Shown here in pieces: positions 1-64,000 of a stretch of DNA of 64,000 nucleotides. Origin of the DNA: Meloidogyne chitwoodi. Lineage: Eukaryota > Nematoda > Chromadorea > Rhabditida > Meloidogynidae. Within the stretch, counting starts at the first letter, position 1, and the number at the start of each line of letters is the position of its first letter. The notes under the pieces were generated by a model. That model was not told the DNA's origin and ran no database searches. It worked only from the letters and a program-made list of their open reading frames with translations. The stretch covers positions 1,550,001 to 1,614,000 of the forward strand of contig JACZZP010000003.1 in NCBI GenBank assembly GCA_015183035.1, in the 5' to 3' direction. A program made the position numbers and the translations under genes.

Positions 1-18
1 ATAAAAAAAGAAAAATAC

Positions 19-115
19 CTTCCTTTCGTTCACGCAATGAATTATGAGAATCATTGAGAGTATTTACAATAAAAGGATCCCTTGCTTCGTACTGAGATGT
101 ATCTTGTTGATGCAT
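19..115 (-). CDS. First coding exon of an unidentified gene (partial)
   Basis: A minus-strand ATG at 115-113 opens a 97-nt exon that ends in a canonical donor (GT at 18-17), so the gene continues out of the left edge. It encodes about 32 residues starting MHQQDTSQYEARDPFIV, polar and without a signal peptide. Nothing here identifies the family. The gene is divergent from the PABIR gene, so 116-832 would hold both promoters. Confidence rests on the clean ATG-to-donor structure only. Confidence 0.45.
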
Positions 116-832
116 GCTTTTGTTGCTTTAAAATAAATAAGAAATAAAGTAAGAATAACTTAATTTTATATTCAGATTTATTTAATTGGTGCTATATAAT
201 TTGGTCTGTGGAAAAATGGGTAGTGAATAATTTCGACATTAAACCATTATTTTAAAATGGGTAATTTGGACAGTAAATTAGAGACGAAAAGGAACGGTGC
301 TGTTCCAGTTAGTTTTGGTTTAAAAAAACCGGAACAAGCGGAATTGAAAGTAAACTGCTGAAACCCGAAATGGGAAAAACAGGAATTCCCGACCCCGGTA
401 TCTCCGAAAATCGGGAAAAATGACCGGGAACTGGATCGTTAGACTAAATGGCATTTCATATTTTTAGACAAAATGGTCGTAGGCAAAAAAGACATAATTC
501 ATTTGCCGAATAATCCTACAAAAGATCGAACGCCAAAGGTCGTTGATCAGAATTTAGCTGTTTTTAGCCTAGTTGGCATTTTGACCGTGTTGACCTTTTG
601 TAAGGACACGATAGAAAGAACAAGCGTGCTACTTTAGTATTTTTGCTAACAACCCTTTATATTTGAGAATATCCCAGGGTCCGTACAGGATTTGGTTAAA
701 AAGAATTTACACGAAAGATTAACAGGATAGTCCTGCAATTTCTGTAAATCATAATGAAAGATCATGATATTTGCCATATTTTAATGTTTTAATAATCTTT
801 GTGACGAGAATTTTGGTTAATTTAAGTTGATT
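116..832. other. Divergent intergenic region with old repeat traces
   Basis: No coding exon seen. The stretch 270-450 is GC-richer than its surroundings and holds short direct and inverted GGAAC/GTTCC and CGGGAA words, as in a degenerate MITE. About 680-765 carries a weak match (TCCTG...CTGTAAATCATAA) to the dispersed repeat at 28.05 kb and 40.95 kb. Promoters of both flanking genes should lie here but none is obvious. Confidence 0.4.
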
Positions 833-2705
833 ATGATGCCAACTGTTTCTGATTCAACGCCAAAGTGTAATATTGAATCTTCCTGTGATGACATTCAAGG
901 TGAAGAAAACAAACCAAAACCATCGTTTGACTGCAATCTTTCAGCTCCTACTTCACTTCTTGGTCGGACATTGTCAGCATCTGCGATTGATTATCGTAGC
1001 GCATGGCGTACTAAAAAGAAAATAGATGGAACTAGAATTTTTCAGGTTTTTGATTATATTTGTTTATATTTTTTCGAAGTACACGTTTTACCCCTATAGG
1101 AGCGTGCAGTCATTTCTTCTGCAGTCTCTGTCGAACAAAAATGTTTGAAACGTAAATTAAGTAATGAAAGTGTGGGTACAAGTGCTGATATTCCAGAAAT
1201 TAGCGTTGAAGAGGGCAATACTCGAATGTTTTTACCACTTTCAACCGCAGTGAATCAAGAAGGATTCATTACACCGTTTCAGCTAAAAAAAGTTAATATA
1301 GGCAAATTCTGAATAAATAATTTTATGATTTAGATGAGTCGTCCAAATTCTCCCGCTGCTATTGCAACTTCTCGGACGCCGATTTTTACTCGTGGTCGTG
1401 TTGCATCAATTCGACGTGAATCTGATTGTAGTACAGAAAATGAGGCGGCTCATGAAAAGATGATTAAGTCGTCGCAGCAAGTCTCCTTGGTCTTTGAGGA
1501 TTTTTGTTTGGTATACATATTTAAATTTTGGATTTATTTTTTCAACATCATTATTTATTTCTATAGGATGATAAGCTATTTGAGGAGCGGAAGCGCGCTA
1601 AATCCTTAACTGAGCCTATTTCTGTTTTTACAAATGCATTTCTTCCACAAAGTTCATCACCTTCACCCACAAGAACAGGGCTTGACACGATGCAAAAAGT
1701 TTTTAAAAATTTATTTTTTAATTTATTTTAATTTTTTAGCAATGTTATTCTCCATCAACTCAACAGGTTGTTCGCGCAAATATTTCTTATTCGCCCATTC
1801 CGAGTCCAACAACGCCTGCCAGCCCTTATAATCGAATGAGGTTAGATTAAAGATGGTATTAGCTAATTCTCTAAATTTTAGAAGTATGTCTCCTATTGCG
1901 GTTCGTCAAGTTTCTAAAAGACGGTATACAGCTTCCAGTGGCAATGGTATAGGAAATCAGAGTTCAGGTTCTGGTTTGGATAGCGATAGTGAAAGCAGGT
2001 AAATAATAAATGTCAAAATAATTGGAATTTTTTATTTTTTTAGTCCTATTACTATTTCGAATCCCAAACGTCGTTGCACTGCTTTAAGATCAGTGATTAC
2101 TTCATCAGCATCCCCTCTTGTTCGCGAATCTACTTCAAATATTAATTTAATACATTATCAGCAGCAACAACTAGAACGGCTTACGACTAACTTTGATAAA
2201 GACTCAAAGCCTGTTTCGGCTACAACAGTAACTTTTTCCTCTGCTTCGTCCATGCTACCAAATTTAGTCGGTGATAAATCTCTTTTAGCAGCATCAGAAT
2301 CATCACCTACGATTTCTCGTTTATTTGTTGATCCGCAACTTTCAATTGAATGGTAGTTCAATTCTTTTTCGACTAATAACGAGGCTTATTTTAGTTTTCA
2401 ATCTATCGAATCCCGTGATAATGATGACTCCTCGCCAATGCTCTGCTCATCCTTCTGCTCTGGGGCTGGTTATGATGCTAACTCATCGACGACTTTTTCT
2501 TCCCGAGCAGATACGCCACATTCAGAAATGCTTGACAATTCAGGAGTAGAAAATGTTCTTATTTTTCTTATAAATATAATTTTTACTTTAAATTTTAATC
2601 TTGTAGGAAGCTTCTACTTCATTATTACTTCCACCACAATCTTCTTGTTCTTCTGATTGTTCATTGAATTCTATTACTGCCATTGATACGAAAACTCGTC
2701 CTTAA
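833..2705 (+). CDS. PABIR/FAM122-family PP2A regulator
   Basis: Nine exons (833-1045, 1100-1291, 1334-1510, 1567-1698, 1740-1840, 1882-1998, 2044-2352, 2395-2554, 2607-2705) splice in frame with GT-AG introns. The Ser/Pro-rich product has the FAM122 blocks in order: an N-terminal RTLSAS site, a helix with ENEAAHEKMIKSSQQVS followed by FEERKRAKSLTEPISV, then SPSPTRTG, the CYSPS block and YSPIPSPTTPASPY with SMSPI. In vertebrates this family binds the B55 subunit through the helix and inhibits PP2A in the nucleus. That role here is inferred from family knowledge. The start is the ATG at 833; a second ATG follows at 836. The Ser-rich tail after SMSPI is not recognised. Confidence 0.78.
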
Positions 2706-3487
2706 ACGAATTTGCCGTCAACCGTAAACAATTTATTCCCATTTAATGAAGGTCAAAAAATCAGTAAATAATTAATTAGTAAAAATATTAATAATTTGAG
2801 GCTAATTTATCTCACTCCTTCATATGTAGAGGGAAGGAACATACTACTAGAAACATTTTTCATTGCTACAAGCCTTTGTCCTTATTTATCTTAATCTGAT
2901 TTTCAATTTTTCATTCACAATTCGTTTTATAAGCAAATCAGAGTAGCTTTTTGCCACATTTTTTTCAACATTTAGCTTCTTGAGTTATACTTATTTTGCC
3001 ATATGCAGTGTTTTTTTGATGTGCCGCATTTTAATTGTTTGTAAAGGACTACTCTGATACTTATAATGTTCTCTTCTATTCTTTTTCACTTTATATTATC
3101 ATATAATGTATCTAAATATTTTCAAATATCAATTTATCTATTGGGTAATTTAAAAGCCCTTTTATTGTGATTTTATTTTTATAAGTTAAACCAAACCGGT
3201 ATTTGTAAATTCATTAATTGGAATATTTTCAAAAGCGGTTAATATCTTAATTTTTACAATTTTATTTTATTATTATTTTTGTTTCTATTTATATAATTAT
3301 TTTTTGTATATTAAAAAATTAAATCTCTATATTTATATCTTATTCAAGAGGATATTTTTGGTTTGTACTTTTACATTTTAAAATAAAGTTTAATGTAGAA
3401 AAGTTTTTATAATTATTTTGCTATTAGCAAACACCTTGTGTGTGTTTTCATGTTTTTATACATTAATTTTATTAATTAAAGTTTTAG
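2706..3487 (+). other. Intergenic, AT-rich
   Basis: This is the 3' flank of the PABIR gene and the 5' flank of the fumarate reductase gene. It is T-rich, with no open frame of note, no repeat and no clear promoter motif. Confidence 0.5.
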
Positions 3488-6225
<2,738 letters not shown>

Positions 6226-6544
6226 TTTACTTTTATTATCTGTTAATTTATTTTTATTTATTTTTCATAAATTGTAAAAATTAATATGGTAATTTTATAA
6301 AAATTTTAAAATATTTTTTGGTGAAAAAGTTGTGTAAACATTAAAAGATTTAAAGAAAAAATATTTATTTTTCTTAATCCCAACGATTTTAAAAAATGGG
6401 CAAAAACCTTTTGCATAATGATTCATTCACTTCTTTTATAAAAATAAGTAATAAGTTAGTATATATCATCATATGATATAATTCACAAATATTTCCTCTT
6501 AAATATTTTTAATAAAAATATTTGAAAAAAAGAATTGTTAAAAA

Positions 6545-7291
6545 ATGCCTTCTAATCAATTTATTGCCCAATGTTGTTATTTAGTTGCAATGGCAATAAC
6601 TTTGCTTTTTACAATTGTTTCAATGTTAACACCTGGTAAATATAATTAATTAATTAATTAATTGTATTTAATATTTAAAAATTTTTTTATTTAATTTTTA
6701 GGATGGCGTACAATTATTAAGGGAAGTCAAATAGGAGAATATGACCGTATAAATACAATTAATTCTGGTATTTTTGTTTGTGATACTGAAGGAATGGCTG
6801 ATTGTATAGCGGTAAATTAAATTTAAATTTTTGTTAATTTTTAAATAAAAATTAAAAATAACTCCTTTAGAAACGTAGCACTGTTGACACAATAATTGGC
6901 ATTGTATTAATTTTGGCTCTTTTGCTTGAATTAATTGCTTTGCTATGGGCAATTGCCTCATTTATTTTTGTTAAAAAAGAAGGGGAAATATCAAGAAGAA
7001 AATTAATTTTATTTACTCCATTACCAATCTTTTCTTTTATAATTTGTGGTTTATTTTTAATTATTATTCTTTTATTCACACTTAAACAGAATGGACAAAT
7101 TGAATATGGTTGGTATAGAATAATATTTTAAAAGGAATTTAATATAAAGAAGAATTTTAGATTTAAATATGAGTGTTTCAAAAGGAGCAAATGTTGGATA
7201 TTCTTTTATTATTTGTTGTTTTGGGTTTTTGTTCGCAATTTGTTCTGTTCCTACAGGGTTATTTTTGACTTTATTGAGAGAAAATATTTGA
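6545..7291 (+). CDS. Clc-like (claudin-related) four-span membrane protein
   Basis: Four exons (6545-6635, 6702-6811, 6871-7108, 7161-7291) join in frame. TM1 lies near residues 8-28, followed by the PGWR motif in the first extracellular loop (GWxx is typical of claudin-like proteins) and a loop Cys pair (CDTEGMADC). Two close hydrophobic spans lie in exon 3 and a fourth in exon 4. This matches the nematode Clc-like family, thought to act in cell contacts. The last codon of exon 3 is completed across the intron, so the stop at 7129-7131 is intronic. A second family member lies at 12.4 kb. Confidence 0.75.
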
Positions 7292-7412
7292 AAGATGTGA
7301 TACTTATTTGAATTTTCTTATATAAATATACATATTTGATTTAAATATTTTATATTTTTAAATAATTAAAAATTAAAAAATTTTATAAATTGAAAAATAT
7401 ATATATATATAC

Positions 7413-7655
7413 CAGTGTTTGCGTGACCGGCCTTTTCCCGGTCATAAAAATGACCTGACCGGAAATTTCGGTCATCAAAAATGACCTGACCATGACCGCA
7501 ATTTCGGTCAGGTCATATCCGGTCACGTTTTGTAACGTAGAAAATGACCAAAACATGACTGACCGGCCTTTTTCTGTCATAAAAATGACCTGACCAAAAA
7601 TTTCGGTCAGGTCAGGTCATTTTTGGTCATGACCGAAACCGTCACGAAAACACTG
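7413..7655. mobile_element. hAT-type MITE with 8-bp target duplication
   Basis: A 243-bp element bounded by imperfect inverted repeats: left CAGTGTTTGCGTGACCGG, right end reversed CAGTGTTTTCGTGACGGT. Exact copies of ATATATAC flank it at 7405-7412 and 7656-7663. The interior is a mosaic of GACCGG, GGTCA and TGACCT words in both orientations, so it can fold back. An 8-bp duplication with termini starting CAGTG fits the hAT superfamily. It has no coding capacity. The duplicated bases are simple AT repeat, which weakens that part of the evidence. Confidence 0.75.
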
Positions 7656-7903
7656 ATATATACATATGTACATAAATAAATATTTAAAATTAATAATAAA
7701 GGTTGTGTGTTAAATTATTCAAAAATTGCAAAACAAATAATATATTTTTCTTATCTTAATTTTCACTTCTTAATTTCATTTTATCTAAATATAAATATAT
7801 TCGGTAAATAAATGAATATTTAGTTAGTATTTATTGACTCGTTTTTTATATCATAATTTGTTTTTTATATAAAACTTTTATTTAATTTTTTTAAAAGCTT
7901 ATA

Positions 7904-10900
7904 ATGGGTACACAATGTTATGATACACGTTCATCTTCATCTTCTTCTTCTATTATGCCAGAAATGGAATCTATCCTTGGGTTAGGAGAAACAGAAAATG
8001 AACGTACTTTAAGGATTATAAACACTCGTCGTAAACAAGTTTTAATTTTAAAATTTAATTAAAATAAATTAATTTAAACTAAAAAAGGTATCATTATGTA
8101 GCATTGCTCCTTCTCTTATAATTTCTTGGCATTCTATTACAGCAAAGCCACGAAGTGAGAAAAACATTTTTCCTTCATTTTTCTCCAATATTTATTCAAA
8201 ATTTACTGGAAGTTTTGATGATATTGAAAATGGAATTTCTTCTTCATTATCTGGAAAGAAATATATTTTAAATAATGGTTAATATATTTTTTTAAAATTA
8301 AATTTAATATGATATTAATATTTTTAGTTTATGGTGTTGCTTATCCAGGAGAAGTTCTTGCATTGATGGGAGCTAGTTATGTTTAAATTTAAAAATTATT
8401 TTGTTATTTTTTTTTCTTTTCTTTTTTTAGTGGTGCTGGTAAAACTTCACTTTTAAATGTTCTTACTCAAAGAAATCTTTCTTCTCTAAATATATCTGGA
8501 CATATTCGAGTAAATGGAGTAGATCTTGGAAAACAAGCTTTACGTAAAGTTTCTGCTTATGTACAACAAGAAGACTTATTTATTGGATCTATGACAGTCA
8601 TTGAACATTTAAGATTTATGGTTTAAAAAATCTTTTTTAATTTATTTAAAAATTATTTTTTTAAAGGCTATAATGAGAATGGGTAAACACTATTCGCCAA
8701 AAGAGCGTGAACGTCGTGTTCAAGGAGTTATGTCTGAACTTGGACTCAAAAATTGTGCAAATACACTTATTGGTTGGCCTAATAGACTGAAAGGTTTATC
8801 TGGAGGTGAGAGAAAACGTTTGGCTTTTGCTTCAGAGGTTAATAATTTTTATTAAATATATTTATTTTAACAATTTTTGAAATATTCTGAAAAAATTCAA
8901 AATTAAATAATAAAAATATATATTTTCCTTTTATTAATCCTAAATGTAATGATTAATGCTTAAAGGTTATATTATTTAAGTAACACATTATATTCTTTGT
9001 AATTAATTTATAATAAAATTGAATGGTAATTAAAATAAATAAATAATTTTTAGATAATGACTGGACCTCCAATTTTATTTTGTGATGAGCCTACCTCTGG
9101 TTTAGATTCATATTTAGCAAAACAAGTTATTCAAGTACTCAAAGATTTGGCTAGACGAAAAAATATGACAATCAGTTAAAATTAATTTTTAATTTTATTT
9201 TTTCTCTTTTTTCTTTCAGTTGTTACAATACACCAACCTAGTTCACAATTATTTGAAATGTTTGACAAGTTAGTTCTTTTTTTTATTAAAAAATTAAATT
9301 GTATTTTTATAATTTAAAGAATTTGCCTTTTGGCTGAAGGAAAATTAGCCTTTCTTGGTACAACAGTTGAAGCTATTCCTTTTTTTGAAAGGTTTTTATT
9401 TTATAATATATTTAATTAATTTATTTATTAATTTATAAGTTTGGGACATATTCTTCCAGAAAATTTTAATCCGGCCGACTTTTTTATTGGTATTCTTGCA
9501 GATTCTGATAAACTAAAAGGATCTAAAAGAAGAATGTATTCAAAAATTAATGTAAGTAATTATTAATATAAATTGACAGAACATTTAAAACTTTTTAAAA
9601 TTCAATGATTTTATCCTAAAATTAATTTTTTTTCTTTTTAATTATTTTATAGAAAATTTGTTCATCTTTTATTAAAAGTGATACAGGAAAACAATTAATG
9701 ATTGAATTATCAAGTAATAGCAGTGAAGGTTCTTCTCCTCCAATAAATAATACACAAATAGTTAGAGAAAATAATTTAAATGAAAATAATGAAGGTCTTC
9801 TTCAAATATTTGATATTTCAACAGATGAAAGTGTTTTTTCTACTCCAGAATCTGTAGAAGAAGTAATGGAAGAAAATGAAAATAATAATGAAGAAGATTT
9901 TCCTCTTTTTATAACTTCAACTAATAATAATAATAATAAAACAATTTCAAAATTAGAATTATATAAATCAAAAGAAATGCAAAGATATAAATCAACGTAA
10001 ATTTAAAAAATAAATAAATTAATTAAAATTAAGTTGGTTACAACAATTTATTGCACTTACTAAACGTTCTTTTTTTGTTACTTTACGTGAACCTATGCTT
10101 TTAAAAGTTAGATTATTTCAAACATTATTAATTAGTTTAATTCTTGGAATTATTTATTTTCAAACACCAATTCGTCAAACAACAATTATGAATATTAATG
10201 GATTAATTTTTCAATCTATTGCTAACATGAATTTTATGTAATTTTAAAAATATTTTTTTTTTTAATTAAATTAAATTATTTTTTTTATAAAAAAAGGTTT
10301 CAATTTGCTGCTGCTCATGTTTGTTTTTTTAAATTTTATTAAATAAAATATATAATTATTTATTTTAAATTAATTTAAAAATTAATTATTTAAGATTTTT
10401 TGTGATGAATTACCTATTTTTATGAGAGAACATTTATCAAATTTATATAGAGTTGATACTTATTTTCTTGCTAAAAATATTGCTGAGGTTATTTTAAATA
10501 ATTAAAAATATATTTATTTTCTTTTTTTTTTAAAGTTAGTTCAATATATAATTTATCCTTTAATTTTTTCTTCAATTGTTTATTGGATGTCTGGTTTGTT
10601 TGTTTGTTTGTTTGTTTTAATATTTTATATTTTTAAAAATAAAAGGTTTTGTTCATAATACTTTAGCGTATATTTCATTTGTTATAAGTTGTATTTGTGT
10701 TACAAATGTAGCAGTTTCTCTTTCTTATGCTGCTTCTTGTATTTTTGGAACAACTGATTTGGCTATAGCAATGCTTCCTGTTGTTGTTATTCCTTTATTA
10801 GCTTTTGGAGGTTTTTATATTAATCAGGTTATTTATTTTAAAAATAAATATAATATTTTTAGCAATCTTTACCTTCATATTTTTATCCAATAAAATTTAT

Positions 10901-11249
10901 TTCTTATTTTGGTTATGCTTATGAAAGTGCAGCCATTAGTCAGTGGACTCATGTTGACTCAATACCTGGTGATTTATAATAAAATTAAATATTTTTTAAA
11001 ATTAAAGGTTGTAATAAAACATTAATAAATAATAATAATAATTTGACTGAATATAATATTTGTTATATTAATGGAATGGACGTACTTGACTCTTTGGGAT
11101 TTAAACCAGAAAATATTACTTTTGACTATACAGCTTTATTTTCAATGATTTTAGGTTTTTTTTTAAATAAATAAATTAATAAATTAATTAAAGGATTTCG
11201 ACTTATTGCTTTTTTTGCATTGTGGCTAAGAGCTATTACTAAAAAATGA
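7904..11249 (+). CDS. ABCG (White-type) half-transporter
   Basis: Eighteen exons from ATG 7904 to TGA 11247-11249 give 766 aa. The nucleotide-binding domain comes first: Walker A (GASGAGKTS, split by an intron), signature [14 protein letters not shown], Walker [14 protein letters not shown] and the H-loop TIHQPSSQ. After an unusually long Ser/Glu/Asn linker (exon 9653-9996) follows the ABC2 membrane domain with about six spans ([14 protein letters not shown] to [10 protein letters not shown]). ABCG half-transporters dimerise and export lipids or small molecules. The junction between exons ending 8376 and starting 8431 lacks a usable GT donor in the frame needed for Walker A (see findings). 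Other junctions are canonical. Confidence 0.88.
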
Positions 11250-12364
11250 AAGATTAATTTTAACTAATAATTTTTTAAATAAATAAATAAATATTAATAA
11301 TAATAATATATTATTTTTGATTTTTAATAAATAATTATTTCTTTAAAATATCATCAATAAATTAATTATATATTTACCTCTACAAAACTTTTTTTTATTT
11401 TAATTCTTTGACTTTAATATTAATAAAATTAATTTTTGATTTTAAAATACTTATTAAAATATATTTTATTTTTTAAATTTTAAAATTAATTTTTCTAATC
11501 TCAAAGAAACTTTTTTTCTCTCAAAATCACCAATTACTCTCTTTTTTATGCCTAAAACTTTAATAATATATTTCTCTACAAGTAAAAGTATTATTTATAA
11601 TTAATTAATTAAATTAACAAACAAAAGGTTGAAAAAAACAAAGAAAATTATATAAAATAAATAAAAATAATATTTTGTCTTTTTTCTGTCTTTGACCGCA
11701 CAATTCAATAAAACATTTTAAAATTGATTTTCTATATTTACGTTATTAATTTTATTTAAAATATATGCGCATTTTTTCAGAAAAAAGCTTTATTTTTTAG
11801 ATAATGTCGATCAAGAATAAATAAAAATAAATTTATTTATATATATTTATTCAGCATTTTTTTAAACATTTAATGACGATGTTTTATTTAAAAATAATAT
11901 TTTTTTATAAAATTTTTACCAAAAAAAATATTTTATAAATTTTAAAATATTTTATTTCCATCCATTAATGTACATGTATAATAAATATATAATATTTTTA
12001 TTAAAAAATCAATTTAAATCAATTTTATTAGATTTTAAAATTAAAAAAAAATTTTGAAATAAATATTAAATTAATTAAAATAAAATATAAAATAAAATAT
12101 TATAATTTCTAGTTTGACTAATAACCTTTATATTTATTTATTTATTTTAATGTATAATAATTCTTAAAAAGAACACTTATATATTGACATTAATAATATA
12201 TATATTTTTGTAAATAACAGTGTTTAGAGTATTTTGTAAAAATATATTTATTTATTTATTTTAAAATGTTTTTTTCTTTCCAAAACCTCTTTTTTATTAA
12301 AGCTTAAAATTGATTTTAAATTATTAATTTTTCAGATAAATATATTTATTTTAAATAAATAAAT
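11250..12364 (+). other. Intergenic, very AT-rich
   Basis: This stretch is over 85% A/T by eye, with runs such as TAAATAAATA. No coding exon, repeat element or clear promoter is visible. Confidence 0.5.
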
Positions 12365-13323
12365 ATGTGTATTTCACGTATTGGTCAAATTATTTATGGT
12401 ATTTTGTCTGCTATAACAATTGGACTTATTTGTGCTTCAATGTTTACTCCAGGTTATTTATTTTAATAATTAAATTAAAAAATATTTAAAAAAAAGGTTG
12501 GCGTAATTTAACTGTTCATGTTAATGACTCATTTGATTCTCTTAAAAGTGGTAATCCAAATTCTATTCAAAATATAACTAATATGAATTTTGGAATTTTT
12601 ATTTGTCAAATACCAACACAAAATAATAATAATAATTTATCTTCATCAATTAATAAAGAAAATAAAGAAGATTCTTGGAAAAAATCTTTAAATTATTGTG
12701 AACAATGGTTTAAGGTAATAAATATTTATTAGAAAATAAAAATATAAGAAAATAATAAATAAATATATTAATTAAATTAAATTATTTTTTAAATTTAAAA
12801 AAAGTTACGCTCTGATTGGGAAAAAATAGTTATAATTTCAATGATTCTGGCTCTTATTATTTCTTTAATTTCTTTTATTTTAAATTTTTTTTCATTTTGT
12901 TCTTGTACTTGTCGTTTATCAATTTTAATGAGACCACTTCCTTTACTTTCTGGATTAACATTTATTTGTTTAATTATTGGACTTGGATTATTTTGGATTA
13001 AAAATCAAGATTATATTGGTTATTTAATTAATTCATTTATTTTTAAATTTAATTTTAATTTAAGCTCAAATTAAAGTAAAAGTTAATGATTTGGATATTA
13101 ATTCATTAAAATCTTCAGCTATTGATTTAGTTAAATTTGTTAATGATTTAGATGAAGTAAATTAATTTAATTAAATAAAATAAAATTAAATATTTAGAAA
13201 AATAATAATAATGGAAATAATGTTAATAATAAAGTTTCATATTCATTTTATTTGGGTTGTGGTGCAATTATTTCATCTTTTTTAAATATTGTTATTGGTT
13301 CTTTTATTGTTTGTTTTGCTTAA
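12365..13323 (+). CDS. Clc-like (claudin-related) four-span membrane protein, second copy
   Basis: Five exons (12365-12452, 12497-12714, 12805-13018, 13065-13156, 13198-13323) join in frame. TM1 is followed at once by PGWRNL, the same motif and the same intron position (phase 1 within the PGW codons) as the gene at 6.5 kb. Two long hydrophobic spans follow in exon 3 and a last one in exon 5 (SSFLNIVIGSFIVCFA). The first loop is Asn/Ser-rich and contains two Cys. The shared intron position supports common descent with the 6.5 kb gene despite low sequence identity. Confidence 0.72.
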
Positions 13324-14336
13324 TTATTTAAAAAGAAGAAGAAAGAAAAGATTTTAATTTATTTAAAATATATTATTATCTTTAATTAATTGACTTTTTT
13401 ATATTTTATTATTATTTTCATTTTAATATTTTCCGGTGCATTTTAATATTATTAGAGACATATTTATTTAATTAATTTATTTTAATTTTTATTTTAATTA
13501 TTTTAGTAAATTATAAAACTTTTTTTAAAAAAAATAATTTATAAAAAAACATAAATATAATTAATTAATTTAAAAAACAATAAATATAATAATAATGTTA
13601 TAATATATTAAATATTTTATTTTTTGGTTCCCCTATTTTTCTTCATTTATAAATAAATAAATAAATATTTGCGCAAATTTATTTGGCCTTTTCTTTTTTT
13701 TTAATTCTTTTAAAATTACTACTTTTAAATTCTTTTATTATATAACAATAATACAATAAATAAATAAATAAATATATTTAAATAATTTAAAATATATTTA
13801 TTTATTGATAAATATTTAATTTTATTTTTAGTAGTTCAAGGTCAATAATTATATCATAAAATAATTACTTAATTTAATATTTTTAACCTTTTTTTATTTA
13901 AAAAATATAAATATTTTATTTAAATAAAATATAAATTAATTAATTAATAATTAAAAAAAACCTTCTTGTGAATAAAAGGTCACTATTATTATGACTAAAC
14001 ACAACAATCTTTTAAAGAAATATTAGAAAAGAGGACATCTGCCCATTTTTTAAAATTATATTTATATATTACTAAATATATTTTTATTTATTTTAAATTG
14101 CCAAAAATTAATTATTTTTAAAATTTTATTTTAATTAATTTAAAAAAATTAAATAAATGATAAACAAATCAGCTAAATAAATATTTATAAAAAAATTAAA
14201 TTTATTTAAAATATTTTTTTAAATTATTTATCCTTTATTTTATTTTAATATTTATTCATATTTAATTTTTCCTTTTTAAAATAAAAAATTATTTTATTTT
14301 TTAATTAAAATAAAATTAAATAGATTTTTAAATAAA
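13324..14336 (+). other. Intergenic, very AT-rich
   Basis: 3' flank of the Clc-like gene and 5' flank of the next plus-strand gene. No exon, element or motif that I can support. Confidence 0.5.
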
Positions 14337-15197
14337 ATGTTTAAAATTTTATTTTTATTTTTTAATTTAATTAATTTAATTAATTCTGATGAAATAATAA
14401 ATGAAGAACATACAAAACTTTGTTTAGAACAAGTTTATTTAAAATATAATAATTAAATAAATATTTAAATTAAATTAAAGGCAAATAATAATAATTGTGG
14501 AATATTTACTAATTGTTGTAATTCAAAATGTGGACCAAACCAAAATCAAGCACATAAATGTTTTTCATTTATGGGAGATATACAAAAAGATCAAACATTT
14601 TGTTCTTGGTATTTAATTAAATTACTTTAATTTAATTTAATTATTTTTAGTCAACAAAATAATCAACAACAATTATTTAATAATAATATATTATTTAATA
14701 AATCATTATTCTCTAATAATAATAAAGGTTATTTATTTATTTATATTTATAAATTAATTTTTAGATAATTTAAAATCTTCTTCTTCTTCTATTAATTCTT
14801 TTTTTAATTCTGATTTATTTAAATCACCTTCCTCAATTTTTGGTTTTTCATCTAATAATCCTTCTTCTTCTTCTTCACAAGAACAACAAAATAATAATAA
14901 TAATAATAAATTAAATTCTTCTTCATTTTTTAATCAAAATTTTGGGTTAATTAATTTTTAAAATAATTTTATATAATTAATTTTAGAATTCAACAAAGAC
15001 CAACTCCAAGTAATCCAGCATTTGGAAGAAATCTTTTTTTAAAATCAACAACACAAAGTTCTTCAGCAATTGGATTAAAACGAATTAATAAAAAAGATGG
15101 AAATTTAATAATAAATATTGGAAATAAAATTGATTTTATTGGGGGAATAATTCTTTTATTTGTTATTGATTTATTATTATTTACTTTAACTATTTAA
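14337..15197 (+). CDS. Secreted/membrane Cys-rich orphan protein
   Basis: Five exons (14337-14432, 14481-14608, 14651-14727, 14765-14945, 14987-15197) give about 230 aa. Residues 1-17 form a signal peptide (MFKILFLFFNLINLINS). A short Cys module follows (CGIFTNCCNSKCG, then KCF and FCSC), eight to nine Cys in about 65 residues, probably disulphide-bonded and extracellular. A Ser/Asn-rich low-complexity stretch comes next, then a C-terminal hydrophobic helix (FIGGIILLFVIDLLLFTLTI) with nothing after it, as in a GPI signal or tail anchor. The family is not recognised. Confidence 0.6.
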
Positions 15198-15314
15198 ATT
15201 AAATTTAATTTAAATTCTTTTTTCTGTAAGATTACTATTTAATTTTTATTTTCTTAATTTTAAAATATTAAATGTTTATATTTATAAAAGAAAAATATAA
15301 ATTTAAATAATTAA

Positions 15315-15843
15315 TTAATTTAATTGTGCAATAATTAAACGAATAAAAACAACAAAAAGAAAAACAATTAAAATTCTAGCTAAAATAGATAAAAATAAAT
15401 CTCTAATTTTATCAGCTCTATGCAATGATGAGATATTATTATTATTATTATTTTGTTGTTGATTATAAGGAAATATTAAATTATTATTTATTCCATTATC
15501 TTAAAATAAATAAATAAAATTAATTTTATAAATTTTACTATAATTTCTTTGATTTTGTTGATTATTTAAATGAGAATTAAATAAAGAAGAATGTTGTTGT
15601 TGTTGATTTTGAATATTATTTGTTCTACTAATATTTGTAGTAGTAGAATAATTTGGTGGAGGAGTTACTAAAATTAATATATTTATTTAATTTAATTAAT
15701 TTACATTGTAAAATATCTGATGGAATTATAATTGACCAAATTTGTTGATTATTATTATTATTATTATTATTTATTGTTGTTGTTGTTTGATTTAAAGATG
15801 AAGATATAGCTTCTGAATAACTTGGTGGTGGACCAAGAAACAT
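15315..15843 (-). CDS. Small tail-anchored protein with PPxY motifs
   Basis: Three minus-strand exons; introns lie at about 15670-15710 and 15500-15540, both GT-AG with frame kept. The N-terminus starts MFLGPPPSYSEA and a second PPPNYS follows at the first junction. Both are PPxY-type sites that can bind WW domains of Nedd4-like ubiquitin ligases. An Asn/Gln-rich stretch and one hydrophobic helix (FLSILARILIVFLFVVFIRL) at the very C-terminus suggest a cytosolic protein anchored by its tail. It is convergent with the 14.3 kb gene, 117 bp between stops. No named family recognised. Confidence 0.55.
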
Positions 15844-16992
15844 TTTTTAAATAAATATTATCTTAATAATTTAATAAATTCTTATTTTAAATTATTTAAA
15901 ATGTTAAAAATATTTAAATTTAAAAATATAACAAATAAATAATAAATTTTAAAATGAGATCAAAATTAATAAAATTAAATAAATATTAAAAAAATGAAGT
16001 TAGATTCTGATAAATTAAAATCAGAAAAATAATTACCCCAAAAAACAATGTTTTTGGTGTTTTTTTATATTTAATTTTAAATATTTAATTTATAAATTAA
16101 AAAATAAATAATTAATTAAAATAAATATATTGATCTTATTATTTTTTAAGGTTTTTATTTACCAAAAATGGAAGAAATAAAAACGGAAAATAATTTTAAA
16201 AGAAAATATATAGTAAAGAAAAATTAAGTTGAGGCAAAAATTGATTTTATCAAAAATATTAATTTTATTATAATTATAAAAAATTGTTAAAATATTTTAA
16301 ATAAAAGAAAAGAAAAAATAAATAAATAAATAATTGCTTAAGGTAAAATTTTATTAGGGAAAAGTTAAAATTTTAAGAAAAAAAATAAGTTTAAATTAAA
16401 ATAAAAAAATTAGGCAAACAAGGTGACGAAAAAATAAAAATGTTTGATAGAAAACTAATAAAAAGAATATATATTAACTAACTGATTTGTGTAAAAAAAA
16501 GAATTACGAGAATATATTTATTTATTTATAAAAAAGACGAACGATTGTAGACAAAAAAAAAGAAAGGTAAAAATAATAATTATTTAGTACATTTAATTTA
16601 ATATTTTAAATTAAGTAATTTATTAATTTAATTTGTAAAATAAGTAAATAAATATAATTTAAAATTAATTTTTATAAATATATTTAATTAATTAATTTAA
16701 TTATTTTTATTAATATTTGAGTCAGATAATTTATTTATTTCTTTTTATTTATTTATTTATTTAATACATATTTACATAGTAGTTCGTTTTTTTCTCAATG
16801 AGTCAAAAAATTAGAAGCAAAAATAAAAATTAAAAGAAAAATTAAAATGAATAATAAAAACAATTTAAATGTTATAAATATAATTAAAATATATATTTTA
16901 GAGAATAATAATGTTTAATCATTTATTTATATTTAATTCTAATTTATTTATTTATAAAAAAATATTATTTTATATTTTTATTTAAATATTAT
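15844..16992. other. Divergent intergenic region
   Basis: AT-rich spacer between two divergently transcribed small membrane protein genes. No exon, inverted repeat or named motif seen. Confidence 0.45.
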
Positions 16993-17889
16993 ATGTATTC
17001 TAATGAAGAAGAAGAAGAAGAATTTGAAGAAGAAGATGAAAATGAAAATTATCATTTTCGGTATCGTTTTTGGCGAATGAAAAGAAAACAAATAGAAAAA
17101 CAACAAAATTTAAATAATAATAATTTAAATAATAATAATATTCCTTTTTCTTCTTCTCTTTCTCCTCTTAATATATTACCTACAATTTCTGCAACAATTA
17201 ATTTAAATTCAAGTATTTTTTAATAATTTATTTTTTTAATTTTAAAATTAGTTCCTCAACTTTATCCTCAATTTTTGCCTCAAAATATTCAATATTCTCA
17301 ATTTATTCCACAAAATAATCAAACAGATAATATTAATAATCAAAATGTTCAAATGGAATTAAATAATAATGAATTAATTAATAGTATTTAATTAATTAAT
17401 TAATTAAATTTATTAAAAATTAGATTCAATAATTAAATCACCATTATATCAAAATCAATTATATTCAAACAATCCTTGTTGGTCATCACAAAATTCTAAT
17501 GTTAATTTAAAATAAAATTTATAATTTCTTTAAAAAAAATAAAAATAAATTTAGCCAACAAACTATCCTCCCTTCAATAATAAAAGAATTTTGAATGAAA
17601 ATAAATGGAAAAAAAGAATACCAAAAATAAATAGAGAAATTAAAAAACAACAATTAAATCAACAACCTGAAGAAATTAGTTTATTTATTTTTTTTAAATA
17701 AATAAATAATTTAATTTTATAGTAAAATTACCTCAAAATAATAATCAAAAACAATTTTCTTCTCAATTAAATTCTCAGGAATATTATCAAAAGAAAAAAC
17801 ATTTTAAAACAATTTTACTTTTAGGTATAACAATTATTTGTATGTTATTAACTGGATTTTGTGTTATTATTACATTATTGAAAATATAA
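16993..17889 (+). CDS. Acidic, Asn-rich single-pass (tail-anchored) orphan protein
   Basis: Five exons (16993-17212, 17252-17383, 17424-17500, 17555-17678, 17723-17889) join in frame to about 239 aa. The N-terminus is Glu-rich (EEEEEEFEEEDENE), then a basic patch, a Pro/Gln/Asn-rich middle and a Lys-rich stretch just before one C-terminal helix (TILLLGITIICMLLTGFCVI). The topology resembles the proteins at 15.3 and 44.3 kb, but sequences do not align by eye. Function unknown. Confidence 0.5.
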
Positions 17890-18257
17890 AATTAAATCTA
17901 ATATTTTAAAATATTTCATAGGATTTTTTGATAAATTGACAAAATTATATTATTTATGTTTTTATTTATTTCCAATAAATATCAAATGATTTATTTTATT
18001 TGAGTGATCGAAAAAAGCTTTTGTTTTTATATATGTAGGTAATTGTGTATGTAATTATATATTACATATAGAGCCCAGATTTGAGATTTAATCTATATTC
18101 GATATAACAAAAATATTAGTCTTATATCTCAAAAAATATATATATATTTGTTATCAATCAGTGCTCTAATGTATTATAAAGGTATTTCCAATTTTGAATT
18201 AAGTGAATTAAGGCAGCAAGTTGAGATTTTAAAAAATATTTTTTATATTTATGTATA

Positions 18258-18865
18258 TTAGATTGGAGCCATAAAGTTATTTTCATCATCCATCCCTTCG
18301 AAGATGTTGAAATTGTCAAAGACATTCACCTCAGCAGAATGAGGCCAATCGTCTTCAAGAGACTCAACCGACTGTTTCTCCAACATACGAATGAATGTGT
18401 CCTCATATAAATCTTTAAATTAAAACAATAAAAATTAGAAAAAACAATAAAGATTATAATACAATCAGTGGGGATAACTGGAATTTTATCATGTTTTTAA
18501 ATTAATTAAAATGACCAAAAATGAAAACTAAATTATTTTTATATTTAAAAAATTTAAGAAAATATACCAGGTTTTCCCATTCCAGTATAAGTAAATCGCA
18601 TATCTGGATCCGGATTCAAAGTCTTTACTTCCTTGTTTTGTTTTGATTTGTTATTATTCTCCTTGGTGATGACTTTACTATTTTTTAATTTCTCTTGGTC
18701 CTTCTCTGGTTTTTTATTTTGAAAAGCTAAGTTGTTCTCCTCACAATCATTGACATCAAAGTCAATATGCTTTACTGACTTTTGAGATTGTTTGACAATG
18801 CTGACATTCTTCGGTGTAGATGTTGGAGTGTTATTTGCAACATTAATATTTCGTTGACTAAGCAT
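18258..18865 (-). CDS. Hypothetical Lys/Asn-rich nuclear-type protein
   Basis: Two exons (18865-18568 and 18412-18258) join in frame to about 150 aa. The first half is polar and Lys-rich; the second exon holds a denser acidic block (LYEDTFIRMLEKQSVESL, then EDDWPHSAE). No signal peptide or membrane span. It looks like a short regulatory protein with conserved C-terminal helices, but I do not recognise a family. It lies 3' of, and co-oriented with, the Sec12 gene, about 200 bp away. Confidence 0.5.
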
Positions 18866-19064
18866 TTTCTAATTGTATATTGTTATTTTGAATCTAAAGA
18901 ATATTAAATTGAAATTGAGAAAAATAATAATAAAATTATGAATTTAATAACAATGATAAAAAAATTTATTAAACAATAAAACTTTATCAGCTAAAAAATT
19001 GTTAAAATAAAAACACAAAAATACACAAATATTAGATAATTAATTAAGTCTTTTAAAACAAATT

Positions 19065-21493
19065 CTAATATATAAATATCATCCAAAACAAAAAATAAAA
19101 AAATGCAGCAAACAGTGAAAGACGAAGCAACGAACCAGTAAATGTGCCAGGAATAGTAAAAGGTAATTGATGAACCTAAAAAAATAAAGAAAAACATTTT
19201 TTTAATTTTTAAAATATACAATAATTCTTTTATCTACACTAATTGAAATAATTGAAGCTCTTGAATTTGCACAAATTCCAGGCAAAAAGCAATGTCCTTT
19301 TCTATCATCTCCACCCCCAATACGTCCAAGGTCTTTAGCATCATAAGTTTTATGTGAAAAGAAAGCAAGAGAAGTCACAAAAGAAGAATGAACAGAACGC
19401 AAAAACATTAATTGTGAAAGTGATTGTGTATCAAAAATACCAATACTTCCACTCATTGTGCCAATACCAATAAATTTATTACATTCACTTAATTCAACAC
19501 AGGATATTGCCTAAATATTTTTAAATTAAATCATTTATTATTAAATTAAATATACTTCATTGCAAGCCTTTTTCCATTTAATTATTTTACAATTATTATT
19601 TTCTTTATTATAACACCATAAAGCAAAACATGATATTTCTTTTGAACTTCTAATTCGTTGATTATGTATAGTAACAAAAATAACATGTTTTCCAGTTTTA
19701 TCGAGTGAAGTAAAACGGAGGGAACGAACCTTAAAAATTACAAAAATAGGTTAAAATATTAAAAAAATTTACTTTGAATTTCTTAGTATTTATTTCTTCT
19801 GAACCATTATCTGTTGGAAGAGTTAACAAACGAAATTCTTCATCATCATTTTTTTCCAAACTCCATAAAACAGTTGATTGTGCCAAAACTGTTGCCAAAA
19901 TTTTTCCACAATCAGAAACATCAATTTCTTCAATTGGTGTTTTTCCAGTTTTTATTTCTATTTCAGGTAAAAAATTATTTAAAATTGAAGGAATATCTGT
20001 TGAAGCACATTTGTTGTTTTTATGACTAAAATTTTCAATAAAATCCAAAGTTATAGACCAACAACGAGCATATCCGTCTGTTCCAGCTGTAATCATTTTT
20101 ATTTGTTGAGGTTGAGTTTTTGAACGGAAAAGGCGAACACATTTCTATTAAAATATTATATTATAGTACAAAATAAAGATAAAATAATTAATTAAAATTA
20201 TTTTTGGATTAATAAAGTCAAATTAAAAGAACTCAACAAAGCAGATAATTCAGTAAAAATGAATGTTGAAGTTGTGTATAATAATTTTCAAAAAAACCTG
20301 ATATGAATCATCACCATTCCGTTTGTCGGTTTCAATACGAAACAAGCTTTGAAAATTGAGTGAAAGACAACCTGTATTTGTCTTTTGCTCCAAGCAAAAA
20401 TTGGTCGTTTCATATAAAGTACAAAACTAGAAATTAAATAAATCAGAAAAAAATTTTCTAAAATTAAAAACCTTATCCTGACCGACAGCCAAAAGATAAC
20501 AGCCTTTTTCTGGTTGATTATTTAAAACGATGCCATCTAAATTCATATTGGCAAAATCAGAAGTATTTATGCTATAATTTAAACGAGCAATAAGTTTTTG
20601 TGGTTGAGCAAGGGTAGTTGAAGATTTAAAATTAAAATCACTTCCATATGTAAGAAGATAAAGCTAATAAACATAAAAATATATTTATAACAATATTAGG
20701 TACTTTTTTGGTTTGGGGGGCATTCTGCGGACATTTTTTGCGGACAATTATTATTATATATTTTATTAGTTGATTTTTGCCTAAGGCAATAAAGGGTGTA
20801 AATTGATTAACAAAATTGCATAATGTTTTTTACCTTGTCATTTTAACATTATAAAGTAATTATTCGATAAAATGATTCAAAATCTTAAAAATTTTACTTT
20901 ATTACAATTGTACAACAAAATCAGCTTCCAGAAGAAGATTTTTATCACTGGTTAGTAGATCTTAAGCTTCTTCATCAACATAGAACCTGTGATTGTGGAA
21001 GAGAAATGAGTCAGGAAAAGCGGAAGGATAAATGCTCAACATGGCCACTCTGGCAGAAGCTGAAAAGACGCCATAAAGCAGAATTTGGAACAGCAGAAAC
21101 AACACTTGAGAGCTATATTCATGAATTTGTATGGAGACAACGTTTTAAAGGACCAGATTGTTTTTTTCATTTAATTTCACAAATTGTCAATCATGATTCT
21201 TATTTGTGTGATAAAGTCAATCTATGCCTTAAGGAAACATTCAAACTAACATATACTAATAAAATATATAATAATAATTGTCCGCAAAAAATGTCCGCAG
21301 AATGCCCCCCAAACCAAAAAAGTACCCAATATTAATACAAATTATAAATGACTTCAAGTTTATTAAGCACTCCAGTTTTTGCACTTCCACCACCTCCTCC
21401 AATGATAACATGGCGACTACCAATTGCTTTGATACAATAAGCAGGGATTGCACAATCCGCCGCGATTTCAGAAAATTTATGACAAAGTGACAT
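19065..21493 (-). CDS. PREB: PREB/Sec12, guanine-nucleotide exchange factor for Sar1
   Basis: Seven exons (21493-21353, 20663-20472, 20426-20298, 20144-19773, 19729-19556, 19510-19220, 19175-19065) give 469 aa. Near the N-terminus VIIGGGGGSAKTGVLN matches the hallmark GGGGxAKTG of PREB/Sec12 blade 1. WD-type blades follow (MITAGTDGYARCW, SCVELSECNKFIGIG, MSGSIGIFDT, IISISVDKRII), and a single C-terminal membrane span follows the propeller, as expected for this ER protein. It would load Sar1 with GTP to start COPII vesicle budding. Intron 1 is swollen to 689 bp by a transposon at 20699-21326. Confidence 0.85.
20699..21326 (+). mobile_element. Merlin/IS1595-like DNA transposon, internally deleted
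   Basis: A 628-bp element with inverted ends of about 70 bp starting GGTACTTTTTTGGTTTGGGG and containing two CTGCGGAC-type words. It is flanked by perfect 8-bp copies of CAATATTA (20691-20698 and 21327-21334). The plus-strand interior encodes EEDFYHWLVDLKLLHQHRTC plus a CxCG zinc-ribbon start, then directly TLESYIHEFVWRQRF, which resembles the two ends of Merlin/ISXO2-type transposases with the catalytic centre missing. It sits in intron 1 of Sec12, opposite in strand, and looks non-autonomous. Confidence 0.75.
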
Positions 21494-21910
21494 CCCTAAA
21501 ACAAAATTTTTAAAATAACCTTAAAAAATATAAGTATAAAATCAGATTAAAGAGGAAATTTGAGGAAACTCTAACCGACCGTTAAAAGAAAAATTCATTC
21601 ATCATTCTCTCTCGTTATTTATCTTTAACACTTTACAGTTTTGAAGCAAATCAGTTTCTACTTTTAGGTTTTGGACAAAATGCCACTAAATGTGTGTGGA
21701 CAAAAGGTTGTATATATGAGGTTTCTCAATCATTTTTGTTTTATCTAATATCATTAAACTTATTTATTTAAAAAGTGTAAAAAACAATAAAAACAATAAT
21801 GCTAATATGGCCAAAAATATAGAGTAATACTACAACCTTAAAGAGCATCACTTATTGCTCATGATCAAAAAATGTTTTATTTATTTTAAAATATATACAA
21901 TTTTATTCTT
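21494..21910. other. Intergenic (5' flank of Sec12, 3' flank of CHK gene)
   Basis: 417 bp without coding potential. It holds the presumptive Sec12 promoter near 21500-21600 but no recognisable motif. Confidence 0.4.
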
Positions 21911-23402
21911 TTAAAAAAATTCTTCATCTTTACAACAATCATCAAATAAACATTTCATTCTTTTTGCAAGTTTTTGTCTTTTTATTTGATCCTTTTCTTG
22001 TCCCAAAATATTTGAAATTAAAAATAATTGAAAACAACATTCATATTCACTATGATAATTAGCTATTTTTTTAATTAATTCAAAAGATTTATATTTTGTT
22101 GTAAAATCTTTTCCTAATTTATTAATTATATTATTAAATGATTTTTCATAAATTTTTAGCCATTTAATTGAATTTTTTCGACGTAATTCAGCATCAACAC
22201 AAACAAATATAAGACGAATAATATCATTTATACCTGTACCTATATGAACAACTTGCCTTTTAAAAATAAATAAATTAATACTTTCTTTAAAATATAAATA
22301 TATTACCAATCAAATAAAGAATCAAATTCTATATTTCCTTCAATTTTTTGTTTAAAAAAGAAATTATTTGTCCTAAAAAATAATTCTTTTTATTTTTTTA
22401 AATTATATGTAAATATAACCAAGTATCTCCATGTACAATAACTGGATCTAATGAAAATAATTTATGTTGATCAATTTGATAAATACCAGAACGTTCAAAT
22501 AAATTTAATAATTCTTTTTCTTTTCCTTTAAATAATTCTTTTGTATCTGACATTGAAAATATACGTTCATTAATTTTTAAACTTTTATCATCTATATCTA
22601 AATCTGGATGATTTTTAAAAGAATTAATTAATTTTGATGGAAGACATAAACTAAGGGCATGAAAATGTCCAATTGAAGAAATAGCTGATTCAACCTTTTT
22701 TTAATTAATTAATTTGTTTTTAAAAAATACTTGTTCATTATTAAGTCCATCAGCTAATTCTACTTGAAATATTTTATTTTCATTATTAAAATATAAATCT
22801 TCCATAAGTAAAAAATTTTCAGATTTTTCTGAATGTTTTGAAGCATAAACTTTTGGAATTCGAAAATTTAAAGGAATTGGTGATTTTTGTAAAAGTGGAG
22901 AAATCTTTTTTAAAAATAAAAATAAATAAATAATTTTTAAAATAATTTAAATAATTACTTCATTATAAAATCTACATTCTGATTTGTGAACATGATCTAT
23001 CCATTCAATTAATTCTTCACGCTAAAAACAAAATAATTAATTAATTTTTAAATATTTTATTTTTTAAATTTTACTCCTTTACTGTCATATTTTATTTCAT
23101 TATCTAATTTTTCAATTGTAGGTACCTTTTTAAAAAATAAATAATAATTATTTATTTATTTTTACCTTAAATATACAATTAAATTCTTTAATTTCATTAT
23201 TATTAAATTCAATATTAATTTTATATAATTTTGAAATAAAACCACCAATTCCGAGTGATTTAATATTAATATTTTTAATTTTATTTTTTAATTCTAAATT
23301 TAATATATTTTGATTTGATTTAATTAAATTATCCAAAATAAAATTAATTGTAAAATTTGGATTTGAATTATCTATTATTTGTTGTTGTTGAAGAAAATTC
23401 AT
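21911..23402 (-). CDS. CHK-kinase-like (ecdysteroid-kinase-like/DUF1679) protein, copy A
   Basis: Seven exons (23402-23166, 23125-23075, 23021-22959, 22904-22731, 22694-22420, 22372-22307, 22256-21911) give 403 aa. The kinase-like core is visible: FLLMEDLYF hinge, catalytic loop VHGDTWTNNF (HGDxxxxN) and the metal-binding DWQ in FDWQVVHIGTG, followed by NDIIRLI. The family phosphorylates small molecules; in nematodes its members are numerous and mostly uncharacterised. The N-terminus has the usual GIGGFISKLY nucleotide-loop-like segment. It lies in tandem with copy B, same strand. Confidence 0.8.
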
Positions 23403-23767
23403 TTCTTTTTTTTTTTAATAAATAAAATGTTTAAAAATTTTGTTTTTAACTTTCTTTTATTTTTTACTATTGCAAAAATCAATTATATAATTTATTTATA
23501 GTAGAGCAAGTATTTTAGTTAAATTAAAAATTAATTAATTTTAAAAATAAAATAATATTATATTAAATTGTGTGAAATATTTATAAACTTTTTTTTTAAA
23601 TATTTTATTTATAAATTATAAAAATATTATTTTTCTTATCTTTTTACATATAAATTATTATGTATTCCCCTATTTTTATCATAAAATTAATAAAAAATGA
23701 AATAAAATTATTTATGTACTTTATCTATAAAATTTAAATAATTAAATAAAACTTTTATTTAATTATT

Positions 23768-25344
23768 TTAAATTAATTTTTTATATTCTTTTCTGTATTC
23801 TTCAAAAAGTGTTTCAATACGTTCTTGTAAATCTCTTTGATATTTAAATGTTTTAGCTCCTGGAAATATTGTTGTTATTATTAAAAATGAAATTGTTAAT
23901 TCAAAATGACACTGAAAAATAAAAAATAAATAATTAATTTTAATTTTATTTTTACCTGTTCAGAATAAAGTAATTTTCTTAATTCTTTTGAATAATTAAA
24001 TAAAATACCTAATTTTTTACTTTCAATTTGTAAAGTATCAAAATAAAGATTCTTTTTAAAAATAAATATTATTAATTAAATAATTATTAAATAAATTACC
24101 AGCCATTCCCATAATTTTTCTTTTCTTAATTTAGCATTAACACCAGTAAAAATTAATCGAAGAATATCATTTAAACCTGTATCTAATTAATTAATTTATA
24201 TTTTAATTAAATTAATTAAAAAATAAAACTTGGATGAGGTGTTTGCCAATCTAAAATAGCACAAAGTTTTTCATTTTTTGAAAAAAATAAATTATTAGCC
24301 CAAAAATCACCATGACAAAGAATTGGAGGAATATCTATATTTTAATTTAAATTAATTAATTAAAATAAAATAACTATATTTAATATGTAAATTAGTTAAA
24401 AGTTTGTTATGTTTTTTTAAAAAAGCAAAAAGTATTTTTTGATGACAAATAAAATAAGAAGATCCAATATTTAATATTCTATTAAAAATATCTTCTTCTA
24501 ATCCTTTAAGGTCTCCATAATATTTTAAATTAAAACATTCCATTATTTTAGGAGATAAATTAATTGAAGAAGAATGAAGTTTAGCTAATTTTAAAATTGA
24601 TGATTTTATCTTAAAAAGAAATAATTTATTTAAATTAATTTAAATTAACTTGTTCATTATTTAATCCTTCATAAATATTTGGTGATATTCCTTTCATATC
24701 TTCAATTAAAATAAATCCTTTTTCAATTTCTATTTTATTTGGACTTCTTTGAATTGTATAAAGTTTTGGTAAAATTTTAGAAATTTCTTTATTTTTTAAA
24801 AAATGAGGAAGAACCTTTTTTTAAGAAAAATAAAAATAAATATATTTAAATAATAATACTAATTCATAAAAATCAGCCTCTGCTTGGCAAAATTCAAATA
24901 TTATATTTAATACCTAAAATATATTTTATTTTTAAATAATTTAATTAATAAATTATTATTTAATTTTAATTAAAATAAAAAAACTTTATCAAAAGAATTA
25001 TTATTATTTTCATTAATTAATTCTTTAATTTCTCCAGGTCTAAATTTTTCCAATTTTTGTGTTGTTGTAACTTTTAAAATTAAATTAAATTCATTATCTT
25101 CATTTTCAAATAAAATACAAATACGAAAAGTATTTGACATTAATCCTTGTCCATCAATGGGTAAAGCTTTAATTAATTTTATTTTTTTATTTTTTAATAA
25201 CAATTTTAATCCATTTAAATTATTATTAATTGAAGAATTAAATGAATTAATTAATTTTTGAAAAGAATGTTCTGTTCCAGGAATTAAATTATTTAAATCA
25301 GAAGTTATTAATGATAAAAGATTTTCAGATTTTGGAAATGACAT
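23768..25344 (-). CDS. CHK-kinase-like (ecdysteroid-kinase-like/DUF1679) protein, copy B
   Basis: Eight exons (25344-24985, 24913-24860, 24814-24650, 24609-24375, 24334-24230, 24182-24100, 24051-23956, 23911-23768) give 413 aa. Core motifs: FILIEDMKGI, catalytic loop CHGDFWANNLFF, metal site ILDWQTPHP, then TGLNDILRLIF. Several intron positions match copy A (after NNEQ; after the DWQ region), so the two arose by tandem duplication. They have diverged heavily outside the motifs. Substrate unknown. Confidence 0.8.
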
Positions 25345-25742
25345 TTATTTATTTTTTTAATAATTTAAATATTTAGTTTAAAAAATTACTTTTTTAATTT
25401 TAATTTTTTAGATCTTTTTTTTTCTTGTTTTATCAATTAATTTAATTTATTAAATAATATGTCTAATAAAAAAAGATAAGAGAAAGGAAAAAGTAATAAT
25501 TTTATTATAAAAAAGGAGGATTACCTATATTTTATTAAATAATAATATATTTAAATATATATATTTATAACAGAAATTAGATAATATTTTATGAAAAAGA
25601 ACAGAAATTAGTCAAAAAAGTTTATAAATTTAATTAATTTTTTAAATAATTTAATTCTCCCAAAAATAAAAAATACCACTTTTCATTTTGGATAAAAAAT
25701 AAATAATTAAATATAATTATTTATTTATTTTTTTTTTTTAAA
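25345..25742. other. Divergent intergenic region
   Basis: 398 bp AT-rich spacer between the CHK gene B start and the PHYHD1 start; presumably both promoters, no motif recognised. Confidence 0.4.
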
Positions 25743-27019
<1,277 letters not shown>

Positions 27020-27062
27020 TTTTTATTAATAAAAAAAGAACAAATTTTTCTAATATTTAATT

Positions 27063-27496
27063 TCAACAAGAACAAACATCTCCACAATCAGCACCAGAAC
27101 AATCAGCATTAGAACAATCAGCACCAGAACTATCACAGCAATTTGGATTAGAAATTACTGAACAACAACAGCAAATATGACCAAAACATTCCATACATTC
27201 TGCTGCCATATTATTATCACAACAATGACCTAAAAAATCCTTTTAATATTAAATATTTAGTATTCTCGTTTTTTAGAAAAATTTATAAAATTAATGATAG
27301 TGAAATAAAAAAAAATTGTAAAGAAAAAATATTAAAAAAAATTACCACAATCAGCACAATCACTAGAATTGAAATCAGAATATTGACAACAATAACAACA
27401 AGAATTTTGATCATTTTTATCCTTTTTATTATTTTTATTAATTTGTTCCCCATGTCCAGTAAGTCCAGGTTGTTCTGTTATACATTGTTCTGACAT
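27063..27496 (-). CDS. Small Cys-rich protein, I-mfa (MDFI/MDFIC)-like
   Basis: Two exons (27496-27346, 27229-27063) give 105 aa. The N-terminal 35 residues are polar; the rest is about a quarter Cys (SCCYCCQYSD, DCADCGHCC, AAECMECFGHICCCC, then three SGADC/SNADC repeats). The spacing of CCxxCC followed by CC...ECMECxG resembles the C-terminal I-mfa domain of MDFI/MDFIC, where Cys are lipidated or bind partners such as transcription factors or PIEZO channels. The match is by pattern only. Its stop lies 43 bp from that of PHYHD1 (convergent). Confidence 0.5.
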
Positions 27497-27795
27497 TTTT
27501 TAATTATTTTTTTGCTGAAAAGAATTTAATAAATTTTTTTTACTGTTTGTTTTAAAAGAGCTTTAAAAAATTAAAGAAAAATGAAAAAAGCTCTAATTTT
27601 TAGTAGCGCCCATAATTCCAAATTACTTAAAGAAACTCATGTCAGATAAAAAATGAACTTAAATAATTTTTATATGGTTTTTTTCTTTTAAAATAACAAA
27701 ATAATTCAAATACATCACCTACACACCATGACTCATAAAAAATTAAGAAATTTGACAAATATTTAAATAAATCAATTTAAAATTAACATTTTAAA

Positions 27796-28534
27796 TGGTA
27801 CAGCCCGAAAAGGCGCGACTGAAAAGGCGCCGGCCGAAAAGGCGCGACTGCCTATACTTACGTAAACTTAATTAATTCTACCAACAAAAACATTAATAAT
27901 ATGTATTTAAATAAAAAATTTTATTCAATAGGGTGGTTGTCAGTCACTTTGTTGAAACTAAACACTTGTTGTAATTAAAAAATTTTTAAAACTCACAAAT
28001 CAGTGTGGTAGTCAGTAGAGACCGGAAAAATCACATTGCAGAATTCTGTTACAGGATTAGGTTTTGAAAATTTTTACAGGACAGGACTCAACAGGACTAG
28101 TCCCTGTAAATCCTGCCAATCCTGTAAATCATAAAAATAACAGGATTTTAGCACAGGATCCTATAAAATCTTGATCAGGATCTCGTCCTGTCCTGTTCGT
28201 ACACTAGGAGTCAGTCACTTTTTAAAACTAAACAAGGATTTATATAAATGTTGTAAAAATATAAAATGAATTACAAAGATAAAAAAATTTTAAAATATTT
28301 ACATTTAGTAGTTTCTATAATGGACTGAGAAAAAAATTAAAAAAATTTAAAACTAGGCGGTCGCGCCGTTTCGGCCGGCGCCTTTTCGACCGGCGCCTTT
28401 TCGACCGGCGCCTTTTCGACCGGCGCCTTTTCGACCGGCGCCTTTTCGGCCTCGCGCCTTTTCGACCGGCGCCTTTTCGGCCTCGCGTCTTTTCGGCCGG
28501 CGCCTTTTCAGTCGAGCCTTTTCGGGCGTGTCAT
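27796..28534. mobile_element. Inverted-repeat element with GGCGCCTTTTCG word array
   Basis: The left end reads GGTACAGCCCGAAAAGGC and the right end, reversed, GACACGCCCGAAAAGGC; inverted homology runs for about 45 bp. The right arm (28363-28520) is an array of about nine copies of a 14-16 bp word (CCGGCGCCTTTTCGA). CATTTTAAA flanks both sides (27787-27795, 28535-28543), a 9-bp candidate target duplication. No coding capacity. The interior (28020-28205) carries another dispersed repeat, so elements are nested. Confidence 0.65.
28022..28205. repeat. Dispersed repeat rich in CAGGA/TCCTG words
   Basis: About 95 bp at 28022-28115 match, inverted, 40945-41040 (roughly 85-90% identity by eye, including AGGACTCAACAGGACTAGTCC). 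A weaker trace lies at about 700-760. It contains many CAGGA and TCCTG words in both orientations. No coding capacity; likely a MITE family. Confidence 0.6.
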
Positions 28535-28797
28535 CATTTTAAACTTTTTTCCAATTCTTCATGTTTATGATCAAAATCATTTATATTTCATGTTCCCAGT
28601 CTGTTCAAAATTTCTGTCTCAATATTATATGTAGAATATCAAATGATTTAAGACTCAAATGGTTTTTCACAATTTAAATGTCTATGGACAAAATGGTCAT
28701 AGCCAGATTGACATGTTCATTTTCCACATGATTTTTTCGTTGAGAAAGAACAACCACAAAAGTTTCTTTAAATTATTATAGGTTTTATTTTAGAAAA

Positions 28798-30767
28798 ATG
28801 GATTTGAGCGATTTTGAAGATGATTTTGGGGATGGTTTTGATGATGACTTTGGGGATGAATTTGATGATAATGGATTAGATTATGGAGAGTTAGATGATA
28901 TTGAGAATATACTACCTCAAATATTAAAGGAAAAACCGGAACCAGACAATATAATTGAAGAGCAACAAACCGAACATAAAGAAGAAAAGAAAATTAAAAA
29001 GAAAAAGAAGCAAACTAAGTGGAATAAAGTAGCTCAGCTTCTTAAGGAAAAGGGATTATTGAAGAAAAATGTGAACAATTTTATCGACCATGTAACATTT
29101 GAATTACACTTATCTGCTGGTAAAGCTGGTATCGTTGTGAAAGAACTTAGTTGCGGATTCTTTGATTGGTTAATTTGTCTTTAATTATAATCATCTGAAT
29201 ATTGTTTACAGGACCTTCTCATTTTTTTTTAACAATGAATCTCATCGCGAAAATTTTTTCGACTCGGCACAATCTGCTTTTAAAAAGATGACTCGTCTTA
29301 AAGGAAGAAAATTTCTGAAGAATTTGCGGAGGAGTCTTTTAAAAAAGCGGCGGAAAAAAGCAAAAAGAAGAAATATAGCAGGTGGTTTTATTACAGGAAA
29401 TGCACGTAAAATTGTACAATGGAAAAAGAAAAAGGCTTTTATTCTTTTTGCGGAATGCCATCCAAATTCCATTTGCTCAACAGATATTCACGGACATAAT
29501 ATTTATGAATGGGAAGTAGTTTCATCGTTCAAAACTGTTTGGAAAGGTTCGAAACGAGACACAGAGTCAATAATCGAGAAAAAAGTAAGTTCAAGAACGT
29601 ATTTTTCATTACAACGTTTTTAATTTTGTTTTACATTCCATTTATGATTAAATTATTAAAATCTAATATTATAAAATTATTTAAGAGACCTTGTGTTTTT
29701 ATGTCAGTTTTGCCAGCGGTACCAATCCGTTGTTATGGGCCAAAACGTCTAAAGAAGCATAATATATTAATTGTTCATATGTGGGTAAATAAAATCAAGG
29801 CACTTAGGTTTATTTTTTCTCTTATTTATTTTTTCTTTTTAGTCTTATTCCACCTTTAATTTTTGAAAAAGAACTTCCAAATAAGCAATCAGTTTGTCTT
29901 AAATGCGATAATGAATATTTTCACGTTAACAAGTCAAAGGTATGATTATGTATTAATTTATTTATTAGAGATAAATAAACAATTGGAAATATTTAATTAA
30001 AATTTAAAATTAACCTTTTATGTATTTAGTTGATTTTTTAAAATTCCTAAAAATGTCATGTAGTGTTTTCTTTGAAAATGGGATGAAGCATTAAATTTTA
30101 TACGCTTAAAAAATAAATTTTAAGTTGGCAATGTACTCTTCAGTGTTTCATAAAAATATTCTCAATGAAGGACTTGGAGACGATCTCAAAAATCCAATTA
30201 AAATTGATGATAAATTTAAACAATCACTTCGTCTGGCTTTAAAAATTATTTTTGTTCATAAAACGCGAATTCCATGTAAATAATTTTGAAAATTAAAAAA
30301 ATAGTTTTGCATTTTATAGGCGCAAACGTCATTAAACTTTTAGACTTTGCACATGAATACAAAATTTCAGCAATTTTAAGTATAATCGAGGATTCTTTGA
30401 TAAATAGTCGAAAATGTATACATTTCAATTTTCAACAAAAAATTGACTTGGCATATAAATATGAATTAGACGAATTAAAGGTTTTAATTTAAAATATATT
30501 TAGAATCATCAATAAGTATTTTAGAATAATTTTTGCAAACTAAATAATTCGGTTGAATTAATTGAGAAGAATTTAAGCAATGAAGCATTACATTCAGAAT
30601 TCAAAGATCAATTAAGAAGAAAATTAGCTTGTATGAAAGCTGCCGAAGCTGCTGGAATTGCAAGAATTAATGAGAAAAAGGAAGAAAAAGCAAAAAAGAG
30701 AAGGTCAAACAAGTTGAATAAAAAGGCCAAAAAAGCTGCTCTTGCAGCTGAGAGGAGTTTGAATTGA
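28798..30767 (+). CDS. BTB/POZ-domain protein with acidic and Lys-rich N-terminus
   Basis: Seven exons (28798-29168, 29212-29584, 29686-29807, 29843-29939, 30125-30275, 30320-30480, 30525-30767) give 505 aa. Residues 1-70 are very acidic (DDFGDGF, FDDDFGDEFDD), followed by KKIKKKKKQ and an Arg/Lys-rich stretch. The part from about residue 320 follows a nematode BTB fold: YFHVNKSKLAMYSSVF, the IKIDDKF strand, NVIKLLDFAHEYKIS and KIDLAYKYELDELK. The C-terminus is Lys/Ala-rich. BTB proteins often serve as Cullin-3 adaptors; the unusual charged N-terminal half is not recognised. Confidence 0.62.
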
Positions 30768-30986
30768 ACAAATTTTAATATTTCAACAAATTACACCCGA
30801 TCGTGCCTGGTTTATTACATTTTCAATCGTTTTTTATTATTACATATTTTAATGTTTTAGAATAAATTATTCTCCTTTTTTAACTTGTTTGTTAATAGTT
30901 TCTTGAGACTTATTCATCAGTAGTTTTTTAAGAGAATAGAAAATATAAATTAATTATAGTATATAATCTATATGTATAAGTAAAAT

Positions 30987-33900
30987 TTATTTAGAAAGAA
31001 ATGGTGCAAAAATAACAGAAAGATCGATTTTCTCATCTTTATTTGTCCAAAACATATCAGTATTGTCAAACTCGAAGACACGTCTTCGGTATATAACTGA
31101 ATCAAGACCTGTAATAGACAAGATATAAATATTTAAGAAAGCAGGTGTATTTTCACCTAAAATCTCTGCAATTTTGTAGGAGTCCATCTCAGCAATTGGT
31201 TCACAAAGGCGCATAACAACTGGATGAATTTGTTGAGACAAATAATAATTCTTATCTTTAAATGATAAGATTTTGATGCTTAAAACTCCAAATAAAATTC
31301 TTACCAACGGACAATTGATCATTATCTAAAATTTCTGATGAATGATATCCACGCTGTGTTGGAGGATTGTTTGTTCCATCCTAAATTGTTTTAGCAATCC
31401 TAATATGATTTGAATAAATCTAACCGTACAAATTATGTATTTAACAATATCACCCTGTCGCATTCTAAATTTTTTAGATTCGTTTAATCGTCGTGCAATT
31501 GTTGCATGAGGTTGTGATTTTATATCTTTGTAGTCATTCGGGTCTCGCGTCAATTGCTTTAGAATTTCAAATTTTTCGAGCGGAAATCTTCCTTCCTCCA
31601 AATCTTCTCGTCTCGAAGCTAAAACACAAGTCATTCTCTCAATCAGTGTGTCTCGGTCGATAGGCGACAGAATCAGATTTACAATTTCCCTAAAATTAAT
31701 ATGGGATGGAAATGAAAATGTTAAATTCCAGTCATTGCCTAATAATTAATTTATACAAAAAATAATAATAAATACACTTACAACCCAATATCCTTAGCCA
31801 ATTCTGACCAATCACGTCTTACAATATCTAATCCTTTCAATTCGGAATTGGTTAAATTTTCATCATTCAAATCAACGGAAAGAGCTGCATATTTCTTTTT
31901 CTTCAGCAAAAGAAGACGCTTGTAAAGTCCATCAATGTCCAACTCGAGAAGAGAATAATTTTTATTAACAATTTGTTTAAGCTGACATGAGAAAAAACAT
32001 TAAAAATGGAATTAAAAATTATAATTCTTAACCTTTTGTCCAATTTGTTTTGCTTCCTGAAAATCTTTGGAGTTCGTATTTACCATGAGAGAATCTGTGT
32101 CACCATATATCACAGAAAAGTTTTCATTCTCAACCAATGTTTTAGTATGCAAAAGTAGCTAAAATATAATTCTTATGTTAATGGAAATAATTTTTAAATT
32201 TTTATTTTTACCTCCCTTCCCTTTGCTGTAATCATGGATGCAAGTGTTTTAGCAAAAAAGCGAGATTGTTTGAATCCAAGACATCCGTACATACTGTTTG
32301 CAGTTAATTTTAAACCAAGTTGTCTTATATTATACTATTTAACATAAATAATTATTATAAATCTTTTTTTTTATAAACAAACTTGCTGATATTTTTCGGT
32401 GTCGTGTTTCTCTTTACTCATTAATTTTTTCACTTCTTGTCGCCGATTAACAAGTTTTCGAATTTCATTTTTTAAAATGCCATCTGGTTGACTTGATCCA
32501 GGTGCATTGGGCAAATCTGCCTCAGACTAAAATATTTTTTTTATATTTTTTTTATTAATATAATAACCAAATCATCAAAGGCCTGTTTAATAGTAGTAAA
32601 GCAAATGTTAAACTCCTGAATAATACTTGGATAAAGACTGTTGAAGTCCAACAGTACAATAAATGTCTCATAAAGTCCTTTTAAAAAATGATATATAATA
32701 TTGTACATTCTACAAGAGAACATTTTTTATTTAAAAAAAATTATTCTATTCGTCTCACGAATATATGTTGTGCCTTATAAAAATTGCCTTCAATAGAAGA
32801 TAGTAAATAAAATAATATTAGATTATATTTTACCTATTTTCGGTTCTAGAACTAATCCACCAGTATATTGCGTTTTCCTATTTTTATTTATTTTTTCTTC
32901 CTGTTTAGGAGTTGGCAGTTCGCTTTCTTCTTGAATTTCTTCTTCATGAACAGCAATAGGCTCAGAATCCATACCTATTTCTTCAATATCGTTATCATTT
33001 AATTCTTTATTAGTGACTACACTTTTTAAGGGTACTTTTTTGTTGGTTTTTCCCCCAGCTAATTTCGCAGATCTTTGTACTAAAAGTATAAAAAATATTT
33101 TAACCATAAATATTATACAATTACAATTATGTTTATCAGGCGGAATACAATTGTTTCGATGACAGGCATGTAAAAGTAAATATTCATTTCTTTCTGACCG
33201 ACCTCCCATTAATGTACGTGACTGAAAAAGGATTAAATTAATTGAAAAAAATATTTTAAATAAAAAAATATTTAAATAAATACCAGAACTCCGCCAACAA
33301 TTTGAGTAATTTGCACAAATAGTGGAATACAATTTAGATGTTCAACAAGTTTAAGTGTATATAAATTTTCATTCCAATTCCATTTAATTAAGTCAATTAA
33401 TTTTATTTTCGGATTTGTTATTCTTTTAAAATAAAAAATTAAAATAAAGTTTTAAATATTATACAAAAATGTTTCTGATATTTGTTCTGTGCTAAGATCT
33501 TGTCTATTCATTTTTAATAAAGTCCCAACCAATTCTTCCATTTCATAACTTCGGCAATGTATTAACTCAGAAGCAGCTACTCTAGAAGAATTTATATATT
33601 TTTTTGAATATTTAAAAAATTCAACTTTGTATCAAGACAAAGTCTTCCAGCAGTTAATTCCCATTGAGCAAATCTGGAATGACCAATCTTTTGAATTTGA
33701 ACACTCCTCTTCAATCGACCGAGTCTATCCCATTTTTTAAGTTTATACTTTTCCATTCTTGTTTGTAGTAGAGTTAATTGAGCATTTAAATCGTGAGCCT
33801 AAACGAATACTTAAAATTTAATTCATTTAATCTTTTAATGAACGAATTTGATTACAACTGTCCTCATTGTTTATATTTATGTTCAAAAACGTACCAAAAT

Positions 33901-35976
33901 CATATCTGGATCAAGTTCTGCAATCTTTGATAAGAAAATATTTAGCAAAGACAACTCATCTCCAACTCTTCGTACCATTGCTGAAATTCCATTCGTTTTT
34001 AATTGATCATCCAAATCAAAAGGAAGAGTTAAACCCTTATTAAACTTGGAAACAACTTAAAAAGTATTTATTTAATAGAAAAATATATTTACCACAAAAG
34101 CGTTTAGCTATTAAAGATTTTGGCTCAAATTTTGTAGCCAATTCCAAACTGCAGAAATGATGAATCAATGAAATCATAACAATCTGGGTGTTCTTCGTTT
34201 CTGGGTTCAAAGCAGTTAAAATATTAAAAACAACGAAATTAATTGGAGGTGAGGGTATTGGAGAAGAAGAAGCAGGAGACATCGAAATATAATCAAGTTG
34301 ATCCATATTTAAAGAATATTCGTGTTGACAGTGAGAAACGTATGAATCAACATTCTCTTAAATAAAATAAAAAATAATGTTAATATTTATAAAGTAACCT
34401 GCATTATTAACATCAAGCCAACATGGACCATAAATTTCACGCTCAATTAAAAATCGTTCCAAAGAATTAGTTGTTGAATTCATTACATGGCTAAAGCAAT
34501 CACCAGAGAAATTAATAGGAATGAATGTATTTTGAGATACGTTAGCCAAAACTTCAAGTGTTTTACATTCCCTGGGAACAGATTCATCCGGAGAAATAAA
34601 GCGTTTGAAAACAAACTGAAAATTGTTTATAAACTATAAAAAATTAAAAACCTCAGGCTGTATTTTAAATTTACAAATACCAAGAGACTTTAGTGTTTTT
34701 TGTACATCTAAATGGAGATCCTCATTAGACACAGGTGTTTTAGTAGCTAATGACTAAAAGAAAATTACGGAAGAAAAATATAAAAATATGTTTGAAATAC
34801 TTACAATCTTCCGTTTTAAGAAAAAAAGTTGTCTTGTGATATTTCTCAGAATAATGCAACAACTTTGATATTTTCCATCTAATGACTTTAAATGCCCAAA
34901 TAAATAAAGTGTTCCTAAAATTTTTTTATCAAATAGTTAAAAATAAATTTAACCTGGATTTTTGTAAATATTTTCAAATGCATCAAGAAAAAAGAATTTG
35001 AATGAGTCTCCAATGATACGTAATAACTTAATTGGTCTCTCAGGAGTTGGTGGTGGAGCATCTCTTTTTCTTTGTGCCGTCGATATCTCAATAGAAGGAG
35101 ATTTTGTAGATCTCTCAGGAGTTGAAACTGATGAAAGAGAATCTCGTTTATGTCGTGCCATTGTCTCAATCGAAGGAGATTTTGTAAAAATAATGTTGTC
35201 AGTTATCCCATTTGAAGACTCAACCAAATTCACTTCTAAATTACTCGTCCCGACAATATCTGCCAAACATTCATTTAAAATATCATCGTCTTCAACTCGA
35301 ATTTTCTAAAAGAAAACAATTTTTACAAAATATCGATTTGTACACTAAAAATTACCTCATCTGATTTTTTATTGGCAATTGCCTGAAAATGGTGTTTTAT
35401 TGTTCCTGATTTGACTAAAAGTAATTTTTAAATAAAAATAAAACAATTAAAAACCTTTCTTTCCTTCTTTTTTCTTTTTAAGTTGTTGATCATTTTCCTC
35501 ATCTTCCGAATCTTCGTCAAAATATGAAGCTCCAACTACAACGATAAATTTTAGAATCTTCCGTAAAATTTGTGCATAAGTGACTAGGAATAACTAACAA
35601 GTACGTTTATTATTAAATTTAAGTTCTAGCCAAAAAGGTATATAAGTAATCTAACAGTAAGTATACTTTATAAAATATTTACCATCATCTTCAACAAATT
35701 CCCGGTGGTATTGCTTTTTAGCATGATATTCCTCCTCATCAACCTCTACATATACATCCTGTATTAAATCGTCCACCTAAAAATAATTGAAAATTGTAAT
35801 AAAATTTTTATAAAAATTACACGAGCACGAAAACCTTTTCCAATCAATCTTGCTTGTTTTAAACACTCTAGCGTATTCTTTCGAACATTTTTTTCAGAAG
35901 TAGTCGATCTTTTGAGCCGTCTCGATTCCTTTGGAGAATTTTCGGAAATAGAATTTCCTTTAAATAAATCAGACAT
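30987..35976 (-). CDS. POLA1: DNA polymerase alpha catalytic subunit, lacking the C-terminal zinc domain
   Basis: Twenty-four exons on the minus strand splice in frame to 1210 aa (animal POLA1 is about 1,460). Seen in order: an acidic N-terminal region; the inactive exonuclease-like domain; [29 protein letters not shown]; motif [20 protein letters not shown]; motif [14 protein letters not shown]; motif [11 protein letters not shown]; and the thumb ([22 protein letters not shown]). It would extend RNA primers in the pol alpha-primase complex. The frame stops at 30989-30987, where orthologues start their Cys-rich C-terminal domain that binds the B subunit and primase. Only 219 bp separate it from the convergent BTB gene. 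Confidence 0.9.
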
Positions 35977-36075
35977 GAAATCTAAATAAGTGAATAAAAT
36001 TAAATAAAAGCTAAATAAAATTTTTCAAATTAATCAATATTTTTGGGCAAAAGATGCAATCAAGAGAAGAGTTGA

Positions 36076-36145
36076 AGGAGACACGCCCGACTGGACGACG
36101 ACCGACTTGCCGCAAGTAATCTCTAGTTTCCACTTATCTCTATGG
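36076..36145. repeat. Fragment related to the 42.97 kb inverted-repeat element
   Basis: GACACGCCCGACT at 36080 equals the reversed right terminus of the element at 42969-43093, and about 30 bp downstream (CTCTAGTTTCCACTT) match its interior. No matching right end or target duplication was found, so this looks like a broken copy. It lies in the 5' flank of POLA1. Confidence 0.55.
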
Positions 36146-36583
36146 AGAAGTTATGGCTTTTTGAAAATCTTGATCATTAACTATATTTTTGATCATAACT
36201 TCCTTCAAATCTTTCCAATCTCTTTTATTTTGGTTTCAGACGACTCAGCTTTATGAGTTACGTCATAATTGATCAAAATTAAGCTTATTCATGCGCATTC
36301 TTAAAAAATTTTTGCTCTTGTTTTCATCTAGAATTAAAACTGCATTTTCTCTCTCAAAACTGCATTTTAGCTTATGAAATTTTTTAAACAAAATTTTGAA
36401 ACAATTATCTATGAAATGATCAAGCAGATTTAAAAATGAGCAAGCCGTTTTCGAGATATTGGATTTTAAAGTGGATAACCTCATTTCTGCGTAAAATGAA
36501 AACGAGAGTTATGCTTAAAACAAGAGAGTGAATTATAGAAAGAAAGAAAAACGAGATAGAATGATAAGAAAAATACATTGCAT

Positions 36584-36818
36584 GGGAGCAGATCAACTGA
36601 GTCCGGCACAACTGAGTCCCGCACAACTGAGTCCTACCTCAACTGAGTCCCGGCACAACTGAGTCCCAGTTGTAAATACCTTATCTGAACGGGTCCTCAT
36701 TGTAAATACCTCATCTGAACTGGGACTTAGTTGTGCGGGACTCAGTTGAGGTAGGACTCAGTTGTGCCGGACTCAGTTGTGTCGTACTCAGTCGTGCGGA
36801 CTCAGTTGAGGTGTACCC
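36584..36818. mobile_element. Fold-back element made of CAACTGAGTCC words, with 8-bp target duplication
   Basis: A 235-bp element. The left arm is five tandem copies of a 13-16 bp word (CAACTGAGTCCCGGCA); the right arm carries the same word inverted (TGCCGGACTCAGTTG) five to six times. Between the arms, a second word (TAAATACCTCATCTGAAC) is repeated twice. Ends are GGGAGCAGATCAACTGAG and, reversed, GGGTACACCTCAACTGAG. CATTGCAT flanks both sides exactly (36576-36583, 36819-36826). No coding capacity; the whole element can form one long hairpin. Confidence 0.75.
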
Positions 36819-36912
36819 CATTGCATTTTTATTTTAGCTAGACAGTAAGAGTTTCACTAATGTCCCGGAAAATCCGCCGTGCAGTATTTGTTAACCTTTT
36901 TCATTTACTAAG

Positions 36913-38502
36913 ATGAATAAAAATAATAATGACAATGAAAATGAACCAGACACTGATTTAATACTTTCATTTCAAGGACAACAATTAAAATTAAATACTG
37001 AGGATGAAGGTTTTTTTTTGTTTTTTATTTAAAAAAACGTTTAATAGGCGAAGAAATTGCTGAAAAGATACGTGATTTTCCCAGATTAGAAACTTTTGAA
37101 ATGCGTGGAAATACTCTTGGATTCGATGCAGCAATTCCAATTGCTGCAGCACTTGATGCGCAACCTTATTTAAGGGTATTTACATTTAAATTAATTTTTA
37201 ATTTTGATTTCTAGAGGGCTTTGTGGAGCGATATGTTTACTGGAAGGTTAAAAGAGGAAATACCGAGGACACTAGTATGAAATTAATTTATTTTAAAAAA
37301 ATTTTTAATATTAGAAATGCCTTTGTGATGCTGTAAGTCTTAGTGGAGCAAGGCTTAAAGAGTTGGATTTAAGTGATAATGCTATTGGTCCGATGGCTGT
37401 CCCAGGCATTAAAGATTTTCTTGCTGGAGAGTCAGCTTTTGAACTTGAAATTCTTAAATTAAATAACTGTGGTCTTGGGATTGCTGGAAAGGTTTTTTAA
37501 AGAAAAATTAGTTTTATCCGATTTTATGGTAAAATATGGGAATGCATAATTTTTGGCTTACAATTTTGTAACATTCAAATTATTATTTTAAAGTTTATTC
37601 TTTTTCTAACTAAATTTATGGGAAAATTTACTTATTGTTATATATTTTTTTAATATAAAGCTTAAATCAAGAAATTGTTTATCTGAATAAATAGTAAAAT
37701 CTATAAATATACTCTGCAGAGATATTACCGCTTGGTTTAAGATACAAAAGTTTCTTGTAAATCAATTTTTTATTTTTCTTTAGACTGTTGCACAAAGTCT
37801 GATAGAATGTCACAAAAAATCACTCCATAATGAAACACCTCTTCAGTTGAAAATATTTGTCGCTGGTCGAAATCGATTAGAATATGAATCCACGGCAGCT
37901 TTGGCAGAGGCGTTTAAGGTATAACAAAATTTTAAATTTCTAATTTAAAAAATTAAAGGCCATTGGAACTCTTGAAGAAATTTCAATGCCACAAAATGGG
38001 ATAAGAGCTGAAGGGATTATTCAATTGGCAGAAGCTATTAAACAAAATTCTTCTTTGAAAAGGCTCAATTTGGGTGACAATACTTTTGGCAATCCAGGAG
38101 CTATTGGAATGGCTGCTGTATTGAAAGACCTTACACAACTTGAAATTGTCGATTTTAGTGATTGCCTTTGCCGTGATAAAGGTTCTATGGCAATTGCTCA
38201 TAGTTTGTCTTCTTCCAAATGTCCACTTAAAGAATTAAATTTATCTGGTGGTGAAATAACTACAGATGCTGCTAAAAATATTGTTAAGACTCTTCACACA
38301 CTAACTGGCCTTATCTCTCTTAAAATTGGCGTAAATTGCTTTGGATCAGAATTTTCGTCTTTTTTAGAATTTTCTGAACCATTTGGATTTGTTGATCTTG
38401 GAACCGAAAGGTTAAATTTAAAAAAAATATAGAAATAATTTTAAATTTAGTGATGATCAAGGTACTCTCAGCGAAGCTTCAGAAGATGAGGATGATGATT
38501 AA
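36913..38502 (+). CDS. RANGAP1: Ran GTPase-activating protein (RanGAP), short form
   Basis: Seven exons (36913-37009, 37048-37175, 37215-37274, 37315-37491, 37784-37918, 37959-38410, 38451-38502) give 366 aa. The signature RALWSDMFTGRLKEEIP and a run of leucine-rich repeats (LKELDLSDNAIG, LEILKLNNCGLG, LEEISMPQNGI, LKRLNLGDNTFG, LEIVDFSDC) are typical of RanGAP; the catalytic Arg is expected in the first repeats (ETFEMRGNTLG). It ends in an acidic tail (SEASEDEDDD). It stimulates GTP hydrolysis by Ran in nuclear transport. It lacks the C-terminal SUMO-accepting domain of vertebrate RanGAP1 and so resembles yeast Rna1. Its last exons and 3' flank are duplicated at 42.4 kb. Confidence 0.9.
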
Positions 38503-38675
38503 AACAATTGGATTTTTCTTATAGTGGACGTAAAAATACAGTTTTATATTCTTAATTACTAGTAATTTTATTGTTTAAAATTGATAATCAATTATAATTT
38601 ATTTAAATAAAAACGACCAAAAATAAGTTGTTCAAAAATATTTTTACAAAGATTAAATAATTTAAAAGTCAATAT
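38405..38675 (+). repeat. Segment duplicated at 42378-42650 (RanGAP 3' end)
   Basis: From the end of RanGAP exon 6 through exon 7 and about 170 bp of 3' flank, the sequence is over 90% identical to 42378-42650 on the same strand. The terminal coding block (GGTACTCTCAGCGAAGCTTC) is identical. The copy provides the 3' end of the chimeric gene at 41861-42480. Confidence 0.85.
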
Positions 38676-38910
38676 CTTATTTTTAATTAACTAATTGATA
38701 AGTTGTGGTTTGTTTATATTTTGTAGTATAATAATAGTGGAAGAGAAAATTGAGAGTTTGTGTTTTTAAAAGGAATAATATATAAACCGCGTATTTTAAC
38801 AGTCTATGTCCAGAGCTACGTCAACCAACGTCTATGAGCAGCGCCGCCAACGACTACGAGCAACGCCGACGAGCAACTCCAACGGTGTTGGTTCTATGAG
38901 CAGACGTTCT

Positions 38911-39147
38911 AGGAGCTACGCCAACGGTGGTGGTTCTAGTAACTTTGTTATAGGAGCTACGCCAACGGTGGTGGTTCTAGTAACTTATGTTATAGGAGCT
39001 ACGCCAACGGTGGTGGTTCTAGTAACTTTGTTATAGGAGCTACGCCAACGGTGGTGGTTCTAGTAACTTATGTTATAGGAGCTACGCCAACGGTGGTGGT
39101 TCTAGTAACTTTGTTATAGGAGCTACGCCAACGGTGGTGGTTCTATG
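38911..39147 (+). repeat. Minisatellite, six 41/42-bp units in alternation
   Basis: Unit starts (CCAACGGTGGTGGTTCT) fall at 38921, 38962, 39004, 39045, 39087 and 39128, so spacing alternates 41, 42, 41, 42, 41 bp. The 42-bp units carry one extra A (AACTTATG against AACTTTG). The pattern implies amplification of an 83-bp dimer. It lies directly before the decayed kinase. An open frame through part of it (38806-39036) is probably not a gene, since alternating 41/42 spacing breaks any frame. Confidence 0.8.
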
Positions 39148-39166
39148 AACTGACGTGCTAGGAGCA

Positions 39167-40293
39167 ATGTTGCTTGGAAAACCGATAGATGATCTCCTCC
39201 GGATGCAGCCAAAGCGCAGGTTTTCAGCCGTCACCACTCTTCGGATTGGTATTCAATTTATTTGAGTAAGAAGAATTTTAGATAAAAGTCAAATAATTAT
39301 ATACTTTAAAGGCCTTCTGCAGTCTCCATAAAGTTGGATTCATTCATCGCGATGTGAAACCAGCAAATATCGCTGCAGGCCACAAGCGGCCAGATCTCAT
39401 CTACCTCTTTGACTTTGGGTTAGCGCGTTTCATTTACACAGACGAGGACAAATTAATGCTGAGACCGCGTCGCAAGAAGGTGAAAATGAAACATTTCGTC
39501 CAAAAATTTCTTTATCTTCGCTTATTCTTTCAGATCCAGTTCCGTGGGACCTATCGCTACTGTTCGTTGAACGCGCAAAAGTGCATGGACCAAGGTCGAG
39601 TGGATGATTTTGAAATGTTTTGGTGTGTAATACTTATTTTTGAATATAAAATTTTTTGTAGTATACATTGATTGAATGCCGAAAGCGGAAGTTGCCTTGG
39701 ACTGGAATCAAACCAAAGGAATGCCAGGAAAAGAAGGAGACCATTACTAGCACCGAGTTGCTTGAAGTAAATTGTCCTTTTTTACCACTAACAAATTTTA
39801 TAATATTAGGATTGTCCGCCTTCCTTCTCTCGTATCATGGAGAATTTGCGCCCACTTGGATTCGCTGATGAGCCCAAATAACGGTTCTCTCATTCAGTGG
39901 CTTACTGAAGATTTGCAAGCGGACTCAGAAAGCAGCAATAGTTTTGAATGGCAGCGTGCCGGTCAGTCAGTCGCTCGTGTTAAGAATGTCGAGCTAAATG
40001 GGTGATACGGAGGCAAGTTTTTCATAATGTTTGTGTCTTTTAAATTTGAATAATTTTCAGGCAAAATCCGAAACTGTGCAGACAGATGTCAGTATCTTCA
40101 CTACATTGGCTGTTCCAGACGAAGAAGATGGGAGCACAGTTGAATACGATGACACCATTGAGAACATGCCACCTGAAAAAATATGAATATAGATGCGATC
40201 AAAGCAAAGCAGCAGGAGGGAGCGGCAGAGGAGGAGATGACGGCCATACCTCCAGAAGATACCAAGAAACCTTCAGAAGATGCCAAGAAATAA
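39167..40293 (+). pseudogene. Decayed tau-tubulin/casein-kinase-1-like protein kinase
   Basis: Blocks of a nematode TTBK/CK1-type kinase are clear: LGKPIDDLLRMQPKRRFS, the catalytic loop GFIHRDVKPANIAAG, FDFGLARF (DFG), QFRGTYRYCSLNAQ and VDDFEMFW, then KLPWTGIK. The whole N-lobe (Gly loop, catalytic Lys) is missing. An in-frame TGA (39263-39265) sits just before the first donor. Frameshifts occur near 39876 (ADEPK stop, while another frame continues NNGSLIQWLTEDLQADSES), near 40002 and near 40188. One later intron is GC-AG (donor near 40013). The remaining introns are normal. I judge it non-functional. Confidence 0.75.
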
Positions 40294-40311
40294 TATAAAG
40301 ATTATTGCTAT

Positions 40312-40426
40312 CAGTGTTCTCCTGACCGGGTTTCGGTCATGATCAAAAGTGACATGACCTTGACTGTTCTGACCGGGTTCTGGTCAGGTAATTTTGATGA
40401 CCGAAAAAAGGCCAGTCAGAATACTG
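40312..40426. mobile_element. Short hAT-type MITE, second copy of the GACCGG family
   Basis: A 115-bp element with ends CAGTGTTCTCCTGACCGG and, reversed, CAGTATTCTGACTGGCC, like the element at 7413-7655. Flanks are ATTGCTAT (40304-40311) and AGTGCTAT (40427-40434), an 8-bp duplication with one mismatch. It sits just after the kinase relic. A partial duplicate of the host site lies at about 40570-40615 (GATTATTACTATCAG) without the insertion, which acts as an empty-site comparison. Confidence 0.7.
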
Positions 40427-40837
40427 AGTGCTATCACATTTCCTTTTTGTATTGTTTCGTAACTATTTATTTGTATTATAATTGTAGTAAAATGTAATTT
40501 GTATTGAAAAGTGAATAGAGTTTCGATGATTTGGTTGATCCCGTTTTGAATGGCAGTGAGAGATGACGACAAAACTCCAGAAGATGCCAAGAAATAATAG
40601 AAAGATTATTACTATCAGTTGTCGGTTTCTGGAGAACCTTATAAACAGTGTTTGGAATTTTCGATTTTGTTCATACTCATACTTCATATCATCAAAAAAA
40701 GTTGCTCATACATCATACCGTCTATTTTTTCCCTCATACATCATACTCTATTTGTACATTTTTAGGCTTCATAGATCATACTCATAAATAGGAAAAAAAT
40801 ATATTTTTTACACTTTATTTTAAATCATTACCACTAA

Positions 40838-40930
40838 GGGGACTCGAACCTTTCCCTTTTTTCTTCTTCTAGTCGGAACGTTTCCCAACTACACAAAAAG
40901 TACGACACTCAACCATTAGTGACTGCCCTA
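40838..40930 (-). other. tRNA-like / SINE-head-like sequence
   Basis: On the minus strand GGTTCGAGTCCCC reads as a pol III B box in a T-arm and TGGTTGAGTGTCG upstream as a poor A box. ACCACTAA at the far end can pair with TTAGTGGT as an acceptor stem. The anticodon arm does not give a clean 5-bp stem with a 7-nt loop, and the T stem is weak. So it is more likely a tRNA-derived repeat or decayed tRNA than a working gene. Confidence 0.3.
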
Positions 40931-41057
40931 AATTTTAAGCTGCCGTGTTATAGGATTTAAAGGACTAGTCCTGTTGAGTCCTGTCCTCTAAAAATTTTCA
41001 AAACCCAATCCTGTAACAGCATCCTGCAAGTGATTTTTCCTCACTATAGTTCATACT

Positions 41058-41628
41058 GGTAAATAGGTAGTTGACCTGCAAAGGAAATTTGCAGAGCACA
41101 GGCAATATTTGCTTTTTTGGCGTCAGGAGAAGTTCACGCTTATTTTTCCTTCTCCGCTATAATATGCCTTTTGGCACTTGGAAATAAAGGTATAAAATAA
41201 TCAAAATTAATTAATAAAGTGAAAATATATTTATTTTAAAAATGACCAAAGATTAAAACAAATCGAAGCTTTTTGGAATAGATTAAGATTCAGAATTGTC
41301 CGTCAGATGAGACATATTACAGAAACTGAATTACCTAAATATTTGTCGTTTTACTGGTTTTTATCCCTCCATTATAATTGCATTAAAGGTTGTTATCCCC
41401 TTGATATTTTAGAAATATATTTGAGAATGTTGTCCAAAATTTATGTTCTTTGATCATTTATAAAATAAATGTTTTTAATTTTGATTATTCTATCCCTTTC
41501 TTTCCAAGTGCCAAAAAGCATATTATAGCGGAGAAGGAAAAATAAGCGTGCCCTTCTCCTAACGCCAAAAAAGCAAATATTGCCTGTTCTCTGCATTCCT
41601 TTGCAGACAGGTAGGCTACCTATTTACC
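41058..41628. mobile_element. MULE-like DNA transposon remnant with 9-bp target duplication
   Basis: A 571-bp element with inverted ends of about 130 bp (GGTAAATAGGTAG...; shared inner blocks GCAATATTTGCTTTTTTGGC and CCTTCTCCGCTATAATATGC), about 85-90% identical. GTTCATACT flanks it exactly on both sides (41049-41057, 41629-41637). The plus-strand interior (about 41250-41450) reads IEAFWNRLRFRIVRQM and ELPKYLSFYWFL, the look of a MULE transposase C-terminus. Long ends plus a 9-bp duplication support Mutator-like; the family assignment is inferred. Confidence 0.72.
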
Positions 41629-41670
41629 GTTCATACTATGTATAAATTAACAGGTTTATAAAAATGTTAA

Positions 41671-42163
41671 AAATTTTATATAAAAACGCCCGCTAAATTA
41701 TTACTTTAGTTAAAACTACAATAAATTATGTACATCTTTGTCAGTTAGTGATTGATGGTTTAATTTTTTATTGATTGTTTTTCAGCTAGATTTTTTTTCG
41801 TTTTTAAGCGTTTTAAAAATATGATTTTTCTTTAAATATCTTTTCCAGATTTTTATTATAATGTCTAGTGGTCTTAACCTTACAGCTACAACGTCTACTA
41901 CTAATAAGACTACTCAACAAAACATCTCTTTATCTCCTCCAAGAAAGCAAATATCACTTCCAAAACCTCCTCCACTATCAAAAAAACACAGGCCGGAAAA
42001 AATTACAACCTCTCTTTTGGACTTCAATATCGTTAAGAAGAGCGAGTTCGATGTAAAGGTTAATGTTTTTGTCTTTTTGAGAAGTTTTTGCAAATTTTAG
42101 GAATATTTTAATCCTTTATAAAATTTAAAAAATAATCATGTTTAGGAAGAGCAACGAGTTGTT
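41671..42163 (+). repeat. Duplicate of the SUMO-protease promoter and 5' coding region
   Basis: 41671-41863 match 47613-47807 (promoter, ACGCCCGCTAAATTATT through the ATG), and 41867-42163 match 48305-48600 (SENP exon 3, intron and start of exon 4), both about 88-92% by eye. The intervening 47808-48304 is absent from this copy, so its ATG is joined directly to the SGLNLTATTS block. Confidence 0.85.
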
Positions 42164-42480
42164 AATTATTCTTTTGAAAGAGATTTTTTTCCACTTAAAA
42201 CTTCAACACCTAATAAACAAATTAAAAAGAAAAGGAAGAAGAAAATGAAAAAGAAATGGAAAAGAAACAACGTGAGCTTATAAAATTATATTAAAAGTAA
42301 ATTAATTTTTATTTACTTTAGAGGATGTGCGGCATCAAAAGGAAGATAGAACCGCTTAGATCTTCTGATTTTGGAAGCGAAAGGTTAAATTTAAAAAACA
42401 ATATAGAATATTTTGAAATTTACTTTAGTGATAATGAAGGTACTCTCAGCGAAGCTTCAGAAGATGAGGATGATGATTAA
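41861..42480 (+). CDS. Chimeric gene: SUMO-protease N-terminal segment fused to RanGAP acidic tail
   Basis: Four exons (41861-42058, 42146-42271, 42322-42383, 42429-42480) splice in frame to 145 aa. Exon 1 and the start of exon 2 copy the disordered region of the SENP gene at 47.8 kb (SGLNLTATTSTTNKT, KKHRPEK, LLDFNIVKKSEFDVK, EEQRVVN). A new Lys-rich stretch follows (KKRKKKMKKKWKR). Exons 3-4 copy the end of RanGAP (SEASEDEDDD). All introns are GT-AG, and the SENP-type promoter and RanGAP-type 3' flank are both present, so it may be expressed. It has no protease or LRR domain; function unknown. Confidence 0.65.
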
Positions 42481-42710
42481 AACAATTGGATTTTTCTTAT
42501 AGTGGACGTAAAAATACAGTTTTATATTCTTAATTACTAGTAATTTTATTGTTTAAAATTGATAACTAATTATAATTTATTTAAATAAAAATAACCAAAA
42601 ATAAGTTGCTCCAAAATATTTTTATAAAAAGATTAAATACTTTTAAAAATCAATATAAATTTTGATTTATTTTATGGAGATATATATACAGATTGACATT
42701 TTATTTATTT

Positions 42711-42944
42711 TTAATCCAATAGTAATCTATCAAGTATCACAAATAAACAAATTGTGATTAATATAAATATAAGGCAAATAACACCAGAAAAAAGTTGTTT
42801 CTTATTTGTTGAGTTAATATTGTTATTTGTTGAACAAAATCTAGAGAACTGAAATCCTAAAAATATTAGAGATATACAAAATAATACATATTTATATTTT
42901 TTAATTTTCGATATTCGTCCTTCGACTAATGTAAATTCTCCCAT
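42711..42944 (-). CDS. Small two-span membrane protein (hypothetical)
   Basis: A single open frame of 77 aa, MGEFTLVEGRISKIKKYKY, with two hydrophobic spans (VLFCISLIFLGFQF and SGVICLIFILITICLFVIL) separated by a polar Asn-rich loop. It could be a stand-alone gene. It could instead be the last exon of the minus-strand gene at 43236-43587, because the phase fits a join inside its first codons (see findings). No family recognised. Confidence 0.45.
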   Translation of the reverse strand: MGEFTLVEGRISKIKKYKYVLFCISLIFLGFQFSRFCSTNNNINSTNKKQLFSGVICLIFILITICLFVILDRLLLD

Positions 42945-42968
42945 AATTTTGAATCAGAATGAATATAC

Positions 42969-43093
42969 GGGTCAGTCCAACTAGGCGCCGGCCGATTGGA
43001 CTCAAGTAGTCTCTAGTTTCCACTTTATCTCTAATTCTCTTCAATAGATATACTATTGCGCGAGTCGGCCGGCGCCTAGTCGGGCGTGTCCCG
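42969..43093. mobile_element. Short inverted-repeat element (GGCGCCGGCC ends) with 8-bp target duplication
   Basis: A 125-bp element. The left end is GGGTCAGTCCAACTAGGCG and the right end, reversed, GGGACACGCCCGACTAGGCG; both continue into GGCGCCGGCCGA. GAATATAC flanks it exactly (42961-42968, 43094-43101). The interior CTCTAGTTTCCACTTTATCTC recurs at 36114-36143. Its terminal GACACGCCCGA is shared with the right end of the element at 27796-28534. No coding capacity. Confidence 0.72.
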
Positions 43094-43235
43094 GAATATA
43101 CATAGGTGAGAGAGTTGCTATTTACTACTTGAAATAACGTAAAATTAATTAATATTAGTCAGAAAATCCTTATTTATATTAATTGTAATTCTTTATATAT
43201 AAAATTGTTTATAACAAAATTAAAAAATATTATAC

Positions 43236-43587
43236 CTGCAGTACATCTTGGAAATTGACATCTATTTCTGTCATCTTCTGTTGAATTTCCTGTATAAACA
43301 GGTGGTGATTCTGTATAAATTGATGGTGGTGGAGGAGTAGTTGTCGATGATATTCTTGAGGTATTATTAGATGAAAAAGGAAATATTCTGCAAAGAGAAC
43401 CACCAAAAGGGGCAATAAATGTTAATTCTCTTTGTCTTTCAGATGTTCTTCTAAAAGTAGAAATACCAGTAGCTGTACTGTAAGAAGGTGGTGGATGGGC
43501 ACATTTATATAATTCATCAACAAGTAATTCAACTGGAGGATTAGTTGTATTATTATTATTATTTAATTCTCTTCTTGGTTCAGACAT
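43236..43587 (-). CDS. PPxY-containing Pro/Thr-rich protein (first exon; 3' part uncertain)
   Basis: The frame from ATG 43587 encodes about 117 residues rich in Asn, Thr, Ser and Pro with PPPSYS near residue 33 and a second site SPPVYTG. Both are PPxY-type WW-domain ligands, as in the 15.8 kb gene. The exon appears to end at a good donor (G followed by GTATAATAT at 43235); reading through gives an early stop near 43174. Its 3' exon is not certain. The small two-span frame at 42937 and below fits the phase. The inverted-repeat element at 42969-43093 would then lie in the intron. Confidence 0.45.
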
Positions 43588-44258
43588 TTTTTTAAATAAA
43601 AAATTTTTATATTTGTCCTCTCATAATATGTCAATCTAACACAAAAATTATTTGCTGAAAATATTTTTTTAACAATAATAAATAGGAAATAAAGTGTAAT
43701 AAATATAATTAATATGATAAGAATATGTTTTTAATATTTTTTATTTTATTTTAATGATATCATATACCACACAAAACAAATATATTATTTGCCCAATTTA
43801 TCTTTTTTAAATTTATTATTATTTCTTTATTTGGCGATTGATTAAAATATTTTTATATATAAAGTATTTTCAAAGAATTGATAAAAATTTATTTTTTAAT
43901 AATTGAAAATATTTTGATTAAATAGTAAAATATAATATAATTAAAAATAGTAATTACTAATTAAAATTAAATTAAAAAAAGTTAAAATTATTTATTAAAA
44001 AAGAAATATAAATTTTTAGGATAAAAAATTTTTTAATTTTAAAATTTTTGTTAATTTAAATTATAATAAAACAAACTTAAAAACATTTTTTTATAAAAAT
44101 AAATTTTTATTTAAAAATTAATCACAGTAAATATTTAAAAAAAAATTAAGTAATATTTATTTATTAAAAAAATATTTTGGAGATATACTTTTTGTTAACT
44201 CCAAATATATTCATGGCTTTATTAAAATATAAGTAGATATTATTAATAAATATATTTA

Positions 44259-44802
44259 TTATTTATTTATTATTGTTGAATTACTAATTATTTTATTATT
44301 ATTATTTTGTTGTTTTTGTATTTGCCAAATAATTAAAAAAAATAATAAAAATAATAAAAATATTAAACTGACAGCTAATATTCCACGACGAATCAAAATA
44401 CGACGAGTTTTAATTTTTCGTTGTGAATAAACAAAAATTGTAGGTTCTAAGAAATAATTTAAAAATAAAAAAATATTTACTTTTTTAATATTTTTATAAA
44501 TATATTAATAAAAGAATTTTTAAATAAATTTATTTAAAATTACCTGATTTTTTAAGTTGTAAATCAAAAGTTCCAATAGAACGTCCAGCTGGACTAATTG
44601 TATAAACAGGTGAATTACTACTATTATTTTCTTTTTTCTTTGATTTTAAAATCATTTTCAAAAAATTTATTTTATTATTATTAAAAAAAGACTTTTTAAA
44701 AATTTTATTATTTTTATTTTCTTCAATTAATGATGAAATAGTAAAATTATTTAAATTAACATTTAAAGAAGGAGAAGAGGAATAAACAATTTCTGAACTC
44801 AT
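44259..44802 (-). CDS. Small tail-anchored-type membrane protein (orphan)
   Basis: Two exons (44802-44544, 44446-44259) join in frame to 148 aa. The N-terminal region is Asn/Ser/Lys-rich and contains SPVYTISPAGRSIGTFDL. A basic patch (RKIKTRRILIRRG) then precedes one hydrophobic helix (ILAVSLIFLLFLLFFLIIW) and a short Asn-rich end. The positive-inside patch before the helix suggests a cytosolic N-terminus. Similar layout to the 15.3 and 17.0 kb proteins. No family recognised. Confidence 0.5.
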
Positions 44803-45850
44803 AAATAAATAATATTAAATATTTTTTATTTTATTTTAGCTTAAAAAGAAAGAAAATATAGCAAATGTTAAAATAATGAAAAAAAAAGACGTGGAATTCT
44901 TTTTATTGATTTTATTTGAAGAATTATTTATTTCTTTTTTAAACTTTAAAATATTATTTAATTATTAATTATTTTTTAAAAATAATTTAAAAATCATTAA
45001 TTGACCTAAATTGATAAAATTTGGAAAAAATAAATAAAATTAATTAATTAAAGTAAAAAGAAGGAAATAAATTTGAAATTTTAAAATAAGTAAATTTTTA
45101 AAGGAATAATGATGACAAAAACCTTTTTTTCTTTTTTGTCCTAAATAAGGAAATTAAACTAAAATCAATTTAATCTGACAAAATGAATCATAAATAAAAT
45201 AAAAAGAATTTTTTAAATAATTAAAGAAAAAAAAATTTTTTTAAAGGTTAAAAATAAAATATTATTTCTTAATTAATTAATTAAATTATTTTTTTAAAGA
45301 AATATATTAATATATTTAAACTTAGTTTTATAGAAAAAATTTAATTTTTAACAAAATAAATTTTATTTTAAATTTTATTGAATAAAATATTTTTGTAAGC
45401 TATAAAACAAAAGAAAAAGAAAAGATTTTCATAAATATATTTAAAAAATATATTTATTATTTTTAAAAACAAATAATTTATTTTTCACTTCTTTTCTTCA
45501 TTGAAAAGGTTTTTTTGTTAAAATTTTATTTAAAAATATAATTATTTAAAATATTTATAAATAAATTTGAAAATATAAATTTATTAAAATTTTGTTTATT
45601 TCCTCTTTTTTTAAATAATTTTAATAAATTTCAAACTGGTTTTATTTTTTTAAATCTTTTAATTTTTTTTTTAATTTAATGATGACCTTTCTTGGAATTT
45701 TTCTAAATTTCTTTTATTTTACAATAATTTTGCGCAATAAATTAATAAAATCTAGTTTTTCTTTTTATTTTTATCTAAAATAATTTTACTTTAAAAGGCT
45801 TAGATAAATTTATATATTTTTCAAAATATTTTATTTTATTTTAACAAAAA
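44803..45850. other. Divergent intergenic region, AT-rich
   Basis: Spacer between the divergent 44.3 kb gene and the collagen gene. No exon, element or named motif; many homopolymer A/T runs. Confidence 0.45.
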
Positions 45851-47240
45851 ATGGGAATTAAAATTGCTACAACAATTTGTGCTCTTTTAGGTATTTTAAT
45901 AAGTATTTGTTGTCTTTATTTTGGTATTTGGTTATATAATGAAATTAATCAAATAAAAATAGAATTAAATGAAGAAATTAAACAATTTAAAGAACAATCA
46001 AATGATATTTGGAATATTTTAATAATAAATAAAGAAAAAAGAGAACGTAGAGAAGCTAATAATAATGATAATTTAAATAATAAAATATTATTAAAAAAAG
46101 AAGAAATTAATGAAAAAGAAGAAAAATTAATAAAACAACAATTATCACCTGCAATTAAATGTAAATGTTCAGAAAGAAAATGCCCTGCTGGACCTAAAGG
46201 ACCTAAAGGGCCTCCTGGAGTTAAAGGTTTAGATGGAATATCTGGAGAGGTTAGTATTTTATTATCAAAAGAATAAAATATAAAATTAAATAAAAGATTT
46301 GAGACTATAAAATATTTAAATTTTAATTATAGCCAGGATTATCTGGAAATTCTGCTGATGATGTTCAAGCACATGTTCAACAATTAGACAAATGTTTTCA
46401 TTGCCCTCAAGGACCTGCTGGTTAAATTATTTAATTTTTATTAAAAAATATTTATTTCAGGTCCTCCTGGACTGCCTGGACGATCAGGTAAACTTTTATT
46501 TTATTTTTATATAAAAAAATTATAGGGCCAAGAGGAATGCGTGGTGGAAAAGGACAGCCAGGAGTGCCTGGTCGAGATGGACAGCCTGGATTTCCTGGCG
46601 GAGTATTAATTTAAAAAAATATAAGTTTAATTATTGAAATTTTAAGCTTGGTCCACCTGGAAAACCTGGACCAGTTGGAGGAATTGGAGAGACAGGTTAA
46701 TTCATATTTTAATAAAAAAATCTAATTTTACTAAATTTAAGGAATTCCTGGTGAGGACACAAAAATATTCCATGGAAGGCCTGGATTGAAAGGGTCGCCA
46801 GGTCCAATTGGTGATCAAGGCGATATAGGACCACCCGGCCCTGAAGGAATGCTTGGTCCACAAGGACCTGAAGGAGATAAGGGCGAACCAGGCATTGATG
46901 GAAAAAATGGCGATGATGTAAGTTTATTATATTTACATTTAAAATATAAATTATTTTCTCTTAAAAAGGGCGAACCAGGACAGGGTGGAGATGAGGGTGA
47001 ACCTGGAGCTGATGGTAAGATTTTTAATTATTTCTTTAATATTTTATTTCAATTGTCAAAAAAGCTGAATATTGTCCATGCCCAAACCGAAATTCTCCAC
47101 TTTTTAATTCTATAAAAAAAGAATTATCAAAGAAGGGAGAAAATGATGTAATAGAAAGAAAAGGAGGTGATCGTCAACAACTTAGAACACAAATACTTTC
47201 TTCTTCACAGCAATACAAACGCCGATTACATAAACAATAA
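45851..47240 (+). CDS. Nematode cuticle collagen
   Basis: Eight exons (45851-46249, 46333-46420, 46461-46487, 46526-46602, 46647-46695, 46742-46917, 46969-47014, 47065-47240) give 345 aa. The N-terminal col_cuticle region is clear: a membrane span/signal anchor at about residues 5-28, a coiled polar stretch and a furin-type site (KEKRERREA). Cys pairs (CKCSERKC) flank the first Gly-X-Y block, further interrupted Gly-X-Y blocks follow (PGLPGRSGPRGMRGGKG, GPPGPEGMLGPQGPEGDKG), and a closing YCPCP pair precedes a basic tail. Such collagens are cleaved, disulphide-linked and laid down in the cuticle. Intron boundaries cut at Gly codons. Confidence 0.9.
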
Positions 47241-47551
47241 ATATAAATATTTAAAACAATTATTTAATTAATATTTAAAAATTTTCTTTTTTTTGGAAGT
47301 TCGTCTCTTAATAAATATATATGTACATATCTATTCAAGTAGCTTAACCAAGCTATCAATAAAATCCTTAGTGTTCGGAAAAAGGATATTCTCTATTTAA
47401 TATGACAATTAAGCGCTCTAAATAATTGATTTAAATATTTTTAAGTAAAATATGACCAGAGTTTAGAAATTTCCATTTAGCTCGTACTTCTTACCAACCT
47501 TATTTTTCCATAGAACTCGTAGTACGAGTACGAATTTTGGTATGATGGAGG

Positions 47552-47606
47552 CGCTCAAACGGCGTCGCTTAAATGGACGTCGCTCAAAGCCTACGATCAA
47601 ACGGCG
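47552..47606 (+). repeat. Array of GGCGTCGCTCAAA words
   Basis: Four degenerate copies of a 13-15 bp word (GGCGTCGCTCAAACGGCG) lie head to tail just upstream of the SENP promoter block. It resembles one arm of the fold-back elements described elsewhere, but no opposing arm or target duplication was found. It may be a remnant. Confidence 0.5.
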
Positions 47607-47804
47607 TCGCTCAAAAAATTTTATATAAAAACGCCCGCTAAATTATTGTTTTAGTTAAAACAACAATGGATTAGTTGTATTTTGTTAGTTAGTGATTGAT
47701 GGTTTAATTTTTTTGTTGATTGTTTTTCGGATTGATTTCTTTCGTTTTTAAGCGTTTTAAAAATACGATTTTTCTTTAAATATCTTTTCCAGATTTTTAT
47801 TATA

Positions 47805-49558
47805 ATGACTAGCACTGAGATAAAAGATTTTAAAATTCGTGCAACTATTTCTTTTTCTTATTTGCCAAATTATTCTAATATTAAAAAAACAACGTTCAGA
47901 AAAGGCCTTATAAAATTTGATTCAAAAGAGAAAGATTTTGTCGTTACATTTGATAACGTCAAAAGTAATCCTGTTAGTTTCAGCATTTTTAATTATAATG
48001 TTCAGTATTCTAAATTTTAACCTAACATTTTTAAGTACGTAATATCAATAAGCAGCATCAAACAACCAGAAAGAGAGCGATGTCCTCGTGGTATCATGTA
48101 TATGTTCAAATTTGACATGCCAGATCTGAATTTCAATGAGTGTTTTCTCAGAGCCATTTCAGAGCATGACAAACAACTGATCCATTCATACATTATCAAG
48201 GCTGTTGGAGGTTTGTTTTTAGCTTTAATTATGCTAACTTTTAGATTTAATTATTATGAATATATTATTTAGTAAAAAAGACGTTACATAAACAAGTTTC
48301 CACCAGTGGTCTTAACCTTACGGCTACAACGTCTACAACTAATAAAACTAAACAAAACATCTCTTTATCTACTTTATCTCCTCCAAGAAAGCGAAGATCA
48401 CCTCCAAAACCTCCTCCACCATCAAAAAAACACAGGCCGGAAAAAGTTACAACCTCTCTTTTGGACTTCAATATCGTTAAGAAGAGCGAGTTCGATGTAA
48501 AGGTTAATGTTTTTGTCTTTTTAGGTTTTTCAAACTAAGAATATTTTAATCCTTTATAAAATTTAAATATTTCTCATATTTAGGAAGAGCAACGAGTTGT
48601 TAATGATTCTTTTGAAAGGGATTTTGTGTCGCCGGAACCTACAACAATTGTCTCAAAATCGCCCGAAACTCCGAAAATAGTTGTCCCGCCTGGAGAACAG
48701 CAACTTCCTGATGATTATACTCGAGATGATTTTTGGACAAAATTGAAGGATAACCAGCAAGTTAGAACAGGAGTTTGTGGAGAGTGGGTGAAGGTTCGTA
48801 ATTTTTTATGGATTGTCAATTAAAAATTTATTTTTAACATTTTAGGGCAAAGTTGAGCATCTAACTATGGAAGGTCTTCTCTGTCTTCGCGATGGTGAAT
48901 GGCTTAATGCAGATCTGATTGATGCATATCTACATCAATTATGTCGGCGTACACCTCTAAACACATTTAACAACAAAGAAAATTCTCCTGATAAAGGTTA
49001 TGCTACAGATAATATTGTTCAATATATACCTACATATGGATTGCTTAGTTACGAAAAAAAGAAGGAAATACCCACAAAATGGTATTGGAAGATGGAGGGC
49101 GTCGAAGCCGTCCTAGCTCCAGTGCATTTGCATAATAGTCATTGGGCTATGTCAATTGCAAAAATAGATAAGAAGGAAATAATTTTAATGGATTCGATGA
49201 ATAATGGATTTGAGGGCAGTGATAAAAGAGATTTTATGGAAACATTTTTGTAAGTCCTTTTTGCCTCAATAATATTTTTGTTCTTTTCTTTCAACTGTTT
49301 TGAATTATGTTTTTCTATATCAGGAACATTCTCATGCAGGCTGCTAATCAATTTACACTTAGCATTGGAACAATAAAGGATTGGACCTTAAGAGAGATTC
49401 TAGATGTCCCGCAACAACTGAACGGAACAGACTGCGGGATTTTTGCTCTATTGTTTGCACGCTATGAAATTGAAGGACGATGTTTAGATTTCGACCAAAA
49501 ACACATGTGTTATTTTAGGAGGCAAATTTGCAAGGATTTGATTTCATCCATCTTATAA
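47805..49558 (+). CDS. SUMO-specific protease (Ulp1/SENP, peptidase C48)
   Basis: Six exons (47805-47999, 48036-48210, 48273-48502, 48584-48793, 48846-49249, 49324-49558) give 482 aa. The C-terminal half is a Ulp1 domain: WLNADLIDAYLHQLC, catalytic His in NSHWAMSIAKID (about 369), Asp in ILMDSMNN (about 386), oxyanion Gln and Cys in VPQQLNGTDCGIFAL (Cys about 441). It would remove SUMO from targets. The first about 125 residues form a beta-rich region of unknown type, followed by a disordered Pro/Lys-rich linker (SGLNLTATTS...). A copy of the promoter and linker was used to build the chimeric gene at 41.9 kb. Confidence 0.85.
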
Positions 49559-49736
49559 TACTATATATGTTGCATTACATTTTATTGTTTACCCAGAATT
49601 ACCATTATATCTGAATTTTTCCATTTGAATATTTTAAATTTTTAATCTGACTGCTTTTTTTCATAATAGATAGTAGATGTTTGTTTCGTTTCTATTTTGA
49701 AATATTAAAAAGGAAAAGTCAATAAAAAGGACATTA

Positions 49737-49823
49737 AGAAATGTGGGCCCTCCTGCGGACAATTTTTGCGGACAATATAATATAATTGTGCAATAATTGT
49801 CTGAAGGTGGGCCCCTATTTCTT
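49737..49823. mobile_element. Short inverted-repeat MITE with TGCGGACAAT words
   Basis: An 87-bp near-palindrome: AAGAAATGTGGGCCCTCC at the left and, reversed from the right, AAGAAATAGGGGCCCACC, continuing into GCGGACAAT/CAGACAAT. The block TGCGGACAATTTTTGCGGAC closely matches the inner terminus of the Merlin-like element at 20699-21326. No clear target duplication. It lies between the SENP stop and the truncated GIPC gene. Confidence 0.6.
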
Positions 49824-49905
49824 AATAAGCGCCAAAAAAATAATTTAAAATTTATAATATTTCTGAAAGAGGTTATATTATAATTTAGTTAACGCTCAAC
49901 AGGCT

Positions 49906-50921
49906 ATGATGCATTCTGCTGAAACAAGAACACAGAAGAAAGAGATCAGCTTGATAAAATACTCAGAGTTCGTTAAAATGGAGTAATTCATAACATAATT
50001 TCAATTACTTTTTAAATGAACCTCAAAATTGATAATTTAACAATAGTATTATTTTAACGTGATTTGAGGTTTTAGGCCATAGTGCGAGTATTACCCTACA
50101 TTGCTTAGAGACAGTATTAATATTATTACAGCATTATTGGCTTAACATTATGTGGCGAGGATGGACAGGTCATTGTACGACATATTGCTCCTGGTTCAGT
50201 TGCTGCTGATGCTTCTCACGCAATCCGTATAGGCGATTCAATTGAAAAAATCAACGGAGAATCTGTAAATTTATTAAAGAATATGTATTCTAGTTTTTTG
50301 ATTTATGATTTTTAGATGGTTGGTAAAAATCACAGAGAAGTAGCTTCAAAACTTAGATCTATTGCTTTGGGTTCAAAGTGATTGTTTGGCAATTCTGACT
50401 AATTTATAATATTTTAAATTTAGTTTTCAACTTCGTCTTTCATCATGTACAAACAACAAGAATTGTATACGTTATCCGGACGTAAACGTTAATAAATTAC
50501 AAAACGAAAGAAAGGTAGATCGAATAGAAGTCGGAGGTCTAGATACGGTTTGTCTTTAAAATTTAAAACATCGAGGATAATCAGTAAACTAAGAGGTTAT
50601 GATAGTGTGGTAAAAAGATCCGTTATAGCTAGATTTAAATATATCCATATTTTCAATTTCTAAAAATTTTTGTCGAAACAGGAACATAGACTGAAGGATC
50701 GAATAAATACATTCCTATCAGAATATTATGGTTTTGAACGAGATGAAGATTTAGTCGATTTGGTGTGGCAATTATTAAAATCAAGTTTTACATTAGTAGA
50801 ATTTAATGCAAAAATGATGGTGAAATTGTGCATTTTAGAAGTGCCAGAACAAATTTGTGAAAAAATGTGGATTGAAATTAGTCCACAAATACTAAAAGTA
50901 GTAAAAAATTCCAGTTATTAG
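49906..50921 (+). CDS. GIPC-family PDZ protein lacking the N-terminal GH1 domain
   Basis: Five exons (49906-49982, 50132-50264, 50316-50377, 50424-50547, 50682-50921) give 211 aa. The PDZ domain (IIGLTLCGEDG, HIAPGSVAADASHAIRIGD, IEKINGESMVGKNHREVAS) and the C-terminal helical GH2 domain (INTFLSEYYGFERDEDLVD) match GIPC, a myosin VI adaptor of endosomes that binds receptor tails. Family members have about 120 residues before the PDZ; here only about 20 (TRTQKKEISLIKY). An AG (TATAATTTAG) lies 17 bp before the ATG, as if an upstream exon had been lost or were replaced by a spliced leader. Confidence 0.75.
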
Positions 50922-51159
50922 CTTGATAATTGACTTAAATAAATTCTTAAACCAATAATTTTGTTTGTTTTTCTTAACGGTTAATTTCTTATAAAATTTT
51001 ATGTTGTACGTCTTTTTATCTTTCGAATTGCTCAGACTCAAATAATTTGCATTTGAAAATTGTAGTCTATTGGCTATCTGTATTTATATTATATTAAATA
51101 TGTAAATGTAATAATCTGTTATTTATTTAATTAATCTCTGTTAAAAACAATATTTTTCT

Positions 51160-52773
51160 ATGAATTCGAATGAGCCGAAACCGTTACTTAATTCGTTGCA
51201 CATCCTTCAACTTATCAAAACTGCTCAGCAAAAACATGGGCTTCGACATGAAAATTATCAGCGTTACAGGTCATTTATTATTTTTGTTTTTTATTATTTT
51301 ACATTTTAGAGGTTATTGTTCTAGAAGGATGGAAAGGATCAGGAAATCCTTAAAGTTCACCCATCAGTACAAGTGCCTGCCCAAACGGCCGGGTAAATTT
51401 ATAGCTAGAGCAGTTACACCGGAGATTGTTGGCGATACAAGGTTTTGAATTTGATAAATTTTGTTCTAACTTTCCGTTTGTGTATTGCTAATCTAAATTA
51501 ATTTAACTTTCCAGGTATTTGGAACTTATTGTTTTCGAAATTGAGCGATGCTGGGCGCATGCTATGGAATTCAAGTTTGAAGCTCTCGATGATCCTTTAT
51601 CGCGCAAAAAATTTGGAATGCGTCAAAAGTTCCGTAAGGCAGCTAAATGGTCGTGGTTTTTGTGTGGACTCGTTAAAGACAACGAATCGGTATTTTAAAA
51701 TTTTTATTTTTTATACATTCTTTAACAGGTTCTAGAAATTACAAAATTGGAGTCACAGGCTTATACTGCTTTCGTTCATGCCAGTCTAGAGTTGGAACTT
51801 AGGAATTGGAAAGAAGCAGCTGAACAATTTAATGTTTCAAGGTTGTAATAAAGTTGGGGAGCAAGCATTACTGTTTTTAATTATTTTGACAAATGCCATA
51901 ATTTTTCTCATAAACATAAGTATGTTACATGTTTTTCATAAAATTGTTATGAAAATATTTTGGTACTTTTTATCCTGATGCAATTTTCCGTATTGTTCTA
52001 AAATTTGTAGTCAAAAAATCTAATAAAATAAATAAAGTAGATAAAATCACTTATATTATTTAACATTTAGGATTGCATACACTGCCCTTTTGGCACAGCA
52101 GAAAGAGCCAAGTTTTTCGGAAATATATTTGACGAAGTAAAATGTTTTTACACTAAATATTGAAATTATTCGCTTTAGATGTCGAGAAGTTGAAAATCTT
52201 TTAAAATTGTGCCGAAGTGAATCGGGTGACGCTAATGTTTTGATCTCTACTATTAGTTCGATGAAATTAAATGCATCAGATAACGAGCAAATAAGCGAAA
52301 CTGATAATAAGGTATTTTTAAATAATTACAAGTTTGTACTTTAATTTCTCGGACGTCAAATACCTAGAAAAATAAAGTTGAAATTTAAAAAAATTTCCAT
52401 GTTAGTTTGCTCGCATGTTATGAGGAATGAATTAAAAAATTTGTCACTGTTTTTTGTTTTTATTATAATGAAAGAGTCCAATTTTTGAAAAATATTTAGA
52501 AAATACATATAATTGAAAAATTTAATATTTTAATATTAGTTTGAGTATAGAATTATTATTATTTTTTAAATAAATTCAGAAGCCCGTTCTACCATTAGTG
52601 ACAGAACTGAAGCATAAATTGAAAGAAGATTCTATTCCTGTGGACCCTTTCTTTATTGATTTGGCACATAATCATCTCGACAATAAGGTTAGGAACTAAG
52701 CATAAAATTAAAATAATCTATGTAGCCTTCTAAATCGAATGCTACTAAATGGATTGGGTACCGGCGAGTTTAA
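51160..52773 (+). CDS. SRP68: Signal recognition particle subunit SRP68, internally shortened
   Basis: Eight exons (51160-51269, 51310-51441, 51515-51689, 51729-51841, 52071-52136, 52179-52311, 52580-52687, 52726-52773) splice in frame to 294 aa, about half the usual 600 or more. The RNA-binding N-terminus is intact (SLHILQLIKTAQQKHGLRH, YQRYRGYCSRRMERIRKSL, QAYTAFVHASLE). The C-terminus also matches (PFFIDLAHNHL). The TPR-like middle of about 300 residues is absent, right at the 229-bp intron 51842-52070. SRP68 binds 7S RNA and SRP72 in protein targeting to the ER; the SRP72-binding C-terminal part is partly kept. Confidence 0.82.
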
Positions 52774-53029
52774 GAATTTTTGATTTGTTAATTCATAAAT
52801 AATAATTGTTTTGTATCTTCACTTAAATATTAAGTAGAAATATCTATTGGTAATATGAAAGTAAATTATATAAAATTAAGTTTTGACTTTATATACATTA
52901 ATCTAAATTGAACATATATTTATAAATGACAATTATACATACAAATATGGCAAGATGGAAAACGTTTTTATATCATTTACTACAAGCCTTGTCATGGCTT
53001 TCAAATTATTGCTTTTAAATTAAAAAGCT

Positions 53030-54977
53030 TTATGCCTTTTTTGATTTAATTGATGTGAGCTTTGCCGCTTTCGCATGCTTGAGCATCTTCTTTGAACTGC
53101 CAGTGTTGTAGGATTCCTGTGGAGCCGGAGCAGCAGCCTCCGACTGGTATGATTGAGAAGCTGGAGCTGATGGTGCTGCAGGTGCTGCTGCAGTTTCAGT
53201 ATATGCAGGTTGAGATGCAGGGGCAGCAGGCACAGCTTGCTGTGCTTGATAGCTTTCCCCGCCACCGCCTCTTTGATTACTGCTGCCACCGCTTTGATAG
53301 TTGCCACCTCCTCCTACTGCACTTCCACTTTGGTAGCCACCGCTGCTTGCTTTTCCGCTTGAATAACCGCCGCCTCCGCCACCACCTCCACCGCTTGAAC
53401 CACCACTCTGGTATCCACCGCTGCTTCCTTTTCCACTTGAATAGCCTCCACCACTCGAGTATCCACCACCACCTCCACCGCTTGAACCGCCACTCTGGTA
53501 TCCATCGCTACTTCCTTTTCCACTTGAATAGCCTCCACCACTCGAGTATCCACCACCACCTCCACCGCTTGAACCGCCACTCTGGTATCCACCGCTGCTT
53601 CCTTTTCCACTTGAATAACCTCCACCACTTGAACCGCCTCCTCCTCCACCGCTCCCTCCACCACCACTTGAATAGCCCCCAGAAGAACTAGAAGAAGAGT
53701 ATCCAGAAGGCGCTACATTATTACTAGAGGAAGAATACCCTCCACCGCTATTACTTCCACATCCACTGCCTCCACATCCACTACTGCTTCCGCAACCGCT
53801 GCTTTTTCCACAGCCACCTCCAGATGAAGAATATCCTCCTCCACCGCCACCTCCAGATGAAGCATAACTACTTGATGGAGCCGAAGCATATCCTCCTCCC
53901 CCGCCACCACCTCCAGACGAAGCATATCCTCCTCCTCCACCGCCACCTCCAGATGAAGCATAGCTACTTGATGGAGCCGAAGCATATCCTCCTCCCCCGC
54001 CACCACCTCCAGACGAAGCATATCCTCCTCCTCCACCGCCACCTCCAGATGAAGCGTATCCTCCTCCTCCACCGCCACCTCCAGATGAAGCATAGCTACT
54101 TGATGGAGCCGAAGCATATCCTCCTCCTCCACTGCCACCTCCACCACTACTGCAACCACTTCCACAACTGCTTCCACAACTACTGCTCCCACAGCTATTT
54201 CCACAACCACCACCTCCACCACCACCGCTTCCACTGCTGCAACCTCCGCCGCAACTGCTTCCGCAACTTCCACCACTACTGCAACCGCCACCTCCTCCTC
54301 CACCGCAGCTGCTGCTACTTGTATAACCGATTGTTCTTAATATTGTATTATATGTATAAGAATATTCTTTAATGGGAATCAAACTGTCTCAAGCCTTCTG
54401 GGTACTTTTCTTTTTTGAGAACAAAAGTCTACATGTTTGAATTCATAATATTAATTTTCTCAAAAATTTATAAGAGAACAAAATTACATTTTTTGAGGGC
54501 ATAAAATAAAGTATTTGATAAGATATATTAAAATATGTCAACTTCTCAACGCTTTAAATTCTCTCTCAAAAGGAATTCGCAGATATGTAATAATAAGCCT
54601 AAGTACTTATTCCTCAATTTTGCCGGTGTGAAAATAAATATTATGATTTGCACACTTTTGTACCAAAAAGGAGACAGCTCTCTTTTTAAAAAGAGAATAT
54701 TATACTCACTTTAACATACTGCCACAACTGCTTCCGCAACCACTGCCACCTCCTCCAGAGCTACCACCTCCTCCACAACTACTACTACATCCTCCACCAC
54801 AACTGCTTCCGCAACCGCCACCACCTCCTCCAGAGCTACTACCTCCACCACAACTACTTCCGCCACAATGTCCATCTCTAAAATTGAAAAAAAATATTTA
54901 AATTTAACCAATTCAAAAACATACCCTAATCTTGCTAAAGCAAATATCAGGAATGCTGTAAAAGTAGTCTTCCTCAT
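53030..54977 (-). CDS. Secreted glycine-rich structural protein
   Basis: Three exons (54977-54925, 54877-54710, 54335-53030) join in frame to 508 aa. Residues 1-17 (MRKTTFTAFLIFALARL) are a signal peptide. The rest is Gly/Ser/Cys/Tyr-rich: an N-terminal part with CGSSCGGG and SSCGGGG repeats, then SGGGGGGGGYAS blocks (DNA units of 96 bp), then a 29-residue unit ending YSSGKGSSGGYQ repeated three times (87-bp DNA period, 53411-53672). The C-terminus is Ala/Pro/Gln-rich and ends basic. It resembles loricrin-like or cuticle/eggshell proteins; the exact role is unknown. Other long frames on both strands here are composition artefacts. Confidence 0.7.
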
Positions 54978-56511
54978 TATTGAGTCTTTATTTTTAATTT
55001 TTCTCGATATTTTTAATGAATGATGCTGAAATGGTTTTGATATTTTCACACTGCGCTGTATTTTTTTTTTGATTTGTTCTACAAATTTATATGAGTATTT
55101 TATTTGTTTACCAAGAAAGGTTTATGTGAGTATTAATGGACGACCCAACCCTTTTTGATTTCTTTGAGTGTTGTCCAAAATACGTCGTTGAATTGCCCGC
55201 CCAAGAAAAAAACCTGGTTTAACACAACTTCATTGATGATTGTTGTCTGATTATTCAGACACAAAGGCATTAAACGTTGGTGAAACACTCGATAACAGTT
55301 TATGGATACTTTAAGAAACAACATTCTTTTAGAATCATTTCTAACAGCTTTTTTATTAAGCACCCCCTTGGCCTAAGAAACATTCACGTTTGCCTCCATC
55401 TTCAACAAAATTTTCCATTTTCATGTTTTTCTCTTTCATCGTTCATTACTTTTATTATTTCTTTCCTGTATTTTTTGTCCATAAGCTATGAAAGGCCAAA
55501 TGAAAAAAATTTATTAGAATAGAAAACATCCATTTATTTAGCACTCTAGATGAAATGGCGCGACGATCGCTCTGACAAAAGCTTGTTTTGCTTTTGTTGA
55601 TCATGCGCAGTCATTACCTGGGGAGAAATGAAAATTTGCAAAAGAGCAAAGGGAAAACATTGACGGAATTAAATAATTTATTTGTTTCCAATAAAATGTT
55701 TTACAGATTATACAAATTATTTTTATTTATTGCATTATTCTACATTAAATAGATTGTGAAACTGACAATTATTTGACGAGAAATGTTTTGAGTTGAAATG
55801 AAACCGTTTTTATTGGAACAAATTAATTTCTTTTTGAAAATTAAATTGCTAAATAAAAAATATTTTTTATTGTTTTCATTTAGAAATTTGGAAATATATA
55901 CTAATTTTATTTAATATTTATTTTTAAGTAAAATTATGCTTGTATAAAAATTTGATTTTTAGACGAAAAGGAAGAATATTAAGTAGCCAAAATGTTTTAA
56001 TGGATAAAAATTAAGATTTTTGATTCGTCATCCATAAACAAGTCCAAAATAAATTAACTTAATTTTTAATTATTTTTAAACATTTCCGGTTTCAACTCAC
56101 TATGTAGAGACATTTTTCGCACATATCTTGTGCTAATCTATTTATTTAAAAAATTTTTTGTAGATTAAATAAATTAATGAATAAACATGTTAAAAATCCA
56201 ATGGAAGTTCTTCAAGACTAGCTAAATCACTGAGATCTCATAACAATTTTAATTGTTTATTGGAATTTTATATAAATATTGGAAATGTTTTTTTTTCTTC
56301 AAGTAATGCTTTTATTCATTTACTCAATCTATAAACGCCTGTTTATCCGGTTTTTGCGTAATTATGTGCGAATTATGTCTTATCGCCTCAATGGGAAATT
56401 AAGAAGCGACAGCCTATGAAGATAATTACTGATCCAGTCGAACACCTATAAAATCTTCTTCTATCCGCATTCTGACCTTATTCTTCTTTAGAAAATATAC
56501 TTCATCTTTTT
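54978..56511. other. Intergenic; possible small relic
   Basis: Promoter side of the glycine-rich gene. A minus-strand frame at 55133-55363 (NQVFFLGGQFNDVFWTTLKE) may be a relic of a mobile-element protein, but I cannot name it. A TATA-like CTATAAAAT lies near 56451. Nothing else supported. Confidence 0.35.
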
Positions 56512-56877
56512 TTAAAGTAAAATGACGGTTAACAGGCCAAGGCGTTCATCAAATTTTGTTTCATTTTCGGTTAATTCATTCATGAGCTTCATAATAACAT
56601 TATTAGTTTTACTACCAAAATTCGGAACAAATGCTTTTCTTTTCGGTTGCGGTGGAGGAGGAGGAAGTACTTGCTGGTTTGCAACTTTTGAATAATTTAC
56701 AAAAAATTGTTTAAGTTGTTGTGGAGGTGGTGCACCACCACCCCCTCCTTGTCCGCCACCATCTTGCGGGGGAGGCGGAGGAGGAGGTTGTGGAGGCGGC
56801 GGAGGAGGTTGCGGAGGAGGAGGAGGAGGTTGTGGAGGCGGGGGTGGAGGGAAAATTATTGGTTTGTCTACATTCAT
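56512..56877 (-). CDS. Proline-rich hypothetical protein
   Basis: A single-exon frame of 121 aa. Residues 1-50 are nearly all Pro, Gln and Gly (PPPPPPQPPPP runs). The second half is of normal composition (QLKQFFVNYSKVANQQVL, NNVIMKLMNELTENETKFDE) with AT-rich third positions, which argues for real coding. No signal peptide. The antisense Arg/Trp frame over the same bases is most likely an artefact. It is divergent from the Gly-rich gene that begins within a few tens of bases. Confidence 0.5.
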   Translation of the reverse strand: MNVDKPIIFPPPPPPQPPPPPPQPPPPPPQPPPPPPPQDGGGQGGGGGAPPPQQLKQFFVNYSKVANQQVLPPPPPQPKRKAFVPNFGSKTNNVIMKLMNELTENETKFDERLGLLTVILL

Positions 56878-56888
56878 AAATTTTTTAT

Positions 56889-57555
56889 ATTAATTATAGT
56901 AGTGAATTGTTGTGGAAGCAGTAGCGGAGGCGGGGGAGGAGGTTGTGGAGGCGGCGGAGGAGGAGGTTGTGGAGCCGGTGGAGGAAGTTGTGGAGGCGGT
57001 GGAGGAGGAGGTTGCGGAGGCGGCGGAGGAGGAGGTTGCGGAGCCGGTGGAGGAGGAGGTTGCGGAGCCGGTGGAGGAAGTTGTGGAGGTGGTGGAGGAA
57101 GTTGTGGAGGCGGCGGAGGAGGAGGTTGCGGAGGCGGTGGAGGAAGTTGTGGAGGCGGCGGAGGAGGTTGCGGAAGCGGGGGAGGTATTTTTAACCTTAT
57201 AATTATAAAATTAGAAGCGTTGAATGAGATTTTTATTAAATATTAAGTACGCTCAATGGGTCAAACCCACATAATTTTTTTTTCAGGTTGTTCAGCTCCT
57301 GCACCACCAGCGCCTCCCCCACCATCTCCTTCTTTAACATTGAAGATTGGATGTGAACCAGGTATCCTATTTACGATTCTTCCAAAAAACTTTTGAAATT
57401 AAGGCTGTGCTCCTCCTGCACCCCCTCCACCACCACCACCAGCTCCGTCATGTGGTGGTTGTAGCGGAGGAGGAGGCTGTGGTTGTGGAAGACGGCGTCG
57501 TAAAAGAATGGAAGCCCAGCAACGGAGATATAAGAAAAAGTTTTATTTAAATTAA
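56889..57555 (+). CDS. Gly/Cys-rich then Pro-rich protein (5' end uncertain)
   Basis: Three exons can be joined in frame: up to 57184 (about 95 residues of GGGGGGCGGGG and SCGGGGG repeats), 57287-57361 (CSAPAPPAPPPP) and 57403-57555 (GCAPPAPPPPP, then CGGCSGGGGCGCGRRRRKR). The first coding base is unclear: no ATG lies just upstream. The frame instead continues into KFFILIIVV, which looks like a signal peptide without its Met, and beyond that into the antisense of the Pro-rich gene. A start exon may lie upstream. Composition suggests a structural or cuticle protein. Confidence 0.45.
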
Positions 57556-57686
57556 TAAAAAAAAATCATTTCATTGTTTTTAATGCAAATAATGTTGTAT
57601 ATGCCAAATATTCACAAGAGAAAGTAGAGATAAAGAAATGGCAAAACTAACTTTTATTATAAATGTGATTTAATTAGTTAAAGATT

Positions 57687-58569
57687 TTAAAAGAAATGAA
57701 ATTTATTAAGAATTTGAATAGCACCTCCAATATCACGTCTCATCAATCGAACACCGAGTGATAATTCAACTGGCTTTGGTAAAGGAAGTTTTGTAGACGA
57801 TTGGAGTACAGGAGAGACTATCTTTTCTTCATCTATATTTTTTTTGAAAAAATTTTATTATTTTGACTTATAATTTTCTTACCTAATTCCATTGCTTCAT
57901 CTTCTTCAAAACAATTAGAAGGAAGTTTTGGAATAGTCTCATCAAATGTAAAATTGCGCAAAGCGTTGTTAAGAGTTTCGAGTGCTGCTGTCCCCGTCTC
58001 AGTATATTTATTTAGTTTTTCCGTTACACGCTAGAAAAGACAAGTATTAAATTACAAAAAATATTTACGATAATCTCCAAGTTTTGGTGTTTTATAAGTT
58101 GGCGTAAAGTATCCCTTGCTTGCACAGGCCGATATTCGTTAATTAAATGATGAATATTTATAAAAAGTGTTCGAATTGTTTCAATTTTTTCAATACGTTC
58201 TTCATTGTCTGGACATTTAATAAGAACTTCTACAAGATCTAAAAAAGCAGCAACTAAACTTCTATTTAATTTAAGTAATTCTGAACGCCAATTTCCACTT
58301 GCAGAATAAAGTTGTTGACAACCAGTATCAGTTAATGAAGGCAATAGAGCCTAAAAAATAAAAAGATTTAAAAGTTTAGATATTCTCACTCCTTCCAAGT
58401 CAATAGATTCACCGAATACTTCAAATTTAGCTGGAACTGGAGGTGGTGATAATACTAATCCTTTAACAATATTTTCGCTTGTATAAAATTCTGCAAATAT
58501 TGGAGGAGGAGGAAATAAACTAACATTCTGTGGGGGTGGATTGCTTCCTGATCCAGATTGTTGAGCCAT
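57687..58569 (-). CDS. MED7: Mediator complex subunit 7
   Basis: Four exons (58569-58390, 58350-58069, 58030-57883, 57832-57687) give 251 aa, close to the family size. Diagnostic blocks: SLFPPPPIFAEFYTSENIVK and GLVLSPPPVPAKFEVFG near the N-terminus, ELLKLNRSLVAAFLDLVEVL, and IHHLINEYRPVQARDTLRQL in the middle. MED7 is an essential part of the Mediator middle module bridging activators and RNA polymerase II. The gene is intact, with the start at the first ATG. Confidence 0.9.
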
Positions 58570-58808
58570 AGTTAAGATTTAATTAATTCAACAATAAATT
58601 TATATTAGGCAATATTAAATTAATGACTAGAGGAGATTACTTAAATATTAAAATATGTATAATAACCATCAAAATGTATGAAATAAAAAATTATAAAATT
58701 AAATATTTATAGCAAGGTTTAAAAATTACTTTAACCTTGATTTAAAAAAATTAATTTATTATCAAAAATTTAATTACAAAAATATGAGAAATATTGTACT
58801 TATAAAAT

Positions 58809-60355
58809 TTAGGCTTGAAGAACTGGATGAATATTTATAGATATTCTATTATCCTTAATTAAATTTTCAGAAAATTTTAAAGGTATAAAACTTCCTTTTG
58901 CTTCTTTTATTGAAGGCCTTTTTAAAGTTGTGTGGAGAAAACTTTCTGAACAAATTCCTGCTACAATATAAACACTTGCAGGTATTGCCCAACGTTGTGC
59001 AGAAACAATAACTTTTGCTTGTAAATGAACAGAATGAGTACCAAGACGTAGAAAATCACCATATCGTGGACGACAATAATCAATTGTTTGGTCAGGGTAT
59101 TCAATCTAAAATAATATCATTTTACATAATTTACTTATAATTTAAAATACTTGAAATCGAAATCGTTTCAATTCCTCGTCCGTAACATTTTCAAGTAAAC
59201 ACCTAACTAAAATGCTGGTTGGAAGACCTGCTACAAAACGAATAATTTCATTGTTTTGAAAATCCTTGGTAGGCTCAAAAACCTAAATAAGGATATCAAT
59301 AAATAAGGATATTAATCTAAATTAAATAAATTGTCATAATTTTTGTTCATATTCCCATTTATAATTTAAACTTATGGAAAACAACTAAATTATATTTTAT
59401 TTCCCTCTTCTTTTTTGTCATTTTGTTATTTTAAAACAGAAATGAGACTCAGTTGAGAGGTTTTAAAATATAAAAATGTTATTATAAAAATTACCCGAAT
59501 TGATTTAATGTTTTTCTTAGCACCATTTTGCAAAAAAGTGCCTGGGCTGACCAAAAGTTTTTCCCCTGCATCCGAAAAAGTTGGTAATTCGATTAATGGA
59601 CGTTTTCTGTCTTCAAATTCCTTTAAACAATAAAAATAAAGGTCATTCAAAAATAACAAAGAATTACTCCAATTTGAGGTATTAAATTTGGCCAAGCAAG
59701 TTGTAGACTACGATAATGCTTCAATACATAATTAGGAATTAAGGAGCAGATAACGGAGTATTGAGAAGCAGCATTAAGGACAAAAATAAGTTTAGCTAAA
59801 TCTTAAATAAAATTTAAAAAAGAGTTAAAGTTAAAACAAAAATATACAAAAATCGTCATCAATATTTTGTTCAGGCAAATCAAAAATTGGGTGAATTTCA
59901 AGTAGTTCAGCAACATGTGCTTGTACCATTGGTGCATGCCTTTTTCCAATTCCACCCAAACAACTAAAAAATTAATTTAATAATCTGTAAAATAAAACCT
60001 GTAAATTGAATATTTATCCATCGGAAAACGTCTAAGAGACTGAAGAAGTTTTTTAAGACAATGCATCAAAGATATCGAGTCAGAAAAATTAGCTCTAACA
60101 AGCAAATCATGTAAAGCCAAACGATTTTCAACTGTGGCATCCTAAAATATAAATTCGTTTTTAAATTATGAAATATTAACTAACATCAAGAACGGTAAGA
60201 ATTATAGGTAATTGATCTCTTTCGAGAATTCCCTGTGAAATAAACGGTACTAAAGCCTTAATTGTTCCAACATTTATAACTAAATCATCATCAATTGTTT
60301 GGATTAAAGTATTGTCTATCATTTGAGTGAATTCTGTCTTTTTAATCATTGCCAT
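58809..60355 (-). CDS. INTS4: Integrator complex subunit 4, shortened
   Basis: Seven exons (60355-60185, 60141-59999, 59963-59848, 59801-59668, 59620-59495, 59282-59151, 59105-58809) splice in frame to 372 aa against about 960 in animals. The first half matches central HEAT repeats of INTS4 (DQLPIILTVLDDATVENRLA, RFPMDKYSIYSCLGGIGKRH, EIHPIFDLPE). The second half matches its C-terminal domain (IRFVAGLPTSI, VEYPDQ-like IEYPDQTIDYCRPRYGDF). N-terminal HEAT repeats and about 250 central residues are missing. INTS4 scaffolds the Integrator snRNA-cleavage module. The ATG at 60355 is chosen because upstream sequence is repeat-derived. Confidence 0.8.
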
Positions 60356-60411
60356 TTTTGAGATCTTTATGAAGAATTTAATAAAAAAAGAGAACTCGGA
60401 CCCGATTAACA

Positions 60412-60556
60412 CTTCCAAGCGTGTCCAGACATTTCGTCGACAGAAATTGCACGACATTTGGTCCCAACAAAAAATCATGGGCTCGGGTAAACGAAATGTA
60501 GTTTTGCCGTAGAGGCGAAATGTCGTGCAATTTTGTTCGAGGAAATGTACAGATCG
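60412..60556. mobile_element. Fold-back MITE-like element upstream of INTS4
   Basis: GTCCAGACATTTCGTCGA...AAATTGCACGACATTT on the left pairs with AAATGTCGTGCAATTT...TCGAGGAAATGTACAG on the right, inverted arms of about 40 bp with a 60-bp loop. No convincing target duplication. It lies immediately 5' of the truncated INTS4 start and is GC-richer than its surroundings. Confidence 0.5.
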
Positions 60557-60956
60557 CCTAAAGAATTTTAAATTAGAGTCTCGAATGAAAAAATTTTTTA
60601 AATTTATATTTATAACTAGAATCCATTTTTCTTTTATCTTAACTAAATTTTAGATGTATAAACACATGGGCATTAAATATTAACCTTTAACCAAAAAATC
60701 AGAATTAGAAATAATCAACATCTAAATCTTATATGTATGTACTCTAATTCCTATTAATTAACCTGTGAAATATTGGATTTGCGACAAAACGTCATGGATA
60801 AATGTTCATTAGAAATTTAAATTATTTGAAAACTTATTTGTTTAAAATTAAAATACTAAATTTAGAGATTCTAAAATAATGTAATTAACTAATTTAAACA
60901 TATTTAGGTATTTATTCTTAAAAAATAAATGTACATATGTATTTAAATTATTTTTT

Positions 60957-63093
60957 CTATTTTATTATTTTAATTGTTTTACTAGTTCTATTTGTTTTAT
61001 TTATAATAATATCATCATCATCATCACAATGACGTAGATAATTACATAAATGTTTTAAACGTCTTTCTTTACTGCGACGATTTTGGAACCAAACCTTTTT
61101 TTAATATTAAATTAATTAATTAAAAAATAATAAAAAAAAAACTTGAATAACACGCATACTTAAACCTGAATCAATTGCTAATATTGCACGGGCATGTTTT
61201 GATGGTTTAGGTGTTGTTTCAAAAATTTTATTAAGCATATCCAGCTTTTTATAAATAATTTTATAAATAATTTAAAAAAATATTTATTTACTTGTTCTTG
61301 GCTAATTGTTGTTCCTTTAAAAATTAAAACATTTTTTTATTTATAAAATTTTACTTGGACCACGTCGTTTAGATCCTTGTATTAATTGTTGAAATTCTTC
61401 TTCCTGACGAGAAAATTGTTCACCAGCTGCATACATCTAAATTATTAATTTTTTTAAATTATTTTTTATTATTATTTTATACCTCAAATGGATATTGTGG
61501 AATATTTGGAATATTTAAATTTTGTTTTGGTAATTTTTTTTGTTTTTCTTTTTTTCGTAAATTATCAGATGATTTATTTTTTTTATTATTATTTTCCAAA
61601 ATATTATTTTGTAAAATTGTTGTATTATTAATTAATAAAACCTTTAAAAAATAATTATTAATTAATTATAATTAATTTATTTTTTTAAACCTTTTCATTT
61701 AATTTTGTTAAATTTTGTTCAAAATTATTTTCTAAACTATTAGTTGAAGGATTATTATTATTTCCTTTAATTTCTTCTAATGCCATTTTAAAAACATTTT
61801 GTCTTAAAATTTGTTCTGCAAGTTCTGTTCCATTTTCTTCATTTTTCTTTTTTTAAATTAAAAAATTTAATTCATAAATATTTTTTTATTTTACCGTTTT
61901 TTCATTTAATAGTATATTATTAATTGGATTTTCAATAAAATTATTTATTATTTGAGGAGATGAAGAATTAATATTATTATTTAAATTATTATTTTCTTCA
62001 TTTAAAAAATGTGAAGCACAAGAAATTGTTTTATTTTGTTCATTAATTATAATTTGTTCTCCTGGGGATAATAAACGTCCACAATTAAAACAACGATGAC
62101 AATTAATATGAAATATTATACCAGACTAGAAAAATTAAAATTTAAAATAATTAATTTATTTATTTTCACTTTTAATTTATAAACAAAATCATTAGATTTA
62201 ATAGGATTATTACATCCAACACAAAAAGTTGTTAAATTTGAACAAAATTCACTAAAAATAAATAAATAATTTAAAATAATAATATTTTTTTTTAAATTTA
62301 CTTAATATAATGCATAGCACAAAATAATCTTCCTTCTCTTTCAAAACATTTTTGTGGAGAAATTAAATTATTATTATTATTAAATATTAAAGAATTATTA
62401 TTTAATAAAAGAGGACAATTACAAATAGAACAACAAGCACAATATTCATGTAAAAAACGTTCAGGGGAAATCTTTTTTTTTTAAATTAAAAGAAAAAAAT
62501 AAATTTAAATTAAATTATAATATGTAAAAGTGAATAAAAAATAAATTAAATTATTAATGAATTATTTATAATTTTTTCAATTATGTGTAAACGATTTAAT
62601 TTTTTAATAAAATAATTTTAAATAATAATTAAATATATTCTGATATTATAAATTTAAATTTATCACAGCTAAATTAACATTTAATTAATTAATTTAATTT
62701 TTTTTTAATTTTAATAACAATTAATACTTTAATAAAAAAATAATAATAATTTTAATTTACCTGTGCTAAATGTTTATCCATTATAAGTTCACCACACTTT
62801 GTACATTTATGGATATTATTATTATTAAAAGAAGAAGAAGAAGAAGAAGATTGATTATTACACTAAAAATATTTAATTAAAAATTATAATTTAATAAAAC
62901 AAATAAATTAAATAAAATTTTAATAATTTTTAAAATAAATTTTTATAAAAAAGCTAATTAAACAATAAATTAAATTAATTAAAAAATTTAAATTTACTTT
63001 AATTATTAATAATTTTGTTTGTTTTCTTTTCAATTGTTTTTTATTTATTAAATTTTGATTATTTATTTTCTTCTTTTTTTGTATTACTAACAT
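60957..63093 (-). CDS. mec-3: LIM-homeodomain transcription factor, MEC-3 type
   Basis: Eleven exons (63093-62998, 62862-62761, 62471-62302, 62251-62170, 62125-61895, 61846-61691, 61641-61483, 61436-61355, 61314-61292, 61244-61143, 61094-60957) give 446 aa. LIM1: CTKCGELIM, FLHEYCACCSICNCPLL, CFEREGRLFCAMHY. LIM2: CVGCNNPIKSNDFVYKL, FHINCHRCFNCGRLL, SCASHF. Homeodomain: KRRGPRTTISQEQLDMLNKIF, TPKPSKHAR, GLSMRVIQVWFQNRRSKERR, then LKHLCNYLRH. The TPKPSKHAR and LKHLCNYLRH text point to the MEC-3 branch of LHX1/LIN-11-like factors. In C. elegans MEC-3 specifies touch neurons. Asn-rich linkers between the domains are unusually long. Confidence 0.85.
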
Positions 63094-64000
63094 TTTATTT
63101 TATTTAGATTATTTAATTTTCTCAAAAATAATTAATTAATTAAATAAATAAAAAATAATTATTTTAAAAAATAAGTAAATTATTATAGACTTTTTATTTA
63201 AATTATGAAAAACAAAAAAAAAAACATTTTCTTTTAAAATTAATACAAAATGCATGAAATTTTTAAATAAAAATGTTGGATATAAATTCTAAATAAATAA
63301 ATATTTAAAAAATAATTTATTATTTTTTAAATTAATTTTATTTAAATATTTTTCCAATAAAATTCTAAAATACTTTGAATGTCCTAATTTAATATAAATT
63401 AATTATTATAGTATAAAATAATCTTAATTTTAATTAAAAAATATATTTTATTTATTAATAAATTTAAATAAAAAAATAAAATCAAAGAAATGTAAAAATC
63501 TTTTAATTTAAATATTTTTGGATTTGACAGATTTGGCTAAATATAATATTTAAAATAAAATATAATTTATATTTATTTATTTATTTATTAATATATACTT
63601 GTCAAATAATAAATAAATAAAATTTATTTATTTTTATTTTCTTGACATTTTTAAAATATTTAATATCTTCATTTTTTATTCACATTTATTTTCACTCATT
63701 TTATCCTTCAACAAAATAGCATGATATTGTAAATATATATTTATTTATAAATAATATTTTTAATTATTTTTAATAAAAATAATTAATTTAATACCTAAGA
63801 AATAATAAAATTAAATTTAAAAAATGATTATAAATTTATATTTTCAACATTAAAAAATAAAATAAATAAATATATTTATATTATATGTACATAAATATTT
63901 TAAATAAAAAATAATTCTTTTATTTATAAACAAAAAATAAAATTATTTAATTTTTTTTTAATTATTTTTTATTTATTTTTTTTTACAAAAATTAAAAAAG
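63094..64000. other. 5' flank of mec-3-like gene, extremely AT-rich
   Basis: About 900 bp of A/T with no open frame, repeat element or recognisable promoter. MEC-3/UNC-86 binding sites could be expected upstream of a mec-3 gene, but I could not identify one with confidence. Confidence 0.4.

Follow-up and report, generated by a model that had tools for sequence, protein, structure and literature searches.

A probable young chimeric gene duplicate combining a sister of a SENP-like gene with the RanGAP 3′ end in Meloidogyne chitwoodi

Chimeric duplicates are a common kind of gene copy in nematodes and an ordinary route of new-gene origin. In a review covering Caenorhabditis elegans, 116 of 290 young duplicate pairs were classed as chimeric, with a suggested corrected figure of about 23%; these are young paralogues in which a partial gene copy is joined to sequence from another locus (PMC3449122). 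Chimeras of Drosophila yakuba unite the 5′ end of a neighboring gene with the 3′ end of another through tandem duplications that ignore gene borders, are polymorphic, and were measured by RNA-seq (PMC5460883). The locus described here resembles both. Unlike the C. elegans cases, it belongs to another nematode, and both donors can be pinpointed inside a span of about 13 kb; unlike the D. yakuba chimeras, it is represented by one assembly and carries an extra internal deletion. Because the donors, the order of the parts, and the breakpoints can all be read over that distance, the locus is a good case of nematode gene assembly, in which introns, a promoter region, and perhaps a trans-splice site were carried along. 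Among the matches listed for Meloidogyne, chimeric genes, exon shuffling, SUMO protease, and RanGAP in the literature, none concerned this locus, judging by title.

We analyzed a window of 64,000 nucleotides (contig C23, positions 1550001 to 1614000; GC content, 26%), and feature coordinates are given within it. An earlier note had described positions 41861 to 42480 as an intact chimeric gene of four exons, and this was borne out: the exons join into 438 nt in frame, encoding 145 aa plus a stop, and all three introns are GT-AG. Exon 1 (41861 to 42058, plus strand, as are all gene features below) fuses the ATG straight to a disordered linker and ends at a GT donor with the frame kept. Exon 2 (42146 to 42271) holds the end of the linker and then a Lys-rich tract. 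Exon 3 (42322 to 42383) has a CGIKRK-type start, like exon 5 of the gene family described below, and contains the RanGAP join; exon 4 (42429 to 42480) encodes the acidic tail of RanGAP and ends in the stop codon TAA. The full chimera occurs once in the genome (47.48 Mb, 30 contigs), and its coding sequence comes from two separate loci, both still in place. From the comparisons below, which establish its structure, donors, and retained frame at the sequence level, we consider it quite probable that the locus is a real, single-copy, young chimeric duplicate, whose likeliest state is near neutral, possibly transcribed, with no established role. That it is an assembly artefact is highly improbable: the locus lies mid-contig, and the copies are 2 to 9% divergent with indels, which rules out repeated reads.

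The similarity of three copied blocks to DNA elsewhere in the window is, by their E values, far beyond chance. Positions 41669 to 41868 match 47614 to 47812 of a SENP-like gene (90%, E 7e-72), 41867 to 42187 match the linker of that gene with its intron at 48305 to 48625 (89%, E 3e-121), and 42349 to 42656 match the 3′ end of RanGAP at 38376 to 38675 (90%, E 9e-115). The first block comprises the upstream copied region (41669 to 41860), with the 5′ UTR and a TATA-like TATATAAAA at 41677. The SENP-like gene (47805 to 49558, six-exon model) encodes the family N-terminal half followed by a SENP1/2-type C48 protease (PF02902, E 1.5e-17; closest solved structure, SENP1, E 4e-14), and its sister sequence to the chimera spans the promoter region, N-terminal domain, and linker (47614 to 48625). 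Relative to this gene, the start of the chimera lacks 494 bp (47813 to 48306, or 47811 to 48304), with one base altered and AG at both edges of the deletion. The N-terminal domain of family exons 1 and 2 is gone, and what the earlier note had called the SENP N terminus comes down to the ATG and a few codons at most. The chimera thus has the same promoter region and linker as its SENP1/2-type neighbor but neither the protease nor the N-terminal domain. SENP-gene homology ends at 48625, where the chimera continues into family exons 4 and 5. The present-day SENP gene was therefore rejected as the donor of the whole 5′ half; the attribution of promoter, ATG, and linker holds for a sister of the SENP gene but not for that gene itself. 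A processed retrogene or retrocopy was also rejected, since the chimera keeps three introns, each with a homologue in the donors or the family.

The Lys-rich center of the chimera (42188 to 42348) had been regarded as new, but it aligns with exons 4 and 5 of three paralogues on contig C23, at about 2.336, 2.553, and 2.681 Mb, with a 74% DNA match that spans the center and reaches 42345. Identity to the paralogues is 76 to 83% in exon 4 (chimera 42188 to 42271), 86 to 91% in intron D, and 63 to 77% in exon 5, the last being a short match across 26 to 27 nt. The preceding part of exon 2 (42146 to 42187) is 95% identical to the SENP gene, in which positions 42188 to 42348 have no match. Because this center aligns with the paralogues and not with the SENP gene, the parent of the 5′ half would be a short-type gene, which on these comparisons is a sister of the SENP gene in the parts that they share. 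Over the 150 nt upstream of the ATG, the chimera is 92% identical to the SENP gene, versus 78 to 81% to other family members. In the paralogues, the linker stands between the family N-terminal domain and a Lys-rich end, with matching intron positions; the chimera has the linker, the Lys-rich exon 4, exon 5, and the same intron positions.

A pyrimidine-AG, TTTTCCAG, ends 12 nt upstream of the chimera ATG, and we take it to be a possible trans-splice acceptor; a pyrimidine-AG is present at the equivalent place in two paralogues, L003 and L009, and absent from the third, L008. L003 is complete (221 aa, all junctions GT-AG). In L008 every junction and a stop codon are present, but the family start position carries no ATG, and the model of L009 is without its last exon. 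The family N-terminal domain gave no Pfam match above the cutoff in two short-type proteins and no PDB match above the cutoff in one. With the protease domain as query, no match appeared near the three paralogues; on C23 the search hit the domain's own locus alone, and two weak matches (36 to 39%) lay on contigs C1 and C2. Since the three paralogues carry the same N-terminal half without a nearby protease, the SENP-like gene itself looks like a fusion of that half with a protease; either this fusion or the short type may be the older form. The 5′ part of the SENP linker exon is 95% identical to L008 and 76% to L009, and the 3′ part is 85% identical to L008 and 93% to L009; by such comparisons the paralogue family is mosaic. 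As a side observation, positions 4351 to 5285 of L008 compared with other members are 93 to 96% alike in intron A and 72 to 78% alike in exon 1, with dN/dS of 0.7 to 0.8 in the N-terminal domain, a pattern of either fast-evolving exons or converted introns.

RanGAP, proposed earlier as the donor of the tail, was confirmed in that role. The neighbor is identified by PDB 9b62_G (E 7e-89) and has one match in the genome. Its donor segment (38376 to 38675) runs from the end of the penultimate exon through the last intron, last exon, and 3′ UTR to the start of a kinase-like unit, and the 3′ copied flank of the chimera (42481 to 42656) repeats the junction, with RanGAP 3′ UTR to 42567 and the start of the dispersed unit from 42568. 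Exon 4 of the chimera is identical to RanGAP 38451 to 38502 at 50 of 52 nt. In positions 42349 to 42383, 8 of 34 aligned bases are mismatched, mostly in the first half; because this is far more than in the last exon (2/52) or the 3′ UTR (2/87), the RanGAP-derived coding sequence probably starts near 42366. The RanGAP content is thus the last 17 residues and a few preceding ones; the chimera has its tail in common with RanGAP/Rna1p but is without the leucine-rich repeats, hence no GAP surface. The frame is preserved across both joins, the N-terminal deletion and the RanGAP join, which we infer to be about a one-in-nine coincidence if the joins were free.

From 38590, the RanGAP flank is the kinase-like unit (Pkinase, E 5.5e-8 for 39312 to 39479). 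The junction at 38589/38590 is common to RanGAP, the chimera, and a contig C3 copy of the unit, which argues that the DNA of the latter two came from the RanGAP locus, and for the RanGAP part we regard the direction from RanGAP to the chimera as established by these sequence comparisons. The C3 copy begins 5 nt upstream of the RanGAP stop codon and extends over 1.7 kb (to 40233) at 85.5%. Besides RanGAP, C3, and the chimera, the unit matches six places, one of them weakly (72%); in four that were examined (85 to 96% by piece), the left neighbor differs and the RanGAP 3′ UTR junction is missing. This dispersal and the start of the C3 copy suggest another route, in which the unit, as a mobile segment, took the RanGAP 3′ end along and inserted into the short-type gene within its last exon. 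Such a transfer is conceivable but unlikely; the distance of about 3 kb between RanGAP and the chimera favors local duplication. Just past the junction, the kinase part has changes common to the chimera and C3 that are absent from RanGAP and the four copies. The 3′ UTR of the chimera differs from RanGAP at 2 of 87 positions and from C3 at 4 of 89. On this contrast, some conversion is likely. The unit (38590 to 40290), which is spread over several contigs, also has a tandem repeat of about 83 bp inside it.

Under the local-duplication reading, the order of events that we infer is as follows. A short-type family gene, sister of the SENP gene, would have lost its N-terminal-domain exons through a simple deletion. 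Its last exon would then have fused, with the frame kept, to the penultimate exon in a copy of the RanGAP 3′ end, which would have brought along the start of the adjoining kinase-like unit. The join most likely came from a local tandem or segmental duplication. If a duplicated segment ran from the RanGAP interior across the kinase and into the family gene, the family 5′ half would come to lie ahead of the RanGAP 3′ half, and a second kinase, since lost, would be left behind the chimera. Self-comparison of 36 to 52 kb against the window found no second kinase remnant. Of the two blocks, that from RanGAP looks the younger: mismatches are 6/177 versus 23/273 in the SENP block (P = 0.048), or, with the kinase part included, 13/263 versus 23/273 (P = 0.12). 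Given this possible age difference, a single event is poorly suited.

Is the chimera under selection? The dN/dS comparison that had been suggested in the earlier note gave a pairwise value of 0.46 against the SENP gene, with a neutral-like chimera branch, and amino acid constraint could not be shown. Linker changes number 6 nonsynonymous and 1 to 2 synonymous on the chimera branch and 0 to 1 and 2 to 3 on the SENP branch, small numbers that exclude the deletion-join codon and include one SENP change in an ambiguous gap and one poorly polarised silent site. Five of the six amino acid changes on the chimera branch fall at codons invariant in the SENP gene and all three paralogues. The changes on this branch show no departure from the neutral site ratio (P = 1.0, with numbers too small to exclude constraint). 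The contrast with the SENP branch gave P = 0.033 under the most favorable sorting and 0.088, 0.13, or 0.49 otherwise; as P depends on how ambiguous changes are sorted, the contrast is not established. Judged from sequence, the linker changes look unconstrained. This is consistent with a dead pseudogene that is open merely through its youth, a serious possibility although short of even: in neutral simulations with substitutions only, at 2 to 4.2% divergence, the frame and splice sites survived in 24 to 51%. On the other hand, the promoter-proximal block is intact. The linker is free of frameshifts although the noncoding blocks carry indels, which makes some coding constraint possible. Linker indels relative to the SENP gene are just 3 and 9 nt. 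The noncoding blocks shared with that gene have 9 indels in 273 aligned bases, none a multiple of 3; these blocks are AT-rich, and the count varies with the alignment, another of which places 2 indels in the intron instead of 4. For the 234-nt linker, the probability of no frameshift is 0.02 at the noncoding indel rate and 0.38 at one-fourth of it; for 438 nt, the corresponding values are 0.0007 and 0.16.

The retention of the frame, of every splice site, and of the TATA-like sequence and pyrimidine-AG upstream of the ATG, together with linker indels in threes only, would also fit a functional new gene: a basic nuclear protein under selection, acidic at its tip, that might modulate RanGAP or the SENP paralogue. 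A VKEE string, which we take to have a SUMO-consensus shape, is common to the chimera and the SENP protein. Nonetheless, this reading is improbable, given the branch changes above and a product without a recognised domain. The predicted protein has a pI of 9.9 and no Pfam domain beyond a sub-threshold HMA match (E 0.15); neither the C48 catalytic domain with its His, Asp, and Cys (Pfam scan of two proteins, the neighbor positive) nor the leucine-rich-repeat GAP domain is present. From its sequence, the product, if made, should be small, very basic, probably disordered, acidic at the tip, and at most nuclear targeted. The earlier proposal of a decoy in SUMO and nuclear-pore biology arose from the names of the donors and found no specific support, the protease and leucine-rich repeats being absent and the copied RanGAP tail containing no lysine. 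That biology matters only if the product is made and kept. A broader scheme, in which a lineage-specific, nuclear-type family keeps one promoter and linker but repeatedly swaps C-terminal halves (Lys tail, SUMO protease, and RanGAP tail), the chimera being one of several functional outputs of an exon-exchange hotspot on C23, seems more doubtful still.

Next to the copied region lies a MULE-like MITE (41058 to 41628) flanked by a 9-bp target duplication, GTTCATACT, at 41049 to 41057 and 41629 to 41637; presumably it is a MULE, a name that we base on this duplication. The element is nonautonomous, with terminal inverted repeats of 130 to 200 bp, and has at least seven other near-full-length copies and many more partial ones (40 of 205 candidates scored). 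Capture of the Pack-MULE type was rejected, as the element and its duplication stop at 41637 and the copied block begins at 41669. The element is a separate insertion, adjoining the chimera and away from either join. Elsewhere in the window, imperfect palindromes at 36596 to 36792 (82%) and 49733 to 49826 (80%) may be MITEs as well.
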